Source: Ignavibacteriales bacterium
GTDB lineage: Bacteria; Bacteroidota; Ignavibacteria; Ignavibacteriales; SURF-24
Assembly: GCA_026390815.1 (NCBI GenBank)
Contig: JAPLFH010000013.1
Span: 1-60,177 of the forward strand
Reading direction: 5' to 3'
DNA: 60,177 nt
Part shown: piece after piece, positions 1 to 60,177 of the stretch
How the letters are laid out: each line of letters opens with the position of its first letter
Position numbering within the stretch: position 1 is the stretch's first letter
Position numbers and translations under genes: made by a program
The notes under the pieces: generated by a model
Told to the model about the DNA's origin: nothing
Databases searched by the model: none
What the model saw: only the letters and a program-made list of their open reading frames with translations

Positions 1-1
1 C

Positions 2-241
2 TCTATTTGCGGAACTGATGAACGTGTCCCTTCTTATAATAATGCAATAGGTCGTATTGTAAGAGGTAATAGCGTGGTTGGTACAGCGTGGGCAACAAAA
101 AATAATAAGTTTGTTACGGCAGGTCATTGTTTTAAAAATGGAACGGACAATTTAACCCTGGAATTTAATGTGCCTTTTTCGAACACCCATAAGTCAATAG
201 TTCAGCAACTTCGTAACTCATTTTTAGCATTAGCAATTTAA
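2..241 (+). pseudogene. Trypsin-like serine protease fragment, cut by the window edge and truncated at its C-terminus
   Basis: The frame is open from the window edge. It shows a CGTDER segment, then GRIVRGN, then a TAGHC catalytic-histidine motif typical of S1-family (trypsin-like) extracellular proteases. A strand resembling LEFNVPFS follows and the frame stops about 20 residues later at 239-241. The Asp and Ser of the catalytic triad should lie roughly 50 and 120 residues further on and are absent, so the product cannot be an active S1 protease as it stands. The short tail (after about position 188) looks unrelated to the family. I infer a decayed or rearranged gene; its N-terminus lies outside the window, so a signal peptide cannot be judged. 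Confidence 0.6.
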
Positions 242-287
242 CAACTATTCTTGATGTTTGGTAAATAAAATCGATGGTGAATTGGGA

Positions 288-941
288 CTATATTTCCCCG
301 CGAAGAGATTTAGAAACCACTTCTGATTTGGAATTAACATGAAGCTTTTTGTAAATGTTCTTAATATGATGGCGAATTGTTTCAATTGAATTGTTCATTT
401 GTGAGGCTATCATTTTATAGCTTGACCCATCAACTAAACATGCAACAACTTGTTTTTCTTTTTCAGTTAAGTGAGTATTTTGTTTTAATATTTTATGCGG
501 ACTAAAATATTCTAAAACTGCACGGGCAATTTGTGGAGACATTGGAGAGCCTCCTGAAGCTACTTCCTCTATCGCCTCTTTAATTTTAGGTAAAGGTGTG
601 TTCTTTAAAAGATACCCGGTAGCACCGGCACAAATGGATTGGAAAATTTTATTGTGATCATCATATACCGTAAGCATTATAATATCAACATCAGGAATTT
701 TTTCCTTTATCAATTTCATTCCAACAATGCCAGAAATTCCTGGAAGACCAATATCAAGTAACAATACATCCGGAGGATTGTTAAAATCCACTTGCTTCAT
801 AAATTCCTGCACAGAATCCGAAGCAACTTCGCAAAGAAAATTCGGCTGGGTTTTAAGAAATTCTTTCAATGCTTCCCGAATTTCTTTTATATCTTCTATG
901 ATGGCAATTGAAATCACACTAAAAATTACTTTTCTATTCAT
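288..941 (-). CDS. NarL/FixJ-type response regulator (REC + LuxR HTH)
   Basis: An N-terminal receiver domain (residues ~9-125) carries the acidic pair in AIIED, the phospho-acceptor Asp63 in LLDIGLPG, a Thr in MLTVYDD and the conserved Lys in LLKNTP. A LuxR-type helix-turn-helix lies at about 150-213 (LTEKEKQVVACL ... IRHHIKNIYKKLHV). This is a DNA-binding transcription regulator activated by phosphorylation. It lies 115 bp downstream of, and is co-oriented with, the propeller sensor kinase, its likely partner. The start at 941 is ATG. A GTG at 917 would place the domain start nearer the family norm, and neither has a convincing ribosome-binding site. Targets are unknown; the divergent debranching enzyme and esterase genes are candidates by position. 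Confidence 0.9.
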   Translation of the reverse strand: MNRKVIFSVISIAIIEDIKEIREALKEFLKTQPNFLCEVASDSVQEFMKQVDFNNPPDVLLLDIGLPGISGIVGMKLIKEKIPDVDIIMLTVYDDHNKIFQSICAGATGYLLKNTPLPKIKEAIEEVASGGSPMSPQIARAVLEYFSPHKILKQNTHLTEKEKQVVACLVDGSSYKMIASQMNNSIETIRHHIKNIYKKLHVNSKSEVVSKSLRGEI

Positions 942-1056
942 AATTGCACAATCCCATATTTGTGTGATAGAGTTTCAATTGTAATTTTTTATTTCTTAAT
1001 CAAAAATTACCTGAACAGCATAAATTCAATTTTCCCTACTTAATACAATCCTTCTG

Positions 1057-4000
1057 TTAAATTTCTTTTCTTTCTAAATAAATTGTAAATCCTTTATGAT
1101 TTATAAGATCCAGTTTGCCTTCAATACGTGCAGCCCGCATTTTCATGTTCTTCAAACCATTTCCTTTATAATCTATTGAGGTATCCAGACCAATACCATC
1201 ATCGGAGATCTTCAAAATGAATTTATCTTCCTCATTTTTCATAATTACAAATACATTTTTTGCCTTTGAATACTTTGATAAATTATTCAGCGCTTCTTTA
1301 AAGATTAAATAAATATTCTGACGCAGATCCACAGACATTTTTTTTCTAAAATTCAGATTCTCAGTTTTAAAATCGATTTCAATATCCTGATCATTTAATA
1401 AGTTAAAAGCAAAATCGCGCATTCTATCAACAAGGTTACCAATTGAATCATTCCTGGAATCAATAGACCAGATTACATCGCTCATCGTGCTAACTATTTC
1501 GCGGCTTGTTAATTCAATTTTATTAAGTTTCTGCTTTATCCTAAAAATTTCCGAATCGTTGTAAGCCAATCCTGCATTTAGTGAAATTTTAGTCAATGAG
1601 GAGCCAACTTCATCATGTAAATCGCAGGCGATTCTAATGCGTAATCTTTCTAATTCTAAAATTCTTTTTGTGCGTACTTTATAAATAATAAATAAGATTA
1701 TTGATATACCTAAAACTAAAAGTATCCTAAACCACCAGGTCATCCAATACGGTGGAGTAACAATAATTTTCCAAAAAGCGATTTGATCATTCCACACACC
1801 ATCGTTATTAGAGCCTTTTACCTGCAGAATATAAGTTCCAGGATTTAAATTAGTATAACTTGCAAACCTGTTTCCACCGGAATTAATCCAGGACTTATCA
1901 AAACCTAACATTCGATACATATACAAATTATTTTTCGGTTCAGTAAAATCAAGCGCAGCAAATTCAAAGGTTAGAAAATTTTCGAAATATGAAACTGTAA
2001 GTTGATTATTATGAAAGTCAATTTTATTCTTGTCAAGGATATTATTCCATAGTTTAATTTTGGTAAACTGAATTTGTGGAAGATGCTGGTTATCCTTAAT
2101 GCTGTCTGGAAAGAAATAATTAATACCATTTATTCCGCCAAAAAACATTTCCCCGGTATTGCTACGGTAATATGCACCTTGATTAAACTCTGCACTCTGA
2201 ATTCCATCATCAATATTATAATTTTTAAAAATATTTGTCTTAGGATTAAATTTAGAAATTCCTTTATTAGTGCTCAACCAGATGTTATTATTTTTATCAC
2301 CAAGCACTCCATAAATAATATTATTTGGTAAGCCATCTTTTTCAGTAAACTGGATTATCTTACCGGTTGTTTTATCCAACTTATTCAATCCAATGTCTGT
2401 ACCTAACCAAAGAAATCCTTTTACATCTTCATAAATAGACATAACCGAATTATTACTTAAGCTATTTGGATCGCCCGGTTTGTTTTTATAATGCGTGAAA
2501 GTATTATTATTCTTATCAAACTTATCTAATCCACCGCCATACGTTCCAATCCATATAATTCCTTCTTTGTCTTCATAAACATCCAGCACAGCATTATTGC
2601 TAAGGCTATTTATATTTTGGAAATCATTCAGATAATGGCAAAACTTATTTTCCTTTTTGTTAAATCGGTTCAATCCCCCGGCTGTGCCTGCCCAAATATC
2701 ACCATTTTTATCCTCCATTAAAATCCATACATAGTTATGGCTTAAACTATTCTTGTTATTTGCTTCATTTGCGTAATGATAAAATCTATTTGTTTTCTTA
2801 TCAAATTTATTTATGCCTCCACCAAATGTAGCGATCCAAAGGAATCCTTCCCGATCCTCAATAATTGAAGAAACTGCATCATGACTAATGCTAAATGGAT
2901 TTTGTGAATCCTGGTGGTAATTATGGAATTTATTTTTATTCCTGTCATACCGATCCAATCCTTTTCCATCAGTTCCAATCCAAATAATTCCATCTTTATC
3001 CTGAAAGATTGACCAAACAGAATTATAACTTAAACTATTTTTATCTTTTGGATTGGAAAAATAATGGTGAAATTTAGTACGGTTCTTCAGGCACTTATTC
3101 AGTCCACCGTCTGCTGTTCCTAACCAAATCAAATCAGAACCATCTTCATAAATGCATCTGATATGATTACTGCTAATGCTCATTTGATTGGCAGGATCAT
3201 TTTTAATATGAACAAATTCATTTGAATTATTTTTAAGGAAATTTAATCCATTGTCAGTTCCAATCCAGTGATCTCCATTTTCATCTTCTAAAATTGAATA
3301 AATAAAATTATTGCTAACACTATGAATATCATTTGGATTATGAGCGAACCGGATAACTTCTTGTGTTGAAGGATCGAACTTATTTATTCCGCCGACGTAA
3401 GTTCCTATCCAAATTATTCCATTTCTATCAATAGAAAGCGTTTTAATTTTATTATCACTTTGTGATTTTCCATCGCCAGGAATATTTAATATGTGTTGAA
3501 ATTTATAAGAAGTTCTATCAAACTTGTTCAGTCCTTCTTCGGTACCTACCCATAAGTTTCCATTCTTATCCTCGCAAATGGAATTAACAATATTACTGCT
3601 TAAACTAAATTTATCATTTTCATTAAAATGGAAGTGGGTAAAAGAACTGGAATTATGTTCAAGTAGATTTAATCCACAACCTTGCGTACCTATCCACAGA
3701 TTGTTAAACCTGTCTTCATAAATAGATGTAACAATATTGTAATTAAAATTAGGTATATCCCCCTGCATATTTTTGAAGTGAATAAATGATTCGGAAATAG
3801 GATCGAATTTTTCTAATCCACCGCCCTGTGTACCTAACCAAAGATTATTCTCTCTATCTTCATAAATACAAATTACATTATTGTTACTTAAACTATTTTC
3901 ATCGAACGGATTATTTGTATAAACAGTAAAGCCATATCCATCAAATTTATTTAAGCCATCTTGCGTACCAATCCAAAGATATCCATTGTGGTCTTGAAGT

Positions 4001-4200
4001 ATGCAATTGATCTGGGATTGAGATAAGCCGTCTTCGATTGTGTACTTTTTAAATTTGAAGACGGATTGACTGAATAAAAACTCAGTGCTTAAGAAAATAA
4101 TTATTAATATTTTTTTTGTAAGAAACAGAAATAATTTTCCAAAAAGCTTTGTTGGAATATAGCAAAAGAAAATCTTATATAATTTAAAAAAGCATCCCAA
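1057..4200 (-). CDS. Two-propeller sensor histidine kinase (Reg_prop, Y_Y_Y, HisKA_3)
   Basis: This is a membrane sensor kinase of the Bacteroidota 'two-component regulator propeller' class. After a hydrophobic N-terminus (~residues 30-45) there are about 13 clear Reg_prop repeats of the form IYEDxxGxLWIGTxxGLxKFD, plus a weaker fourteenth (EMFFGGINGINYF), enough for two seven-bladed propellers. A Y_Y_Y domain, one transmembrane helix (~818-838), a HisKA_3 dimerisation helix with His862 in DLHDEVGSSL, and a short HATPase_c with DDGIGL follow. In this class the periplasmic propellers sense glycans; here the kinase and regulator are separate proteins rather than an HTCS fusion. The start is a TTG at 4200: I find no in-frame ATG before the signal segment, so the start is uncertain. 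It is divergent from the debranching-enzyme lipoprotein gene 82 bp away. Confidence 0.92.
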   Translation of the reverse strand: MGCFFKLYKIFFCYIPTKLFGKLFLFLTKKILIIIFLSTEFLFSQSVFKFKKYTIEDGLSQSQINCILQDHNGYLWIGTQDGLNKFDGYGFTVYTNNPFDENSLSNNNVICIYEDRENNLWLGTQGGGLEKFDPISESFIHFKNMQGDIPNFNYNIVTSIYEDRFNNLWIGTQGCGLNLLEHNSSSFTHFHFNENDKFSLSSNIVNSICEDKNGNLWVGTEEGLNKFDRTSYKFQHILNIPGDGKSQSDNKIKTLSIDRNGIIWIGTYVGGINKFDPSTQEVIRFAHNPNDIHSVSNNFIYSILEDENGDHWIGTDNGLNFLKNNSNEFVHIKNDPANQMSISSNHIRCIYEDGSDLIWLGTADGGLNKCLKNRTKFHHYFSNPKDKNSLSYNSVWSIFQDKDGIIWIGTDGKGLDRYDRNKNKFHNYHQDSQNPFSISHDAVSSIIEDREGFLWIATFGGGINKFDKKTNRFYHYANEANNKNSLSHNYVWILMEDKNGDIWAGTAGGLNRFNKKENKFCHYLNDFQNINSLSNNAVLDVYEDKEGIIWIGTYGGGLDKFDKNNNTFTHYKNKPGDPNSLSNNSVMSIYEDVKGFLWLGTDIGLNKLDKTTGKIIQFTEKDGLPNNIIYGVLGDKNNNIWLSTNKGISKFNPKTNIFKNYNIDDGIQSAEFNQGAYYRSNTGEMFFGGINGINYFFPDSIKDNQHLPQIQFTKIKLWNNILDKNKIDFHNNQLTVSYFENFLTFEFAALDFTEPKNNLYMYRMLGFDKSWINSGGNRFASYTNLNPGTYILQVKGSNNDGVWNDQIAFWKIIVTPPYWMTWWFRILLVLGISIILFIIYKVRTKRILELERLRIRIACDLHDEVGSSLTKISLNAGLAYNDSEIFRIKQKLNKIELTSREIVSTMSDVIWSIDSRNDSIGNLVDRMRDFAFNLLNDQDIEIDFKTENLNFRKKMSVDLRQNIYLIFKEALNNLSKYSKAKNVFVIMKNEEDKFILKISDDGIGLDTSIDYKGNGLKNMKMRAARIEGKLDLINHKGFTIYLERKEI

Positions 4201-4282
4201 ATCAAATATTTTTAGGATGACTTCTAATAAAGGCTACATTTAATTATCTTTGAACTGCGCGATCAAAATTATCTGAGGTTAT

Positions 4283-7234
4283 ATGAAAAAACTCTTTTTA
4301 CTTATTTCCTTAACTTTCATTTTTTGGGGATGTGGTTCTTCTGATAAGAAAACACTTTTAGAACAATTAGCAATTGAGGTTAAAGATACAACGCGGGCTT
4401 TTTCTTATACAAATAAAAAATTTGGATTTTATTTTGGTGAAACAAATTCTTATTTCAAAGATAGCTGGCAAGGTTGGACACTAAAGGAACAAAGAATTTT
4501 TAATGATTACCAGATTTTTGCCAATGGTAATTTACTTGAAAGAAATAAATCGACAGCAACAGTTTATCCACACATTTTAAAAAGAGATTATAACAATCTG
4601 CTGGAAGAATTATTTTTTGCAGATAGTCTTGATCTTATCATTCTCAAATTGAAAAATATAAATTCCGAAGGAATCGAAATTAAATTTTTAGGTTTGAATT
4701 CTGATGGAAAAGTAGCAATCAGGGATAATGTTGCCAGTTTTAATTTGAATAATATATTACCCGGCAATCACCTTTTCATTGCAGCGGATAGTAAACTAAA
4801 TACTTCTTCAGATAAACTTGCATTTGAAACTACCGGTAAAGATTCACTAACTATTCTTATTTACATTTCATCATCATCTGTTGAAGTTCAAAATCTTTTG
4901 CAACAAAAGGATAGAATAATTTCTAACAAAGAAACTAGAATTGAAAAACTTCTAAATGCAAGTTACATTAAAACAAATGATGAGAAATTTAATAAAGCTT
5001 TAATGTGGGCTAAGGTTTCACTTGATGCTTTAATTACTACGCAGGATTATAAAGGTATTTGGGCAGGTCTCCCCTGGTTTAACAACAATTGGGGACGGGA
5101 TACGTTTATTTCTTTACCGGGCGCCACACTGGTTACGGGAAATTATCAAGATGCTAAAGAAATACTACTTGCCTTCGCTAAATTTCAGGATAACAACCCA
5201 GCGAGCAAATACTATGGCAGGATCCCAAACAGAATTACATTAAAAGAATCAATTTACAACACGGTTGATGGAACACCCTGGTTTATCATCCAATGCTATA
5301 ATTATTTTTATTACACTAACGATTTGGAATTTATTAAGGAAGTATATCCCGTTGTTAAAATAGCTGTGGAAGCAGCATTAAAAAGATCAACTGATAATAA
5401 TGGATTTTTAATGCATGCCGATGCAGAAACCTGGATGGATGCAGTTGGACCGAATGGACCATGGTCTCCGCGTGGAAATCGTGCAGTTGATGTGCAGGCA
5501 TTGTGGTATAAACAATTATTATGCAGTTATGAAATAGGAAGAATTCTAAAAGATACAACCTTTGCGAATACTTCGATGGTGGCAGCTTATCGCCTTCGAA
5601 CAAACTTTCAAAAATTTTTTGTAGATACAACCAAAAATATTATTTATGATAGATTAAAGGAAGATGGGACTAAAGACCACTCTGAAAGACCAAATCAATT
5701 TTTTGCTTTGAATGAACCAGATCTGTTTACTACATCATTACAAAGATTGAAAATACTTGGAAACGCAATGCAGGTAGTTGTATTTCCATATGGTGTTACT
5801 TCGCTTTCTCAGAATGATGAAAATTTCCATCCATATCATGATTACAAACCTTATTACGTAAAAGATGCCGCATACCACAATGGAATAATCTGGCAGTGGA
5901 ATTCTGGTTCAGTTGTTCAAACCCTTTGTGGATTTGGAAAGCAGGATACAGCTTGGAAATTAACTTCAGAATTAACTCATCAAATTTTAGATCGTGGTGC
6001 AGTTGGAACTTTAGCAGAATTGATGGAAGCGTTTCCGCGTCAGGGGGAAAAGGAGCCGAGGTTGAGCGGAACATTTAGTCAGGCATGGAGCTTAGCAGAA
6101 TACATAAGAAATATTTACCAGGATTATCTTGGCGTTAAACCAGATGCTTACCATAAAGCGCTTTATCTTTTGCCTACTCTACCAAATGATTTGACCGACA
6201 TTGAATTTGATCAAAGAGTTGGAAATGATAAAGTAAAAATAAAATATAATTTTACAAATGAGCTAAACAGAATTACGGTCAATGCAGTTTCCGTTAAAGA
6301 CAGTTTAGATATTGCAGCGGCAATTTTGAACAAAGCAGATGCAAGCTTTCAGATGAAAACCTCATTGAAAAAAAATGATAATCTGGTAATTGAAGTTCCA
6401 ACTCATTCAAATACCTTAAGTGATTTGAAAGTCTTTAGGAACCAACAACGAATTTCAATTTCTTGCCAGATTTATAATGAACCTCCGGCTAATTTTGCAC
6501 TTTATCAGAATGTGAAGTTTGCTGTCCCTTTCCTTAATAGAAATTTAAAAGCTTTGAAAGGACCAGAATATAAACTCCTTACTAACAATGAAATAAAAAT
6601 TGAAGATGAAAATTCCACTACAATATTTAATTTGTCTGATCCCGAAAAAGATGAAGAATATAAATATCCACTAAATCCAAATTTTGCTGCTGGAATTTTG
6701 GACATAATTCATTTCTCGTTGAAAGAAGATTCTGATAATTATTTTTTTGCATTGAAGTTTAGGAAACTTGCTAATCCAGGCTGGCATAACGAATATGGAT
6801 TCCAATTGACGTATGCAAGTATTTGTCTCAACACAAATTCCAATGAAAAAAATACTACAGACGTAAAATTAAATTCTGGTTATAAACTACCAATACTTAG
6901 AAGCTTTGATAGGCAAATAAATGTTGGAGGAGGAATTGAAATAAAAGATGGAAGTGGAAAAATAATAGCAGCATATCTACCAGATGCTGAAGATATAAAA
7001 AATCCTTTGGGTAATGTGAAATCAAACATCATCAACTTTTCAATTCCTAAGAAAATGATTGGAACAATAAATGGGAAATCTGTCATTTCAATTTTAGTCG
7101 GTGCACAGGATGATCATGGCGGTGCTGGTGCTGGTGAATTTAGAACTGTTGATCAGAAAGCAACAGAATGGACAGGTGGTGGAAAGAAAAAAAAATCAGA
7201 TCATAATATTTATGATTTCCTTTTGATTAATTGA
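4283..7234 (+). CDS. Lipoprotein glycogen-debranching-type glucosidase (GH133-like) with glucodextranase C-terminal domain
   Basis: The N-terminus is a lipoprotein signal (MKKLFLLIS... with Cys17 after IFWG), so the enzyme should be membrane-anchored outside the cytoplasm. The central (alpha/alpha)6 region carries the WGRDTFISLPG block (~residues 270-280), GRIPNRI, VDGTPWF and ADAETWMDA. These are characteristic of the C-terminal amylo-alpha-1,6-glucosidase domain of debranching enzymes. From about residue 740 the chain resembles the C-terminal binding module of glucodextranases (NPGWHNEYGFQLTYAS, LVGAQDDHGGAGAGEFR). Inferred role: cleavage of alpha-1,6 glucosidic branches outside the cytoplasm. 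It is followed 47 bp on by a co-oriented secreted esterase, and the divergent propeller kinase fits carbohydrate-responsive control. Confidence 0.85.
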   Translation: MKKLFLLISLTFIFWGCGSSDKKTLLEQLAIEVKDTTRAFSYTNKKFGFYFGETNSYFKDSWQGWTLKEQRIFNDYQIFANGNLLERNKSTATVYPHILKRDYNNLLEELFFADSLDLIILKLKNINSEGIEIKFLGLNSDGKVAIRDNVASFNLNNILPGNHLFIAADSKLNTSSDKLAFETTGKDSLTILIYISSSSVEVQNLLQQKDRIISNKETRIEKLLNASYIKTNDEKFNKALMWAKVSLDALITTQDYKGIWAGLPWFNNNWGRDTFISLPGATLVTGNYQDAKEILLAFAKFQDNNPASKYYGRIPNRITLKESIYNTVDGTPWFIIQCYNYFYYTNDLEFIKEVYPVVKIAVEAALKRSTDNNGFLMHADAETWMDAVGPNGPWSPRGNRAVDVQALWYKQLLCSYEIGRILKDTTFANTSMVAAYRLRTNFQKFFVDTTKNIIYDRLKEDGTKDHSERPNQFFALNEPDLFTTSLQRLKILGNAMQVVVFPYGVTSLSQNDENFHPYHDYKPYYVKDAAYHNGIIWQWNSGSVVQTLCGFGKQDTAWKLTSELTHQILDRGAVGTLAELMEAFPRQGEKEPRLSGTFSQAWSLAEYIRNIYQDYLGVKPDAYHKALYLLPTLPNDLTDIEFDQRVGNDKVKIKYNFTNELNRITVNAVSVKDSLDIAAAILNKADASFQMKTSLKKNDNLVIEVPTHSNTLSDLKVFRNQQRISISCQIYNEPPANFALYQNVKFAVPFLNRNLKALKGPEYKLLTNNEIKIEDENSTTIFNLSDPEKDEEYKYPLNPNFAAGILDIIHFSLKEDSDNYFFALKFRKLANPGWHNEYGFQLTYASICLNTNSNEKNTTDVKLNSGYKLPILRSFDRQINVGGGIEIKDGSGKIIAAYLPDAEDIKNPLGNVKSNIINFSIPKKMIGTINGKSVISILVGAQDDHGGAGAGEFRTVDQKATEWTGGGKKKKSDHNIYDFLLIN

Positions 7235-7281
7235 ATAATCATTGAATAGTAAAATTGTTTTAAAAATAAGGATCGACTAAA

Positions 7282-8079
7282 ATGAAAAAAATATTCTTTC
7301 TTTTATTACTAATTTCTTTAGGATCAACTTCATTTCCACAAGAGAAATTAGTTTTAAGTGCAGATTACATTCCTCATTCAGATACATCACTTATCTTCCT
7401 ACCAAAAGATTATTCACTTGAAAAAACTTATCCACTAGTATTTTTGCTTCATGGATGGAGTGGAAATTATAAGCACTGGAATGAACTGACCGATGGATTA
7501 CAGAAATATTCTGATAAATATGATTTCATTTTAGTATGTCCTCATGGCTTTTATGATTCATGGTATATCGATAGCCCGGTAAATCCAAAATCCCAAATGG
7601 AAACCTTCTTTATCAAGAATCTCATCCCTGCCATTCTGGAAAAGTATAAAGTAAATAAGGAGAATATTTTTATAACTGGACTTAGTATGGGTGGACATGG
7701 AGCTTATTTTCTGTTTTTGAAACATCAGGACTTATTTAAAAGCGCTGGAAGTTTAAGTGGAATTTTAGATATTACAGAATTTCCGAATCGCTGGAGTATG
7801 GTAAATGCATTTGGTAAAACTGATTCGATTCCAGATGTATGGAAGAATAGTTCTGTGTATAATCTTCTAGATAGCCTTAAAGATAAAAACCGAGAATTTA
7901 TTTTTAGCTGCGGCACAGAAGATTTTGCTTACGGAGTGAATAAAAAATTCTACGAAAAATGTTTACTTAAGAAACTTAAAGCTACATTCATTTCAAATCC
8001 TGGTTTACATAGGGCGGATTATTGGAAAAATAATATTGAATGCCAGCTTTCGTTCTTCCGGAAATTAGTTGAAAAATAA
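7282..8079 (+). CDS. Secreted alpha/beta-hydrolase esterase (esterase D / CE1-like)
   Basis: A cleavable signal peptide (residues 1-19) precedes an esterase-D-type alpha/beta hydrolase. Visible features are the oxyanion-region LLHGWSGN, the nucleophile elbow GLSMGGHGA with Ser135, SCGTEDFAY near the expected catalytic Asp, and a late His in GLHRADYW. The family includes feruloyl and acetyl xylan esterases, S-formylglutathione hydrolase and mycolyltransferases, so the exact ester substrate cannot be read. Being secreted and next to a glycan-cleaving lipoprotein, a carbohydrate ester is the most natural guess. An AAGGAT ribosome-binding site precedes the ATG. Confidence 0.82.
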   Translation: MKKIFFLLLLISLGSTSFPQEKLVLSADYIPHSDTSLIFLPKDYSLEKTYPLVFLLHGWSGNYKHWNELTDGLQKYSDKYDFILVCPHGFYDSWYIDSPVNPKSQMETFFIKNLIPAILEKYKVNKENIFITGLSMGGHGAYFLFLKHQDLFKSAGSLSGILDITEFPNRWSMVNAFGKTDSIPDVWKNSSVYNLLDSLKDKNREFIFSCGTEDFAYGVNKKFYEKCLLKKLKATFISNPGLHRADYWKNNIECQLSFFRKLVEK

Positions 8080-8151
8080 ATTAAATAAGATTGAACTTTT
8101 ACCTTATACTCATTCGTCTAACGAATAGTAACAACAATTTTAGGTGATAAA

Positions 8152-8565
8152 ATGCAGAAGAAATTATATCGATCAAGAACCGATAAAATGTTAGGGGGCG
8201 TATGCGGTGGTTTAGGTGAGTATTTTGAATTCGATCCGGTTTTAATAAGAGTTATGTTTGTTGCAGCTACCTTTCTATCAGGGATTGGAGTTATTGCTTA
8301 TTTTCTTCTTTGGGTAATAGTTCCATTTGAATATACAAGTCCAATCATTACACCAGAAACACCTGTAAGCGATCCTAATGCTGCACCTCATCTAAACACA
8401 AAACAGAACAATAATAAAAGTGTAATAGCAGGGTTAATACTTATTGTAATTGGTGGATTGTTTTTAGCGGACAACTTTTTACCATTCTTTCATTTTTGGG
8501 ATTTTTGGCCAATGATTTTCGTAGCCATTGGTATTGGACTATTACTAAAAGCACCCAGGAAGTAA
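8152..8565 (+). CDS. PspC-domain envelope-stress membrane protein
   Basis: Residues 1-60 form a PspC domain: basic start, GGVCGGLGEYF, then a transmembrane helix ending VPFEYTSP. A linker rich in Pro and Asn leads to a second hydrophobic block (VIAGLILIVIGGLFLADN ... WDFWPMIFVAIGIGLLL) of the type found in LiaI/LiaF-like proteins. Such proteins sit in the inner membrane and act in phage-shock/LiaFSR-type envelope stress responses. The next gene encodes a LiaF-like protein 12-18 bp away, so the two form an operon. No matching sensor kinase is adjacent. Confidence 0.85.
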   Translation: MQKKLYRSRTDKMLGGVCGGLGEYFEFDPVLIRVMFVAATFLSGIGVIAYFLLWVIVPFEYTSPIITPETPVSDPNAAPHLNTKQNNNKSVIAGLILIVIGGLFLADNFLPFFHFWDFWPMIFVAIGIGLLLKAPRK

Positions 8566-8583
8566 TTAACAGGAGAAATGAAA

Positions 8584-9483
8584 ATGAAGTCGAAACATGT
8601 ATTTTGGGGAACACTTTTTTTAACTATTGGTGTATTAATTTTAATAAATAATTTTACATCATTTAACTTTAATTGGAATTTCGTATGGAACCTCTGGCCC
8701 CTTGTTTTGGTTGTAATCGGGCTTTCCTTTTTTATGCGAACTTCTGAATACAGATGGATTCTTGTTGGCATTGCTGCACTTTTGGTAGGAGCAGTTCTTT
8801 TTGCTGGTTATAAAAATATATCCGATTTTTTCCATCCGAATTATTCAGATGATGAATACGAGGTGGAATATTTCAAGCATCCTTACCAGGAAGGAATTAA
8901 AAAAGCAAATCTTTCAGTTAATGCTGGTGTAGGATATTTAAAAATTACTGATACAACAGATGAGTTAATTGATGCAATGACTAAAGGCAGTTTCGGTAAT
9001 TATACTTTTCAAAATAATGTAACTGATGAAAGCGCAGATTTATATCTTGAAATGGAGGAAAAGCATTTCCGCTGGAATCTTGATTTTAAGAAAAATTATG
9101 TGGAAATAAAGCTTAATCCAAATCCTGTCTGGAACATGGATTTTGAAGTTGGTGCAGAAGGAGTTGATTTGGATTTAACACCATTTAAAATTGCTGATCT
9201 TTCATTAAAATCTGGAGTTTCATCAATTAAGATTAAACTTGGGGATAAATCCGAGAACACACACCTCAAATTTAACTCTGGCGTATCAAAACTGTGGATT
9301 AATATTCCCAAGGATGTTGGGTGCGAAATAATTTCTAATACAGAATTAACTAAAAAGAAGTTTGTAGGATTTACAAAAGTTGATCAGAATAATTATCATA
9401 CAGAAAATTTTAATTCTTCAGCTAAAAAGATAACAATAGATTTAGACGTGGATGTTTCTAATGTAATTGTAGAAAGGTACTGA
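8584..9483 (+). CDS. LiaF-like membrane protein with toast-rack C-terminal domain
   Basis: Three or four N-terminal transmembrane segments (GTLFLTIGVLILINNF, WPLVLVVIGLSFF, ILVGIAALLVGAVLF) are followed by a soluble beta-rich domain from about residue 100. Its repeated short strands (LSVNAGVGYLKIT, LKSGVSSIKIKLG, FNSGVSKLWINIP) fit the DUF2154/toast-rack fold of LiaF-type regulators. Two ATGs occur at 8578 and 8584. The AGGAG at 8571-8575 is only 2 nt from the first but 8 nt from the second, so I chose 8584. It probably works with the upstream PspC protein in envelope sensing. The gene ends 1 bp from the convergent MGMT-type gene. Confidence 0.82.
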   Translation: MKSKHVFWGTLFLTIGVLILINNFTSFNFNWNFVWNLWPLVLVVIGLSFFMRTSEYRWILVGIAALLVGAVLFAGYKNISDFFHPNYSDDEYEVEYFKHPYQEGIKKANLSVNAGVGYLKITDTTDELIDAMTKGSFGNYTFQNNVTDESADLYLEMEEKHFRWNLDFKKNYVEIKLNPNPVWNMDFEVGAEGVDLDLTPFKIADLSLKSGVSSIKIKLGDKSENTHLKFNSGVSKLWINIPKDVGCEIISNTELTKKKFVGFTKVDQNNYHTENFNSSAKKITIDLDVDVSNVIVERY

Positions 9484-9484
9484 T

Positions 9485-9895
9485 TCAAAACTTGTAATTT
9501 CTAAATTTCATTCCATCCTGGTTTTTCAATCGCTTTGGTATCCAGAAATATTTTTCCATTAGAACACAACCATCATTATTAAATTCAACTCCTTCAGAAC
9601 GGAGGAGTTCCTGCATTAAATCAGAACTACCGAAATGAATTTTCCCCGTTAATGCACCAAATCTATTTACAACGCGATGACAAGGTAAACCAGAATCCTT
9701 TGCACCATTTAATGCCCAACCAACGGTTCTTGCAGATGATTTCAAACCGCAAACTTCAGCAATTGCTCCATAAGTAGTTACTTTTCCATAAGGAATTTTG
9801 GCAACTACTTTATAAACCCTGTCAAAAAAATCTTCTTTCCTATACTTTTTTATCTTCGCTTTATTTATGTCTTTTTTCATTTTGCAAAAACGCAT
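9485..9895 (-). CDS. MGMT-family protein (single-domain alkyltransferase-like, catalytic Cys present)
   Basis: The protein consists essentially of the C-terminal DNA-binding/active-site domain of O6-alkylguanine-DNA alkyltransferases: KVTTYGAIAEVCG, SARTVGWALNG, then PCHRVVNRFGALTG with Cys72. Short single-domain relatives often replace this Cys by Trp or Ala and act as non-enzymatic lesion-recognition proteins. Here the Cys is kept, so alkyl transfer is possible. The N-terminal domain of full-length Ogt/Ada-type enzymes is missing. A second ATG at 9880 (Met6) is an alternative start. It is the last gene of the minus-strand housekeeping run. Confidence 0.85.
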   Translation of the reverse strand: MRFCKMKKDINKAKIKKYRKEDFFDRVYKVVAKIPYGKVTTYGAIAEVCGLKSSARTVGWALNGAKDSGLPCHRVVNRFGALTGKIHFGSSDLMQELLRSEGVEFNNDGCVLMEKYFWIPKRLKNQDGMKFRNYKF

Positions 9896-10005
9896 TATAA
9901 TAATCTAAAAAGCAACTTAAACTTATCATCACAATAAAATCATTTCCATTTCACTTATTATTTTAATATCACTCCGCAATCATCAATCAGCATTCCGAAT
10001 TACAA

Positions 10006-10419
10006 TCATTCTCCCATAACTTTTATGATCAATCTTTTTCTTCTTTGTCCATCAAATTCAGCGTAATAAATTTGCTGCCAGGGACCAAAATCGAGTTTAC
10101 CATTAGTAACTGGTACAATAACTTCGTGATGGATTAGCAAGCTCTTTAAATGGGCATCTCCATTATCTTCACCAGTATGATGATGCTTATAATTTGGATT
10201 AAACGGGGCAAGTTTCTCCAGCCATTCATCAATATCCTGTATAAGTCCGTACTCGGCATCATTTACATAAACACCCGCAGTAATATGCATTGCTGAGACT
10301 AAAATCATTCCTTCTTTTATTCCGCTTTTTTCTAAAATCTTTTCTACTTCACTGGTTATGTTTAAATATTCCCTTTTCTTTTTTGTATTAAACCAGAGAT
10401 ATTCAGTTTGAGTTTTCAT
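10006..10419 (-). CDS. yjbQ: YjbQ family protein (UPF0047, secondary thiamine-phosphate synthase type)
   Basis: A compact ~137-residue protein with the family landmarks [58 protein letters not shown] and a C-terminal VMGE. The conserved His/Glu/Asp cluster fits the metal-dependent site proposed for the family; the cellular role is not settled. I place the start at the ATG at 10419. The longer frame needs a TTG inside prfB. The chosen ATG lies 1 nt after the prfB stop codon, so translation is probably coupled to prfB. Confidence 0.88.
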
Positions 10420-10420
10420 T

Positions 10421-11522
10421 TTAATTATTCCCAAATTTTAACAGAAATGCTCTAATAAATTTATTCAGATCACCATTCATTACTCCTTGTGTGTCTGAAG
10501 TTTCTACATCGGTGCGATGATCCTTTACCATATTGTAAGGATGGAAAACGTACGAACGGATCTGACTTCCCCATTCAATTTTCAATTTTGATTTTTCAAT
10601 TTCATCCAACTCTGCATTTTGCTTTTCTCTTTCCATTTGATAAAGTTTTGATTTAAGAAGTTTCATCGCATTGGATCTATTCTGAAGCTGCGAACGTTCA
10701 CTCTGGCAGGCAGCAACAAGTCCTGTTGGAATATGAGTCATACGAACTGCAGTTTCCACTTTGTTAACGTTTTGTCCTCCCTTTCCGCCAGAACGATAAG
10801 TATCTATTCTTACATCAGCAAGGTTTATTTCTATTTCAATTGTATCATCCACTTCAGGAATTACAAATACAGAAGCGAATGAAGTATGTCTCCTTTTGTT
10901 CGAATCAAATGGAGAGATTCTTACCAACCTATGAACACCATTTTCAGCCTTAAGGTAACCGTAAGCGTATTCCCCTTCAACTTCAATTGTTGCACTTTTA
11001 ATTCCAGCGCCATCTCCTTCAAGAATATCAATCAAAGTCATTTTAAAACCATTCTGTTCTCCGTATCGCAGGTACATTCGCATCAGCATCTCTGCCCAAT
11101 CCTGTGCCTCTGTTCCACCTGCACCTGAATGAATTGTAAGAATTGAATTTTTATTATCATCTTTTCCGCTGAGCATGTTTTTAAATTCAAGATTTTCCAG
11201 AGTATCTTTAAGAGAATTTAATTCCTGGTGAATATCTTGAAGAAACGATTCGTCTTCTGCGGATTGAGCTAATTCTATTATCTCTCTAATTGATTCTTCT
11301 TTCTTATTTAGTTCGCTCCACATTTCAACCCAATACTGAAGCGATTTAATCTCTTGTAGAATTTTTTGTGCGGATTGCTGATCGTTCCAAAAATTTGATT
11401 CTTCTGTTTTTAAGGATAAAACTTTTATTCTTTCGTCTTTTGAATCTAATTTAAAGATAACCTCTTAAATTGGTAACTCTTAACTTATAATCTGAAAGCT
11501 GTTTTAATTCTTCTTCGTACAT
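10421..11522 (-). CDS. prfB: Peptide chain release factor 2 (RF2), expressed by programmed +1 frameshift
   Basis: RF2 recognises UAA/UGA and hydrolyses peptidyl-tRNA. The zero frame starts at the ATG at 11522 ([16 protein letters not shown]...NLRGYL) and meets an in-frame TAA at 11453-11451 after 23 codons. Slipping +1 on CTT-T continues [12 protein letters not shown]...FWNDQQSAQ and runs to 10421, giving about 366 residues, the usual RF2 length. The SPF recognition motif ([15 protein letters not shown]) and the GGQ catalytic motif ([13 protein letters not shown]) are both present. A naive call would start at 11323 and lose 67 residues. The in-frame stop is TAA rather than the usual TGA (see findings). 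Confidence 0.93.
11451..11468 (-). promoter_or_regulatory. prfB programmed +1 frameshift site
   Basis: Reading the minus strand, the site is TTA-AGA-GGT-TAT-CTT-TAA-A. It has the CTT slippery codon, a stop codon immediately after, and a purine-rich Shine-Dalgarno-like AAGAGG three nucleotides upstream of CTT. This matches the RF2 autoregulatory arrangement, in which slow termination by scarce RF2 lets the ribosome slip +1. The peptide on both sides (NLRGYL before, KLDSK after) aligns with normal RF2 proteins. The stop is UAA instead of the almost universal UGA. Confidence 0.88.
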
Positions 11523-11556
11523 GGCGTGATTTATCCCTTTTTATTTTTATTAAATA

Positions 11557-11880
11557 TTATATTGTTGAGTCCACTTCAATTTCTAATCTAAGCAAAGCAG
11601 CGGCTAAAGTTTTTCCTTGAGCATCGTGCATTAATGAAACAGTACCGCCGCCGCCAAGAGTATCGTGCAATAGAAAATTTAGTGCTCTGATATTTGGTAA
11701 TTCAAATCTTTCAACTTTGCCAAAGCAAATTCCTTTAAAATGATTCTTAACAATTTCTGCGGTAAGATACTTTTCAATAATTTTGTAGCCTTTTTCTTCA
11801 AAAGCAATTATTCCAATGTTAGCAGCATTTCCTTTATCACCGCTTCTTCCGTGGGTTATTTCTATTAACTTCACTTTCAT
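11557..11880 (-). CDS. AtuA-like small C-terminal domain protein
   Basis: A 107-residue protein with the pattern HGRSGDKGNAANIGIIAF near the start and LPNIRALNFLLHDTLGGGGTVSL, as found at the C-terminus of AtuA/DUF1446-family proteins. Here the domain is a separate gene 76 bp downstream of the large AtuA-type gene, as in several other bacterial genomes; the two probably form one complex. The family is linked to acyclic terpene/isoprenoid acid catabolism in Pseudomonas, but its biochemistry is not established. No acyl-CoA carboxylase partner is adjacent. Confidence 0.8.
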   Translation of the reverse strand: MKVKLIEITHGRSGDKGNAANIGIIAFEEKGYKIIEKYLTAEIVKNHFKGICFGKVERFELPNIRALNFLLHDTLGGGGTVSLMHDAQGKTLAAALLRLEIEVDSTI

Positions 11881-11956
11881 TTTAAATTTCTGTTTATATT
11901 AAAATCCAATATCCAATTTACAAAAACCTAAAAAAATTCAAATTACAAATTCAAGG

Positions 11957-13321
11957 CTAATCAATTATCTTTATAACCGGTTGAACTAATTCTTTTGGAA
12001 TCAGTGCTGGCCAATATGCAACAACTTCGGTTGGTTTTGGTCTGCCGCCTGCAAATCCAGTTACACTTGGTGGTCCAGTTAAAATTAATGGAGCAATTTC
12101 TTTCCCAAATCTTTCAACCGAATTGTAATCCTTAGAACGTACCGCAATTCTCAACATAACCTCATTGATCTTCTCTTCATCAATTTCTTCCGCTAAAGGA
12201 CCGTGGCATGAATTGTATCCAACAAACTCAGTTCGTATTTCTTCAAAATTAAGATGTAAATTCTCCAATCGTTTTCTTAAAATCTTATCAGCAGCTTTGG
12301 CTTTTGTTAATGCCTGGGGCCAGGAATATGTTAAAGTTCCAACTGCAGAATATCCATCAGAATAAGAGCAGGAAACTTTATAAAACTCAGTGGCAGGTTT
12401 TCCTTTAATGTTAAATACTCTAACTCTGTTTTCTCCCAAGTCTTCCAATTTAATTGATGTAAAATCAGCTACACAATCCGGCGTTATATAAATTTTCGGA
12501 TCACCAATTTCGTAAACTAATTGTTCAGCTATCGTTTCAAAACTAACTTTACCACCAAGTGATTGATGTTTTGTTATTGTAAATTCTCCGTTTGGGTAAG
12601 CTTCTGCTATTGGAAAACCAATATCCTCCATTCTTTCAACTGATTCCCAATCACCTAAAAAATTTCCACCGGAAGCCTGGGCACCACATTCTAAAATATG
12701 CCCGGCAATTGTTCCCGCTGAAAGGAAATCAAAATCATTTTCACTCCAACCAAATTCATAAATCATTGGAGCTAAGGTTAATCCTGTATCAGTTGTTCTA
12801 CCCGTTATTACAACATCTGCTCCCAGCTTTAAAGATTCAACAATCGGGAATGCTCCAAAATAAACATTAGCCGATAAAATTCTCTCTCGGAATGACTTAA
12901 TGGATTCGCCCGTTTCCATATTGTTTAATTCGCAGCCAGACGAAATTATTTCATCAATTCTATCTTTAATATCATCACCAAGTACAACTGCAATTTTTAA
13001 ATTTGTAATAGATAATGATTTTGCAACTTCAAGAACAGCTTCTGCACAAGCAATAGGATTTACTCCACCGCCATTTGTAATGATTTTAATTCCTTTTTGT
13101 TTACATGGTAAAAGAATTCTTTTCATCAATTCCGGAATGTCTTTGGCGTAACCAAGTTTTGGATTTTTATTTTTCTGTTTCTGAAGAATGGACATCGTAA
13201 CCTCTGCAAGATAATCCATTACAAGATAATCGATTGGTCCTTCAACAACCTGCTTGAAAGGAGCATCAATTAAGTCGCCCCAAAAACCTTGTCCGGATGC
13301 AATTCTAATTTTTTCTTTCAT
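11957..13321 (-). CDS. AtuA-family (DUF1446) protein, large subunit
   Basis: The N-terminal KEKIRIASGQGFWGDLIDAP is the family hallmark. It is followed by ITNGGGVNPIACAEAVLE, VVITGRTTDTGLTLAPMI, ILECGAQASGGNF and a C-terminal TGFAGGRPKPTEVVAYWPALI. The length (~454 residues) matches the N-terminal part of AtuA; the remaining domain is encoded by the next gene. I chose the ATG at 13321; extending to 13330 would need a TTG. The family is annotated as acyclic terpene utilisation, with no proven reaction. It lies 42 bp after miaA on the same strand, between housekeeping genes. Confidence 0.83.
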   Translation of the reverse strand: MKEKIRIASGQGFWGDLIDAPFKQVVEGPIDYLVMDYLAEVTMSILQKQKNKNPKLGYAKDIPELMKRILLPCKQKGIKIITNGGGVNPIACAEAVLEVAKSLSITNLKIAVVLGDDIKDRIDEIISSGCELNNMETGESIKSFRERILSANVYFGAFPIVESLKLGADVVITGRTTDTGLTLAPMIYEFGWSENDFDFLSAGTIAGHILECGAQASGGNFLGDWESVERMEDIGFPIAEAYPNGEFTITKHQSLGGKVSFETIAEQLVYEIGDPKIYITPDCVADFTSIKLEDLGENRVRVFNIKGKPATEFYKVSCSYSDGYSAVGTLTYSWPQALTKAKAADKILRKRLENLHLNFEEIRTEFVGYNSCHGPLAEEIDEEKINEVMLRIAVRSKDYNSVERFGKEIAPLILTGPPSVTGFAGGRPKPTEVVAYWPALIPKELVQPVIKIID

Positions 13322-13363
13322 TACTTTCAAAATATTTCTGGAAATAATATAACAAAATTATTA

Positions 13364-14284
13364 TCAGTTGAAAAATTTTACCAGAACATTTGAAATTTCA
13401 GGAATATCATTTTCACTGTTTACATCAAACCACTTAATTCTTTCATCCTTCCTGAACCATGTCATCTGGCGCTTGGCAAATCGGCGGGTATTTCTTTTTA
13501 TCAATTCAATTGCTCCTGCCAGAGATATTTCATTATTAATGAAAGATATTATTTCTTTATAACCAACTGTATTTAATGAATTCAATTTTTTACTATATCC
13601 TAAAGCAAAAACTTTTTTAACCTCATCAACCAAACCAATTGCAATCATTTTTTCTACTCTATCATTTATATTTGTATAAAGTATATCGCGTTTCCAGTTC
13701 AATCCAACTTGGATAAATTCAAAATCCAGCTCACGCTTATATTCATTCTGGTGCTTCCAAATAGGCTCACCTGTTAGGTGAAAAACTTCCAGCGCCCGCA
13801 TTACTCTTTTCCAATTTTGGGGCAACATTTTTTCAGCACTTTGGGCATCAACTTTTTGCAATTGTTCATATAAATATTCTTTACCCATCGCATCCATTTT
13901 TTGTTTTAAGTCCAATCGGAATTCTTCATCTGTATCAACCGAATTGAAAATTCCATCTATCAATGCTTTGATGTACAATCCTGAACCACCAACAACAATT
14001 GGTATCTTCTTATGTAAGAATAGATTGTTAATCAAAGAAATTGCTTCAATTTCAAATTTGCTTACATTAAACTCTTCATCAGGATCTAAATAATTGATGA
14101 AGTGGTGTTTAACTGAATCTAATTCTTTATCTGACGGTTTGGCTGTTCCAATATTTAAATATTTAAAAACTTGCCGGCTATCAGCCGAAATAATTTCCGA
14201 AGTAAATTTTTGTGCAAGCAATAAACTAAGTTTTGTCTTACCGGAACAGGTGGGACCAACAATTACAATTACTTTTCTTTCCAA
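13364..14284 (-). CDS. miaA: tRNA dimethylallyltransferase MiaA
   Basis: The enzyme adds the isopentenyl group to A37 of tRNAs reading UNN codons. The P-loop VGPTCSGKTKLS is at residues ~9-20, followed by SADSRQVFKYLNIGTAKP, VVGGSGLYIKALIDG, RVMRALEVFHLTG and NTRRFAKRQMTWFRKD, all standard MiaA blocks. Length (306) is normal. The start read is a TTG at 14284 overlapping pcm by 16 nt; no in-frame ATG or GTG lies near, so this or a rarer start a few codons on must be used. Translational coupling to pcm is likely. Confidence 0.93.
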   Translation of the reverse strand: MERKVIVIVGPTCSGKTKLSLLLAQKFTSEIISADSRQVFKYLNIGTAKPSDKELDSVKHHFINYLDPDEEFNVSKFEIEAISLINNLFLHKKIPIVVGGSGLYIKALIDGIFNSVDTDEEFRLDLKQKMDAMGKEYLYEQLQKVDAQSAEKMLPQNWKRVMRALEVFHLTGEPIWKHQNEYKRELDFEFIQVGLNWKRDILYTNINDRVEKMIAIGLVDEVKKVFALGYSKKLNSLNTVGYKEIISFINNEISLAGAIELIKRNTRRFAKRQMTWFRKDERIKWFDVNSENDIPEISNVLVKFFN

Positions 14285-14907
14285 CCTTCTTTACCAATTA
14301 ATGGTACAAATGTAAATTGAGGAATATTTTCTATCTCGAAAGTTTCATCATCTTTTTTAGTAAGTATTTTTAGGGATTGAGATTTTCTATCACCAACTGG
14401 AATTACTAAACGTCCACCCACAGTTAATTGTTTTTTCAAATTTTCTGGTACAGTTGGGCTACCGGCAGTAACAATAATTCCATCGAACGGGGCAAATTCT
14501 GCCCAGCCAATTGTCCCATCTCCTAACCTGCATGCAACTCTAATTCCTAATTTATCAAATAGTTTTTGTGTTCTTAAAAAAATATCTGGTTGGCGTTCTA
14601 TTGTAAAAACTTTAGCTCCCATCTTTTCTATAATAGCTGCCTGGTAACCTGATCCTGTTCCGACTTCTAATATTTTATAACCCGGACGTATCTTTAATGC
14701 TTGAGTCATAAATGCAACAGTGTATGGTTGCGAAATTGTTTGGTTGTAACCGATTGGTAAGGCAACATCTTTATATGCATTAGAAACCATAACACCTGGA
14801 ATAAAAAGATGTCTTTCAACTTCATGCATTGCTTTTAGAACATTATTATCAGACACACCATTCCTGGAAATCTTCTCAATCAATTCTTTTCTTTCAGATT
14901 CATACAT
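14269..14907 (-). CDS. pcm: Protein-L-isoaspartate O-methyltransferase
   Basis: This SAM-dependent methyltransferase repairs isoaspartyl residues in damaged proteins. Motifs are VMVSNAYKDVALPIGYNQTISQPYTVA (substrate-binding region), ILEVGTGSGYQAAI (SAM site) and FDGIIVTAGSPTVPENLKKQL. The length of 212 residues is typical. It is the first gene of the minus-strand run and overlaps miaA. Confidence 0.93.
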   Translation of the reverse strand: MYESERKELIEKISRNGVSDNNVLKAMHEVERHLFIPGVMVSNAYKDVALPIGYNQTISQPYTVAFMTQALKIRPGYKILEVGTGSGYQAAIIEKMGAKVFTIERQPDIFLRTQKLFDKLGIRVACRLGDGTIGWAEFAPFDGIIVTAGSPTVPENLKKQLTVGGRLVIPVGDRKSQSLKILTKKDDETFEIENIPQFTFVPLIGKEGWKEK

Positions 14908-15001
14908 ATTAAATCATAATTCTTTATTTTAACCAGCAGAAATTTAACCTTTATTTGCTTTAAATTAAACAACAACTTATTAACCAAACAGAATAATAGA
15001 A

Positions 15002-15520
15002 ATGATAGAATCCTTAGTAAGTGCGTTACTTATAATGATGATGAGAGTTTGCGACGTTACAATTGGTACCGTCAGAACCATTCTTGTAATACAGGGAAGA
15101 AAATATTATGCAGGTATTGCAGGATTCTTTGAAGTGTTAATCTGGATATTTGCCATGCGATTTATAGTGCAACATCTTGATAATATTGTTAATCTTTTTG
15201 GTTATGCCACTGGTTTTGGTTTAGGAAATATTATTGGAATTACAATAGAGCAAAGGATTGGGATGGGGTTCCTCCAATTAAATGTTATCTCCCGGCATTT
15301 TACTGATAAAATTGCCGATGCTCTCAGAAGCGCACATATTGGTGTTACAATATTACCTGGTGAAGGTGGTGCAGGTGGAGTTTCTATTCTGGTTGTAGTA
15401 ATTAAAAGGAAGCTACAAAGGAAAGTTATGAAAATTGTGGAGTCAATTGATCCACACGCTTTTATTTCTGTTCAACCATCAGTACCATACCGAGGTTACA
15501 TTAACGGTGCAAGAAAATGA
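15002..15520 (+). CDS. UPF0316 membrane protein (DUF5698/DUF2179)
   Basis: A 172-residue protein with three N-terminal hydrophobic segments containing RVCDVTIGTVRTILVIQGRKYYAG and FFEVLIWIFAMRFIVQHL, followed by a soluble domain (GVTILPGEGGAGGVSILVVVIKRK ... IDPHAFISVQ). These are the defining blocks of UPF0316. The DUF2179 part is a small ligand-binding-like fold seen also in YitT-type proteins. The function is unknown. It stands alone between pcm (divergent) and tRNA-Gly. Confidence 0.85.
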   Translation: MIESLVSALLIMMMRVCDVTIGTVRTILVIQGRKYYAGIAGFFEVLIWIFAMRFIVQHLDNIVNLFGYATGFGLGNIIGITIEQRIGMGFLQLNVISRHFTDKIADALRSAHIGVTILPGEGGAGGVSILVVVIKRKLQRKVMKIVESIDPHAFISVQPSVPYRGYINGARK

Positions 15521-15694
15521 AAGAAATTACTGTTAATCTAAATTGTAATTTTAGGATTTTATAAAATGAAAAATGAATTTAAAGAAACATATTTAGTAAT
15601 CGTTTTAATTTTGAATTTGCAATAAATGCTAATGGATTGTATATTTGAAGCAGATATTTTGATGAAATAGGTTCTTAAAAGAATGATTTTTATT

Positions 15695-15767
<73 letters not shown>

Positions 15768-15770
15768 CAG

Positions 15771-15794
15771 AATCCACTTCCTGTGGATTTTTTT
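15771..15794 (+). terminator. Intrinsic terminator after tRNA-Gly
   Basis: A perfect 7-bp stem AATCCAC/GTGGATT with a 5-nt loop is followed by a T run, 3 nt after the end of tRNA-Gly. Confidence 0.8.
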
Positions 15795-15807
15795 CCTTAT
15801 AGAATTT

Positions 15808-15910
15808 AGCGCTTTACTTTTGATTAAGTTGAGATGTAAAGAGAAAGTCTGCAAAATCTTTTTTTAAAAACGAATAAGATTAAAACGGATATATCAGTTC
15901 GAAGTCAGAG
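15808..15910 (+). pseudogene. Decayed tRNA-Cys copy
   Basis: AGCGCTTTAC (15808) resembles the 5' end of the intact tRNA-Cys. The stretch 15838-15861 matches its anticodon arm at 20 of 24 positions, including the CTGCAAA loop. CAGTTCGAAGTC at about 15894-15905 resembles its T arm. The acceptor 3' half and stem pairings are lost, and extra A/T-rich sequence separates the arms. I infer a degenerated duplicate of the functional gene that starts 17 bp downstream. Confidence 0.5.
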
Positions 15911-15926
15911 TTCTTTATTTTTTTTT

Positions 15927-16000
<74 letters not shown>

Positions 16001-16005
16001 CAAGA

Positions 16006-16037
16006 AAGCTCGATTATACTTCATAATCGGGCTTTTT
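16006..16037 (+). terminator. Intrinsic terminator after tRNA-Cys
   Basis: A long hairpin, AAGCTCGATTAT paired with ATAATCGGGCTT (one T-G pair), closes on a short loop and ends in a T run, a few bases after the tRNA. Confidence 0.82.
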
Positions 16038-16271
16038 TAATGCCATCCCAAAAAACTAATATCCAGAAATACAACCATAAATAGGTCATAAGTCAGAATT
16101 TAGTCATAAAAATAGTCATAAGTATTTTCTGCTGTAGGTATCGAGAATCATGTGCATCAAATGCTTATGATAAATGAAGACAACCAACTTTACAAATGAA
16201 GTCTTAAAGAAAAAGCTAAATAATCATACAATAAAAACTGTTTACATAGATGATCAAACCAAGTATCAATA
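16038..16271. other. Intergenic spacer with three AGTCATAA-like repeats
   Basis: I see no convincing gene here. A GTCATAA core occurs three times within 40 bp (about 16084, 16102 and 16114), two of them as TAGTCATAA. A 36-codon ORF ends over the next gene but has no other support. Position next to a tRNA gene could suit an integration remnant, but no integrase or attachment duplication is seen. Confidence 0.3.
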
Positions 16272-17516
16272 TTACATTCCGTAATAAGGTGCCCCCGGTT
16301 TAAGCATATTTAATTTAACAACAGATGGAGGTAGAACAACCACTCCATTAGCATCAGTCATTTGACTTCTTACATAATAAAGAAAGTTTCCATTTCCCCA
16401 TGCAAATGATAAGGCTGGCGATTCTAAAAGTATTCCAGAATACAATAGCCCGTTTGATTTATCCGAATTAACATAAACAATTGGTGATGGTAAATCTGTT
16501 GCAAGGTACATCTCACCGTCTGCAGCAAAGGTTAGGTCATTAACTATAAAATTTGCACCATAATTTTCGGAGAAATCAAAATAAGTTTCCGGTGTTCCGA
16601 GATCACCATTTGCATCAATAGGTAAACGCATTATCGTAGTCCTGGAATTAAGCTGGGCTGCTACATACAAATAAGTTATACCATTATTGATGAAAACTCG
16701 CATAGCTGTTACATTGTAATCAAACGGAAACGGGATATAACTTTTATCCTGTTTAATTCTATAAATATTAGCGTTTTTACCAGCTGCCCATAAATTTCCC
16801 AATGGATCAAAATCTATTTTCGAAATCTTAAGTGAGCTTGGTGCAAGAGCAACCCAGGAAGAGTTTTTAACACCGCCACCAGCAGGAATTGAAAATATTG
16901 CCTGTAAACCTCTAACGCCATATAGAACTCCATTTGTGCCGAACCTCATTGTTGTCCAGTAAGTTTCTCCACCTTTTGTAGAATAAACACTTGAAACACT
17001 ATCTGGAGTAATTTGAACAACACCAATTGTTGAATTGTAAGAGAAAACGTTTTCCATTTTATCAACAATAACACTGGTTGGTTTATTTGTTATATCTTTT
17101 TTATCAGGGTAATAATCTTTAGCAGCCGCTTGAAGAACATAATCATATGTATTACTATATGGCACAGCAGAGTTTATACTAATCTTTATCTTTAATGAAC
17201 CCCATACATTTGGAGAAACTACAGTCAACTGTGTTGGGGAGGCTGTAAGTATAGTTCCGGGTTTCTTACCAAAATATACCTTAACTGATGATGTATCTGA
17301 TAAAAAGTTTTTACCAGCAATAGTTATGGTAGTTACTGCCGCTATTGCAGCATTTGGAGGATCTACCGAAGTGATCTCCGGTGTTGCTCCAATAGCGTCT
17401 GAAGAGTTGGAATAAAGACTTGGTGATACTTCATCCGAGCAGCCAACAAAATAAATCAATGAGGCAAATGCCAAAAGTATTGTTAATATGAATGTTTTAA
17501 ATAATTGTTTTTTCAT
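16272..17516 (-). CDS. TIG/IPT-domain lipoprotein with beta-propeller-like C-terminal part
   Basis: A lipoprotein signal ends at Cys26 (YFVGCSDE). Residues ~47-130 form an IPT/TIG immunoglobulin-like domain (PEITSVDPPNAAIAAVTTITIAGKNF...VKVYFG...VVSPNVWG). The rest has short repeats of the NHL/propeller kind (FGTNGVLYGVRG, FDPLGNLWAAGKNANIYRI, FAADGEMYLATDLP). Such SusE/F-like or cell-surface lipoproteins often accompany TonB receptors, and this is the fourth gene of that operon after a 203-bp gap. A GGAGAA ribosome-binding site lies just ahead of the ATG. The ligand cannot be read. Confidence 0.7.
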   Translation of the reverse strand: MKKQLFKTFILTILLAFASLIYFVGCSDEVSPSLYSNSSDAIGATPEITSVDPPNAAIAAVTTITIAGKNFLSDTSSVKVYFGKKPGTILTASPTQLTVVSPNVWGSLKIKISINSAVPYSNTYDYVLQAAAKDYYPDKKDITNKPTSVIVDKMENVFSYNSTIGVVQITPDSVSSVYSTKGGETYWTTMRFGTNGVLYGVRGLQAIFSIPAGGGVKNSSWVALAPSSLKISKIDFDPLGNLWAAGKNANIYRIKQDKSYIPFPFDYNVTAMRVFINNGITYLYVAAQLNSRTTIMRLPIDANGDLGTPETYFDFSENYGANFIVNDLTFAADGEMYLATDLPSPIVYVNSDKSNGLLYSGILLESPALSFAWGNGNFLYYVRSQMTDANGVVVLPPSVVKLNMLKPGAPYYGM

Positions 17517-17719
17517 AATTTCTCCACAATTTTTTTCATCTATCTAGTTTTTACATCAATCGTAAATTACTTTAGATAGGATTTCTATTAAGCATATTAA
17601 TTATCATGGCAACTGATAAAATGAAGATAAAAAATAATGCTCTAATATTTGAATAACCTTAAACAAGTAAATCAACCTTTAGCATATACGTGATATAGTA
17701 TTTGCGTTTTAGTTTTTAA

Positions 17720-19882
17720 TTACCGAATTATAATACACTTCTGATATGCAGTTTCATCTTTGCGATATTTCAACTCACCTGTAATTGGATCAATAAAGTC
17801 TGCAGTAACAGTGAAATGGACAATGTATACACCACTTACAACTACTTGTCCAGAAGAAGTATTTGAGTTCCATCTTTCATCACCGCTGCCGTTTTCGTGC
17901 TGGATAGTATTTATCAAATCTCCGTTTTCGGTAAATATCCTTATTGTACAATGTCCCGGTATATTCAGGAACATAATCTTATCGGGTTCACCTGGATATT
18001 GTAACAATGATGATCTGATGTTGTAAGGATTTGGAACAATCCTTATATCTGAAAGACTCTCTCCAGCTTGTCTCCTGAGATATGCGGCAATATTCGTTTT
18101 AGTAAAGAACCTACTGCTTAATAATTTTCCTGCAGGATTCGGTCCACCTGCTGCGTTATCACTTCCATCACTAAAAGCACAAAGATAATAATAATATGAG
18201 AATCCTCTCTTAGCTACTACATCATCATAACTGGCTGTACCTGGAGACAATGAAGCAACTTCGTCAAATGTTGTGTCGGGTGTACCGACAGATCGAAATA
18301 TTTTATAACCGCCAAAACCAGATTTACCTTCGGAAGGACTTAGATTCCATGAGAGACTAATACGATCGCCACCTGATTTTACATCCAATAATGATGGAGG
18401 TTGTGGCGGTTGTGGGATATTGTAATTAAGTTGATAATTCCTTACTGCCCGGCTAAAAGTACTCATAATAGAATCTTTTCCAGTGTAAACCCAGGTATTT
18501 TTATAAACGTCCTTTTCAGTTGTTGTTGTTCCATCCGGTAAAGTGAATGGACCTTTATCACTTGAATTATTATAAGCCTGCATCCAGCGTTTACCAATTT
18601 GCCAGCAAGTATTGCGGTCCAATCCACTAACGCCTACTGCTAAAACAACTACTACGCTATCCCCAGGATTTATATCCCAAGGACCATAAGAAATCCAAAG
18701 TCCAGTGCCACCACCATCATTATGGACCTTCCAGGGATCTGATATTTTTGACATATAAACTTCATCCATGCGTTCGGTAGGATTACCACTGGTATTCCCT
18801 TTGTATGGCACACCGCTAAGGAAATTATATAAATCAGCTTGCTGTGGTGCTGTAGATGGAGACATATCGCCGAGGCTTGGATAAGTATCGCCGGCGTGCC
18901 AGCCAAGTACAGCCGGCTGATTGATATTATCTGATTTGTCTGAAGTTGTTTTATCTACATGGAGAGTTACAATTCCAGCGAACTGAGGTGAACTTAAGCG
19001 GCCTGTTTTTTTAACAATATCGGGCGAACCAATATTGTCATAATTATTTTCAGCTCTTTGTCCTGTCCATTCAAAACCAGCACGCAACCACTGAGGAAGT
19101 GGACTTGATTCAGTTAAACTTGAAACTTCATTGGCATGCAAAGGATAATCCTCACCGCGCCTTGTAGCCCAACTATGTTTACCATACTCCTGGTCATAAC
19201 CCATCTTATCAGCACCTTCGCGGCATACACTATAGCGATTAAGAAATCCGAAACGGAATCCTTTCACCGGGGCATTAAGAACCTTCTTATTTTCCGCACT
19301 AACATATCCAGTATTCTTAAATGTATACTCAATTATAAAATAATTATCATGGTATTGCTGACTAAAAGCAAGGACGCGCCTTGTCATAGTAATACCCATC
19401 GAAGTATTTACAATGTTTGTTACTATTCTATCCGCAATCTGATTTTCATCTATGCTATCTACATCTGCAATATATGGAGCACTGATATTTACTCCATCTA
19501 CATAGACTGTTGGATTAGCAAATTTTGCAGTTTGCTTTAGTACCATTGGAAAGACGGTAACTGCTGCATACGCGGTATTGATAGCATTGCAAAAGTTATC
19601 CCAATGTTGACCTTTGGAGTCGTTGAAATCCTGGCACCCAATGAATGTGCGTTCTATAACAGCATTATCCTGAAGGAGATAATCTGAAGGCCAGGTCAAT
19701 CCTTCATAATAAACATTGTTCCATGCTCGTTCAGAGCCAACAGCAGTAAACTTGCTCTGAAGTGATCCTACCCTGATATAACGTGTTTGTGTTTCAGATA
19801 CCTGAGCAGACAACTGAGGTATAATTGAAAACAAACAAATTCCTGCAACTAAAGTTATTAAGCATTTGTGTACACGAAACAT
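17720..19882 (-). CDS. Exported protein with FnIII domain and C-terminal sorting-like domain
   Basis: A signal peptide (cut near SAQVSE, residues 24-27) starts a 720-residue secreted or surface protein. The N-terminal ~480 residues are not of a family I recognise. A fibronectin type III domain follows at ~490-580 (PSLLDVKSGGDRISLSWNLS ... GYKIFRS). The C-terminus (from ~612: RIVPNPYN ... GHCTIRIFTENGDLINTI ... SGVYIVHFTV) resembles FlgD-Ig/T9SS-like tail domains, though without the canonical YPNPFNP. It sits 35 bp after the TonB receptor with a GGAG site. I infer surface exposure and joint function with the receptor. Confidence 0.65.
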   Translation of the reverse strand: MFRVHKCLITLVAGICLFSIIPQLSAQVSETQTRYIRVGSLQSKFTAVGSERAWNNVYYEGLTWPSDYLLQDNAVIERTFIGCQDFNDSKGQHWDNFCNAINTAYAAVTVFPMVLKQTAKFANPTVYVDGVNISAPYIADVDSIDENQIADRIVTNIVNTSMGITMTRRVLAFSQQYHDNYFIIEYTFKNTGYVSAENKKVLNAPVKGFRFGFLNRYSVCREGADKMGYDQEYGKHSWATRRGEDYPLHANEVSSLTESSPLPQWLRAGFEWTGQRAENNYDNIGSPDIVKKTGRLSSPQFAGIVTLHVDKTTSDKSDNINQPAVLGWHAGDTYPSLGDMSPSTAPQQADLYNFLSGVPYKGNTSGNPTERMDEVYMSKISDPWKVHNDGGGTGLWISYGPWDINPGDSVVVVLAVGVSGLDRNTCWQIGKRWMQAYNNSSDKGPFTLPDGTTTTEKDVYKNTWVYTGKDSIMSTFSRAVRNYQLNYNIPQPPQPPSLLDVKSGGDRISLSWNLSPSEGKSGFGGYKIFRSVGTPDTTFDEVASLSPGTASYDDVVAKRGFSYYYYLCAFSDGSDNAAGGPNPAGKLLSSRFFTKTNIAAYLRRQAGESLSDIRIVPNPYNIRSSLLQYPGEPDKIMFLNIPGHCTIRIFTENGDLINTIQHENGSGDERWNSNTSSGQVVVSGVYIVHFTVTADFIDPITGELKYRKDETAYQKCIIIR

Positions 19883-19917
19883 TATGATACTCCATTTAAT
19901 TATACCAAGAAATAATA

Positions 19918-22900
19918 TCAGAAATTTACCCTGATACCAAGACTAAAATGACGAGGATTAAGAAACGACATTGATTCATCATTAGGCATATTGATATAAG
20001 ATTTTGTTTCCTTTCTATGGTTGTTCGCTTTAGTAATCTCCGGATCGTTGTTGGGATTAGATTGAAGCGGATCATACGCTACATTACCAGGACGATATTC
20101 GCCGATCCGGTCATTTCCATTTTGATCGCCAGTTTCAAATGGGAAACAGAGTGATGTGAGATAATCCTGATAATCGTACGAATCTACAAAACCAGTCGTG
20201 TTAAGGAATTTAAAGTTAAATACATTTGAGATGTCCAGATAGAGTTGGAAATTCAATTTAAGAAGGTCGCCAAATCCACGGAAATCTTTTGCCAATCTCA
20301 TATCGGCTCCAAAATAATCTACCCACTGAACATTGTTTGAAACGCCGGGGATATTATTTGGATTATACGTAGCGTGCGCTCCCGACTGCCAATTTGCAAG
20401 AATACTTAAACTCCAGCCACCAAGCGGATTCATGCCAAACATTACTGGACCAAAATCATCTGGTGAATCGAACTCAACGTTAGCTCTGGCATATGGCTGC
20501 GGTACTGGTTTAGATTGCTGTGGATTGAGTAATAAGTATGCACGCTGTTTGTTAAGGTCCTGAAAATATTGAGTTATATCAAAGTACCCTGAAGTAACTA
20601 CATTATAAGTGTAGTTAATAAATCCCTTGAACCATCCTCCAGAAACTTTTGACAGGGTTACTTCAAATCCACGGATATCAGCATAGTTATTACTTGCAGC
20701 TTGATAATAATTAACTGATGTATTGATACTTTGATAGAGTATCCAACCGGGTTGATGAGTTACATCTTTATAATATGCGGCAAGATGAAGAAGTACTGTG
20801 TTGAATAAATTCTGCTCGTAGCCTAACTCATAAGCTATTGTCTTTTCATAGTTCATGTTAGGATTTCCCATATAGTCCACCTGACCATTAGCTTCTTGTT
20901 GAAGAAGGAACCTGTAAGAAGATGATGGTTCGGAAACGAAATGCCCATAATTAAAATACAATTTCGAATCCTCAGTTATTGGATGCGAAATTCCAAGCCG
21001 AGGGCTTAAATACATTTCTGATGTTGCCTTTTGCTTAGGCGAATTTTGAGTTATTAATTTACCTGCACCAGCGCTATATAAATTGTTATATGGATCGAGT
21101 TCCAAATAATCTGAATTTGGATTAGAATAATCGAATCTTGCACCAATGTTAGCAATGAAACCCTGGAATTCGAGTTTGTCCTGGGCATATACACCAAGTC
21201 GGTATGGGAAAATGTGGTATTGCAAATTTCTTGTCCATGTTGACATCGATGGGCTGTACGTGCCTGAACTGATATTCATATCATTATAATAAAACTGAAA
21301 GCCTGCCTTAACCTGGTTATATTTATCAAACTGACTTGTAAGATTGAACATTAAAGATGTAGTAGAGTTAACACTTTTATCACGACCAAGATTCATCCAA
21401 CCACCCATACTCATTACTCCATCAATAGATCCGGTACTGTAACCCCAATAACCGTACGGCGCTTCGTCTACAAAATACCCGGCAATCGGCTCATAAATTT
21501 TTGAAGTATCACGGAGTTGACTCTGGAAAGTTTTATATCGATTTTCATTTCGCTGAAATGTTGCGTCATAGAAAGTTGTTGGACTTAACACATGCGTAAG
21601 TGATATTCCGATTACATTACGATAGATTGAGCTTGGGCTATATCTATCCGGCATGTATAAAACATTCATCCCATCAGTACTGGATAGAAGATCGGCGACT
21701 TCCGCCTGGCTTCTCATTAAATAACCAGTAGGAGTTGTTGTCCATTCATATGGAGATACCGAATGATCTTCTCCATAAATTCCCATAACTAAAAGTTTGA
21801 TGTCCGGAGTGATATTAGAATTGAATTTCAATTCAAGGTGATTATCGGTATAAGCATCACGGGAAAGAGGAATAACAAACATATCACGTTCAGCAAAGTA
21901 CGATAAATAGAAACGAAGGTTACCTAATTCCTGCCCAACAAACGGAACCGGACCGCCAAATCCCGCATCAATTGTATAATCAGGTTTGTTTATATCACCG
22001 GTGCGACGACGCTGCCACTCCCACAATTTCTTTGCACCCAAAGGTGTAAGATCATTCGCAGGATTATCATCCTGAAGTGTTTTTAACGCAATGGCATTCC
22101 ATCCCTGAAAAGAAGGATAACTCTCCTTCGTATACTGATCCCATGCCCCGTTATTAGTGCCGGTCCAGCAAACTGTAGGATCAGTATAAGGACGGTTATA
22201 ATATGAGTTCACATTGTACGGAGATATACCAAAATGCTTCTGTTGCGGTGAAGCGTAACTTACATTTATAGTTGCGGAATAACGATCCCGATCACCATCT
22301 TTTGTAATAACATTAACAATACCAGATCTTACATTGCCATATTCAGCATTAAATCCGCCAGTTTGTATCTGGATATTCTTTGCTGAAGCCAGACTAAGTG
22401 CGGAATATGGAATATTCGATCGTTCATCATTAAGACTGAAACCATCAACCAAATAGATTGTTTGGTTTGCACCTCCACCACGAACTAAGATACCGCTGCT
22501 TCCCTGCTGAATTCCAGCTTGTAATTTTAGAACTTCAGTAATAGTATGAACAGGCAATGTTTCGATATCTTCTGTTTTGATATTAAGTACACTGTTTGCC
22601 ACGTCTTTTACAACCACTGGTTGGTGTGCAGAAACAACAACTTCACCCACTGTAAGAGTTGTTGTATGCAAATCAGCATTAACCACACTAGTCAAATCTA
22701 TCTCAACTACAACACCCTTGATAGTAACCTTTTCATAACTTACCATACTGAATCTGATGTTGTAAGTACCAGGAGGAACATTTAAAATTGCATATGAGCC
22801 ATCTGCATTCGTAGCCGCACCCATGGAAGTTCCTTCAACTATAATATTAACACCCATAAGTGGTTGTCCGGTTTCTGCATCGGTTGCTTTCCCAGCAATC

Positions 22901-22977
22901 TTTCCAGTTGTTCCTGCTGCAATGGGAACGGAGAAACCTAAAGATAATGTTATAAGCAAAACGTATACAAATTTCAT
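19918..22977 (-). CDS. TonB-dependent receptor with carboxypeptidase-regulatory-like N-terminal domain
   Basis: I start at the ATG at 22977 (MKFVYVLLITLSLGF), which has an AGAGGAG ribosome-binding site; the frame is open for 21 more codons upstream. A signal peptide is followed by a CarboxypepD_reg-like domain (GKIAGKATDAETGQPLMGVNIIVEGT ... PPGTYNIRFS). The plug domain comes next (VANSVLNIKTEDIETLPV ... GILVRGGGANQTIYLVDGFSLND ... GNVRSGIVNVITKDG), then a ~750-residue barrel ending FSLGIRVNF with a terminal Phe. This is an outer-membrane active transporter. The substrate is unknown: no SusD-like partner is present, and the neighbours are a PorV-like barrel and exported proteins. Confidence 0.92.
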   Translation of the reverse strand: MKFVYVLLITLSLGFSVPIAAGTTGKIAGKATDAETGQPLMGVNIIVEGTSMGAATNADGSYAILNVPPGTYNIRFSMVSYEKVTIKGVVVEIDLTSVVNADLHTTTLTVGEVVVSAHQPVVVKDVANSVLNIKTEDIETLPVHTITEVLKLQAGIQQGSSGILVRGGGANQTIYLVDGFSLNDERSNIPYSALSLASAKNIQIQTGGFNAEYGNVRSGIVNVITKDGDRDRYSATINVSYASPQQKHFGISPYNVNSYYNRPYTDPTVCWTGTNNGAWDQYTKESYPSFQGWNAIALKTLQDDNPANDLTPLGAKKLWEWQRRRTGDINKPDYTIDAGFGGPVPFVGQELGNLRFYLSYFAERDMFVIPLSRDAYTDNHLELKFNSNITPDIKLLVMGIYGEDHSVSPYEWTTTPTGYLMRSQAEVADLLSSTDGMNVLYMPDRYSPSSIYRNVIGISLTHVLSPTTFYDATFQRNENRYKTFQSQLRDTSKIYEPIAGYFVDEAPYGYWGYSTGSIDGVMSMGGWMNLGRDKSVNSTTSLMFNLTSQFDKYNQVKAGFQFYYNDMNISSGTYSPSMSTWTRNLQYHIFPYRLGVYAQDKLEFQGFIANIGARFDYSNPNSDYLELDPYNNLYSAGAGKLITQNSPKQKATSEMYLSPRLGISHPITEDSKLYFNYGHFVSEPSSSYRFLLQQEANGQVDYMGNPNMNYEKTIAYELGYEQNLFNTVLLHLAAYYKDVTHQPGWILYQSINTSVNYYQAASNNYADIRGFEVTLSKVSGGWFKGFINYTYNVVTSGYFDITQYFQDLNKQRAYLLLNPQQSKPVPQPYARANVEFDSPDDFGPVMFGMNPLGGWSLSILANWQSGAHATYNPNNIPGVSNNVQWVDYFGADMRLAKDFRGFGDLLKLNFQLYLDISNVFNFKFLNTTGFVDSYDYQDYLTSLCFPFETGDQNGNDRIGEYRPGNVAYDPLQSNPNNDPEITKANNHRKETKSYINMPNDESMSFLNPRHFSLGIRVNF

Positions 22978-23042
22978 TTTTAATCTCCTCTGATATATAT
23001 AGTACTCAGAAAAACTTTTAGTCTCTCTTAATGGAAACATTA

Positions 23043-24101
23043 TTATAGTGCGAAACTAAATGAGAATCTTTGTACATTATTTAAAACCTTGTGTGATATA
23101 TAGGAATAGTCAAAAGCGAAACCGAATTTATGTACACCAAAACCTAATGTTAAACCATAATCATCCTGTTTAGTAACATAACCTGCACGAAGTGCTAAAG
23201 TATTCATAAAAACATACTCACCACCGATATTTAGATACTCAGAATATGAACGCGGATGGACTGCATCAATTGATAAAATAAAAGAATTATATTCGGACAT
23301 AGTCGGGATAAAATCCATAAGATTCATTGATATCCCGAATCTGAATGTTAAGGGTAGTTGGAAACTCTCACGCTCATATGCAATCTCCCTGGAAAAATTG
23401 CTAATAGACATTCCGAAAGCTAGACTTTTGAATCCGGTTCTGTAAATCGTTCCAAAATCAAATGCAAGAACATTCAGGGAATACTTCTTCACTTCGTAAG
23501 TAGTATCCGTTGTTAACACTGAATCTATTATCACCTGGTTATAAACCGGAACCTGACTTGAACCGAGATTTTGATATGCATATTTTACTCTTCCACCAAC
23601 AGCAAACTCCTCTGAAAGCCTTTTTCCATATACGAGTTTTATAGCATATGCGTATGGTTCAGGATAGCCAGCCAAATCAACAAAGCCCTGTTCATTACTG
23701 GCAACACTGGTAAATTTGAATTCACCGTAATTCACCCTTGTAAAATCAAGACCAAGCACTCCGTATTCTCCTTTGAATGGAGCAAATGCAAGAGAACCAG
23801 AAAAATATTTTATATCCGCAATCCACTTCATCTGACTCACACCGGCTTGTACCAAGGAAGTCATTTCAGATATCCCAGCCGGGTTAAAAAACAATGAAGT
23901 AGCAGTTCCGCCAACAGTAGTAACTGCCTCACCCATAGCTGTTGCTCTGGCATCTGTGCTTACACTAAGGAAACCAAATCCAGTTTGAGCTAATTTTACC
24001 TGAGAATATAAAGATGACATAAAAATAAACTGTGCTATAATTGATAGCAGAAGCGCAGGTAGAAATCGCCTCGAAATGAAGTTAGTAGTATTAATTTTCA
24101 T
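23043..24101 (-). CDS. PorV/PorQ-family outer-membrane protein
   Basis: A signal peptide precedes a barrel whose N-terminus carries the family pattern: GFGFLSVSTDARATAMGEAVTTVGGTATSLFFNPAGIS. The C-terminus FSFSFAL ends in an outer-membrane-type strand. PorV-family proteins (FadL-like fold) shuttle or hold T9SS cargo or form outer-membrane channels. It is the first gene of the four-gene operon with an AAGGAGT site; the TonB receptor starts 65 bp on. Several such paralogues usually exist per genome, so this need not be the main T9SS PorV. Confidence 0.85.
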   Translation of the reverse strand: MKINTTNFISRRFLPALLLSIIAQFIFMSSLYSQVKLAQTGFGFLSVSTDARATAMGEAVTTVGGTATSLFFNPAGISEMTSLVQAGVSQMKWIADIKYFSGSLAFAPFKGEYGVLGLDFTRVNYGEFKFTSVASNEQGFVDLAGYPEPYAYAIKLVYGKRLSEEFAVGGRVKYAYQNLGSSQVPVYNQVIIDSVLTTDTTYEVKKYSLNVLAFDFGTIYRTGFKSLAFGMSISNFSREIAYERESFQLPLTFRFGISMNLMDFIPTMSEYNSFILSIDAVHPRSYSEYLNIGGEYVFMNTLALRAGYVTKQDDYGLTLGFGVHKFGFAFDYSYISHKVLNNVQRFSFSFAL

Positions 24102-24580
24102 AATATGCGATACTCCTTTGTTGGGATGCTAAAAAACTGAAGGTATAACAAGTGAGGAAATCATTTTGATAAGATCCTGAATGATTTGCCTTTGCTGATA
24201 TATGATCTGTAAACACAATTAATCTTTTATTTATTGAATTGTATTATTATCAAACCTACTTAAACCAAAAGTTTAGAAGGGAAAAAACAAGAAAACAACT
24301 TTAATCAAAATACTTTACGAATTTTCTTTGGAAAATATTAAAGATAGAAATCAATATTTCCCTTTTTCGGTTGCAATATTAATCATTAAATACTCAAATG
24401 TCAATCAAATTATTTTATTGATATACGCGCGCATTGCGCCATAAAAATTGATACTCAATTTACAAGCATTAATTTCTGCTCTTTTCATTATATTTCAGTC
24501 AGCAAAAATTTTTTAATGCAAGATTAAACCAAGACGGTATTTATTGCGTCAAATTAACAAAAAAACTTAGGGTAATAAAT
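24102..24580. other. Divergent intergenic region between PorV-like operon and htrA
   Basis: About 480 bp of very AT-rich DNA with no ORF or RNA gene that I can support. It should hold the divergent promoters for both flanking transcripts. The only compositional landmark is a short CG-rich ACGCGCGCATTGCGCC patch near 24426. No riboswitch-like structure was recognised. Confidence 0.4.
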
Positions 24581-25747
24581 ATGAGTAAACGAGAAGTTGT
24601 ATTTTTTTCAATACTAATTTCATTTGTTTTAATATCTGTTTCACCAGCTTTCAATCTATTATCGAATGAAAAAATTTATAACGATACTAATTACACTTCG
24701 GTTTCTACACAGCAACGACAGTTAGCTAACGACCATATTACAGGTTCAAGGAATAACCTGATTACAGAAACCGTAAAGAAAGTAAGTCCTGCTGTTGTTG
24801 GAATTAATGTTACTGAAACCAGAACATACAGGGATCCCTGGGCAAATGATCCTTTCTGGCGCCAGTTTTTTGGAGATCAAACCTACAACCAACAAATTAA
24901 AATGCTTGGATCTGGAACAATCATTTCTCCAGACGGTTATATTTTAACGAATGATCATGTTGCGGGAAATGCAGATAAAATTGTGGTAACGCTTACTAAT
25001 GGAAATCATTTTAATGCTAAAGTTGTTGGAAACGATCCTGTTTCGGATATTTGTCTTCTTAAAATTGATGGTGAAAATCTTCCATCAATTAAAATGGGCA
25101 ATTCTGAGGATGTAATGACTGGTGAATGGGTTATTGCCTTGGGAAATCCTTTTGGTTTATTCGAAATTAATGATCAGCCTACTGTTACCGTCGGGGTAAT
25201 TAGTGCAAAAGGAATGAATCTGGACCCTGTAGATAATCGTTATTACCTTGGAATGCTTCAAACCGATGCTTCTATTAATAGTGGAAATAGCGGTGGACCC
25301 TTGGTAAATAGTGTGGGAGAATTAATAGGAATGAATACTTTGATTTATACCGGCGGTGGTGCAGGCAGCATCGGATTAGGATTTGCAATTCCAATTGATA
25401 AAATAAAAAAAATTATCGAAGACATAAAAAAACACGGTACTATTGACAGAAATTTCTGGATTGGAATGAGTGCCCAGACAATAGATGAAGGAATTGCTAA
25501 ATACTATAAACTTGCAAGTACCCGCGGAGTAATTGTAACAAATGTAGAAAAAAATTCCCCCGCATTTAAAGCAGGAATTGAAGTTGGTGACATAATTTCT
25601 GAAATAGACAATTACAAAGTAAATAATTATCAATCTCTGATAGGAGTATTTCAGGAGTTTCGTACTGGTGAGTCTATCAATTTAAAAATTATGAGAGATA
25701 ATAATCCTTTAACTAAAAAGATGACCCTGGAAAGAAAATATGATTGA
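24581..25747 (+). CDS. HtrA/Deg-family periplasmic serine protease
   Basis: An N-terminal hydrophobic segment (residues ~7-24) acts as signal or anchor. The trypsin-like domain has all three catalytic residues: His126 in ILTNDHVAG, Asp156 in DPVSDICLL and Ser237 in INSGNSGGPL. A single PDZ domain follows (~285-385: GVIVTNVEKNSPAFKAGIEVGDIISEI). One PDZ and 388 residues fit DegS/HhoA-like members. The role is degradation or sensing of misfolded envelope proteins. The end overlaps the start of purB by 8 nt, so the two are probably co-translated despite unrelated functions. Confidence 0.92.
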   Translation: MSKREVVFFSILISFVLISVSPAFNLLSNEKIYNDTNYTSVSTQQRQLANDHITGSRNNLITETVKKVSPAVVGINVTETRTYRDPWANDPFWRQFFGDQTYNQQIKMLGSGTIISPDGYILTNDHVAGNADKIVVTLTNGNHFNAKVVGNDPVSDICLLKIDGENLPSIKMGNSEDVMTGEWVIALGNPFGLFEINDQPTVTVGVISAKGMNLDPVDNRYYLGMLQTDASINSGNSGGPLVNSVGELIGMNTLIYTGGGAGSIGLGFAIPIDKIKKIIEDIKKHGTIDRNFWIGMSAQTIDEGIAKYYKLASTRGVIVTNVEKNSPAFKAGIEVGDIISEIDNYKVNNYQSLIGVFQEFRTGESINLKIMRDNNPLTKKMTLERKYD

Positions 25748-27041
25748 AAGATACACACTTCCCGAAATGGGAAAAATCTGGCAAGACGAATTCAAATATA
25801 AAACCTGGCTCCGTATTGAAATTCTTGCTTGCGAAGCTCGCGCATTGTTTGGTGAAATTCCTGCTGAAGATTTAGATGTAATAAAATTAAAAGCAAATTT
25901 TGATGTGAAAAAAATTCTGGAGATTGAAGAAACAACCAAACACGATGTAATTGCGTTTCTTACCAATGTTGCTGAATATGTTGGACCAGAATCACGGCAC
26001 ATTCATTATGGAATGACCAGTTCCGATATTCTTGACACTTCCCTTTCCTGCCAGATGAAAGAAGCTGGTGAAATAATAATGCAAAAACTTGTTTCCTTAA
26101 AAAATATTTTAAAGAAACGCGCGCTCGAGCATAAATATACTCTTTGCATTGGAAGAACGCATGGAATCCACGCTGAGCCAACAACCATGGGACTTAAGTT
26201 TGCATTGTGGTTTGAAGAAACAAAAAGAAATATCAAGCGGTTAGAAAATGCTATTGAAGTAATAAGTGTCGGGCAGATTTCCGGAGCAGTCGGTACCTTC
26301 GAACATCTTTCCCCCAAAGTTGAAGAGTATGTTTGCGATAAAATGGGGTTAAAACCAGCCTTGGTTTCTACTCAGATTATCCAAAGGGATAGGCATGCCG
26401 AATTTTTATCTACCTTAGCAATAATTGGAACGACTCTGGAAAAAATAGCAATTGAAATACGGCATCTACAACGGACAGAAGTTTTGGAAGCAGAAGAATA
26501 TTTTTCTAAAGGACAAAAAGGTTCTTCGGCAATGCCGCATAAACGAAATCCAATTACCTGCGAAAGGATTGCTGGTTTGGCGCGTGTTCTAAGAAGCAAT
26601 TCAATGGCGGCGATGGAAAACGTTGCACTTTGGCACGAACGGGATATTTCGCATTCTTCTGTTGAAAGAATTATTGTCCCTGATAGTTGTATACTGCTCG
26701 ATTATATGTTGAACCTTTCCAATAAACTAATTGATAATCTGTTGATCTATCCAGAAAATATGACTAAGAATTTAAATCTTACACGGGGATTGATCTATTC
26801 CCAAACAGTTCTTCTTAAACTTGTAAGCAACGGAGCATCCCGCGAAGATGCTTATAAGATGGTTCAAGTCCCAGCAATGGAAGTTTGGGCTAATCAAAAC
26901 AAAACCTTAAAAGATGAATTGCTTAACTCATCTGAAGTAATGAAATTACTTTCTGTAAATGAATTAGAGGAAATTTTTAATTCGAAAAAAATATTGAAGA
27001 ATATTGATTACATTTTTGCCCGTTCTGTAGAAACAGAATAA
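25740..27041 (+). CDS. purB: Adenylosuccinate lyase
   Basis: The enzyme acts twice in purine synthesis: SAICAR to AICAR, and adenylosuccinate to AMP. The fumarase-superfamily signature GSSAMPHKRNPITCE is intact, along with GMTSSDILDTSLSCQM, GRTHGIHAEPTTMGLKF and HERDISHSSVERI. The length of 433 residues is standard for the short bacterial form. The ATG lies inside the last codons of htrA. Confidence 0.95.
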   Translation: MIERYTLPEMGKIWQDEFKYKTWLRIEILACEARALFGEIPAEDLDVIKLKANFDVKKILEIEETTKHDVIAFLTNVAEYVGPESRHIHYGMTSSDILDTSLSCQMKEAGEIIMQKLVSLKNILKKRALEHKYTLCIGRTHGIHAEPTTMGLKFALWFEETKRNIKRLENAIEVISVGQISGAVGTFEHLSPKVEEYVCDKMGLKPALVSTQIIQRDRHAEFLSTLAIIGTTLEKIAIEIRHLQRTEVLEAEEYFSKGQKGSSAMPHKRNPITCERIAGLARVLRSNSMAAMENVALWHERDISHSSVERIIVPDSCILLDYMLNLSNKLIDNLLIYPENMTKNLNLTRGLIYSQTVLLKLVSNGASREDAYKMVQVPAMEVWANQNKTLKDELLNSSEVMKLLSVNELEEIFNSKKILKNIDYIFARSVETE

Positions 27042-27113
27042 ATAAAAGTTTTTTATCTGGAATTATTAACAGGCAAGTTTTGTTTTAAAGTTTGAATAAA
27101 AGGATTACGAAAA

Positions 27114-27635
27114 ATGAAAAACCTATTCAAACCTTTAATTGCATTAGTTTTAAGCATGATTGCTCTTGCTTGTGGTGGTAATGCAGATAATTTAAGAAAT
27201 GGTGAATTGGCTCCGGATTTTACTCTTCAGGATGCGCTTGGTAACAGCTATACACTTTCTACTTTCCGGGGTAAATCACCTGTTGTAGTTTATTTCTATC
27301 CGATGGCTGGAACTTCGGGCTGTACAAAAGAAGCTTGTAGTTTTCGCGATAATTGGAGTAAGTTCAAAGAAAATAATATTGTAGTATTTGGAATAAGCGT
27401 CGACTCTAAAGAAAAAATTAAAAAATTTATTGATGAAAACTCACTTAACTTTCCTCTACTTTCCGATAATGACAAAACCGTATGTAAGGAATATGGGGTT
27501 CTTAATAGTTTAGGTGTTGCAAGCAGAATTACATTTATTATCGACAAATTTGGTAACATCAACACAATTATAAGAGATGTAGATGTTTCTACTCATTCCG
27601 AGCAAGTATTTAATCTTACCACCAAGTTACTTTAG
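27114..27635 (+). CDS. Lipoprotein peroxiredoxin, PrxQ/Bcp type
   Basis: A lipobox at IALAC (Cys20) indicates a lipid-anchored enzyme. The AhpC/TSA fold carries the peroxidatic Cys70 and resolving Cys75 in TSGCTKEACSFRDNW, the C-x4-C spacing of PrxQ/BCP. It should reduce peroxides at the envelope using a thioredoxin-like donor. An AAGGAT site precedes the ATG. Confidence 0.9.
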   Translation: MKNLFKPLIALVLSMIALACGGNADNLRNGELAPDFTLQDALGNSYTLSTFRGKSPVVVYFYPMAGTSGCTKEACSFRDNWSKFKENNIVVFGISVDSKEKIKKFIDENSLNFPLLSDNDKTVCKEYGVLNSLGVASRITFIIDKFGNINTIIRDVDVSTHSEQVFNLTTKLL

Positions 27636-27848
27636 AATTAGGGAAGAGAATTAATAAAACAGAATACAAAAACTGGTAAAATAGAATACATCTTTAATCA
27701 TCTTGCAACAAGTATTATGAATCTATTATTGAACATCTCACATATAGAATAAATCTCAAAAAATAATATTCCCATAGAAATCTTTCTATTTTTTTAATCC
27801 ATCTTTTGTACTAAATTTACTTCGAAACAATAACAAAAGATATTGAAG

Positions 27849-29456
27849 ATGAAATCAAAGAACACGATTTCAATAATTGATGATGCATCATTAATACTAA
27901 ACTCAAAGGCAACAATTGATTCCCTTTTCGATCAGGAAAACACATTTAAAAAACTTATCGAATTCTATCCGGACATTCTGATTGTACAAAAGGAAGGAAT
28001 GATTGTATATATTAATCCTGCAGGGGCAAAATTACTTGGTGGGGATCCGGAAAATTTTATTGGACAATTTTTTATAGATTTTGTACATCCTGATTTCAAA
28101 GAAGAAGTTAAATTGCGCTATAATAAATTTTTATCAAACAGAAATCAAAATAGACTGTTTGAAAAAAAATTACTACGTCTTGATAACACTGCAATTTTTG
28201 TAGAGACGGCTTCCAGGCAAATTAAATTACTTGGAGAAAAAGTAATCTTGGTTGTTGCAAGAGATATTTCTAATAGAAAAATTATCGAACAACATTTAAA
28301 AGAAAGTGAAGAAAGATTTCGAACATTATCAGAAAACTCCTACGATTTGATTTGTGAAATAAATGCGAATTCTAAGTTTATTTATCTAAGTCCAAATCTA
28401 AAAGAAATCCTGGGATATGATCCAAGCGAACTCTTACAAAAAAGTATTTTCAGTTATATTCATCCCCATGATTGGCCGGGTGTGCTTGATGAATTAAAGA
28501 AAGGTTATGGAAGTGTTATACTCCGATATATGCATAAGAACGGTGAGTGGCGCTGGTTTGAAAGTGCAGGAAGAAAATATACCACGGTTAAAGGAGAAGT
28601 AAGAGGGGTAATTGTTTCAAGAGATATTACTGAACGAAAATTGCTTGAACAAAAATTAATACAAACAGAAAAATTGATGGCAATTGGTGAGATGTCTGCG
28701 ATGATTGCGCATGAATTCAGGAATGCGTTAACATCGGTAAAAATGATTCTTCAATTAACAATCGAATCTGAAAATTTAACTTCGACAGAAAAAAAATCTT
28801 TTGATGTTGCAATTAATTCAATTTTTCATATGGAGTCAGTAGTTCAGCAATTGCTGCATTTTTCACTTCCCACTTCAACTGAAATGAAACTTGAAAACTT
28901 GAATTCAGTTTTAAATGATTGTCTTCCATTTATTAAAATGCAGGCTAATAAAAAGAATATTAAAGTCATCAAAAAGTTTGATGCATCCATTCCTTTAGTG
29001 CTAATAAATAATGGCACTATGAAGGAATCCATAATTAACTTACTACTTAATGCCACTCAATCATTTGATAATTTCTCTTCAAGAATTTCGAGAAAAATAA
29101 GTATTACTTCTAAAAGGATTTTTTTGGATGAAACTATTAGAGATATTGACTATACCTTCAAATTTGAAAAATCTTTAATGAAACATGAAAGTAATACCGA
29201 CATTGAGATTGTTATGGAAAAAGGAAATGAATGTGCATTGATTGAAATTAAAGATAATGGTTGTGGGATTGAAAAATATTATCTTTCAAGAATATTTGAA
29301 CCATTTTTTACAACTAAGGAAAAAGGATCTGGATTAGGACTTTCAATTGTTAAAAGAACCATAAACGGTAATAATGGTATAATTAAAGTTGAAACCCGTA
29401 AATTGAAAGGAACTACTTTTAAAATTTATCTTCCGATATTGCGTCGAGGAAAATGA
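27849..29456 (+). CDS. PAS-PAS sensor histidine kinase (NtrB-like)
   Basis: I start at the ATG at 27849; the frame could extend two codons to a TTG. No transmembrane segment is seen, so it is probably cytoplasmic. Two PAS domains (~30-145 and ~155-275, the second ending RDITERK) precede a HisKA domain with His288 in IAHEFRNALTSV. An HATPase_c follows, with NATQSF, DNGCGIEKYY and GSGLGLSIVK. HEFRN-type kinases commonly phosphorylate NtrC-class activators, and the next gene encodes one with a 4-nt ATGA overlap, so the pair is almost certainly cognate. Confidence 0.92.
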   Translation: MKSKNTISIIDDASLILNSKATIDSLFDQENTFKKLIEFYPDILIVQKEGMIVYINPAGAKLLGGDPENFIGQFFIDFVHPDFKEEVKLRYNKFLSNRNQNRLFEKKLLRLDNTAIFVETASRQIKLLGEKVILVVARDISNRKIIEQHLKESEERFRTLSENSYDLICEINANSKFIYLSPNLKEILGYDPSELLQKSIFSYIHPHDWPGVLDELKKGYGSVILRYMHKNGEWRWFESAGRKYTTVKGEVRGVIVSRDITERKLLEQKLIQTEKLMAIGEMSAMIAHEFRNALTSVKMILQLTIESENLTSTEKKSFDVAINSIFHMESVVQQLLHFSLPTSTEMKLENLNSVLNDCLPFIKMQANKKNIKVIKKFDASIPLVLINNGTMKESIINLLLNATQSFDNFSSRISRKISITSKRIFLDETIRDIDYTFKFEKSLMKHESNTDIEIVMEKGNECALIEIKDNGCGIEKYYLSRIFEPFFTTKEKGSGLGLSIVKRTINGNNGIIKVETRKLKGTTFKIYLPILRRGK

Positions 29457-30856
29457 GAAATAAAGCAACAATATTAATCGCTGATGATGATGAAAAAATT
29501 TTATATGCTTTCAGAGAATTGCTTAAGAAAGATGGACACAAAAGTTTAACAGCAAAAAATGGAGTGGAAGTACTTGAAAAGTTTTATGCAAAAAAACCAG
29601 ATGTTATTTTTCTTGATATTAAAATGCCATTAACTGATGGTCTGGAAATTCTTACAGAAATTAAAAAGGATAATCCCCATGTTCCAGTAATTGTTATTAC
29701 TGGTTTCGGTACAATGCAAACTGCTGTAAAAGCAATACAGTTGGGCGCTTTCGATTACTTAACTAAACCTCTCGATTTATCAAAAGTTAGGGATACCATC
29801 CGGAAAGCTTTATTTACTTTAAAAGAATACAAATCAGTTTTTGTGGATCAGACAATTTACAATGCTGACATTGTTGAAAAGTACGATCTGATTGGCAATA
29901 GTATTCGAATGCAGGAAGTTTTTAAGTTGATTGGCTCCATTTCTACTACAACAAACACAACACCTGTTTTAATTGTTGGAGAAAGTGGAACCGGGAAGGA
30001 ATTAGTTGCCAGGGCTATTCATAATAATAGTGCCAATTCCACAGAACCATTTATAGCTATAAATTGTACAGCATTTCCGGAAACTTTATTGGAATCGGAA
30101 TTATTAGGATTTGAAAAAGGATCATTTACCGGGGCTTCTGACCGTAAATACGGAAAATTTGAATTGGCAGGAAGCGGAACAATTTTTCTTGATGAAATTG
30201 GAACACTCTCACTTAACTTGCAGCAAAAACTTTTAAGAATAATACAATCCCGCGAGTTTGAAAGAATTGGCGGCAACCTTGTGTTACCAATAAAAGCACG
30301 ATTTATTGCGGCTACTAATATTGATATTGTAAATGAAGTTAGAAATGGCAGATTTAGGGAGGACTTATTCTATCGGCTTAATGTTGCCTCTGTTTATTTA
30401 ACTCCACTTCGCCATAGAAAGGAAGATATACTGCAATTAGCAAACTATTTCCTTGCAAAATATAATTATAGTTTAAATAAATCCATTAGAGGATTTTCTG
30501 ATGAAACAATCAGAGTGCTTTCAGAGTATCCTTTCCCAGGGAATGTTAGAGAACTTGAGAATATTATAGAAAGAGCCGTTATGCTTTCTAAGGGGGACGT
30601 AATCCTTGCTGATTCGCTTAAGGAATATTTATACCCTGTAAATAAATCCAAGGATTCTATTCCAATTACTGATGAGAACTTTTCGGAATCCAGAACTTAT
30701 GTTCTGGAATTATTTGAGATAGAATTCTTAAACAATCTTTTATCAAAGTATCGTGGCAATGTTTCACTTTCAGCAAAAGCATCCAAAATGACAAGACAGA
30801 ACTTTCAACGATTGATGAAAAAACATAACATTACTTCTAAAACTTTTAAGCAATAA
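29453..30856 (+). CDS. NtrC-family sigma-54-dependent response regulator
   Basis: A receiver domain with Asp55 in VIFLDIKMPL, an AAA+ domain with Walker A GESGTGKELVAR, and GTIFLDEIGTLSLNLQQKLLR are followed by a C-terminal Fis-type helix-turn-helix (SLSAKASKMTRQNFQRLMKKH). The sigma-54-contacting loop reads GSFTGA instead of GAFTGA, a conservative variant that keeps the key Phe and Thr. It should activate sigma-54 promoters when phosphorylated by the overlapping PAS kinase. Confidence 0.94.
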   Translation: MRNKATILIADDDEKILYAFRELLKKDGHKSLTAKNGVEVLEKFYAKKPDVIFLDIKMPLTDGLEILTEIKKDNPHVPVIVITGFGTMQTAVKAIQLGAFDYLTKPLDLSKVRDTIRKALFTLKEYKSVFVDQTIYNADIVEKYDLIGNSIRMQEVFKLIGSISTTTNTTPVLIVGESGTGKELVARAIHNNSANSTEPFIAINCTAFPETLLESELLGFEKGSFTGASDRKYGKFELAGSGTIFLDEIGTLSLNLQQKLLRIIQSREFERIGGNLVLPIKARFIAATNIDIVNEVRNGRFREDLFYRLNVASVYLTPLRHRKEDILQLANYFLAKYNYSLNKSIRGFSDETIRVLSEYPFPGNVRELENIIERAVMLSKGDVILADSLKEYLYPVNKSKDSIPITDENFSESRTYVLELFEIEFLNNLLSKYRGNVSLSAKASKMTRQNFQRLMKKHNITSKTFKQ

Positions 30857-31012
30857 ATTTCTACTTTGTCACTTTTCGCTTGACAAAATGTAAACCGAAT
30901 TATTGCACTTTAAATATTCCAAAAACCAGAAACCTTTCTTTCGGTTATTTTTATAATAATAACTCGTGGCATAATTTTGCATAGTATAAAGTAAAAATAG
31001 AAAGGTTATAAA

Positions 31013-31459
31013 ATGGCAGACCGCAATAATATTCAAGAAGAAATTCTTCCCGTTGAATTATCTGAAATTGAAATTTTAAATGAAAAACCAACAGTTTTAG
31101 TTATTGATGACGATACAAAAATTCTTGAGGCTTTCAGAATGCTTATGGAATCTGAAAATTGTAATATGATTGCGGCTACCGATGTAATAGAAGCTTTAAA
31201 AAAAATCGATGGTAAACACATTGATTTAATCATCACTGATTTTATGCTTAAAACAAAATCAAGTGTTGAGATTTTTTCTTTAGTAAAGAAAACGCACCCA
31301 AAAGTTCCGATAGTTGTTATGACTGGATACCCGGAATTAATAAGTGAAAAAGATGTACATATGTTTGGAGGGAATTTTTTCTTAACCAAACCCCTGGAAC
31401 TTGGAAAACTTAGAAAAGTAATCAGAAATTACTGTAGTCCATTAAAAATTGGTCGGTAG
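31013..31459 (+). CDS. Single-domain response regulator
   Basis: A ~27-residue acidic N-terminal extension precedes a receiver domain with DDD (residues 32-34), phospho-acceptor Asp76 in LIITDFMLK, VMTGYP and the conserved Lys in FLTKPLELGKL. No output domain follows. It lies 156 bp after the NtrC-type gene on the same strand. Possible roles are a phosphate sink or a protein-interaction regulator in the same circuit. Confidence 0.88.
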   Translation: MADRNNIQEEILPVELSEIEILNEKPTVLVIDDDTKILEAFRMLMESENCNMIAATDVIEALKKIDGKHIDLIITDFMLKTKSSVEIFSLVKKTHPKVPIVVMTGYPELISEKDVHMFGGNFFLTKPLELGKLRKVIRNYCSPLKIGR

Positions 31460-31538
31460 TTAAAAATTTGAAATAAATTCTCGACTATTAATTGTGAATC
31501 TGATCCTTTTAAATTGCTCCATTTTAAGGAGGTATATT

Positions 31539-32228
31539 ATGGAAAAAGATATTGAGCACAAATTAGAAATGATAAAAGCAGTTCAATTTACACTGTTAAC
31601 CAATAGTGATATCACATCTTCTAACTCAAAACTTATTGAAACTGTGAACACTTTAAATGATTACATTCAGAAATTGGGGAGTGTCAATAAGGTTCAACAA
31701 TCAAATAAAAGCTTTGATAATTCAGAAGGATATACAATTGAAGAACAGTTTTCCAGGATATTTCTTAGGATTGTTTATGCTCTAAATAGCTTTGCATCGA
31801 TGGTTGAAAATGTTGAATTAATGACAGAAACTTCAACATTAAAATATCATTTAAATAAAATTAAAGGGGATGATCTGCTTGAAAAAGGTAAACTGATGCT
31901 TAACTATGCAATAAGTAATTTCCCTTCCCTGGAACATTTTGGAATTACTGAAAGACTGCTTACAGATTTTGAATCTACATTAAGAAATTTCAGCGAATCT
32001 TTATCAGGTGATATTAGTTCTTTTAATCCGGAATTGGAAGATGAAAACGAAGATTTTAATATTGATGAAGTAATAGATTTTATTGAAAATACTGTAGATA
32101 ATCAAGTTAAATCAATCAGAGGCACTTTTCCTAAATTCTATAATGAATATCAAACTTCCAGGATGAATAACAAATTAGCGAGTCAATTGAAGAATGCTGA
32201 GCAGTCTTCGTTTAAATATTATTATTAA
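31539..32228 (+). CDS. Unrecognised acidic helical protein
   Basis: I start at the ATG at 31539, which has a textbook AAGGAGG ribosome-binding site; the frame is open 15 codons further upstream. The 229-residue product has no signal peptide or membrane segment. It looks largely helical with an acidic stretch near residue 165 (PELEDENEDFNIDEVIDF) and ends in FKYYY. I do not recognise the family. Position directly after a single-domain receiver, and before a bidirectional terminator, suggests it belongs to the signalling unit, perhaps as an interaction partner. Confidence 0.75.
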   Translation: MEKDIEHKLEMIKAVQFTLLTNSDITSSNSKLIETVNTLNDYIQKLGSVNKVQQSNKSFDNSEGYTIEEQFSRIFLRIVYALNSFASMVENVELMTETSTLKYHLNKIKGDDLLEKGKLMLNYAISNFPSLEHFGITERLLTDFESTLRNFSESLSGDISSFNPELEDENEDFNIDEVIDFIENTVDNQVKSIRGTFPKFYNEYQTSRMNNKLASQLKNAEQSSFKYYY

Positions 32229-32265
32229 CTTAACACAAAGTTTTTCTAAACATAATTCAGTAATT

Positions 32266-32297
32266 AAAAAAAGGTCAGAATTAATTCTGACCTTTTT
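32266..32297. terminator. Bidirectional intrinsic terminator
   Basis: A self-complementary stretch, AAAAAGGTCAGAATT followed by AATTCTGACCTTTTT, lies between convergent genes. The A run on one side and T run on the other allow function in both directions. Confidence 0.85.
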
Positions 32298-32322
32298 ATT
32301 TTAATTTGTAATAAGATGTAAA

Positions 32323-33882
32323 TTATATATCGAACTTAATTCCTTGTGCAAGAGGTAAATCAGTTCCATAATTAATCGTGTTTGTTTGCCGGCGCATATA
32401 AGCCTTCCAGGCATCAGAACCAGATTCTCGACCACCTCCAGTTTCTTTTTCGCCACCAAATGCACCACCAATTTCTGCACCGGATGTACCAATATTTACA
32501 TTAGCTATTCCGCAATCAGAACCTTCACAGGATAAATATTTTTCTGCTTCTCTTAAATTAAGTGTAAAAATTGCGGAAGATAATCCCTGAACAACATTAT
32601 TCTGAATTTCAATAGCTTTAGTAACATCTCCCTTGTATTTTATTAAATAAAGGATTGGAGCAAAAGTTTCTTCCTGTACGATTGCAAAATGGTTTTCTGC
32701 TTCCACAATTGCAGGTTTAACATAACAGCCGGAACCATATCCTTCACCATTAATTATTTCACCACCACAAACAATATTTCCACCTTGTTTTTTTGCCATT
32801 TCAAGTGCAGTGGAAAACATAGATACAGCTTCCTTGTCAATCAATGGTCCAACGTGATTCTTTTCATCAAGCGGGGTTCCGATTTTCAATCCACCATATG
32901 CTTTAACTAAAGATTCTTTTACTTTTTCATAAATAGATTCATGAACAATCAATCTTCTTGTTGTTGTGCATCGTTGTCCTGCAGTACCAACTGCACCAAA
33001 AACAATTGCAGGTATAGCCATCTTCAAATCAGTAAATTCAGTTAAGATAATTGCGTTGTTACCACCCAATTCCATAATAGTTTTTCCAAATCGTCTTGCA
33101 ACAACTTCGTTTGCGTGTCTGCCAACAGAGGTTGAACCTGTTAGAGAAACTAACGGAATTCTTTTATCAGAAAGCATTCTCTCACCAACTGTAGAACCTT
33201 TTCCAATCACAAGATTGAAAACTCCTTCAGGCAAATTATTTTCTTTAAGCACTTCCGCAATAATTTTTTGTGTAGCAATTGCTGTTAAAGGAGTTTTAGA
33301 TGAAGGTTTCCATAAACTTACATCTCCGCAAACCGCAGCAAGCATTGCATTCCAAGCCCACACTGCAACTGGAAAATTAAAAGCAGAGATAATCAATACA
33401 ACACCAAGTGGATGATACTGATCATACATTCTATGGTTGGGTCGTTCGGAATGCATTGTAAATCCATAAAGCTGCCGAGATTGCCCGACTGCAAAATCGC
33501 AAATATCAATCATCTCCTGAACTTCCCCTAAACCTTCCTGAAGTGACTTTCCCATTTCATAAGAAACAAGCTGTCCGAGTGGATTTTTATACTGACGAAG
33601 TCTATCGCCAATCTGTCTTACAATTTCTCCGCGTTTAGGGGCAGGAAATTTCCGCCAGACTTTAAATGCTTCTTCAGCTTTTGTCATAATTACTTCATAA
33701 TCTGCTTCAGATGCCTGAAAAACTGAAGAAATAAACTCTCCGTTTGCAGGAGAATAAATTTTTAATTCTTTTTCAGTCTTCGATTCATTCCATAATTGAC
33801 CGCTTGATGAACCATAATTTTTATCTTCAATTCCTAAGACTTTAAGGAAATCGAGATTGAGTTCTAATTCTTTTGCTGCCAT
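32323..33882 (-). CDS. Aldehyde dehydrogenase, ALDH7 type (alpha-aminoadipic semialdehyde dehydrogenase)
   Basis: An NAD(P)-dependent dehydrogenase of 519 residues. The catalytic Cys lies in GTAGQRCTTTRRL and the general-base Glu in IMELGGNNAII; the NNAII form is typical of ALDH7/antiquitin. SLTGSTSVGRH and QEETFAPILY are also present. ALDH7 members oxidise alpha-aminoadipic semialdehyde/piperideine-6-carboxylate to alpha-aminoadipate, the third step of saccharopine lysine degradation. The divergent neighbours encode the first two steps, which strongly supports this substrate. A GAAGGA site precedes the ATG. Confidence 0.88.
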   Translation of the reverse strand: MAAKELELNLDFLKVLGIEDKNYGSSSGQLWNESKTEKELKIYSPANGEFISSVFQASEADYEVIMTKAEEAFKVWRKFPAPKRGEIVRQIGDRLRQYKNPLGQLVSYEMGKSLQEGLGEVQEMIDICDFAVGQSRQLYGFTMHSERPNHRMYDQYHPLGVVLIISAFNFPVAVWAWNAMLAAVCGDVSLWKPSSKTPLTAIATQKIIAEVLKENNLPEGVFNLVIGKGSTVGERMLSDKRIPLVSLTGSTSVGRHANEVVARRFGKTIMELGGNNAIILTEFTDLKMAIPAIVFGAVGTAGQRCTTTRRLIVHESIYEKVKESLVKAYGGLKIGTPLDEKNHVGPLIDKEAVSMFSTALEMAKKQGGNIVCGGEIINGEGYGSGCYVKPAIVEAENHFAIVQEETFAPILYLIKYKGDVTKAIEIQNNVVQGLSSAIFTLNLREAEKYLSCEGSDCGIANVNIGTSGAEIGGAFGGEKETGGGRESGSDAWKAYMRRQTNTINYGTDLPLAQGIKFDI

Positions 33883-34247
33883 AAGGATTCCTTCAATTTT
33901 ATTAAAAAACCATTTTTATTTTAGTTTTATCAAATACTGTTTAAAAAAATTGCTTTAATTTTTGGTCATCAAGTTAAGTTTTTCTTCAATTACAAACAAA
34001 TGCAATTGAAAGTGCCAAATAAAATTTCTAATTTAACAGTAGAAATAAAACAGCCACTTATGAAAATGTGCCATACAAGATTTATAAATTTCTACAATAC
34101 TACAGGTTTCAAATCCCTTAGAAGCTATTTCATCTCCAATTGGGAAAATGTATTCTAATCTAACATTATTTTTCCTTATACAATTCTAAAAGTAATATCG
34201 ATTTTATAAATAATTGATTTTTAAACTTTCTAAACCAGAAGAGAATT
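33883..34247. other. Divergent intergenic region of the lysine-degradation genes
   Basis: About 365 bp of AT-rich sequence separates the ALDH7-type gene from the LKR gene and should carry both promoters. I find no ORF, no transcription-factor operator that I can name, and no recognisable lysine-riboswitch core. Confidence 0.4.
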
Positions 34248-35567
34248 ATGGTAATAGGTATTAGAAGAGAAGACAAAAATGAGTGGGAAAGAAGAGTTCC
34301 ACTTGTTCCCAAGGATTTAAAAGAATTAAAAGAAAAGTATGGTATTGAAACAGTTGTTCAATCATCTCCAATTAGGTTTTTTAACGATGACGATTTCAAA
34401 AATGAAGGAATTTCAATAGATGAAGATATAAGTATTGCTGACACAGTATTTTCGGTTAAAGAAATACCACTTCATTATTTTCAGAAAGGCAAAACGTACG
34501 TTTTCTTTGCTCATGTAATTAAAGGACAGCAGTATAATATGCCAATGTTGAGAAGAATGATGGATTTGGAATGCAGCCTTATTGATTATGAAAGAATAGT
34601 AAATGAAAAGAACCAAAGATTAATTTTCTTTGGAAAATACGCTGGTAATGCCGGAATGATTGAAACACTTCACCTTCTTGGTCAAAAACTAAAACTTGAA
34701 GGATATAAAACTCCATTTGAAAATATTAAGCAGCCTTATCAATATGCTTCTCTTGAAGAAGCTAAAGAAGATTTGAGGAAGATTAGTGAAATAATAAAAT
34801 CAGAAGGTTTACCCTCAAAAATAACTCCAATCATTATTGGATTTGCCGGGTATGGCAATGTTTCTAAGGGTGCACAGGAAATTTTTGATATTCTTCCTAA
34901 TAAAATTATTCCTGCAGATATGCTAACAAGATTGCACGATAGTCTTACACTTGATTCTTCGAATCTTTATAAAGTTGTTTTTAAAGAAGAAGATATGGTG
35001 GAACGAAAAGATAAGCAGCCATTTGAAAGACAAGAATATTTTGAGTATCCAGAACGGTTCGAATCAATTTTTGAAAAATATATTCCATTCTTAAGTGTTC
35101 TTATTAACTGTATTTTCTGGACAGAAAAATATCCTAAATTTGTAACTAAAAGTTTTCTGCAGAATGATTACGTAAAACAATCCAGACAAAAGCTAAAAAT
35201 AATTGGTGATATTAGCTGCGATATAAACGGCTCGATAGAAATTACTTACAAAGCTACTAAACCCGATAATCCAGCTTTCACTTATAATTTTAAAGATGAT
35301 TCATTCAAAGACGGAGTGCATAACAAAGGTGGAATTACTGTTATGGCAGTAGATAATTTACCCTGCGAATTTCCGGGTGAAGCTTCAATTGCATTCTCAT
35401 CGGTTCTAAAAGAATTTGCCCATCAAATTGCCAAAGCAGATTTTCATAATGATTTTGATGAATTAGAATTACCTGAACCAATCAAAAGAGCATTGGTTCT
35501 TCATAAAGGAAAATTAACCAAAGATTATCAGTATTTAAGTTCATTCTTAAATAAGGAGGAAAAATGA
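34248..35567 (+). CDS. Lysine-ketoglutarate reductase (saccharopine dehydrogenase, lysine-forming; AASS N-terminal half)
   Basis: The protein resembles the N-terminal half of eukaryotic AASS. Landmarks are IGIRREDKNEWERRVPLVP at the start, KTYVFFAHVIKGQQYNMPML, LIDYERIV, FGKYAGNAGMIETLHLLG, IGFAGYGNVSKGAQEIFD and a late GDISCDINGSIE ... AVDNLPCEFPGEAS. It would condense lysine with 2-oxoglutarate to saccharopine. The stop overlaps the start of the saccharopine dehydrogenase gene (ATGA), so the two halves of AASS are separate but coupled proteins here. Confidence 0.88.
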   Translation: MVIGIRREDKNEWERRVPLVPKDLKELKEKYGIETVVQSSPIRFFNDDDFKNEGISIDEDISIADTVFSVKEIPLHYFQKGKTYVFFAHVIKGQQYNMPMLRRMMDLECSLIDYERIVNEKNQRLIFFGKYAGNAGMIETLHLLGQKLKLEGYKTPFENIKQPYQYASLEEAKEDLRKISEIIKSEGLPSKITPIIIGFAGYGNVSKGAQEIFDILPNKIIPADMLTRLHDSLTLDSSNLYKVVFKEEDMVERKDKQPFERQEYFEYPERFESIFEKYIPFLSVLINCIFWTEKYPKFVTKSFLQNDYVKQSRQKLKIIGDISCDINGSIEITYKATKPDNPAFTYNFKDDSFKDGVHNKGGITVMAVDNLPCEFPGEASIAFSSVLKEFAHQIAKADFHNDFDELELPEPIKRALVLHKGKLTKDYQYLSSFLNKEEK

Positions 35568-36886
35568 AAAAGGTACTTGTACTCGGTGCTGGCTTGGTTA
35601 GCAAACCAGGTGTTCAGTATTTATTAAAACAAAAAGATATTGAAGTTACTGTGGCTTCCAGAACTGTTAGTAAAGCAGAAAAATTAATAAAAGGATTTCC
35701 AAACGGAAAAGCTGTTGAAGTAAATGTGGAAAACCAAGATGACTTAGCAAAGGTAGTTAAAGACTGTGACATAGCTATAAGTCTGTTACCATGGATTCAT
35801 CATTTAAAAGTTGCTGACTTTTGTATTGAATACGGTAAACATATGGTAACTACTTCCTATGTAAGCGAAGGAATGAAAAAGTTGGATGAACCGGCTAAAC
35901 AAAAAGGATTATTGTTCTTAAACGAACTTGGCGTTGATCCAGGAATTGATCATATGTCGGCAATGAAAATTATTGATGAAGTATATGCTGAAGGTGGAAA
36001 AGTGCTCCACTTCTATTCATATTGTGGTGGTTTGCCCGCACCGGAGAATAATGATAATCCATTTGGTTATAAATTTTCCTGGAGTCCAAGAGGTGTGGTT
36101 CTTGCTTCCCGCAACTCATCTAAGTTTTTGGAGAATGGTGAAATTGTTAATATCGAAGGGAAAAATTTATTTCTGAACTTTAAGGTTGAAGAGATTGAAG
36201 GACTTGGAAAATTTGAAGTTTATCCAAATAGAGATTCTACCCCATACAAAGAAATCTATGGTTTGAAAGATGCACTTACTGTTAAACGAGGTACTTACAG
36301 AAACATTGGATGGTGCGAAACATTTAAGAAGATTGTGGATTTAGATTTAGTAGATGAAACTCCACGCGAGGAATTAAAAGATGTAACCTTCAAACAAATG
36401 ATGGCTAAAATTGTTGGCTGTAAAGAAACAGATGATGTAAAAGCTAAGGTGGCAGAAAAAATTAATTTGCCTGTTGATCATCATGTTCTTGGCAGGCTGG
36501 AATGGCTTGGTTTATTCTCTGATGATAAAGTTTCTAAAATAAATAACAGGTTAGATATACTCAGTGATCGACTCCAGGAAAAACTTGTTTTTAAGGAAGG
36601 TGAGAAAGATTTGTTAATTCTGCGTCATCGTTTTATTGTTGAAAACAAAGATAAAACAAAAGATATGATCACTTCCACATTAATTGATTTCGGAATTCCT
36701 TTCGGTGATTCATCTATGGCAAGAACAGTTAGCTTGCCAATGGCTATTGGAACAAAGCTTCTTGCGGAAGGCAAAATTAAAGCAAGTGGAGTTCATATTC
36801 CTAATACTAAAGATCTGTACGAACCAATCCTGACTGAATTGGAAACATTGAACATTAAAATGGATGAAAAACGGTGGAGAATCTAA
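35564..36886 (+). CDS. Saccharopine dehydrogenase (glutamate-forming; AASS C-terminal half)
   Basis: An N-terminal Rossmann fold (VLVLGAGLVSKPGVQYL, then VTVASRTVSKAE) is followed by the family blocks LPWIHHLKVADFCIEYGKHMVTTSY, ELGVDPGIDHMSAMKIID, YCGGLPAPENNDNPFGYKFSWSP and a C-terminal VSLPMAIGTKLLAEGKI. This is the Lys9/AASS-C type, splitting saccharopine into glutamate and alpha-aminoadipic semialdehyde. An AAGGAGG site lies inside the end of the LKR gene. Confidence 0.9.
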   Translation: MKKVLVLGAGLVSKPGVQYLLKQKDIEVTVASRTVSKAEKLIKGFPNGKAVEVNVENQDDLAKVVKDCDIAISLLPWIHHLKVADFCIEYGKHMVTTSYVSEGMKKLDEPAKQKGLLFLNELGVDPGIDHMSAMKIIDEVYAEGGKVLHFYSYCGGLPAPENNDNPFGYKFSWSPRGVVLASRNSSKFLENGEIVNIEGKNLFLNFKVEEIEGLGKFEVYPNRDSTPYKEIYGLKDALTVKRGTYRNIGWCETFKKIVDLDLVDETPREELKDVTFKQMMAKIVGCKETDDVKAKVAEKINLPVDHHVLGRLEWLGLFSDDKVSKINNRLDILSDRLQEKLVFKEGEKDLLILRHRFIVENKDKTKDMITSTLIDFGIPFGDSSMARTVSLPMAIGTKLLAEGKIKASGVHIPNTKDLYEPILTELETLNIKMDEKRWRI

Positions 36887-36994
36887 CAATTTCGGATTGC
36901 TGATTTTTGATCATGGAATTTAAAAAGTATTGTAATTCATAATTCATTTTTTTTATATTTGAATTGTCTTTTTTCACAAATTAAACTACTTGCT

Positions 36995-37024
36995 TGATGC
37001 GGCTCCACAGTGGAGCCGTCATCA
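36995..37024. repeat. Hairpin repeat with perfect GGCTCCAC dyad
   Basis: CGGCTCCAC and GTGGAGCCG flank a single A (37000-37018). The dyad extends outward through TGATG/CATCA with a one-base bulge. There is no T run, so it is not a classic terminator. It lies 110 bp after the saccharopine dehydrogenase gene and looks like a small interspersed palindromic element, though it could stabilise the 3' end of that transcript. Confidence 0.6.
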
Positions 37025-37032
37025 TTTTAAAA

Positions 37033-37072
37033 CAGCCTACCCCTTAATCCCCTTCCTAAGGAAGGGGAAAGG
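37033..37072 (-). repeat. Interspersed palindromic repeat, copy 1
   Basis: A 40-bp unit whose core CCCCTTCCT-A-AGGAAGGGG is a perfect 9-bp hairpin. Read on the minus strand it matches copy 2 (37224-37263) at 29 of the last 36 positions. It is intergenic. Confidence 0.75.
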
Positions 37073-37188
37073 AAATCTCAATCAACAAATTTGGAAACAG
37101 AGATATTTTATTTTTTTATTCGTTGATATTAAAGAGTTTTTATAAGTTTAGGATATAAATTGTTTTTAATTCAATTTAAGAATTGCAT

Positions 37189-37938
37189 ATGTCAAGAAAC
37201 AAAGATTTAGAATTAGTTGGATCAAAGTCCCCCTCTTTGGGAGGGGGATTTAGGGGGAGGCTATTTATCGTCAGCACTCCGATTGGTAATTTAAAAGATA
37301 TAACACTCCGCGCGTTGGAAGTTCTACGAGATGTAGATTTTGTTATTTGCGAAGATACAAGAGTAACCGGAGTATTGCTTAACCATTATGAAATTAAAAA
37401 AGAATTGATCTCATTCAATGCTCACAGCGAATCTTCTAAAATAAATTTTGTGTTGGAACGAATAAGAAATGGAAAATCCTGCGCATTGGTTTCTGATGCT
37501 GGTACACCTGGGATCTCTGATCCAGGAGTACGATTGGTTAATGCTGCAATTAAGGAAGAAATACCGGTTGAACCAATTCCCGGAGTTTCTGCTGTTATTA
37601 CTGCTTTAAGCATTGCCGGACTTCCAACGGATTCATTCATCTTCGAAGGATTTATTCCCCAGAAAAAAGGAAGGCAGAAAATATTAAAGCAGCTTGCTGA
37701 GGAAGATAGAACAATTGTTTTGTACGAATCAACTTACAGGATTGAAAAGCTCCTGAATGAATTAAACGAATTTATGCCTGAGAGATTTGTTGTTGTTGCA
37801 CGAGAACTTACTAAAAAATTTGAAGAAGTCTGGCGGGGTGATGCAGCCCAATTGGTTGAAGAAGTAAAATCAAAAACAATAAAAGGCGAGTTTGTGGTTA
37901 TTATCGCTCCGAAAAATTGGAAAGAACAGATTGTTTAA
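37189..37938 (+). CDS. rsmI: 16S rRNA (cytidine-1402 2'-O)-methyltransferase RsmI, with a repeat-encoded N-terminal segment
   Basis: A SAM-dependent tetrapyrrole-methylase-fold enzyme that modifies C1402 of 16S rRNA with RsmH. The family blocks LFIVSTPIGNLKDITLRALEVL, CEDTRVTGVLLNHY, SDAGTPGISDPG, PIPGVSAVITALSIAGLPTDSFIFEGFIP and LYESTYRI are intact. Family members normally begin a few residues before LFIVSTPIGN. Here about 24 extra residues precede it, and roughly half (KSPSLGGGFRG) are encoded by an interspersed palindromic repeat in frame. I start at the ATG at 37189; it has no strong ribosome-binding site, and an in-frame TTG at 37237 inside the repeat is an alternative. Confidence 0.9.
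   Translation: MSRNKDLELVGSKSPSLGGGFRGRLFIVSTPIGNLKDITLRALEVLRDVDFVICEDTRVTGVLLNHYEIKKELISFNAHSESSKINFVLERIRNGKSCALVSDAGTPGISDPGVRLVNAAIKEEIPVEPIPGVSAVITALSIAGLPTDSFIFEGFIPQKKGRQKILKQLAEEDRTIVLYESTYRIEKLLNELNEFMPERFVVVARELTKKFEEVWRGDAAQLVEEVKSKTIKGEFVVIIAPKNWKEQIV
37224..37263 (+). repeat. Interspersed palindromic repeat, copy 2, inside rsmI
   Basis: A 40-bp unit homologous to copy 1 but in the opposite orientation. Core stem CCCCCTC/GAGGGGG with a 5-nt loop. It is translated in the rsmI frame. Differences from copy 1 at unit positions 10 and 20 exchange a T-A pair for C-G, preserving the hairpin. Confidence 0.78.
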
Positions 37939-37942
37939 TTAA

Positions 37943-37999
37943 AACCGGAAAGAGAAATGAAATCGAATCATTTTTATTATTTTATTTCTCTTTCCGGTT
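37943..37999. terminator. Long perfect dyad between convergent rsmI and malectin-domain gene
   Basis: A 16-bp perfect inverted repeat, AACCGGAAAGAGAAAT/ATTTCTCTTTCCGGTT, separated by 25 nt. It lies just after the rsmI stop and before the convergent gene's stop. No T run follows directly on either side (a 12-A run lies beyond at 38006-38017), so it may act as a transcript-end stabiliser or weak terminator. Confidence 0.6.
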
Positions 38000-38016
38000 A
38001 TATCAAAAAAAAAAAA

Positions 38017-38904
38017 CTACTTAACTAAGGACATCTTTTTAATTTCCACTAAGCCATTCAATTCAAGTTTATAAAAATAAATCCCGCTATTTAAATTACT
38101 TGCGTCGAACGTAGCTATATAATTTCCACGATTTTTATATTCGTTAACTAACATTCCAACTTCTTCTCCTAATGCATCAAAGACAACCAGTTTAACATTG
38201 CCGGGATTGTTTACTGTAAATTTTATATTTGTAGTCGGATTAAATGGATTAGGATAATTTTGACTAACCAGATAATTGTCAGGTGATTTATCTATACTAC
38301 TTTCCTGAACATCAAGAGGAACTTCTCCACCTTTTGCTGGAATTACTTCCAATGCAGATATTTTCCCTCTATTTTTTGTTGGTTTAAAACGTATTGTAAG
38401 AGTATCATCCAAGACAGTTACATCAAATTTTTTTACTATTGCAGTTGCTGGACCTACTTCTGCAAGAATGTCAAAGTCATTTAATTTTATATCTCCTTCA
38501 ATTTCCACACTGAACACTCTGTCACCTATTTTTCCTGGTTGGCCACCCGGGCAATCCCAGTAGATTTCCGCAAAATGCATTGCCACAGTATAATCTCCGT
38601 TCTTTACCGGAATATTATAACTAAATAAACCTAGATCATTATCTGCAGCGCGTTCAGTAAAATACAGTTCATCATACTTTGTATTTTTAATATCCCAAAT
38701 ACTTGGATTACTATATTTATAAGTGCCTGTGTAATATTTATCAGCTTCAAATACAATTCCGGAGTACTCTACTCTTGGTCCTCCACAATTAATTCTTATT
38801 GATGGTTGAATTTGACCATAATTTATTGAAGTTGCACCAAAATATATAATTGCAAATACTATAATCAACTTAAAAATAGTTTCTATTAATTTAATTGAAA
38901 TCAT
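38017..38904 (-). CDS. Secreted malectin-domain protein with T9SS sorting domain
   Basis: A signal segment (~residues 10-30) is followed by a malectin-type carbohydrate-binding domain (~32-190). Visible blocks are IRINCGGPRVEYSGIVFEADKYY, YTVAMHFAEIYWDCPG and GDRVFSVEIEG. The last ~85 residues are a type A T9SS sorting domain: YLVSQNYPNPFNPTTNIKF ... NSGIYFYKL ... KKMSLVK. It is therefore probably exported through the type IX system and binds a glycan at the surface. A GAGGGTG site precedes the ATG. No catalytic domain is present. Confidence 0.85.
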   Translation of the reverse strand: MISIKLIETIFKLIIVFAIIYFGATSINYGQIQPSIRINCGGPRVEYSGIVFEADKYYTGTYKYSNPSIWDIKNTKYDELYFTERAADNDLGLFSYNIPVKNGDYTVAMHFAEIYWDCPGGQPGKIGDRVFSVEIEGDIKLNDFDILAEVGPATAIVKKFDVTVLDDTLTIRFKPTKNRGKISALEVIPAKGGEVPLDVQESSIDKSPDNYLVSQNYPNPFNPTTNIKFTVNNPGNVKLVVFDALGEEVGMLVNEYKNRGNYIATFDASNLNSGIYFYKLELNGLVEIKKMSLVK

Positions 38905-39068
38905 TTTATCACCCTCTTGTTTTGTTTGATCATCGCACTTAATTATGCTTCCTAATAAAAGATAACAAGTCCTGGATAAAGGTCAAGAAGTTATTAATAT
39001 TTGTGCGAAGAATCACCGGAGTCAAAATTCAATTAAAATTGAATGGAATATGTTTGATGATTAGAAGG

Positions 39069-40208
39069 TTAATTTTTTCCGAACATAAACAATAATGGTT
39101 GCCAAAGGATTTTTGCCCAAGCAGATTCATTATGATCTGCAGTTTTATCAACAAGAATTTCAAAATCCTCATTTTGCCGGTAACCTTTTTGTTTTAACAG
39201 TTCGATGGTTTCATCTAAACCGGGCTGGATTATTTTCTCAATATTAATTCCCCCATTATAGAAAAATATTTTTATTGGTTTAGATTCGCCATTATAATCT
39301 CTTACTTTAGGCAAATAATCAAAATGATAAACTTTAACTGCTGGTGATAAACAACCAGCCATTGAAAAAACATTAGAATATTCCCACACAAGCATAAAGG
39401 AAATCAATCCACCCATAGAACTTCCCATTGTAGCCGTATTTTTTCTGTCCTTTAATGTGCGATAGTTTTCATCAATGAATGGCTTTAATTTTTCAACAAT
39501 AAATTTCATATAAGCGTAACCGGAATCAGTGTAAGAATATTCCGCAGTTCGATTTGGTGTATTATAAATTCCAACAATAATAATCTCTTTCATCTTTCCT
39601 TTCTTTATCAGGCTATCAGCCGTTTCATCAACTTGCCAATCAACTCCGAACGTAGAAGTCAATGGATCGACAATATTTTGTCCATCATGTATATACAAAA
39701 CTGGATAACGTTTTGATTTTTCTTTATCATAACTTGGTGGAAGCCAAACAATAATATCTCTTGGATTAATTCCCTCACCTTCCATATTCCGATGATATTT
39801 TACAATACCGGTAATCTGCCCTTGGAAATGATTTTTTACACTTCCCCATTTTGCAATTTTATAAGTTATAACTGTATCATTTGTTACTGTCAAAGAATTA
39901 TTACGCGGAACTGAATTATCAGACTTGAGAGCTTCCTGCCCCCAGGATCCTAATGTAAATTTATAAAGAAGATCTTTATTGATATCAAATGAAAATTCTT
40001 TTTTCCAACTGGCATCAGCCTGTTTTTCCAGGCTGATTAAGCCAGGATTCCATCCACCGAATTGAGGATCATTCCCAGTTATAAAAACTTGGTCAGTTAC
40101 TAATAGAGAATCGGTAATTACAATAACAGTAATTTTTTTTATTTCTTTTTCCTGAGCGTTAACAAAACCATTAAGTATTAGTAATGCAATCAATAAAAAA
40201 TATTTCAC
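39069..40208 (-). CDS. Secreted esterase with CBM20-like starch-binding domain
   Basis: I use the GTG at 40208 (AGGA about 7 nt upstream), which places a signal peptide (MKYFLLIALLILNGFVNAQ) at the very start; a TTG at 40214 is less well spaced. Residues ~25-125 resemble CBM20 (VFITGNDPQFGGWNPG ... YKFTLGSWGQEA). An esterase D-type hydrolase follows, with DIIVWLPPSYD, VLYIHDGQN and the nucleophile elbow TMGSSMGGLISF, then a C-terminal DHNESAW with the likely catalytic His. It is probably an exported carbohydrate esterase. It sits downstream of redoxin and YceH genes. Confidence 0.82.
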   Translation of the reverse strand: MKYFLLIALLILNGFVNAQEKEIKKITVIVITDSLLVTDQVFITGNDPQFGGWNPGLISLEKQADASWKKEFSFDINKDLLYKFTLGSWGQEALKSDNSVPRNNSLTVTNDTVITYKIAKWGSVKNHFQGQITGIVKYHRNMEGEGINPRDIIVWLPPSYDKEKSKRYPVLYIHDGQNIVDPLTSTFGVDWQVDETADSLIKKGKMKEIIIVGIYNTPNRTAEYSYTDSGYAYMKFIVEKLKPFIDENYRTLKDRKNTATMGSSMGGLISFMLVWEYSNVFSMAGCLSPAVKVYHFDYLPKVRDYNGESKPIKIFFYNGGINIEKIIQPGLDETIELLKQKGYRQNEDFEILVDKTADHNESAWAKILWQPLLFMFGKN

Positions 40209-40229
40209 AAGCAAATCCTAATAAATGTA

Positions 40230-40862
40230 TTATTCAAACTGTTTTCTGAATTCTGCAAATTGATCTTTCAGTTGGTTCACTTCATTCTGAAGCATTTCTA
40301 CCACTGATTCCAATTTTGCAGTTCGATCTTCCTCATTTGTAATTTCTATTTTTTCCACAAGAACAGGCTGACCACAGAATAAATGGGAATAACGTCTTTC
40401 TTTCATTCCCACCTGGCGCTCAAGTTTAATTACAAATGGACCATCTTCGCGTCTGTTCAAATTTTCCAAAGTCTCATCAATTTCATTCAAGCTTTGAAAA
40501 TTAAAAAGTCTTCCTGAACGAGATCGGATTTCTCCCGCAGTTTGAGGACCTCTTAACATCAATACAGTTAACGAAGCAATTTCTTTTGGACCCAATTTTA
40601 ATTCTTCAACAAAAGATTGTTTGAATTTTGGAACCCTACCAGCGGATTCAACCATCCTCACAAATCTTTTTCCACGTAACAGCTCAATCGTTACTTCAAC
40701 ATCTTCTTCGGTGTAGGATACAACTGGTTCGCGATTCGATTTTTGATTGCAAGCATTTGTTAAAGAATTTAATGAAAGTGGATAATATTCCGGAGTTGTA
40801 ATTTCTTTCTCAATTAAAGAACCGATTACCCGTACTTCTTTTTCTGTTAATAAAAGATTCAC
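40230..40862 (-). CDS. YceH family protein (UPF0502/DUF480)
   Basis: The family pattern is clear: TEKEVRVIGSLIEKEITTPEYYPLSLNSLTNACNQKSNREPV at the start, then LMLRGPQTAGEIRSRSGRLF and a central RREDGPFVIKLERQVGMKERRYSHLF, with a C-terminal coiled coil. It is a tandem winged-helix protein of unknown function. The start is GTG at 40862 with a GAGG site. It lies 15-21 bp from both neighbours, in one operon. Confidence 0.88.
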   Translation of the reverse strand: MNLLLTEKEVRVIGSLIEKEITTPEYYPLSLNSLTNACNQKSNREPVVSYTEEDVEVTIELLRGKRFVRMVESAGRVPKFKQSFVEELKLGPKEIASLTVLMLRGPQTAGEIRSRSGRLFNFQSLNEIDETLENLNRREDGPFVIKLERQVGMKERRYSHLFCGQPVLVEKIEITNEEDRTAKLESVVEMLQNEVNQLKDQFAEFRKQFE

Positions 40863-40883
40863 ATTTCCCTCAAGGATTAATTT

Positions 40884-41435
40884 TTATTTCCATTTAATAC
40901 TACAGCCAATACTCGGTTTCTGGTCAGTATCAACTGGAGCTCCAGCAATCATTTTTTCCAGTGTATTTTTAATTGAATCACCCGTTACTGGAATATTTAG
41001 TGAAGGTCTGGAGTCATCAAATTGACCTCTGTAAACCAGTTGCAAGTCTTTATCAAAAATATAAAACTCAGGTGTACACTCTGCTTTATAAGCCCTTGCA
41101 ATATCCTGGCTTTCATCATAAAGATATGGGAAAGTAAATCCAATTTTAGCGGCAACCTCTTTCATCCTTTCAGGAGAATCTTCCGGATATTTGATGACAT
41201 CATTAGAACTTATGGCAGCAAATGAAATTCCTTTAACTTGAAATTCTTTAACAACCTGTGATAATTTATTTTGGATGTGGATTACATAAGGACAATGATT
41301 ACAAATAAACATAACTACAGTAGCTATGGTCGATTTAATCTCCATTAAACTTACTACTTTACCAGAAATTGTGTCTGGTAAATTAAAGTCAGGAGCTTTT
41401 GTTCCAAGAGGAAGCATATTAGATTCAACAGCCAT
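40884..41435 (-). CDS. Thioredoxin-fold redoxin (AhpC/TSA-like)
   Basis: A cytoplasmic thioredoxin-like protein with LGTKAPDFNLPDTISGKVVSL, then the CxxC site FICNHCPYVIHIQ, AISSNDVIKYPEDSPERMKEVA and CTPEFYIFDKDLQLVYRGQFDDSRP. This subtype (CNHCPY with a second CTPEFY block) is common in bacteria, and the exact substrate is unknown. It heads a minus-strand operon with yceH and the CBM20 esterase. Confidence 0.85.
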   Translation of the reverse strand: MAVESNMLPLGTKAPDFNLPDTISGKVVSLMEIKSTIATVVMFICNHCPYVIHIQNKLSQVVKEFQVKGISFAAISSNDVIKYPEDSPERMKEVAAKIGFTFPYLYDESQDIARAYKAECTPEFYIFDKDLQLVYRGQFDDSRPSLNIPVTGDSIKNTLEKMIAGAPVDTDQKPSIGCSIKWK

Positions 41436-41616
41436 ATCAATTCCTTTCCTTTATTTTAAATTAACTACGACAAAATTTATCTCTTTGTATTAAATCTAAC
41501 AAGGAAAAAATCATATCAATTAATCTTTGTAAAGAATTACTTTGCATTAATAAAGCTTGATTGCTTTAAAAAGGAATTTTGTATAAGTTTGTTTTAGCAA
41601 CAAGTTAACCAAACTT

Positions 41617-42900
41617 ATGTATATATTAAAATTGGTTTTCATTTCATTTCTTCTTATCTGGACAAATCTTTTTTCCGAAGTAAAAAAAGTATATGTGTTA
41701 ACAATAGATGGCACAATTAATCCTGCATCAGCAGATTATATTAAATCCGGCATTGCCACAGCCGTTGAAGATAATGCAGAGTGTCTCATCATCAAATTAA
41801 ATACTCCTGGTGGACTGCTAAAATCCACCAGAGTGATTGTAACTGAATTACTCAAGTCTCCAATTCCAATTATTGTTTATGTTTCACCATCAGGTTCTCA
41901 GGCTGCCTCTGCAGGAGTATTTGTAACCTTAGCCGCACATATTGCAGCAATGGCTCCGGGAACTAACATCGGTGCTGCTCATCCAGTTACTCTCGAAGGA
42001 AAAATGGATACGGTGATGATGGAGAAAGCAACAAATGACGCTGCCGCATTTATTAAAACTATTAGCGAGAATCGGAAAAGGAATATTAAGTGGGCGGAAG
42101 ATGCAGTTAGGAAAAGTGTTTCGATTACCGAAACAGAAGCATTAAAAGATTCTGTAGTAAATTTAATTGCAGCAAATCTTAATGAACTTTTAATAAAGAT
42201 TGACGGACAAGAAGTTGAAACTGTAAAAGGTAAAAAGATATTAAAAACAGCAAATGCTACAATCATTCAAAAAGAAATGAGCTTCCAGCAAAAAATATTG
42301 GATTTGTTGAGTGATCCAAATATTGCATACATACTTTTTATGATCGGCTTTTATGGAATTCTTTTTGAGCTGTATAATCCAGGCGCAATTTTTCCTGGCG
42401 TTGTTGGAGTAATAGCTTTGATACTTGCCTTTTATTCGCTTCACACCTTACCTGTAAACTACGCTGGTTTGGCGCTTATCATCTTTGCAATAATTCTTTT
42501 TGTTCTTGAAATAAAAATTGTCAGTCACGGACTTCTTTCTGTTGGAGGCACGATTTCACTTATCTTAGGCTCAATTATGTTAATTAACTCAGATTCATTT
42601 TTTGAAACAACTAAAATTTCCTGGGAAGTAATATTTTTCGTTGTGCTGTTTACTGTTCTGTTTTTCTCATTTGCAATTGGAATGGGAATAAAAGCACAAA
42701 AAAGAAAACCTGTAACAGGTGTTGAAGGGATAATTGGAGAAATAGGTGAAACGCTTACTGATTTAACACCACAAGGTAAAATTCGTGTTCACGGAGAAAT
42801 ATGGTCAGCAGAAAGTATTGAAGGAAATCTTGGTAAAGGAGAAAAAGTTGTTGTGGCAGAAATTTTTGGATTAAAACTTCGAATAAGAAAATCAATTTAA
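41617..42900 (+). CDS. NfeD-type membrane serine protease
   Basis: A signal/anchor segment (1-20) precedes a ClpP-like protease domain with LNTPGGLL, the catalytic Ser98 in GSQAASAGVFVTLAAH, APGTNIGAAHPV and a Lys-rich helix (KTISENRKRN) holding the probable catalytic Lys. About five transmembrane helices follow, then a C-terminal OB-fold NfeD domain (GVEGIIGEIGETLTDLTPQGKIRVHGEIWSA). In archaea such proteases cleave their stomatin partner; the next gene encodes exactly that partner 18 bp on. Confidence 0.9.
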   Translation: MYILKLVFISFLLIWTNLFSEVKKVYVLTIDGTINPASADYIKSGIATAVEDNAECLIIKLNTPGGLLKSTRVIVTELLKSPIPIIVYVSPSGSQAASAGVFVTLAAHIAAMAPGTNIGAAHPVTLEGKMDTVMMEKATNDAAAFIKTISENRKRNIKWAEDAVRKSVSITETEALKDSVVNLIAANLNELLIKIDGQEVETVKGKKILKTANATIIQKEMSFQQKILDLLSDPNIAYILFMIGFYGILFELYNPGAIFPGVVGVIALILAFYSLHTLPVNYAGLALIIFAIILFVLEIKIVSHGLLSVGGTISLILGSIMLINSDSFFETTKISWEVIFFVVLFTVLFFSFAIGMGIKAQKRKPVTGVEGIIGEIGETLTDLTPQGKIRVHGEIWSAESIEGNLGKGEKVVVAEIFGLKLRIRKSI

Positions 42901-42918
42901 TGTGTTAAGGAGGTTCAA

Positions 42919-43692
42919 ATGCAAGCGGTACCAGCATTCTTTTTTATTTTAATCATGTTTGTTGTCATCATTCTTTCCAGTTCAATAAAAATTTTACGTG
43001 AATATGAAAGAGGTGTAGTTTTTCGTTTAGGTAGATTGATTGCAGCAAAGGGTCCGGGAATTATTTTTTTAATCCCGATTGTTGATAGAATGGTAAGAGT
43101 AAGTTTAAGGACAGTAGTTATGGATGTTCCTGAACAGGATGTTATTACCAAAGATAATGTTTCTTTAAAAGTTAATGCGGTTGTTTATTTCAGAGTATTT
43201 CAACCGGAAAAAGCAATTGTTGAAGTTGAAAATTACTTACACGCTACCTCTCAACTTTCGCAAACTACTCTCCGTAGTATTTTAGGACAATCGCAGCTTG
43301 ATGAACTACTTTCTGAAAGAGAAAAAATAAATGCTGAATTGCAAACTATCATTGATCATATGGCTTCGCAATGGGGAATTAAGGTTTCCAATGTGGAAGT
43401 TAAACATGTAGATCTGCCAATCGAAATGAAGCGCGCAATGGCAAAGCAAGCAGAAGCTGAGCGGGAACGCCGCGCTAAAGTTATTCATGCTGATGGTGAA
43501 TTCCAGGCAAGTCAGAAACTTTATGATGCTGCGAAAATTTTAAGTGAAAATCCAGTTTCTATCCAATTAAGATTTTTACAAACTTTAACAGAAATTGCAA
43601 CTGAGAAAAATTCAACTACAATCTTCCCAGTTCCAATTGATCTGTTGGCGCCATTTATTAAGAAATCTAAAAAAAATAAGGAAGGTAATTAG
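42919..43692 (+). CDS. Slipin / stomatin-like SPFH protein
   Basis: One N-terminal membrane helix is followed by a band-7/SPFH domain: [78 protein letters not shown], then an Ala/Glu/Arg-rich coiled coil ([21 protein letters not shown]). This is the membrane-microdomain scaffold that pairs with NfeD. An AAGGAGG site is present. Confidence 0.92.
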
Positions 43693-43706
43693 TAATACCT
43701 GATCAA

Positions 43707-43773
43707 AATACACATACTGGATGTTCGACGATGGATTACTATTATTTCCCGAACATCCGGTATTTTTGATTAT
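43707..43773. terminator. Bidirectional terminator between slipin and YjbR-type gene
   Basis: ATACTGGATGTTCG (43714-43727) pairs with CGAACATCCGGTAT (43750-43763), and the outer ATCAAAA/TTTTTGAT extends the dyad, with A and T runs on opposite ends. It lies between convergent genes. Confidence 0.8.
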
Positions 43774-44129
43774 TTCATTTTGTTCAGTTTTTCCTTTTCA
43801 GATTTTTTCAATCCGCTTACAACCAGATCATAAGAATGATCTATCATTTCCAACAATTCTTTTTCTGAAATTAAATTATCGATTGTAACTGTATTCCAAT
43901 GTTTTTTATTCATATGGTAACCGGGTTGAACTGCCTCATATCTTTCTCTTAATTCTATTGCTTTTTCAGGATCGCATTTCAAATTAATAGTAAAAGGAAG
44001 ATCAACCAAATCGGTAAGTGCAAAAATCTTTCCCATCACTTTAAACACCAGTGTATTTTCATCAAAAGGAAATTCTTCTGTTACTCCCATTTTCTTAAGA
44101 CAATATTTTCTGAAGGATTCAATATTCAT
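43770..44129 (-). CDS. MmcQ/YjbR family protein
   Basis: A 119-residue protein with the family's landmarks: RKYCLKKMGVTEEFPFDENTLVFKVMGKIFAL, LKCDPEKAIELRERYEAVQPGYHMNKKHWNTV and a C-terminal DHSYDLVVSGL. The fold is CyaY-like with proposed nucleic-acid binding; its role is unknown. It is a single gene convergent with slipin. Confidence 0.87.
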   Translation of the reverse strand: MNIESFRKYCLKKMGVTEEFPFDENTLVFKVMGKIFALTDLVDLPFTINLKCDPEKAIELRERYEAVQPGYHMNKKHWNTVTIDNLISEKELLEMIDHSYDLVVSGLKKSEKEKLNKMK

Positions 44130-44231
44130 TTATTTTTCCTAAGTTCTCTTAAAATTATTCTTATATAAATTTAATTATTTGTTTTATCTTTCCAATAACG
44201 ATTTATAAAATTATTTAACAGGAAATTTGTA

Positions 44232-45467
44232 ATGTCAAAATTAACAATGGTTTTATTCTTAGTGGTTTTATTTTTCTCAAGTAGTCTGCCACAATCGAAT
44301 TCTACTCAGTTCGTATCAGTTAATGGAAAAGAAATAATCTCTCCTGATGGCAAACCTTTATTGCTAAAAGGAATAAATCTTGGCAACTGGCTGGTACCGG
44401 AAGGATACATGTTTAAATTTGAGAAAACCAGTTCCTGGCGACTTATTCACCAGGTAATAGCTGAGTTGATCGGACCAGATGAAGCAAACACCTTTTGGAA
44501 TAAATATCATGAGAATTACATTACTCACGAGGATATTAAATTTATCAAAAGTATTGGATTGAACTCCGTAAGAATTCCTTTTGATTTCAGACTCTTCACT
44601 CCAGAAGAACAACCAGATGTATGGATAGAAACCGGATTCAAATTACTAGATAAAGTTATTGGATGGTGTAAGAAAGAAAATATTTATGTTGTACTTGATA
44701 TGCACTGTGCTCCTGGCGGACAAACAGGTGATAACATTGATAATTCCTGGGGTTATCCCTGGCTCTTTGTAAGTAAAAAAAGCCAACAAAGAACCATTGA
44801 AATTTGGAAGAGGATTTCAGAACGATATAAAGATGAAACAATTTTAGTTGGTTATGATTTTTTCAATGAACCAATCGCAACTTACTTTGAGGCTGACAGA
44901 GCTACTTTGAATGCACAACTTGAACCTCTGTACAAAGAAATTACTTCGACAGTTAGAGCTGTAGATAAAAATCATTTAATTTTTCCTGGAGGAGCTCAGT
45001 GGAATACAAACTTTAAAATATTCGGTGCTCCATTCGATTCAAAATTAGTTTATAACTTTCATAAATATTGGTGCGATACTACTCAAGACCAAATTCAAGA
45101 GTACGTTGATTACGGGAATAAATACAGTGTTCCGCTTTGGATGAGTGAATCCGGTGAAAATACAAATGAATGGATTGGTGCGTGGCGCAGACTTATGGAG
45201 AAAAATAATATAAGCTGGTGTTTCTGGCCTTATAAAAAGATGGATGCGACGAGCTGTCTTGTACAGTTTAACCGTCCTGAAGGATACCAAAAAGTGATTG
45301 ACTACGCAGAAGTTCCAAGAAATTCATTTGAAGATATCAGAAAACTTCGTCCGAATGTTGAAGAAGTTAAAAAAGCGTTGGAAGGATTTCTGGAAAATTG
45401 TCAATTTAAAAACTGCACTCCAAATAAAGGATATATAAAAGCGTTGGGATTAAATATAGCAGATTAA
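44232..45467 (+). CDS. Secreted glycoside hydrolase family 5
   Basis: A signal peptide (1-21) is followed by the GH5 barrel: LLLKGINLGNWLVPEGYM, SIGLNSVRIPFDF, VVLDMHCAPGGQTGDNIDNSW, the acid/base Glu213 in DFFNEPI and the nucleophile Glu306 in LWMSESGENTNEW. Exo-beta-1,3-glucanases and beta-glucanases/cellulases of the GH5 family share the KGINLGNWL start, so a beta-glucan is the likely substrate. No carbohydrate-binding module or sorting domain is attached. Confidence 0.88.
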   Translation: MSKLTMVLFLVVLFFSSSLPQSNSTQFVSVNGKEIISPDGKPLLLKGINLGNWLVPEGYMFKFEKTSSWRLIHQVIAELIGPDEANTFWNKYHENYITHEDIKFIKSIGLNSVRIPFDFRLFTPEEQPDVWIETGFKLLDKVIGWCKKENIYVVLDMHCAPGGQTGDNIDNSWGYPWLFVSKKSQQRTIEIWKRISERYKDETILVGYDFFNEPIATYFEADRATLNAQLEPLYKEITSTVRAVDKNHLIFPGGAQWNTNFKIFGAPFDSKLVYNFHKYWCDTTQDQIQEYVDYGNKYSVPLWMSESGENTNEWIGAWRRLMEKNNISWCFWPYKKMDATSCLVQFNRPEGYQKVIDYAEVPRNSFEDIRKLRPNVEEVKKALEGFLENCQFKNCTPNKGYIKALGLNIAD

Positions 45468-45494
45468 ATTTCATTTAAACTATTGCTCTTATTC

Positions 45495-45574
45495 TTGATC
45501 TTAATCTTTTTCTTGATTTTTCTATAGCACTATAAACGAATAAATAGAAGGATCAAGATTAAGATCGAGAAAAG
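45495..45574. terminator. Long imperfect dyad between GH5 and rhomboid genes
   Basis: GATCTTAATCTT near 45497 pairs with AAGATTAAGATC near 45562, and inner TTGAT/ATCAA and TTCTAT/ATAGAA blocks continue the stem. It lies between convergent genes and is probably a shared transcription end. Confidence 0.6.
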
Positions 45575-45603
45575 GAGATTTGAGAAATAAACTTTGCTAT
45601 AAG

Positions 45604-46254
45604 TTAATCAAATGGATAACCTTTCTTATAAGATATTTCTGGTTTCTCCTGATTTTCATTCTCGTCTACTTCTTCATCTTCCCAATCATATCTTTTAGGA
45701 GGATCTTTTTTCCGAAATAAAATTGAAAAAAGAAATCCAACTATACCTCCAATCAAATGAGCTTCCCACGATACTTTATAATCAACCGGTAAAATTCCCC
45801 AGATCATTCCACCATAAAGGAAAGTAACAATTAAAGAAAGGGCTATCGAACGAGTATCTCGTCTGATTACTCCGCTGAAAAATAAAAAACTTGCAAAGCC
45901 ATAAATCAAACCACTGGCACCGATATGATAAGCTGATCTTGCAAAAATCCAGATCAATATTCCTGAAATGAAATAGATACTAAGAATCACTTTCCAGCGT
46001 GAGGTTTTGAAAAAATAAACAATACCAGTTGAAAGAAATAGCAGCGGAAGAGAATTTGAAATAAGATGATTCAAATCCGCATGGATGACTGGCGATAATA
46101 ATATTCCAATTAATCCGGAAAATTTTCGCGGAAATATTCCGACTTGAATTAAATTGAATCCGAAAATTATCTCTGTTAATTTTATTACCCAGAGAAGTAC
46201 AAGAAACAAAGAAGGGATAAGTAATTGAATGTCTATTCTTTCTTTTAACTTCAT
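45604..46254 (-). CDS. Rhomboid family intramembrane serine protease
   Basis: Six hydrophobic segments contain the rhomboid active site: HADLNHLISNSLPLLFL (the H-x4-HN-type motif), Ser114 in IGASGLIYGF and His166 in SWEAHLIGGIVG. A charged cytosolic tail of ~35 residues (DWEDEEVDENENQ) follows. It should cleave membrane-protein substrates within the bilayer; the substrate is unknown. Confidence 0.88.
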   Translation of the reverse strand: MKLKERIDIQLLIPSLFLVLLWVIKLTEIIFGFNLIQVGIFPRKFSGLIGILLSPVIHADLNHLISNSLPLLFLSTGIVYFFKTSRWKVILSIYFISGILIWIFARSAYHIGASGLIYGFASFLFFSGVIRRDTRSIALSLIVTFLYGGMIWGILPVDYKVSWEAHLIGGIVGFLFSILFRKKDPPKRYDWEDEEVDENENQEKPEISYKKGYPFD

Positions 46255-46587
46255 AATTATTCTTTAAATATTTTTCTGGTTATATCACTTCTTAAAACTA
46301 TACAATTCCCTCAAAATATTCTTTGATTATTTTTCAAATTGTTTCTTTCCAACTAACAATTTCTTGGGCAACGAAAATGTTTAATTCAAATTATTTTATT
46401 GACATAAACAAATCTACGTATTAACTTGTCTTTAGTTTTCGGGGAAACTACCTGAATGAATCAAATTCCAAAATAATTTCCTTGATTCATTTTTTTATTC
46501 CTTCTCTTTTCCCAGAAAGATGAATTGATTTTGAGTTTATAGAATTACCAACTCTTGTATACTGTAAGAAAAGAAAAGGTAAAATAA
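46255..46587. other. Intergenic region upstream of the M23 peptidase gene
   Basis: This 333-bp gap holds a TTGACA (46399-46404) with a TAACTT 17 bp on, a plausible promoter. A hairpin with T run follows at 46455-46496, about 90 bp before the M23 gene. No ORF is supported. Confidence 0.45.
46455..46496 (+). terminator. Leader hairpin with T run (attenuator or small-RNA end)
   Basis: AATGAATCAA and TTGATTCATT form a perfect 10-bp stem with a 17-nt loop, followed by a T run. It points toward the downstream M23 gene and lies after a candidate promoter, so it could attenuate that gene or end a short RNA. Confidence 0.6.
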
Positions 46588-48249
46588 ATGAAAACAATTT
46601 TAGTCATCTTATTAGTAATAATATTTGCTAATCCAGTCGCTTCTCAAATCATCAAATTTGATGGCGGAAGCTCTTGCTCTAACAAATCACACTATAATCT
46701 TACTGAAAAAGCTATTGATTCATTAGATAAAATTTTAAGACTTCACCTAAATAAAACTTATGAAGATACTACTGAAGTTCTTTTTAATGATCCAATTGGT
46801 GATGGTGGAACAAACAGCTTTGGAAAAACAACTGTTAATTATGTTGATCTTGATTGTACAAATAAATTAAAAGATTTTAATTGCAATAATATTACTTATG
46901 ATGGACATCTGGGAACCGATGTTGAATTATTAAATTTTTATGATATGGATGAAGGGAAACCAGTTTTATGTGCGGCAGATGGATTTGTTATAGATGTTCA
47001 TGATGGTGAATATGATCGGAGAACATCCTGGACAAATGGCGCTGTAGGCAATTCTGTAATTGTTCAACATCAGGATGGTTCATTTGCTTATTATTGGCAT
47101 TTCAAAAAAAAATCCATCCGGGTAGAAAATCACGATGTTGTGCATTCTGGGGATACACTTGGAATGATTGGCAGTTCTGGGTTTTCAAGTGGACCGCATC
47201 TTCACTTTGAAATCCGGAATAAAACTGGACAAATTGTGGATCCATACAATGGCAGTTGTCAACCGAATCATGCACTTTGGAACTTCCAACCGGAATATGT
47301 TTCAAATTTACCTTTTCAATTATTGGATTTTGGTATAACAACAATTCCATTAAACTGGGCGATTATTTCTGAAAAACCTCCAGTTAAAACTCACGTTACT
47401 CTTGGAGATACTATTTATTCCTGGTTGCGATTGCGCAATGCGAATACTTCTGATACTTTGAAATGGGAATTATATTTTAACAATGTACTCTGGACAACTT
47501 TCCAATTTTCTCCTTTTGCATCGTACCCAAGTAGTTGGTGGTATTCATCATGGGTACTTCCACAGGATTCTGTATTCTTTGGAAATTGGAAAATATTAAT
47601 TTTTAGGAACGATAGTCCTATCGCAGAGAATAGTTTTATATACAATAATAAAAACAATCAATTACCTGTTGTTTTGGAAAAAGTTATTGAAGTTGATAAA
47701 GAATTTATTGTTAGCGAATTTTCTGCAATTGATACAGATGGTTCAATCTTTTGGTATAAAATTAATCAAGATCCTGGACATGGTACTATTGAACAATTTG
47801 GCGGAAGACATAGAAAATTTTTATATAGACCCCAACCAGATTTTACTGGAGTTGATACACTAAAACTTTATGCAATCGATGATGAAAACAAAGCTGGTAA
47901 GATTGGAAATATTTTATTCCTTGTAAAAAAACATGTTTCTGTTGATAATCCTTTGAACCATCATCTTTCGTTTAAGTTGATGCAAAACTTTCCTAATCCA
48001 TTTAATCCAATAACTACTATTATTTATCAAGTTCCAGAACCAGCGCATGTTACATTAATAATTTATAGCATTCTTGGCGAAGAAATTTCCACTTTGTTTG
48101 ATGACTATAAATCAGCCGGGAGGTATGAAATAAAATTCGATTCGAACAATTTACCTGATGGTAAACGAACACTTTCGAGCGGAATATATTTATATAAATT
48201 ACGCTCTGGCAATTTTTGTGATATAAAAAAACTTATCATATTAAAGTAA
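46588..48249 (+). CDS. Secreted M23 metallopeptidase with T9SS sorting domain
   Basis: A signal peptide (1-19) precedes an M23/LytM domain with zinc ligands His107 and Asp111 in YDGHLGTD and His206 in GPHLHFE, plus catalytic His171 (YYWHF) and His204. The middle region is beta-rich with an Ig/cadherin-like stretch (DTDGSIFWYKINQDPGHG ... DTLKLYAIDDEN). The last ~85 residues are a type A T9SS sorting domain (KLMQNFPNPFNPITTIIYQ ... LSSGIYLYKLRSGNF). It is predicted to be exported and to cleave peptide cross-links or extracellular proteins. Confidence 0.9.
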   Translation: MKTILVILLVIIFANPVASQIIKFDGGSSCSNKSHYNLTEKAIDSLDKILRLHLNKTYEDTTEVLFNDPIGDGGTNSFGKTTVNYVDLDCTNKLKDFNCNNITYDGHLGTDVELLNFYDMDEGKPVLCAADGFVIDVHDGEYDRRTSWTNGAVGNSVIVQHQDGSFAYYWHFKKKSIRVENHDVVHSGDTLGMIGSSGFSSGPHLHFEIRNKTGQIVDPYNGSCQPNHALWNFQPEYVSNLPFQLLDFGITTIPLNWAIISEKPPVKTHVTLGDTIYSWLRLRNANTSDTLKWELYFNNVLWTTFQFSPFASYPSSWWYSSWVLPQDSVFFGNWKILIFRNDSPIAENSFIYNNKNNQLPVVLEKVIEVDKEFIVSEFSAIDTDGSIFWYKINQDPGHGTIEQFGGRHRKFLYRPQPDFTGVDTLKLYAIDDENKAGKIGNILFLVKKHVSVDNPLNHHLSFKLMQNFPNPFNPITTIIYQVPEPAHVTLIIYSILGEEISTLFDDYKSAGRYEIKFDSNNLPDGKRTLSSGIYLYKLRSGNFCDIKKLIILK

Positions 48250-48281
48250 AAATATGGTGCATACCAATTGCTGAAAAATTA

Positions 48282-50126
48282 TTACCATTCCAGCATCGTT
48301 ATCTTTCCATCCATATCAGAAACAACAATACTATTTTCAGATATTGGCAAAACAGGATTTACCGAAGTTACACCAATTCTATAAATCCATTTAACCAATC
48401 CATTAATTGCATCAAGACAATAAACAAATCCATCTCTTGTACCAAAGAAAATATTTCCAGAATGTTCGATGATGGGTGATGGATTGAAATCATATCCATA
48501 GCCGGCTGCTGAAATCCATTTTGTTTTAAATTCTTTTTCAACTGGATCCAAGGCAATCACGGTATCATTCATGGTTCTGGCAAATATAGTTTTGCCATCT
48601 TCAGAAATGCCGATTGATTCCCTTACCTGAAAGCGATTTGTTCGCCAAATAGTTTTTCCACTTTGCTCATCAATAGCTGTAATAAACCGATCAGGAGCGA
48701 CGATAAAAACTTTTCCATTAGAGGTTACAGGTAAGCAAGCTGCAGGTGAATAAAGTACTTCCGGTCTTCCATTAGACCATTTCCAGGCAAGCGAACCATC
48801 CTTTTTATTTAGCGCATATAAATAAGTATCCCACGCACCAAAAATAATTTTGGCGTTACAAATTAAAGGTTTAGCTTCTATAAATTCTTTAACTTGATCA
48901 AAATCCCAAATTTTCTTTCCTGAATTTAAATCCATTGCTATGAATTTACCATCGCTTGTTCCCATAAAGACATTATTCTTTTCGATAACCGGAGACGATA
49001 CTATTGGACTATCTGACAATATTTTCCATAAAATTTTTCCATCATTTTTATCCAAACAAAAAATATTTTTATTAGTTGATGCAATTACAATTTTATTCTC
49101 TGAAATAGTTGGAGTGGAGAATATTCTTCCATTAGTTTTGAACTTCCATAATACTGTCCCTTCAATAGAAAAAGCAATAACTTCCCCACCGGTATTTGTA
49201 GTTAGAATAATTTTACCATCGCTTACCGGGGTTGAGGCATTTACAAAATTTGTTTCTGCAAGCCATCTTGCTTTTACTTTTGGATATTTTTTATTTATTG
49301 AAAAATCCGGTCTGTTATATTTTGTAGTATCATTAGAAAAGGAAATCTTTGTTAGTTTAATTTTATTCCAGGGAATTTTCTGTCCAAGTCCTGGATTTAC
49401 TTCTGTAAAAAATATTGAATCCCCTTTTAGTTCAACTATATTAAATCCACCTATTCTACTTTTAGCTCTTAAATTGGATCTGCCCATAACGCCAGGTATC
49501 CCTTCGAAGTTAAGAGCTTTATTAGAATGACCATGACCACATAAGATAAGCCGGGTATCATACTTTTTTAATCTATCCAAAACTTCAAACCAATTATCAA
49601 TTGATGAATCGACCGGGTAATGAGTAACAAAAATAATCGGCTGATTTTTATTCACTGTTGAGAGAAGAGAATCGAGCCAGCGAATATCCTCAGGTGCAAA
49701 ATGACCATCTGCCATTCTCATCAATGGTCCCTCATGAAGCCCGATAAAAAAGTATTCGCCAAATTTAAAAACGAATCGATCATTTCCCCATAGTTGTTGG
49801 AACTTAGTTCCACCGGATTCGGACCATTTTGTATCGTGGTTCCCTGGAATTAAATAATATGGTTTTTTCAAGCTATCGAGAATTTTTTTTGATAGCACCA
49901 AATCTATATTTCTCCCTGTTTCGGAAATATCACCGGAGAGAATTATAAAATCAATATTTGAAAGTTGATTTATATAGTTCATTGAAATTGATAAATCAGA
50001 AGCTCCTGATGGACTACCAACATGAGTATCGCTTAACCAGGCAAATCGAAAATTATTGTCCTGAGCAAAAACAGAAATTACAGTTATAAAAAATAAAAGA
50101 AGAAATAATTCAAATGTTTTTTTCAT
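48282..50126 (-). CDS. Secreted metallophosphoesterase fused to a PQQ-like beta-propeller
   Basis: I start at the ATG at 50126 (MKKTFELFLLLFFIT...); the frame is open 20 codons upstream. After the signal peptide comes a calcineurin-like phosphoesterase with WLSDTHVG, ILSGDISETGR, PGNHDTKW, VTHYPV and CGHGHSN. From about residue 300 come PQQ/outer-membrane-BamB-like repeats (VLWKFKTNGRIFSTPTIS, ILWKILSDSPIVSSPVIE, KIWDFDQVKEFIEAKPLI and more). The fusion of phosphoesterase and propeller is the notable feature; the substrate is unknown. Confidence 0.87.
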   Translation of the reverse strand: MKKTFELFLLLFFITVISVFAQDNNFRFAWLSDTHVGSPSGASDLSISMNYINQLSNIDFIILSGDISETGRNIDLVLSKKILDSLKKPYYLIPGNHDTKWSESGGTKFQQLWGNDRFVFKFGEYFFIGLHEGPLMRMADGHFAPEDIRWLDSLLSTVNKNQPIIFVTHYPVDSSIDNWFEVLDRLKKYDTRLILCGHGHSNKALNFEGIPGVMGRSNLRAKSRIGGFNIVELKGDSIFFTEVNPGLGQKIPWNKIKLTKISFSNDTTKYNRPDFSINKKYPKVKARWLAETNFVNASTPVSDGKIILTTNTGGEVIAFSIEGTVLWKFKTNGRIFSTPTISENKIVIASTNKNIFCLDKNDGKILWKILSDSPIVSSPVIEKNNVFMGTSDGKFIAMDLNSGKKIWDFDQVKEFIEAKPLICNAKIIFGAWDTYLYALNKKDGSLAWKWSNGRPEVLYSPAACLPVTSNGKVFIVAPDRFITAIDEQSGKTIWRTNRFQVRESIGISEDGKTIFARTMNDTVIALDPVEKEFKTKWISAAGYGYDFNPSPIIEHSGNIFFGTRDGFVYCLDAINGLVKWIYRIGVTSVNPVLPISENSIVVSDMDGKITMLEW

Positions 50127-50330
50127 TATGAACTCAATTTTATACTTGGTTAAAATATAAATTTTGATTGAGTAACTAACAAACAAAATTTGAGTAGCTT
50201 TTAGAAATTGAAACTGAGAGCGGTTTACCTTATATTTGAAAAAGAATTTCCATCAATTTTACAATCAGGTTAGGAATTTAATGTAAATAGATTTTCTCTA
50301 ACTTAAATTATTGAAATAATTTTTAACATT

Positions 50331-50404
50331 GCACCTGTGGCTCAATTGGATAGAGCATCTGACTACGGATCAGAAGGTTCGGGGTTCGAATCCCTGCAGG
50401 TGCA
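50331..50404 (+). tRNA. tRNA-Arg (anticodon ACG)
   Basis: Acceptor stem GCACCTG/CAGGTGC, D arm GGCTCAATTGGATAGAGC, anticodon loop CTACGGA (ACG, read as ICG) on a TCTGA/TCAGA stem, and T arm with GGGTTCGAATCCC. It is 74 nt, with A as discriminator and no encoded CCA. Confidence 0.97.
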
Positions 50405-50410
50405 CAAGAA

Positions 50411-50444
50411 AAAGCCCGAATATTGTCCATATTCGGGCTTTTTT
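50411..50444 (+). terminator. Intrinsic terminator after tRNA-Arg
   Basis: AAAGCCCGAATAT pairs with ATATTCGGGCTTT around a 5-nt loop, ending in a T run, 6 nt after the tRNA. Confidence 0.88.
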
Positions 50445-50446
50445 AC

Positions 50447-50762
50447 GGTTGAGCCCGGTTTGCAGTCATTGGCATCAACCTAAGAAAATTTTGTACTTGA
50501 ATAGCTCCGGCATTTATACCTGAGTATCGGAATCCTAAAAAAATCCTGGACTTTAGTCCAACCTACTTGCAGTAGGCAAGTACAATCCTAATGTTGGGCT
50601 AAAGCCCTAAATTCTTGGAGAATATTCTTTCCCCCGACTTGAAAACCTGCCTACGGTAAGCAGGGTCGGGGTTATTTTTATCATAAACTAAATATTTTAC
50701 CTTAAGTTAACGCCTATGCGTTTTCGCGGGGAAGACCTTTTTGGAGAGGACCCACAGTTATT
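50447..50762. repeat. Cluster of hairpin repeats between tRNA-Arg and the hybrid kinase gene
   Basis: No gene is seen in this ~315 bp, but several dyads are stacked. GGTTGAGCC/GGCATCAACC lies at 50447-50480. A nested cruciform lies at 50548-50607, with outer arms GGACTTTAGTCCAAC/GTTGGGCTAAAGCCC and inner arms TACTTGC/GCAAGTA. A double-arm hairpin lies at 50632-50671, with CCCCGAC/GTCGGGG and CCTGC/GCAGG. The density suggests an accumulation site for interspersed palindromic elements. Confidence 0.65.
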
Positions 50763-52691
50763 TTAATTTTTATTATTCCAATTAAGAGCCTCTTTTAATA
50801 AAGAAAGAAACTCTGATTTTGCAAAAGGCTTGGATATATAATGCGTACAACCTTCACTTAACAATTTTTCTTTATCACCAGCCATAGCGTAAACTGTAAT
50901 AGCTATTATGGGAATCTTTCTGTAACCTTTTATTTTTTGTAATAATTTTATAGTTTCTATACCATTTAATTTACCACCAAGATTTATATCCATCAGAATT
51001 ATATCATATTTATTCCTCTTTACTAATTCTATTGCCCCTTCACCATCTGCAATGCAATCAATATTATAAGAGCTTGCCACTAATGTTTTAATCAACTTTT
51101 GACTCACCAGATCATCTTCAACATATAAAATTAATGGTTCACCAACTTTCTTTATTTCAACTACATATTTTTCTTCTTTAGTTTCAATCTCTGCTTTTTC
51201 ACTTTTTTTAAATGCTACTTTAATTAGCGGGAACTTTACTCTAAATGCTGAACCAACGCCAACTTTGCTTTCAACTGTTATCTCTCCATGCATGCTTTCC
51301 GCATATTTCTTTACCAGCGTAAGTCCTAAACCTGTACCTTCATATTTTCTATTCCATCCTTCACTTGCCTGCCTGAAAGGCTCGAAAATAATTGCCAGAT
51401 TTTCTTCCACTATTCCTATACCAGTATCTGTTACCAAAAATTCCACATTCATTTTTTCGTCGTCAATTATTTTATTAATTTCAACTGTTACTTTACCTTT
51501 TGGAGTGTACTTAATTGCATTATTCAGAAGGTTATTGATGATAGAATTTAACAAAATTTTATCGAGGTTGGAAAATAATAATTCTTTGCCTGTAATTACT
51601 TTTAGTTCTATTCCTATAGCTTCTGCAGATTTTTCGAATACTTTAACTAATTCAAGAACATACTCAGTTAATTCAACCTCTTCAAAATATACTTCCAGAG
51701 TTTCGGATTCAATTTTCGATAAATTAAGTATCAGGTCTAATGTTTGCTTTAGCCTGTTTCCGCTTTCAAAAATTATTTTTGCCTGTCCTTTAAAATTTTC
51801 ATCTGTTAATTGTTCTTTCATTATTTCTGCAAAACCAAGTATTCCATTTAACGGTGTGCGTAGTTCGTGGCTCATATTGGCTAAGAAACTGGATTTTAAC
51901 CGGCTCATTTCTTCCGCTTTTTCTTTGGCTTTAATTATTTCTTCTAATAAATGTTTGCGTTCGGCAACCTCTGCAATCAACATCGTATTGGTGTCCTGCA
52001 GATCAGCCGTGCGTTCCCGAACCTGCTGCTCCATCATAGTATAGGATTTATTAAGCTGCTCAGATGTCTCAAATTGCCGGCGCTGAGCACGTTCTGTAAA
52101 CAGGGTTTTTATACCAGTCCCTATCATCAGTGCCACAACAGTCAAAAAGTCACCCATAATGAAATCAACAAAAACTGATTCAGTCCAAAGAGCAACCGAA
52201 ATAGTATAGACCAGGAGGGTTGACATCCCAACCAGTATTGTTGCCCATAAGCGCAGGTTCGAAAAGGTAAATATCCCGAAAATAATGATTAAGAAACTCC
52301 CGAGTCCAATTGAACTTGTGAGTCCATATGGACCAGATCCATAGCTTATAAATAATGCCGCAGTTAAGCAGGTATAACTCAGCCAGAATAAAGCGGTGAT
52401 ATATGATATGAAGCGACGCACTGCCAGTTTGCGACTTAAATACCAAGCCAGGGCACTGACGGGAAGAGCGCCAAGAATTCTTATCATAATGGCTTGATGA
52501 CCGGTTTCCGAAATAATTGTGTCCTGCCATATAAATCCGATCATAATTAAAGCGCCTACTAAACATGCCCAGCGTAATTGTTCGGCGGTGTTATCTCTTT
52601 GTTGATTCAGAAACTTTTCTTCTTTGATCTGATCAGCAAACGCCACGGACAATTTCTCCCTCGTCTTGGAGAATATTCCGGAATGGTTCAT
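50763..52691 (-). CDS. Membrane hybrid histidine kinase with C-terminal receiver
   Basis: About five to seven transmembrane segments (residues ~40-200) form an integral-membrane sensor of no family I can name. A short coiled coil follows (~205-250), then HisKA with His275 in NMSHELRTPLNGILG and HATPase_c (DTGIGI, EGTGLGLTLVKKY). A C-terminal receiver follows with ILYVEDD and DIILMDINLGG. The kinase-receiver part is a close paralogue of the end of the 1,225-residue kinase upstream. The N-terminal half is clearly richer in G+C than the C-terminal half. Its start codon overlaps the stop of a 25-codon ORF (ATGA). Confidence 0.9.
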   Translation of the reverse strand: MNHSGIFSKTREKLSVAFADQIKEEKFLNQQRDNTAEQLRWACLVGALIMIGFIWQDTIISETGHQAIMIRILGALPVSALAWYLSRKLAVRRFISYITALFWLSYTCLTAALFISYGSGPYGLTSSIGLGSFLIIIFGIFTFSNLRLWATILVGMSTLLVYTISVALWTESVFVDFIMGDFLTVVALMIGTGIKTLFTERAQRRQFETSEQLNKSYTMMEQQVRERTADLQDTNTMLIAEVAERKHLLEEIIKAKEKAEEMSRLKSSFLANMSHELRTPLNGILGFAEIMKEQLTDENFKGQAKIIFESGNRLKQTLDLILNLSKIESETLEVYFEEVELTEYVLELVKVFEKSAEAIGIELKVITGKELLFSNLDKILLNSIINNLLNNAIKYTPKGKVTVEINKIIDDEKMNVEFLVTDTGIGIVEENLAIIFEPFRQASEGWNRKYEGTGLGLTLVKKYAESMHGEITVESKVGVGSAFRVKFPLIKVAFKKSEKAEIETKEEKYVVEIKKVGEPLILYVEDDLVSQKLIKTLVASSYNIDCIADGEGAIELVKRNKYDIILMDINLGGKLNGIETIKLLQKIKGYRKIPIIAITVYAMAGDKEKLLSEGCTHYISKPFAKSEFLSLLKEALNWNNKN

Positions 52692-52765
52692 AATGGAGGC
52701 TCTCCTATACCGGACTGGACTACACCTTTGTTAGCCATTAGTGCTAATGATTGTTGTGAATCCAT
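52688..52765 (-). CDS. Small leader ORF (25 codons) coupled to the hybrid kinase
   Basis: The ATG at 52765 is preceded by a strong AAGGAGA site. The frame reads MDSQQSLALMAN...GEPPL and stops with TGA at 52690-52688, overlapping the kinase ATG as ATGA. The kinase itself has only a poorly spaced GGAG (about 13 nt upstream), so its translation probably depends on ribosomes finishing this ORF. It begins 29 nt after the stop of the outer-membrane protein gene. I recognise no family; it could be a coupling leader or a small regulatory peptide. Confidence 0.6.
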   Translation of the reverse strand: MDSQQSLALMANKGVVQSGIGEPPL

Positions 52766-52794
52766 TTTATTCTCCTTATTTGAAGCGTCATCAA

Positions 52795-53853
52795 TCATAA
52801 AACCACACCAATGGATATTGTTATTAGATGAGACCGACCAAATTCCGGCTGTATTTCAGGAAACATGTTGTATTGATATCCTATGTCAATACTTAATTGC
52901 TTAAACGGGTATATTCCCACACCACCAGTCCATGATGTATTACCGTTATTATCCAGAGCTAATCCTCCACGAGCGAATAAAGCATCTACTATCTGGTGGT
53001 CAATTCCTGCAAACATCCTATGAACTTCCATATTACCTGTGTCATTTTTTAATGAACAGTATTGATAGTCCATATTGACCGTTGAGTTACTACTGTATTC
53101 ATATGAAGGACCGGCACGCAAAGTAAACTGTTTTGCTCTGTCTTTAACTTGTAGATTACCAATTCCTGAACCGAATATATCATACACTTTTGCCGTTGAT
53201 GGTGATTCCGAATAATCAACAACTATACCTCCCAGAAGATTATTTATAATACTGCAAAGAGCCCCGACTCTAAAACCATAGTTAGCGCTTGAAGTATAAG
53301 TATGTGTTTCGGCAATGTATTTGGTTGTAACTTCCGATGACGAATAATTAAAATTTCCACCTAAGGTTAGATCATCAGAAATTCGTTTTCCCCATTGAAC
53401 CTGGACATAATCCATATCATACAAAAATTTATAATCTGGCAGCGGAGCCCGCATAGCTCTTTCATTGCTGCGCACCTGTGCAAGAGACACCTGAACAGTT
53501 CCGAAGTTGTTAAAATCTTTGGTGATAGATTCGGATATAACATGTAAGACTGTACCCTCCTGGAAAAGAATTTGAGAATATTGTGGACTTAATGATAAGT
53601 GATAATTCCCCTGTATGTTTTGCCAGACAGTTGAGGCTGGATTGACAGATGACTGCCACTTACTGCCGGCAGAAGCACCTCCTGTGGCGGCAACGTCTGC
53701 GTAGGAGGAAAAACGGCTTAATGCTGCAGGGAAGCGTAATGAAAAGTCTTTGTTATCAAATCCCTTAGCGTAAGCATAGCTTCCTAAATTTGCCAATGCA
53801 ATGAACAAAATGATTGCCCCAAACAATCCCCTTCTGTATTGCAATGCTAACAT
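52795..53853 (-). CDS. Predicted outer-membrane beta-barrel protein
   Basis: A signal peptide (~1-29, ending YAYAKG) is followed by alternating amphipathic strands throughout and a final HLITISIGVVL strand. FPAALSRFSSYADVAATGGASAGSKWQSSVNPAS near the start is reminiscent of FadL/PorV-like barrels, but I cannot assign a family. An AGGAG site precedes the ATG. It sits between two signalling genes in the same orientation, an unusual place for a porin-like protein, and may act as a stimulus channel or be a regulatory target. Confidence 0.65.
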   Translation of the reverse strand: MLALQYRRGLFGAIILFIALANLGSYAYAKGFDNKDFSLRFPAALSRFSSYADVAATGGASAGSKWQSSVNPASTVWQNIQGNYHLSLSPQYSQILFQEGTVLHVISESITKDFNNFGTVQVSLAQVRSNERAMRAPLPDYKFLYDMDYVQVQWGKRISDDLTLGGNFNYSSSEVTTKYIAETHTYTSSANYGFRVGALCSIINNLLGGIVVDYSESPSTAKVYDIFGSGIGNLQVKDRAKQFTLRAGPSYEYSSNSTVNMDYQYCSLKNDTGNMEVHRMFAGIDHQIVDALFARGGLALDNNGNTSWTGGVGIYPFKQLSIDIGYQYNMFPEIQPEFGRSHLITISIGVVL

Positions 53854-54007
53854 TACTGCTCCTATTTGTTTATTCCGTCTGAAAAAATATTTTACAATTA
53901 TTCAGATCCTAACGGGGCTTTCATTCTTTACAAATTTATTAGACTTTAATACAATTGCAGTAAAACCATTTTTAAAATATTATTCTTATTCAAATCTAAT
54001 TTATTTT

Positions 54008-57000
54008 CTAATGATTTAGCCCTTCACTTAACAAAGAAAGAAACTCATCTTTTGAAAAAGGTTTGGATATATAATGGGTACAGCCTCCGCTTAACAATTT
54101 TTCTTTATCACCTGCCATAGCGTATGCTGTTACTGCTATTATTGAAATACTTTCGTATCCTTCTATTTTTTTTATTTCTTTGGCAGTTTCCAGACCATTT
54201 AGCTTACCTTTTAGATTAATATCCATTAAAATTATATCGTATTTTTTTTGCTTTACTAATTCAACTGCTGCTTCACCTTCGTCAATATATTCAATTCTAT
54301 AAAAATTACTAACCATTGCTTTAATAACTTGTTGACTAACAATGTCGTCTTCGACATATAAAATTAATGGTTTATTATTTCTTTCTGTTTCAATTACATA
54401 ATTTCCTTCTTTCGTTCCAATATCTGCTTTTTCACTTTTCCTAAATTCTGATTTTGTAATTGGGAACCTGACTTTAAATGTTGAACCGACGCCAACTTTA
54501 CTTTCCACACTTATAGTTCCTTTCAGACTCTCTACATATTTCTTTACCAGTGTAAGCCCCAAACCCGTACCTTCATAACTTCTACCCCATCCTTCACTTG
54601 CCTGCCTGAAAGGCTCGAAAATAATTACCAGATTTTCTTCCTCTATTCCTATACCGGAATCTGCTACCAACAGTTCTGCATACAATTTTTCTTTGTCAAT
54701 TATTTTATTAATTTCAACTGTTACTTTACCTTGGTGTGTATACTTAATTGCATTATTCACAAGGTTATTGTTGATGGAATCTAAAAGAACTTTATCCAAA
54801 TTAGAAAATAATAATTCTTCCCCTGTAATTACTTTTAGTTCTATTCCTTTTGCCTCTGCAGATTTTTCAAATACTTTAACCAGGTTTGGAATGTAAGAAG
54901 TAAGTTCAATCTCTTCAAGATTCACAGCTAAAGATTCTGCTTCAATTTTAGATAAGTCCAGTATAAGGTTTAATGTATCTTTAAGCCTGGTTCCGCTGTC
55001 AAAAATTATACTTGCCTGCTCTTTTAACTCTACATCATCCAATTGCGTTTGAAGGATTTCCGCATAACCAAGTATTCCTATTAGCGGTGTTCTAAGTTCG
55101 TGACTCATATTAGCTAAAAAGCTGGATTTCAGCCGGTTCATTTCTTCCGCTTTTTCTTTTGCGTTTATTATCTCATCTTCGGCAAGTTTGCGTTCTGTTA
55201 TGTCAATAAGAATACCAATACTTCCAATCAAATTACCAGCTTCATCATTCCATGGAAATGAATGATCCGATAGCCAAATCAATTTACCAGCTTTAGTTCT
55301 TAATTGATAATCAGCCTGCCACTCACCAGTCATTCCTTTCTGCCTGTCTTCTACAACTAAATCAATATTAACATTTTCAACATGGTATTTACAAATCTTC
55401 ACTACTAAACTTTTTAAACCAATTTCATTAATTTCCTCCGGAGAATATCCGGTTAGTTTTTCTATTGCAGGATTCATGTAATCAAACATCATAGTATCAT
55501 ATTTAAGGCGGTATATAACATCGTTTGTTGCTTCAACTATAAACCGGTAACGTTCTTCACTTTCTCTTATTTGTTTTTCAGCCTGCATTCTTTTAAATGC
55601 AATTCCAATTGTAGAACCTATTTTTTCAAAGAACTCGATCATTTCCAATGTAAACCTGTTAGTGCGTTTATCATTAAATTGAAGCAAGCCTATAGCATTT
55701 CCTCCGGATTTTAGTGGAATTAAAGCAACAGATTCATAACCATCGCTGTTACATCTATTCCTTGTAGCCGTTTGAAGTTCTTTTTCCGAATATGTTGATA
55801 ACAGTTCAGTAGTGCTGTTTGTCCAAAAGCTGCCACCATAGGTAAAAAATGAAAGTGAAGGATCGATTCGATTTGAAATTATATTACCGCACATACATTC
55901 CAAAAATGGTTTACCATCAGGAGCATATATAATTTCACCATCCAGGTTTCTGGCACATAAGAATCTTTCCTCTTCAACAAAATGTGCGGGAAATCCATTA
56001 GCAACAAAGTATGGATAATCTTCACCTTCTTTCAGGCGGATTGCGATGGCTTCAAATTCTGTGAATAATTTAGTCTCTTGTAGTATATCATCTATAATTT
56101 GCTGCCATTCATTTGGTCTGTTTAATATTGCTAATATTTTTGCAATAAAAACTTGTCTATCCTCTGCAAGTTTTCTCTTGGTAATATCACGGATGTTACA
56201 TTGAATTACTTCGCTTCCATCAACTTGATAAACATTACTAACGAACTGAACGTAAATAGTTTTTCCATCGATAGTTTCAAACGGCAGATTTTCATATGCA
56301 ATATATTTTTTCTCCTGCAATTCTTTAACGTTCAATATAGATGCAGCTTTATCTTTAATAAAACCAAGTTCCCACAAATGTTTGCCAATTATCTCCTCTT
56401 TAGAATATCCAAGAAGTTCAGTTAGGTATGGGTTGGAATCTACAATAATTCCTGTCTGGGCATTCAAAATTAATACTCCATCTCTGGCAGCTTCAAATAA
56501 CCGGCGATATTGGATTTCAGATTTTATCATCGCTTCTTCCGTATGTTTGAGGACGGTGATGTCCCGCGCAGTTGAAAGAGCACCGGTAACATTATCGTTT
56601 TTATCTTTTAAAACACGGCACCACCAACTAAGCAATCGAATTTTGCCATCTATGCGTCTTTGTTTGCTTTCAACATATATTATATTTTCACTACCATTAA
56701 AAAGCGGTTGGGTGTATTTATAAGTTTCTTGCTCACCTTCAAAATAGTATGATGCTTCTTTTCCAACTACATCATTTCCAAAAAATTCTATACCCGCCGG
56801 ATTAGCCCATGTGTAAATTTTATTGTTATCAACTTCCATAATAATATCCGGAACAGAAGCTAAAATTGCTTCCTGCCGTAAAGATAAAATGCGAAGCGCC
56901 TCATCTGTACGTTTGCGTTCAGTGATATCATTATAAGTAATAACTACACCATACCCTTCCAGAGGCACAGGCGTAGCAGTAACGCTTATCCATGTGATCA

Positions 57001-57685
57001 TGTTATCGGGTTTGACTATACCCATTTCGACATTTTCCACTTTGCACTGTTGTTTCAGTGCCCGCACACTGGCATATTCATCAGGCGGCATAGGTGTTCC
57101 ATCTAAGCGCACGATGCGCCACTCATGGCTGTCAATATCGCGTTGGTTTTGCTCGGTTTGTGGTATGCCGAGCAACTTTTCGGCTGTTGGATTGGTTTCT
57201 AAAATATTTCCTAACTCGTCCGATACTGTAATGCCCAACGGTAAACAGTCGAACAACGTTTTATATTTAGCTAATGCAACGCGCAGTTCTTCTTCCGCTT
57301 GCCGTTGAGTTTCTTTTTCCTTAGCTTCAACAAGCGCCCGTTTAATAGCATAGGGAAGTCTTATCGGTCTATCCTTTAAAACGTAATCAACAGCTCCCAG
57401 TTTTAAAAGTTCTACTGCGGTTTCCTCGCCTATTGTTCCGGAGACGAAGATTAAAGGAACATTCGGGCAAATTTCTTTAGCCCATCTTAGTGCGCCGAAC
57501 CCATCAAATCCGGGTAGTTTGAAATCAGCGAGAATGACATCATAAGTATTGCTGCGGAGCAAAGAGACAAATTCCTTTTCTAACGCAGTACAATCCATAT
57601 CCAGGTCAAATCCCGCGTCTATCAATAACTCGCGGATGATCTCAACATCTTGAGGCGAATCCTCAAGTAAAAGTGCTCTTAACAT
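54008..57685 (-). CDS. Large hybrid histidine kinase: REC-PAS(x3)-GAF-PAS-HisKA-HATPase-REC
   Basis: Order of domains over 1,225 residues: an N-terminal receiver (Asp54 in ILADFKLPG); three PAS domains (~135-490; LFDCLPLGITVSD, ILASVPDIIMEVD, LFEAARDGVLILN); a GAF-like domain (~510-730); and a fourth PAS (~735-850, ending GILIDITERK). HisKA with His862 in NMSHELRTPLIGILG, HATPase_c and a C-terminal receiver (DIILMDINLKG) complete it. No membrane segment is evident. It starts 23 bp after the Rcp1-like regulator gene, so phosphate probably flows among these co-transcribed proteins. G+C content falls sharply from its N-terminal to its C-terminal coding part. Confidence 0.92.
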   Translation of the reverse strand: MLRALLLEDSPQDVEIIRELLIDAGFDLDMDCTALEKEFVSLLRSNTYDVILADFKLPGFDGFGALRWAKEICPNVPLIFVSGTIGEETAVELLKLGAVDYVLKDRPIRLPYAIKRALVEAKEKETQRQAEEELRVALAKYKTLFDCLPLGITVSDELGNILETNPTAEKLLGIPQTEQNQRDIDSHEWRIVRLDGTPMPPDEYASVRALKQQCKVENVEMGIVKPDNMITWISVTATPVPLEGYGVVITYNDITERKRTDEALRILSLRQEAILASVPDIIMEVDNNKIYTWANPAGIEFFGNDVVGKEASYYFEGEQETYKYTQPLFNGSENIIYVESKQRRIDGKIRLLSWWCRVLKDKNDNVTGALSTARDITVLKHTEEAMIKSEIQYRRLFEAARDGVLILNAQTGIIVDSNPYLTELLGYSKEEIIGKHLWELGFIKDKAASILNVKELQEKKYIAYENLPFETIDGKTIYVQFVSNVYQVDGSEVIQCNIRDITKRKLAEDRQVFIAKILAILNRPNEWQQIIDDILQETKLFTEFEAIAIRLKEGEDYPYFVANGFPAHFVEEERFLCARNLDGEIIYAPDGKPFLECMCGNIISNRIDPSLSFFTYGGSFWTNSTTELLSTYSEKELQTATRNRCNSDGYESVALIPLKSGGNAIGLLQFNDKRTNRFTLEMIEFFEKIGSTIGIAFKRMQAEKQIRESEERYRFIVEATNDVIYRLKYDTMMFDYMNPAIEKLTGYSPEEINEIGLKSLVVKICKYHVENVNIDLVVEDRQKGMTGEWQADYQLRTKAGKLIWLSDHSFPWNDEAGNLIGSIGILIDITERKLAEDEIINAKEKAEEMNRLKSSFLANMSHELRTPLIGILGYAEILQTQLDDVELKEQASIIFDSGTRLKDTLNLILDLSKIEAESLAVNLEEIELTSYIPNLVKVFEKSAEAKGIELKVITGEELLFSNLDKVLLDSINNNLVNNAIKYTHQGKVTVEINKIIDKEKLYAELLVADSGIGIEEENLVIIFEPFRQASEGWGRSYEGTGLGLTLVKKYVESLKGTISVESKVGVGSTFKVRFPITKSEFRKSEKADIGTKEGNYVIETERNNKPLILYVEDDIVSQQVIKAMVSNFYRIEYIDEGEAAVELVKQKKYDIILMDINLKGKLNGLETAKEIKKIEGYESISIIAVTAYAMAGDKEKLLSGGCTHYISKPFSKDEFLSLLSEGLNH

Positions 57686-57708
57686 AATAACCCCTATTAG
57701 CTTTTGGT

Positions 57709-58161
57709 TTATGTGGATAACATACTCACCGGTGGTGCTTCATTAATGACAGCCCAGAAGATACCAATCTCTTTCACTGCTTGAATAAAATCTTTGAAAT
57801 CTACAGGCTTTACTACATAAGCATTAACTCCAAGTTCATAACTTTTTATCAAATCCTGTTCTTCACGGGAGGATGTAAGTATCACAACAGGTAACATCTT
57901 TAGAGCCGGATCGCTTCGTACAGTTCGAAGAACTTCAATTCCATCCATGCGGGGCATTTTAATATCCAGAAGCAATACTGCGGGAAGCCCCGGTTTACGT
58001 AATTTATACTTGCCTTCACGTCGCAGAAATTCCATTGCTTCCACTCCATCTTTAACGACAGTAACGTGGTTGGCAAGGTTATGTTCAGACAGCGCCTCAA
58101 GAGTCAACTCCACATCCTTGGGATTGTCTTCTGCTAAAAGTATCGTCCTTAGTTCTACCAT
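57709..58161 (-). CDS. Rcp1-like single-domain response regulator
   Basis: A 150-residue receiver with AEDNPKDVELTLEAL, VKDGVEAMEFLRREG, phospho-acceptor Asp66 in LLLDIKMPRMDG, ILTSSREEQDL and the conserved Lys in VVKPVDF. This subtype (NPKDVELT, long loop after the second strand) is the one that partners phytochrome-like kinases. The kinase gene lies 12 bp upstream and its HATPase is of the same phytochrome-like type, so the two are almost certainly cognate. Confidence 0.92.
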   Translation of the reverse strand: MVELRTILLAEDNPKDVELTLEALSEHNLANHVTVVKDGVEAMEFLRREGKYKLRKPGLPAVLLLDIKMPRMDGIEVLRTVRSDPALKMLPVVILTSSREEQDLIKSYELGVNAYVVKPVDFKDFIQAVKEIGIFWAVINEAPPVSMLST

Positions 58162-58173
58162 AATATGTTCTCC

Positions 58174-59988
58174 TTAATTATGTTGTATAGAAAAATAAAA
58201 TGTCGCTCCTCCTGCCTTGCCGGCAGTTAGGTTATCAAGTTCAGCTACTGCCCACGTGCGTCCGCCGTGGCGCATTATTATCCGCTGCACATTTGCCAGA
58301 CCGATGCCGGTTCCTTCAAATTCTTCTGTTGGGTGCAAGCGTTGGAAAACACCAAAGAGCTTTTGTGCATATTGCATATCAAACCCTACACCGTTATCCC
58401 GGACAAAAAATATTACTTCTTTCTTTTCAACCTTGGCTCCGATTTCAATTAGAGCTTTCTCCCTTGTTCGCGTGAATTTGACCGCGTTACTTAGGAGATT
58501 CATCCACACGAGCCGCATCATTGCACTATCGCAAAAGACTGATGGTAATTTGGCAACTTTCCATTTTATAGAGCGATCAGGGTTATCTTTGCCAAGCGAT
58601 TCTATCACTTCTTTAACTATTTCATTCATATCAGAATCTGCTCGACGCATCTCTGCCCTTCCTGTTCTGGAGAATTGCAGCAGATTATCTATGAGCAATC
58701 CCATCTGATGCACGGAATCTGCAATAGAGTCTAAATAATGCTGACCCTTTTCTGATAATGCGGGATGGAACCGGCTAGTGAGCAACTGCACGTATCCGCT
58801 AATATGCCGTAACGGGGCGCGAAGATCGTGAGACACTGAATAAGTAAATGCTTCGAGTTCCTTATTAGAGGCTTCTGTTTTTTCGGACTGGTCTCGTAAG
58901 CTATCTTCAAGTTTCTTTTGCTCGGTGATATCAACTGTAAAACCGATTATGCCGATAATTACACCATGTGGATCATAAAAAGGTATCTTATCTGTCTGTA
59001 CCCATATTGTTCCTTTGGGAGATGACATTGATTCAATGATATTCCTTTTAGGTCTGCCGGAAGAGATTACATCCAGATCGTCTTTCAAAAAGGTCTCTGC
59101 CTGTTCTCTGGGATAAAGATTGAACAAAGATTTATTTTCCAGCTGTTCCTTCGTCATTCCCATTACCTCAGAAAAGACTTTATTAACTTTTAAAAAGTTG
59201 TTTTCTTTATCTTTATAAAAAACCCATGCTGGAATAGAATCAAGTATGATCTGTTGTTCTTCTCTTTGGTTTTGCAACTGCACTTGGGCTTCTTGCAATC
59301 CCTCGTTGGTGGTGTTCAGTTCCTCGTTTGAAGCATTGAGCGCCTTGTTGACAACCTGGAGCTCCTGGGTGCGTTCGAGTACCCGCTGTTCCAATTGAGC
59401 GTTGAGTTTCAGTAATTCCTCTTCCGCCTGTTTTCGCTCGGTTATATCTGTAACGGTACCAACCCATCGTATGGGTTGTCCGTCGGGCGTCCTTGCAACT
59501 GCACCCCGAGCCGACCACCATCTAAAAGTTCCGTCTTTCTTTATAGCTCGGTATTCCTCAGCATAAGGTGCACGTTCCTCCAGATGAGCCTGCACAGCAG
59601 TCATCACGCGAATCCAATCATCGGGATGCACCGACGCACCTAAACCGTCCAGAGTTCTTGGAAACTCGCCCGGGTTATAACCAAGCATTTCATCAATCTT
59701 CCCAAACCATTTTACGTTTTGCTTAAGGTCCCATTCATAAACCACATCGTTTGATGTTTCTGCGGCGATACGGAATCTCTCTTCGCTCTCCTGTAAGACT
59801 TCCGCAGCCCTCTTTCGTTCAGTAATGTCTCTGGCATTTACAGCCATAAATTCAGGTTCGCCATTTTTATTTTTTAGTAGTGTGCATGATAATACTGCCG
59901 GAATTTTCTTCCCGGTAATATCCTTGAATGCACTGTCTCCCTTCCAACTGCCAACACTAAATATTTCCGGCAGAGTTGTATTGAACAT
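58174..59988 (-). CDS. PAS histidine kinase of phytochrome-kinase type, apparently missing its 5' end
   Basis: The readable protein has a partial PAS (ending AVNARDITERK), a complete PAS (~65-190), a coiled coil (~190-250), another PAS (~250-365), then HisKA with His387 in YSVSHDLRAPLRHISGY. HATPase_c ends GTGIGLANVQRIIMRHGG, as in Cph1-like kinases. The ATG at 59988 lies inside the first PAS. Upstream the frame stays open for 17 codons (VTKYKIEEFIHDD...), still PAS-like, until a TGA at 60042-60040 with no start codon. The gene is therefore truncated or rearranged at its 5' end, or starts with a partial PAS. Confidence 0.82.
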   Translation of the reverse strand: MFNTTLPEIFSVGSWKGDSAFKDITGKKIPAVLSCTLLKNKNGEPEFMAVNARDITERKRAAEVLQESEERFRIAAETSNDVVYEWDLKQNVKWFGKIDEMLGYNPGEFPRTLDGLGASVHPDDWIRVMTAVQAHLEERAPYAEEYRAIKKDGTFRWWSARGAVARTPDGQPIRWVGTVTDITERKQAEEELLKLNAQLEQRVLERTQELQVVNKALNASNEELNTTNEGLQEAQVQLQNQREEQQIILDSIPAWVFYKDKENNFLKVNKVFSEVMGMTKEQLENKSLFNLYPREQAETFLKDDLDVISSGRPKRNIIESMSSPKGTIWVQTDKIPFYDPHGVIIGIIGFTVDITEQKKLEDSLRDQSEKTEASNKELEAFTYSVSHDLRAPLRHISGYVQLLTSRFHPALSEKGQHYLDSIADSVHQMGLLIDNLLQFSRTGRAEMRRADSDMNEIVKEVIESLGKDNPDRSIKWKVAKLPSVFCDSAMMRLVWMNLLSNAVKFTRTREKALIEIGAKVEKKEVIFFVRDNGVGFDMQYAQKLFGVFQRLHPTEEFEGTGIGLANVQRIIMRHGGRTWAVAELDNLTAGKAGGATFYFSIQHN

Positions 59989-60075
59989 ATCATTCTTTGC
60001 ATCATCATGGATAAATTCTTCGATTTTGTACTTAGTAACTCACCTTACGCAACCCGATGCGTATAGTTATATTTT

Positions 60076-60177
60076 TTAGAATTTCATAGCGAAAGAAACT
60101 TTGAGATTTTCCAGTTGATTAAAAGCTGCACGATTTGCAGTAAGATACAATTTAGCTCGCAATGCTGTTGGGTTCAA
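60076..60177 (-). CDS. C-terminal end of an outer-membrane-type protein (cut by window edge)
   Basis: The frame is open from the window edge to TAA at 60078-60076 and reads ...ALRAKLYLTANRAAFNQLENLKVSFAMKF. The alternating hydrophobic last strand with terminal Phe is the signature of a beta-barrel outer-membrane protein. Only 33 residues are visible, so the family is unknown. The truncated kinase frame starts about 35 bp downstream. Confidence 0.4.
   Translation of the reverse strand: MNPTALRAKLYLTANRAAFNQLENLKVSFAMKF

Follow-up and report, generated by a model that had tools for sequence, protein, structure and literature searches.

Palindromic repeats that lie in frame are already known from Rickettsia and from REPs of the RAYT type (PMC3733652). 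The Rickettsia palindromic elements (RPEs) are dispersed palindromes that lie in frame within many unrelated genes, N-termini included, and the intragenic REPs of R. conorii correspond to RPE-4 and RPE-6 (PMC3733652). GTAG REPs are palindromes of 20-40 bp with an asymmetric tag. They form inverted dimers and are mostly intergenic near genes, with some intragenic copies in frame. The GTAG tetranucleotide is conserved in >90% of the members of most GTAG REP families (PMC3733652). MITEs are short, non-autonomous pairs of inverted repeats that lack an ORF and resemble the termini of a bigger element that does carry a gene. Finally, homing endonuclease genes of the EDxHD/Vsr-like type, such as that of I-Bth0305I, have one conserved site per host gene.

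Here we describe an inverted pair of palindromes at the start of rsmI in an Ignavibacteriales bacterium. (The window is the 60,177-nucleotide stretch of contig JAPLFH010000013.1 that was analysed; its genome is G000, and G001 is from another genus of the same family.) The initial annotation had likened the pair to RPEs, and this holds as a working analogy: the palindrome is dispersed, sits in frame in the N-terminus of RsmI and in unrelated enzymes, and is missing from orthologues. However, RPEs come from a different clade, the likeness drawn is one of behaviour, and the unit here is ~37 bp. Also, the palindromes here bracket a gene for a DUF559 nuclease, of which the RPE text consulted makes no mention. 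The size, the asymmetric tag, the inverted dimers, and the mostly intergenic placement near genes, with some copies in frame, are as in GTAG REPs, but a conserved GTAG was not found at the foot of the stem in the 58 copies examined; GCCTAC (=GTAGGC) opens about 15 of these, ~9 nt from the stem. No RAYT flanked on both sides by an R1-type repeat (R1 is our model of this family, see below) was found among 29 Y1_Tnp stretches; the partner gene here appears to be DUF559. The bare pairs resemble MITEs, but with no known transposase and no established target-site duplication. The DUF559 domains have a fold like that of I-Bth0305I and likewise show one conserved site per host gene, with domains grouped by site. 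Unlike homing endonuclease genes, they have no surrounding intron or intein, so that the nuclease and the palindromes remain in the translated host protein, and related palindromes are dispersed across the genome.

The repeat pair at rsmI

The units lie at 37033-37072 and, in opposite orientation, at 37224-37263, and a direct count over the first 36 positions gives 29 matches, as originally annotated. Copy 1 is CAGCCTACCCCTTAATCCCCTTCCTAAGGAAGGGGAAAGG, and copy 2, as its reverse complement, is TAGCCTCCCCCTAAATCCCCCTCCCAAAGAGGGGGACTTT. In dinucleotide shuffles of the window, 0.01 and 0.00 matches of such quality are expected; two were seen. R1 places copy 1, which is intergenic, at 37035..37071 on the + strand (54.9 bits, E = 1.8e-13) and copy 2 at 37225..37261 on the - strand (50.2 bits, E = 5.2e-12). 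Copy 1 is made of the tag GCCTACCCCTTAA, a 9-bp stem and a 3-nt loop. Copy 1 has T-A at a stem pair where copy 2 has C-G, which is the compensatory change that had been pointed out. The copies are separated by an AT-rich spacer (37072..37224) that is homologous to the spacer in G001.

At the left edge of the insert is a conserved hairpin, ACTACTTGC-N5-CGGCTCC..GGAGCCG..TTTTAAA (36985..37031, + strand), which many relatives that lack the insert also keep 5' of rsmI. In the form ACTACTTGC-N5-[AG]CGGCTCC..GGAGCCG..TTTTAAA, this hairpin (36985-37031) lies just 5' of rsmI in many genera of the order. A search of 36850-37350 against Rfam, upstream hairpin included, gave sub-threshold matches only and none above the gathering score.

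Copy 2 sits in the reading frame of rsmI, where it encodes KSPSLGGGFRG, as had been claimed; read on the + strand it corresponds to KSPSLGGGFRGR of RsmI. The gene (16S rRNA methyltransferase I; PF00590; PDB:9pzg and 5hw4) is placed at 37189..37938 on the + strand, within an open frame of 37183-37938. The only in-frame starts 5' of LFIVSTPIGN are TTG at 37183, ATG at 37189, and TTG at 37237, and the last of these is within the repeat. Because every canonical start precedes the repeat or falls within it, the repeat must be translated at least in part (at least GGGFRGR). The start that was recruited is probably ATG 37189, in the spacer; from the sequence, it would yield KSPSLGGGFRGR. The repeat-encoded extension is MSRNKDLELVGSKSPSLGGGFRGR, and the TP_methylase domain begins at residue 27 of RsmI (protein P0001).

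We read the RsmI loci of 28 relatives from the order besides G000 and G001. (L031, with TPVGN, could not be read.) In 27/28 of these, a start codon falls 0-5 residues ahead of the conserved [LI][FY][IV].TPIGN strand. The extension is found only in G000 and G001 and is repeat-derived in both, so none of the relatives read encodes these residues in sequence other than the repeat. In DNA alignments, the insert of G000 and G001 falls between the upstream hairpin and the LFIVSTPIGN codons, and the sites in G002, G003, G046 and G056 are empty. G001 retains both copies. Its copy 1, at L010:1278, is GCCTACCCCTGTATCCCCTTCCAAAGGAAGGGGAAAA and is the orthologue of copy 1 in the window; its copy 2 is degenerate and has a net in-frame insertion of 21 bp, and the frame remains open. 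The event is therefore an old one that the two genera have in common, and its reading frame is still open. The suggestion that the unit was recently copied finds no support at rsmI: the pair is common to two genera, has diverged, and includes a copy with a 21-bp net insertion. With both filled and empty relatives, rsmI offers a clean case in which such a hairpin gave rise to a new protein N-terminus.

The palindrome family and the placement of its copies

R1 is a covariance model; among the 13 copies from which it was built, one flanks a DUF559 gene. In its alignment, five of the nine stem pairs are changed on both sides, in agreement with the hairpin and compensatory change annotated at rsmI, and 96.6% of cells are paired. 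The covariation score is 0.425, against 0.214 when shuffled, and related copies can inflate this score. Copies were counted by searching with the model, and gene borders came from a simple codon-usage caller, not from curated annotation. At E <= 0.01, R1 has 37 hits in G000, so the rsmI pair does not stand alone in its genome, and 49 hits in G001. With the threshold at E <= 0.1, copies are found in 44/59 genomes of the order, and none in G002, G003 or G004, which are three other members of the family. Strict patterns find just 3 copies in G000 (7 with a looser pattern) and any copy in 2/395 genomes of the phylum. On that basis the repeat had seemed rare, a view that was overturned once R1 was applied.

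Two minor features of the family are worth recording. A second palindrome, of the CCTGCCTGCCGGTAGGCAGG type, is nested in the R1 loop at G000:C33:205346 and G000:C7:209144 (L124 and L129). And seven copies in G000 have the same weak R1 score (C21:5075, C23:2542, C25:196, C33:175354, C41:88230, C41:2793 and C59:59865). These are probably another, more homogeneous subfamily of repeats; one of them reads CTACCCCAAATCCCCTTCTCTTTGAAAGAGAAGGGGACTA.

Of the copies examined in G000 and G001, 13/58 are internal to genes and in frame (rsmI is counted). The hosts include MetH, ArgH, HsdR, T9SS sorting domains, and others. The insert in ArgH is ~15 residues (AYPLTPSPKEGDF..) and is absent from the solved argininosuccinate lyases with which it was compared; the insert in MetH is likewise missing from solved homologues. 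Two more copies, one in each genus (G000 and G001), form the C-terminus of an iron-sulphur protein, SLPLNPLPKEGDF. In-frame copies are found repeatedly within or next to T9SS-type C-terminal sorting domains, or comparable loops in secreted proteins (G000 C43:15661, C7:135706 and C6:206356; G001 C11:47635 and C88:3243).

Among the non-internal copies, the tag (GCC) end is <=12 nt from a start codon in 17/44 and from a stop codon in 18/44 (35/44 together), and the hairpin end is this close to either in 2/45. The base that precedes the tag is A in 46/55 copies. This strong polarity of R1 copies in G000 and G001, with the tag end abutting start and stop codons, has insertion preference or selection as candidate causes. 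At a number of start codons, the tag has the form GGGAGTAGGC-N(1-4)-ATG and is a well-spaced Shine-Dalgarno-like sequence. The idea that the repeat supplies translation signals is therefore plausible at these other loci but fails at rsmI, where the tag cannot work in this way because no canonical start comes after the repeat (AGGGGGAGG).

DUF559 nucleases bracketed by palindromes

The connection with DUF559 nucleases cannot be seen in the window itself. We searched 59 genomes for DUF559 (PF04480) and examined the flanks of the best match of each of 30 genomes. R1 palindromes lie <=250 bp from DUF559 on the left in 25/30, on the right in 19/30, on both sides in 17/30, and on at least one side in 27/30, and they are mostly tag-outward, like the rsmI pair. 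Thus inverted, tag-outward palindromes lie beside DUF559, as in a mobile element, though not at every locus: several standalone DUF559s have no detectable palindrome on one side, and three have none on both. Over the 30 DUF559 loci there are 99 R1 hits; 29 Y1_Tnp stretches that add up to the same length have 8.

A test that does not use the model, in which the left flank is compared with the reverse complement of the right flank, found strong inverted repeats around DUF559 in 13/30 loci of the order, 14/24 of the phylum, and 4/9 plasmid loci (from Cyanobacteria, Alphaproteobacteria and Deinococcota). As a positive control, it found them around Y1_Tnp in 13/25, with their own, different palindromes; for rsmI loci it found 0/26. 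The ends of the Pseudanabaena DUF559 locus, GCCCCCTAAATCCCCC..GGGGGACTT, share 25/31 aligned positions with copy 2 of the window, and copy 1 shares 30/35 aligned positions with the left end of the element in MetH. Across the 59 genomes, 36 have both DUF559 (E < 1e-15) and R1, none has DUF559 only, 8 have R1 only, and 15 have neither (Fisher p = 1.2e-8; Spearman 0.86 for copy numbers), with p-values that are too small because the genomes are related and not phylogenetically independent. The eight genomes with R1 and without a full DUF559 have 1 to 11 R1 copies each.

Some DUF559 domains are inside other proteins. In the metH frame of G000, a whole domain lies in frame between two inverted palindromes, at residues about 498-660 (listed as residues 500-660 of G000:C30, L114), and the remainder of MetH aligns to the methionine synthase PDB:9ssp in two pieces. 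Another palindrome-bounded DUF559 is inside a type I restriction R subunit (G000:C16, L191). Both have the same site in other genera. Overall, in-frame, palindrome-bounded domains were found in MetH of 9 genomes, at one site; in HsdR of 4, among which one belongs to a different class of the phylum; in HsdM; and in LeuS, at two sites. The in-frame domains in LeuS, at two different sites, are L221, L223 and L240, from other Bacteroidota. Embedded domains group by host site (support of 100/97 for MetH and 100/98 for HsdR), and the HsdR clade crosses classes. This grouping fits homing or descent with the host gene alike.

In 29 DUF559 domains, T12, E15, W19, D44, E55, D57, G58 and H61 are invariant, and E15, D44, E55, D57 and H61 are the conserved catalytic residues. 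A structural model (pLDDT 78.3) is nearest to PDB:3hrl (Z 15.0), then I-Bth0305I (Z 11.8) and Vsr (Z 10.5). Both the predicted fold and the catalytic residues are those of a Vsr/EDxHD-type PD-(D/E)XK nuclease. YcjD is an E. coli protein of the DUF559 family. Earlier sequence work placed YcjD next to Vsr (PMC1189080), and a DUF559 protein from Caulobacter was named VsrA (PMC12907096). In the open-licence literature, we found no paper that connects DUF559 to palindromes, to repeats or to methionine synthase, although an earlier description is possible elsewhere, and what we found there assigns no enzyme to the C-rich palindromes of these genomes.

Proposed origin of the rsmI pair

The rsmI pair is probably made of inverted copies of a mobile hairpin family whose autonomous form brackets a DUF559 nuclease gene. 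No DUF559 remnant was found in the rsmI spacer, so the tie between this pair and the nuclease element rests on the similarity of the repeats. In the common ancestor of the two genera, the pair, with its tag ends outward, would have settled with the upstream hairpin on one side and the opening codons of rsmI on the other. The original start would have been displaced and a start in the spacer recruited, probably ATG 37189. The right-hand copy, which is open in the recruited frame, would then have become a tolerated N-terminal extension of RsmI. The autonomous element is most likely two palindromes that bracket a DUF559 (Vsr/EDxHD homing-type) gene, and bare pairs and single palindromes, including those at rsmI, would be non-autonomous relics that remained after the nuclease was lost. 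DUF559 may recognise the palindrome or the target and cut either the target or an extruded hairpin, and repair would copy the unit in. We infer that the palindromes are spread by the DUF559 nuclease.

The start of RsmI bears on this account. If RsmI starts at TTG 37237, or at a non-canonical codon after the repeat, and not at MSRNKDLELVGS, then the repeat would be mainly a leader, and only GGGFRGR, or nothing, would be translated. TTG 37237 is in frame, and most relatives start 0-5 residues before the conserved motif, but this TTG has no Shine-Dalgarno-like sequence in front of it, and an ATG can be used further upstream, at 37189. The frame in G001, moreover, is open through the degenerate copy and its net 21-bp insertion. 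We consider a late start unlikely. As for the palindromes themselves, copies within the coding frames of MetH, ArgH and HsdR, patchy presence between sister genera, and a flanked nuclease gene in distant phyla are all unexpected for a purely cis-regulatory element. This makes it very unlikely that they are regulatory hairpins (terminators, mRNA stabilisers or Shine-Dalgarno donors) selected at gene borders, with the rsmI copy being a read-through leader hairpin. Such a function would account for the polarity at gene borders (35/44 tag ends against 2/45 hairpin ends), for the T-rich sequence that comes after the GC-rich stem in the direction away from the tag, and for the GGGAG tag 1-4 nt from several ATGs; the palindromes may have a regulatory role once they have arrived.

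It is also possible that these are ordinary REPs that are spread by RAYT (a Y1 tyrosine transposase), with DUF559 genes as passengers or as places where REP insertion is tolerated on both sides. The tag-plus-hairpin anatomy and the dimers are like those of GTAG REPs (PMC3733652). Y1_Tnp genes are present in 55/59 genomes, with 6-8 in G000, and their count is correlated with the count of R1 (Spearman 0.50). One RAYT in G024 has an R1 copy ~540 bp off. But Y1 genes carry their own, different flanking palindromes (such as CCACG..CGTGG and AACCTT..AAGGTT), the 8 R1 hits in Y1 stretches compare with 99 at DUF559 loci, and no R1 copy is found in G002 or G004, whose Y1 genes number 8 and 4. Spread by RAYT is distinctly unlikely.

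Returning to DUF559, a broader proposal is one that we hold with about as much belief as doubt: that widespread REP-like palindromes are spread by the homing-type nuclease that they bracket, and not by a transposase; that the whole unit, with its nuclease, can reside unspliced and in frame in important enzymes (LeuS, MetH and HsdR); and that its miniature relics create new N-termini, as at rsmI, as well as C-termini, loops within reading frames, and perhaps ribosome-binding sites. Palindromic in-frame elements were already known, and the probable partner enzyme, DUF559, would be the new part. Such a partner would account for the entry of hairpin repeats into reading frames. DUF559, which is still named for its "unknown function," would gain a role, and a class of nuclease-driven mobile elements would be defined.

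RAYT/Y1 found no support as a candidate partner: in the 29 stretches examined, two places score >15 bits, and nowhere does R1 flank both sides. At G000:C33:61583 (L162), a Y1_Tnp gene is flanked by palindromes of the CCACGATGtttaCATCGTGG type, which are a separate REP-like set. Two further, near-identical copies of an IS200-like TnpA are at G000:C5:40983 and C40:71470.
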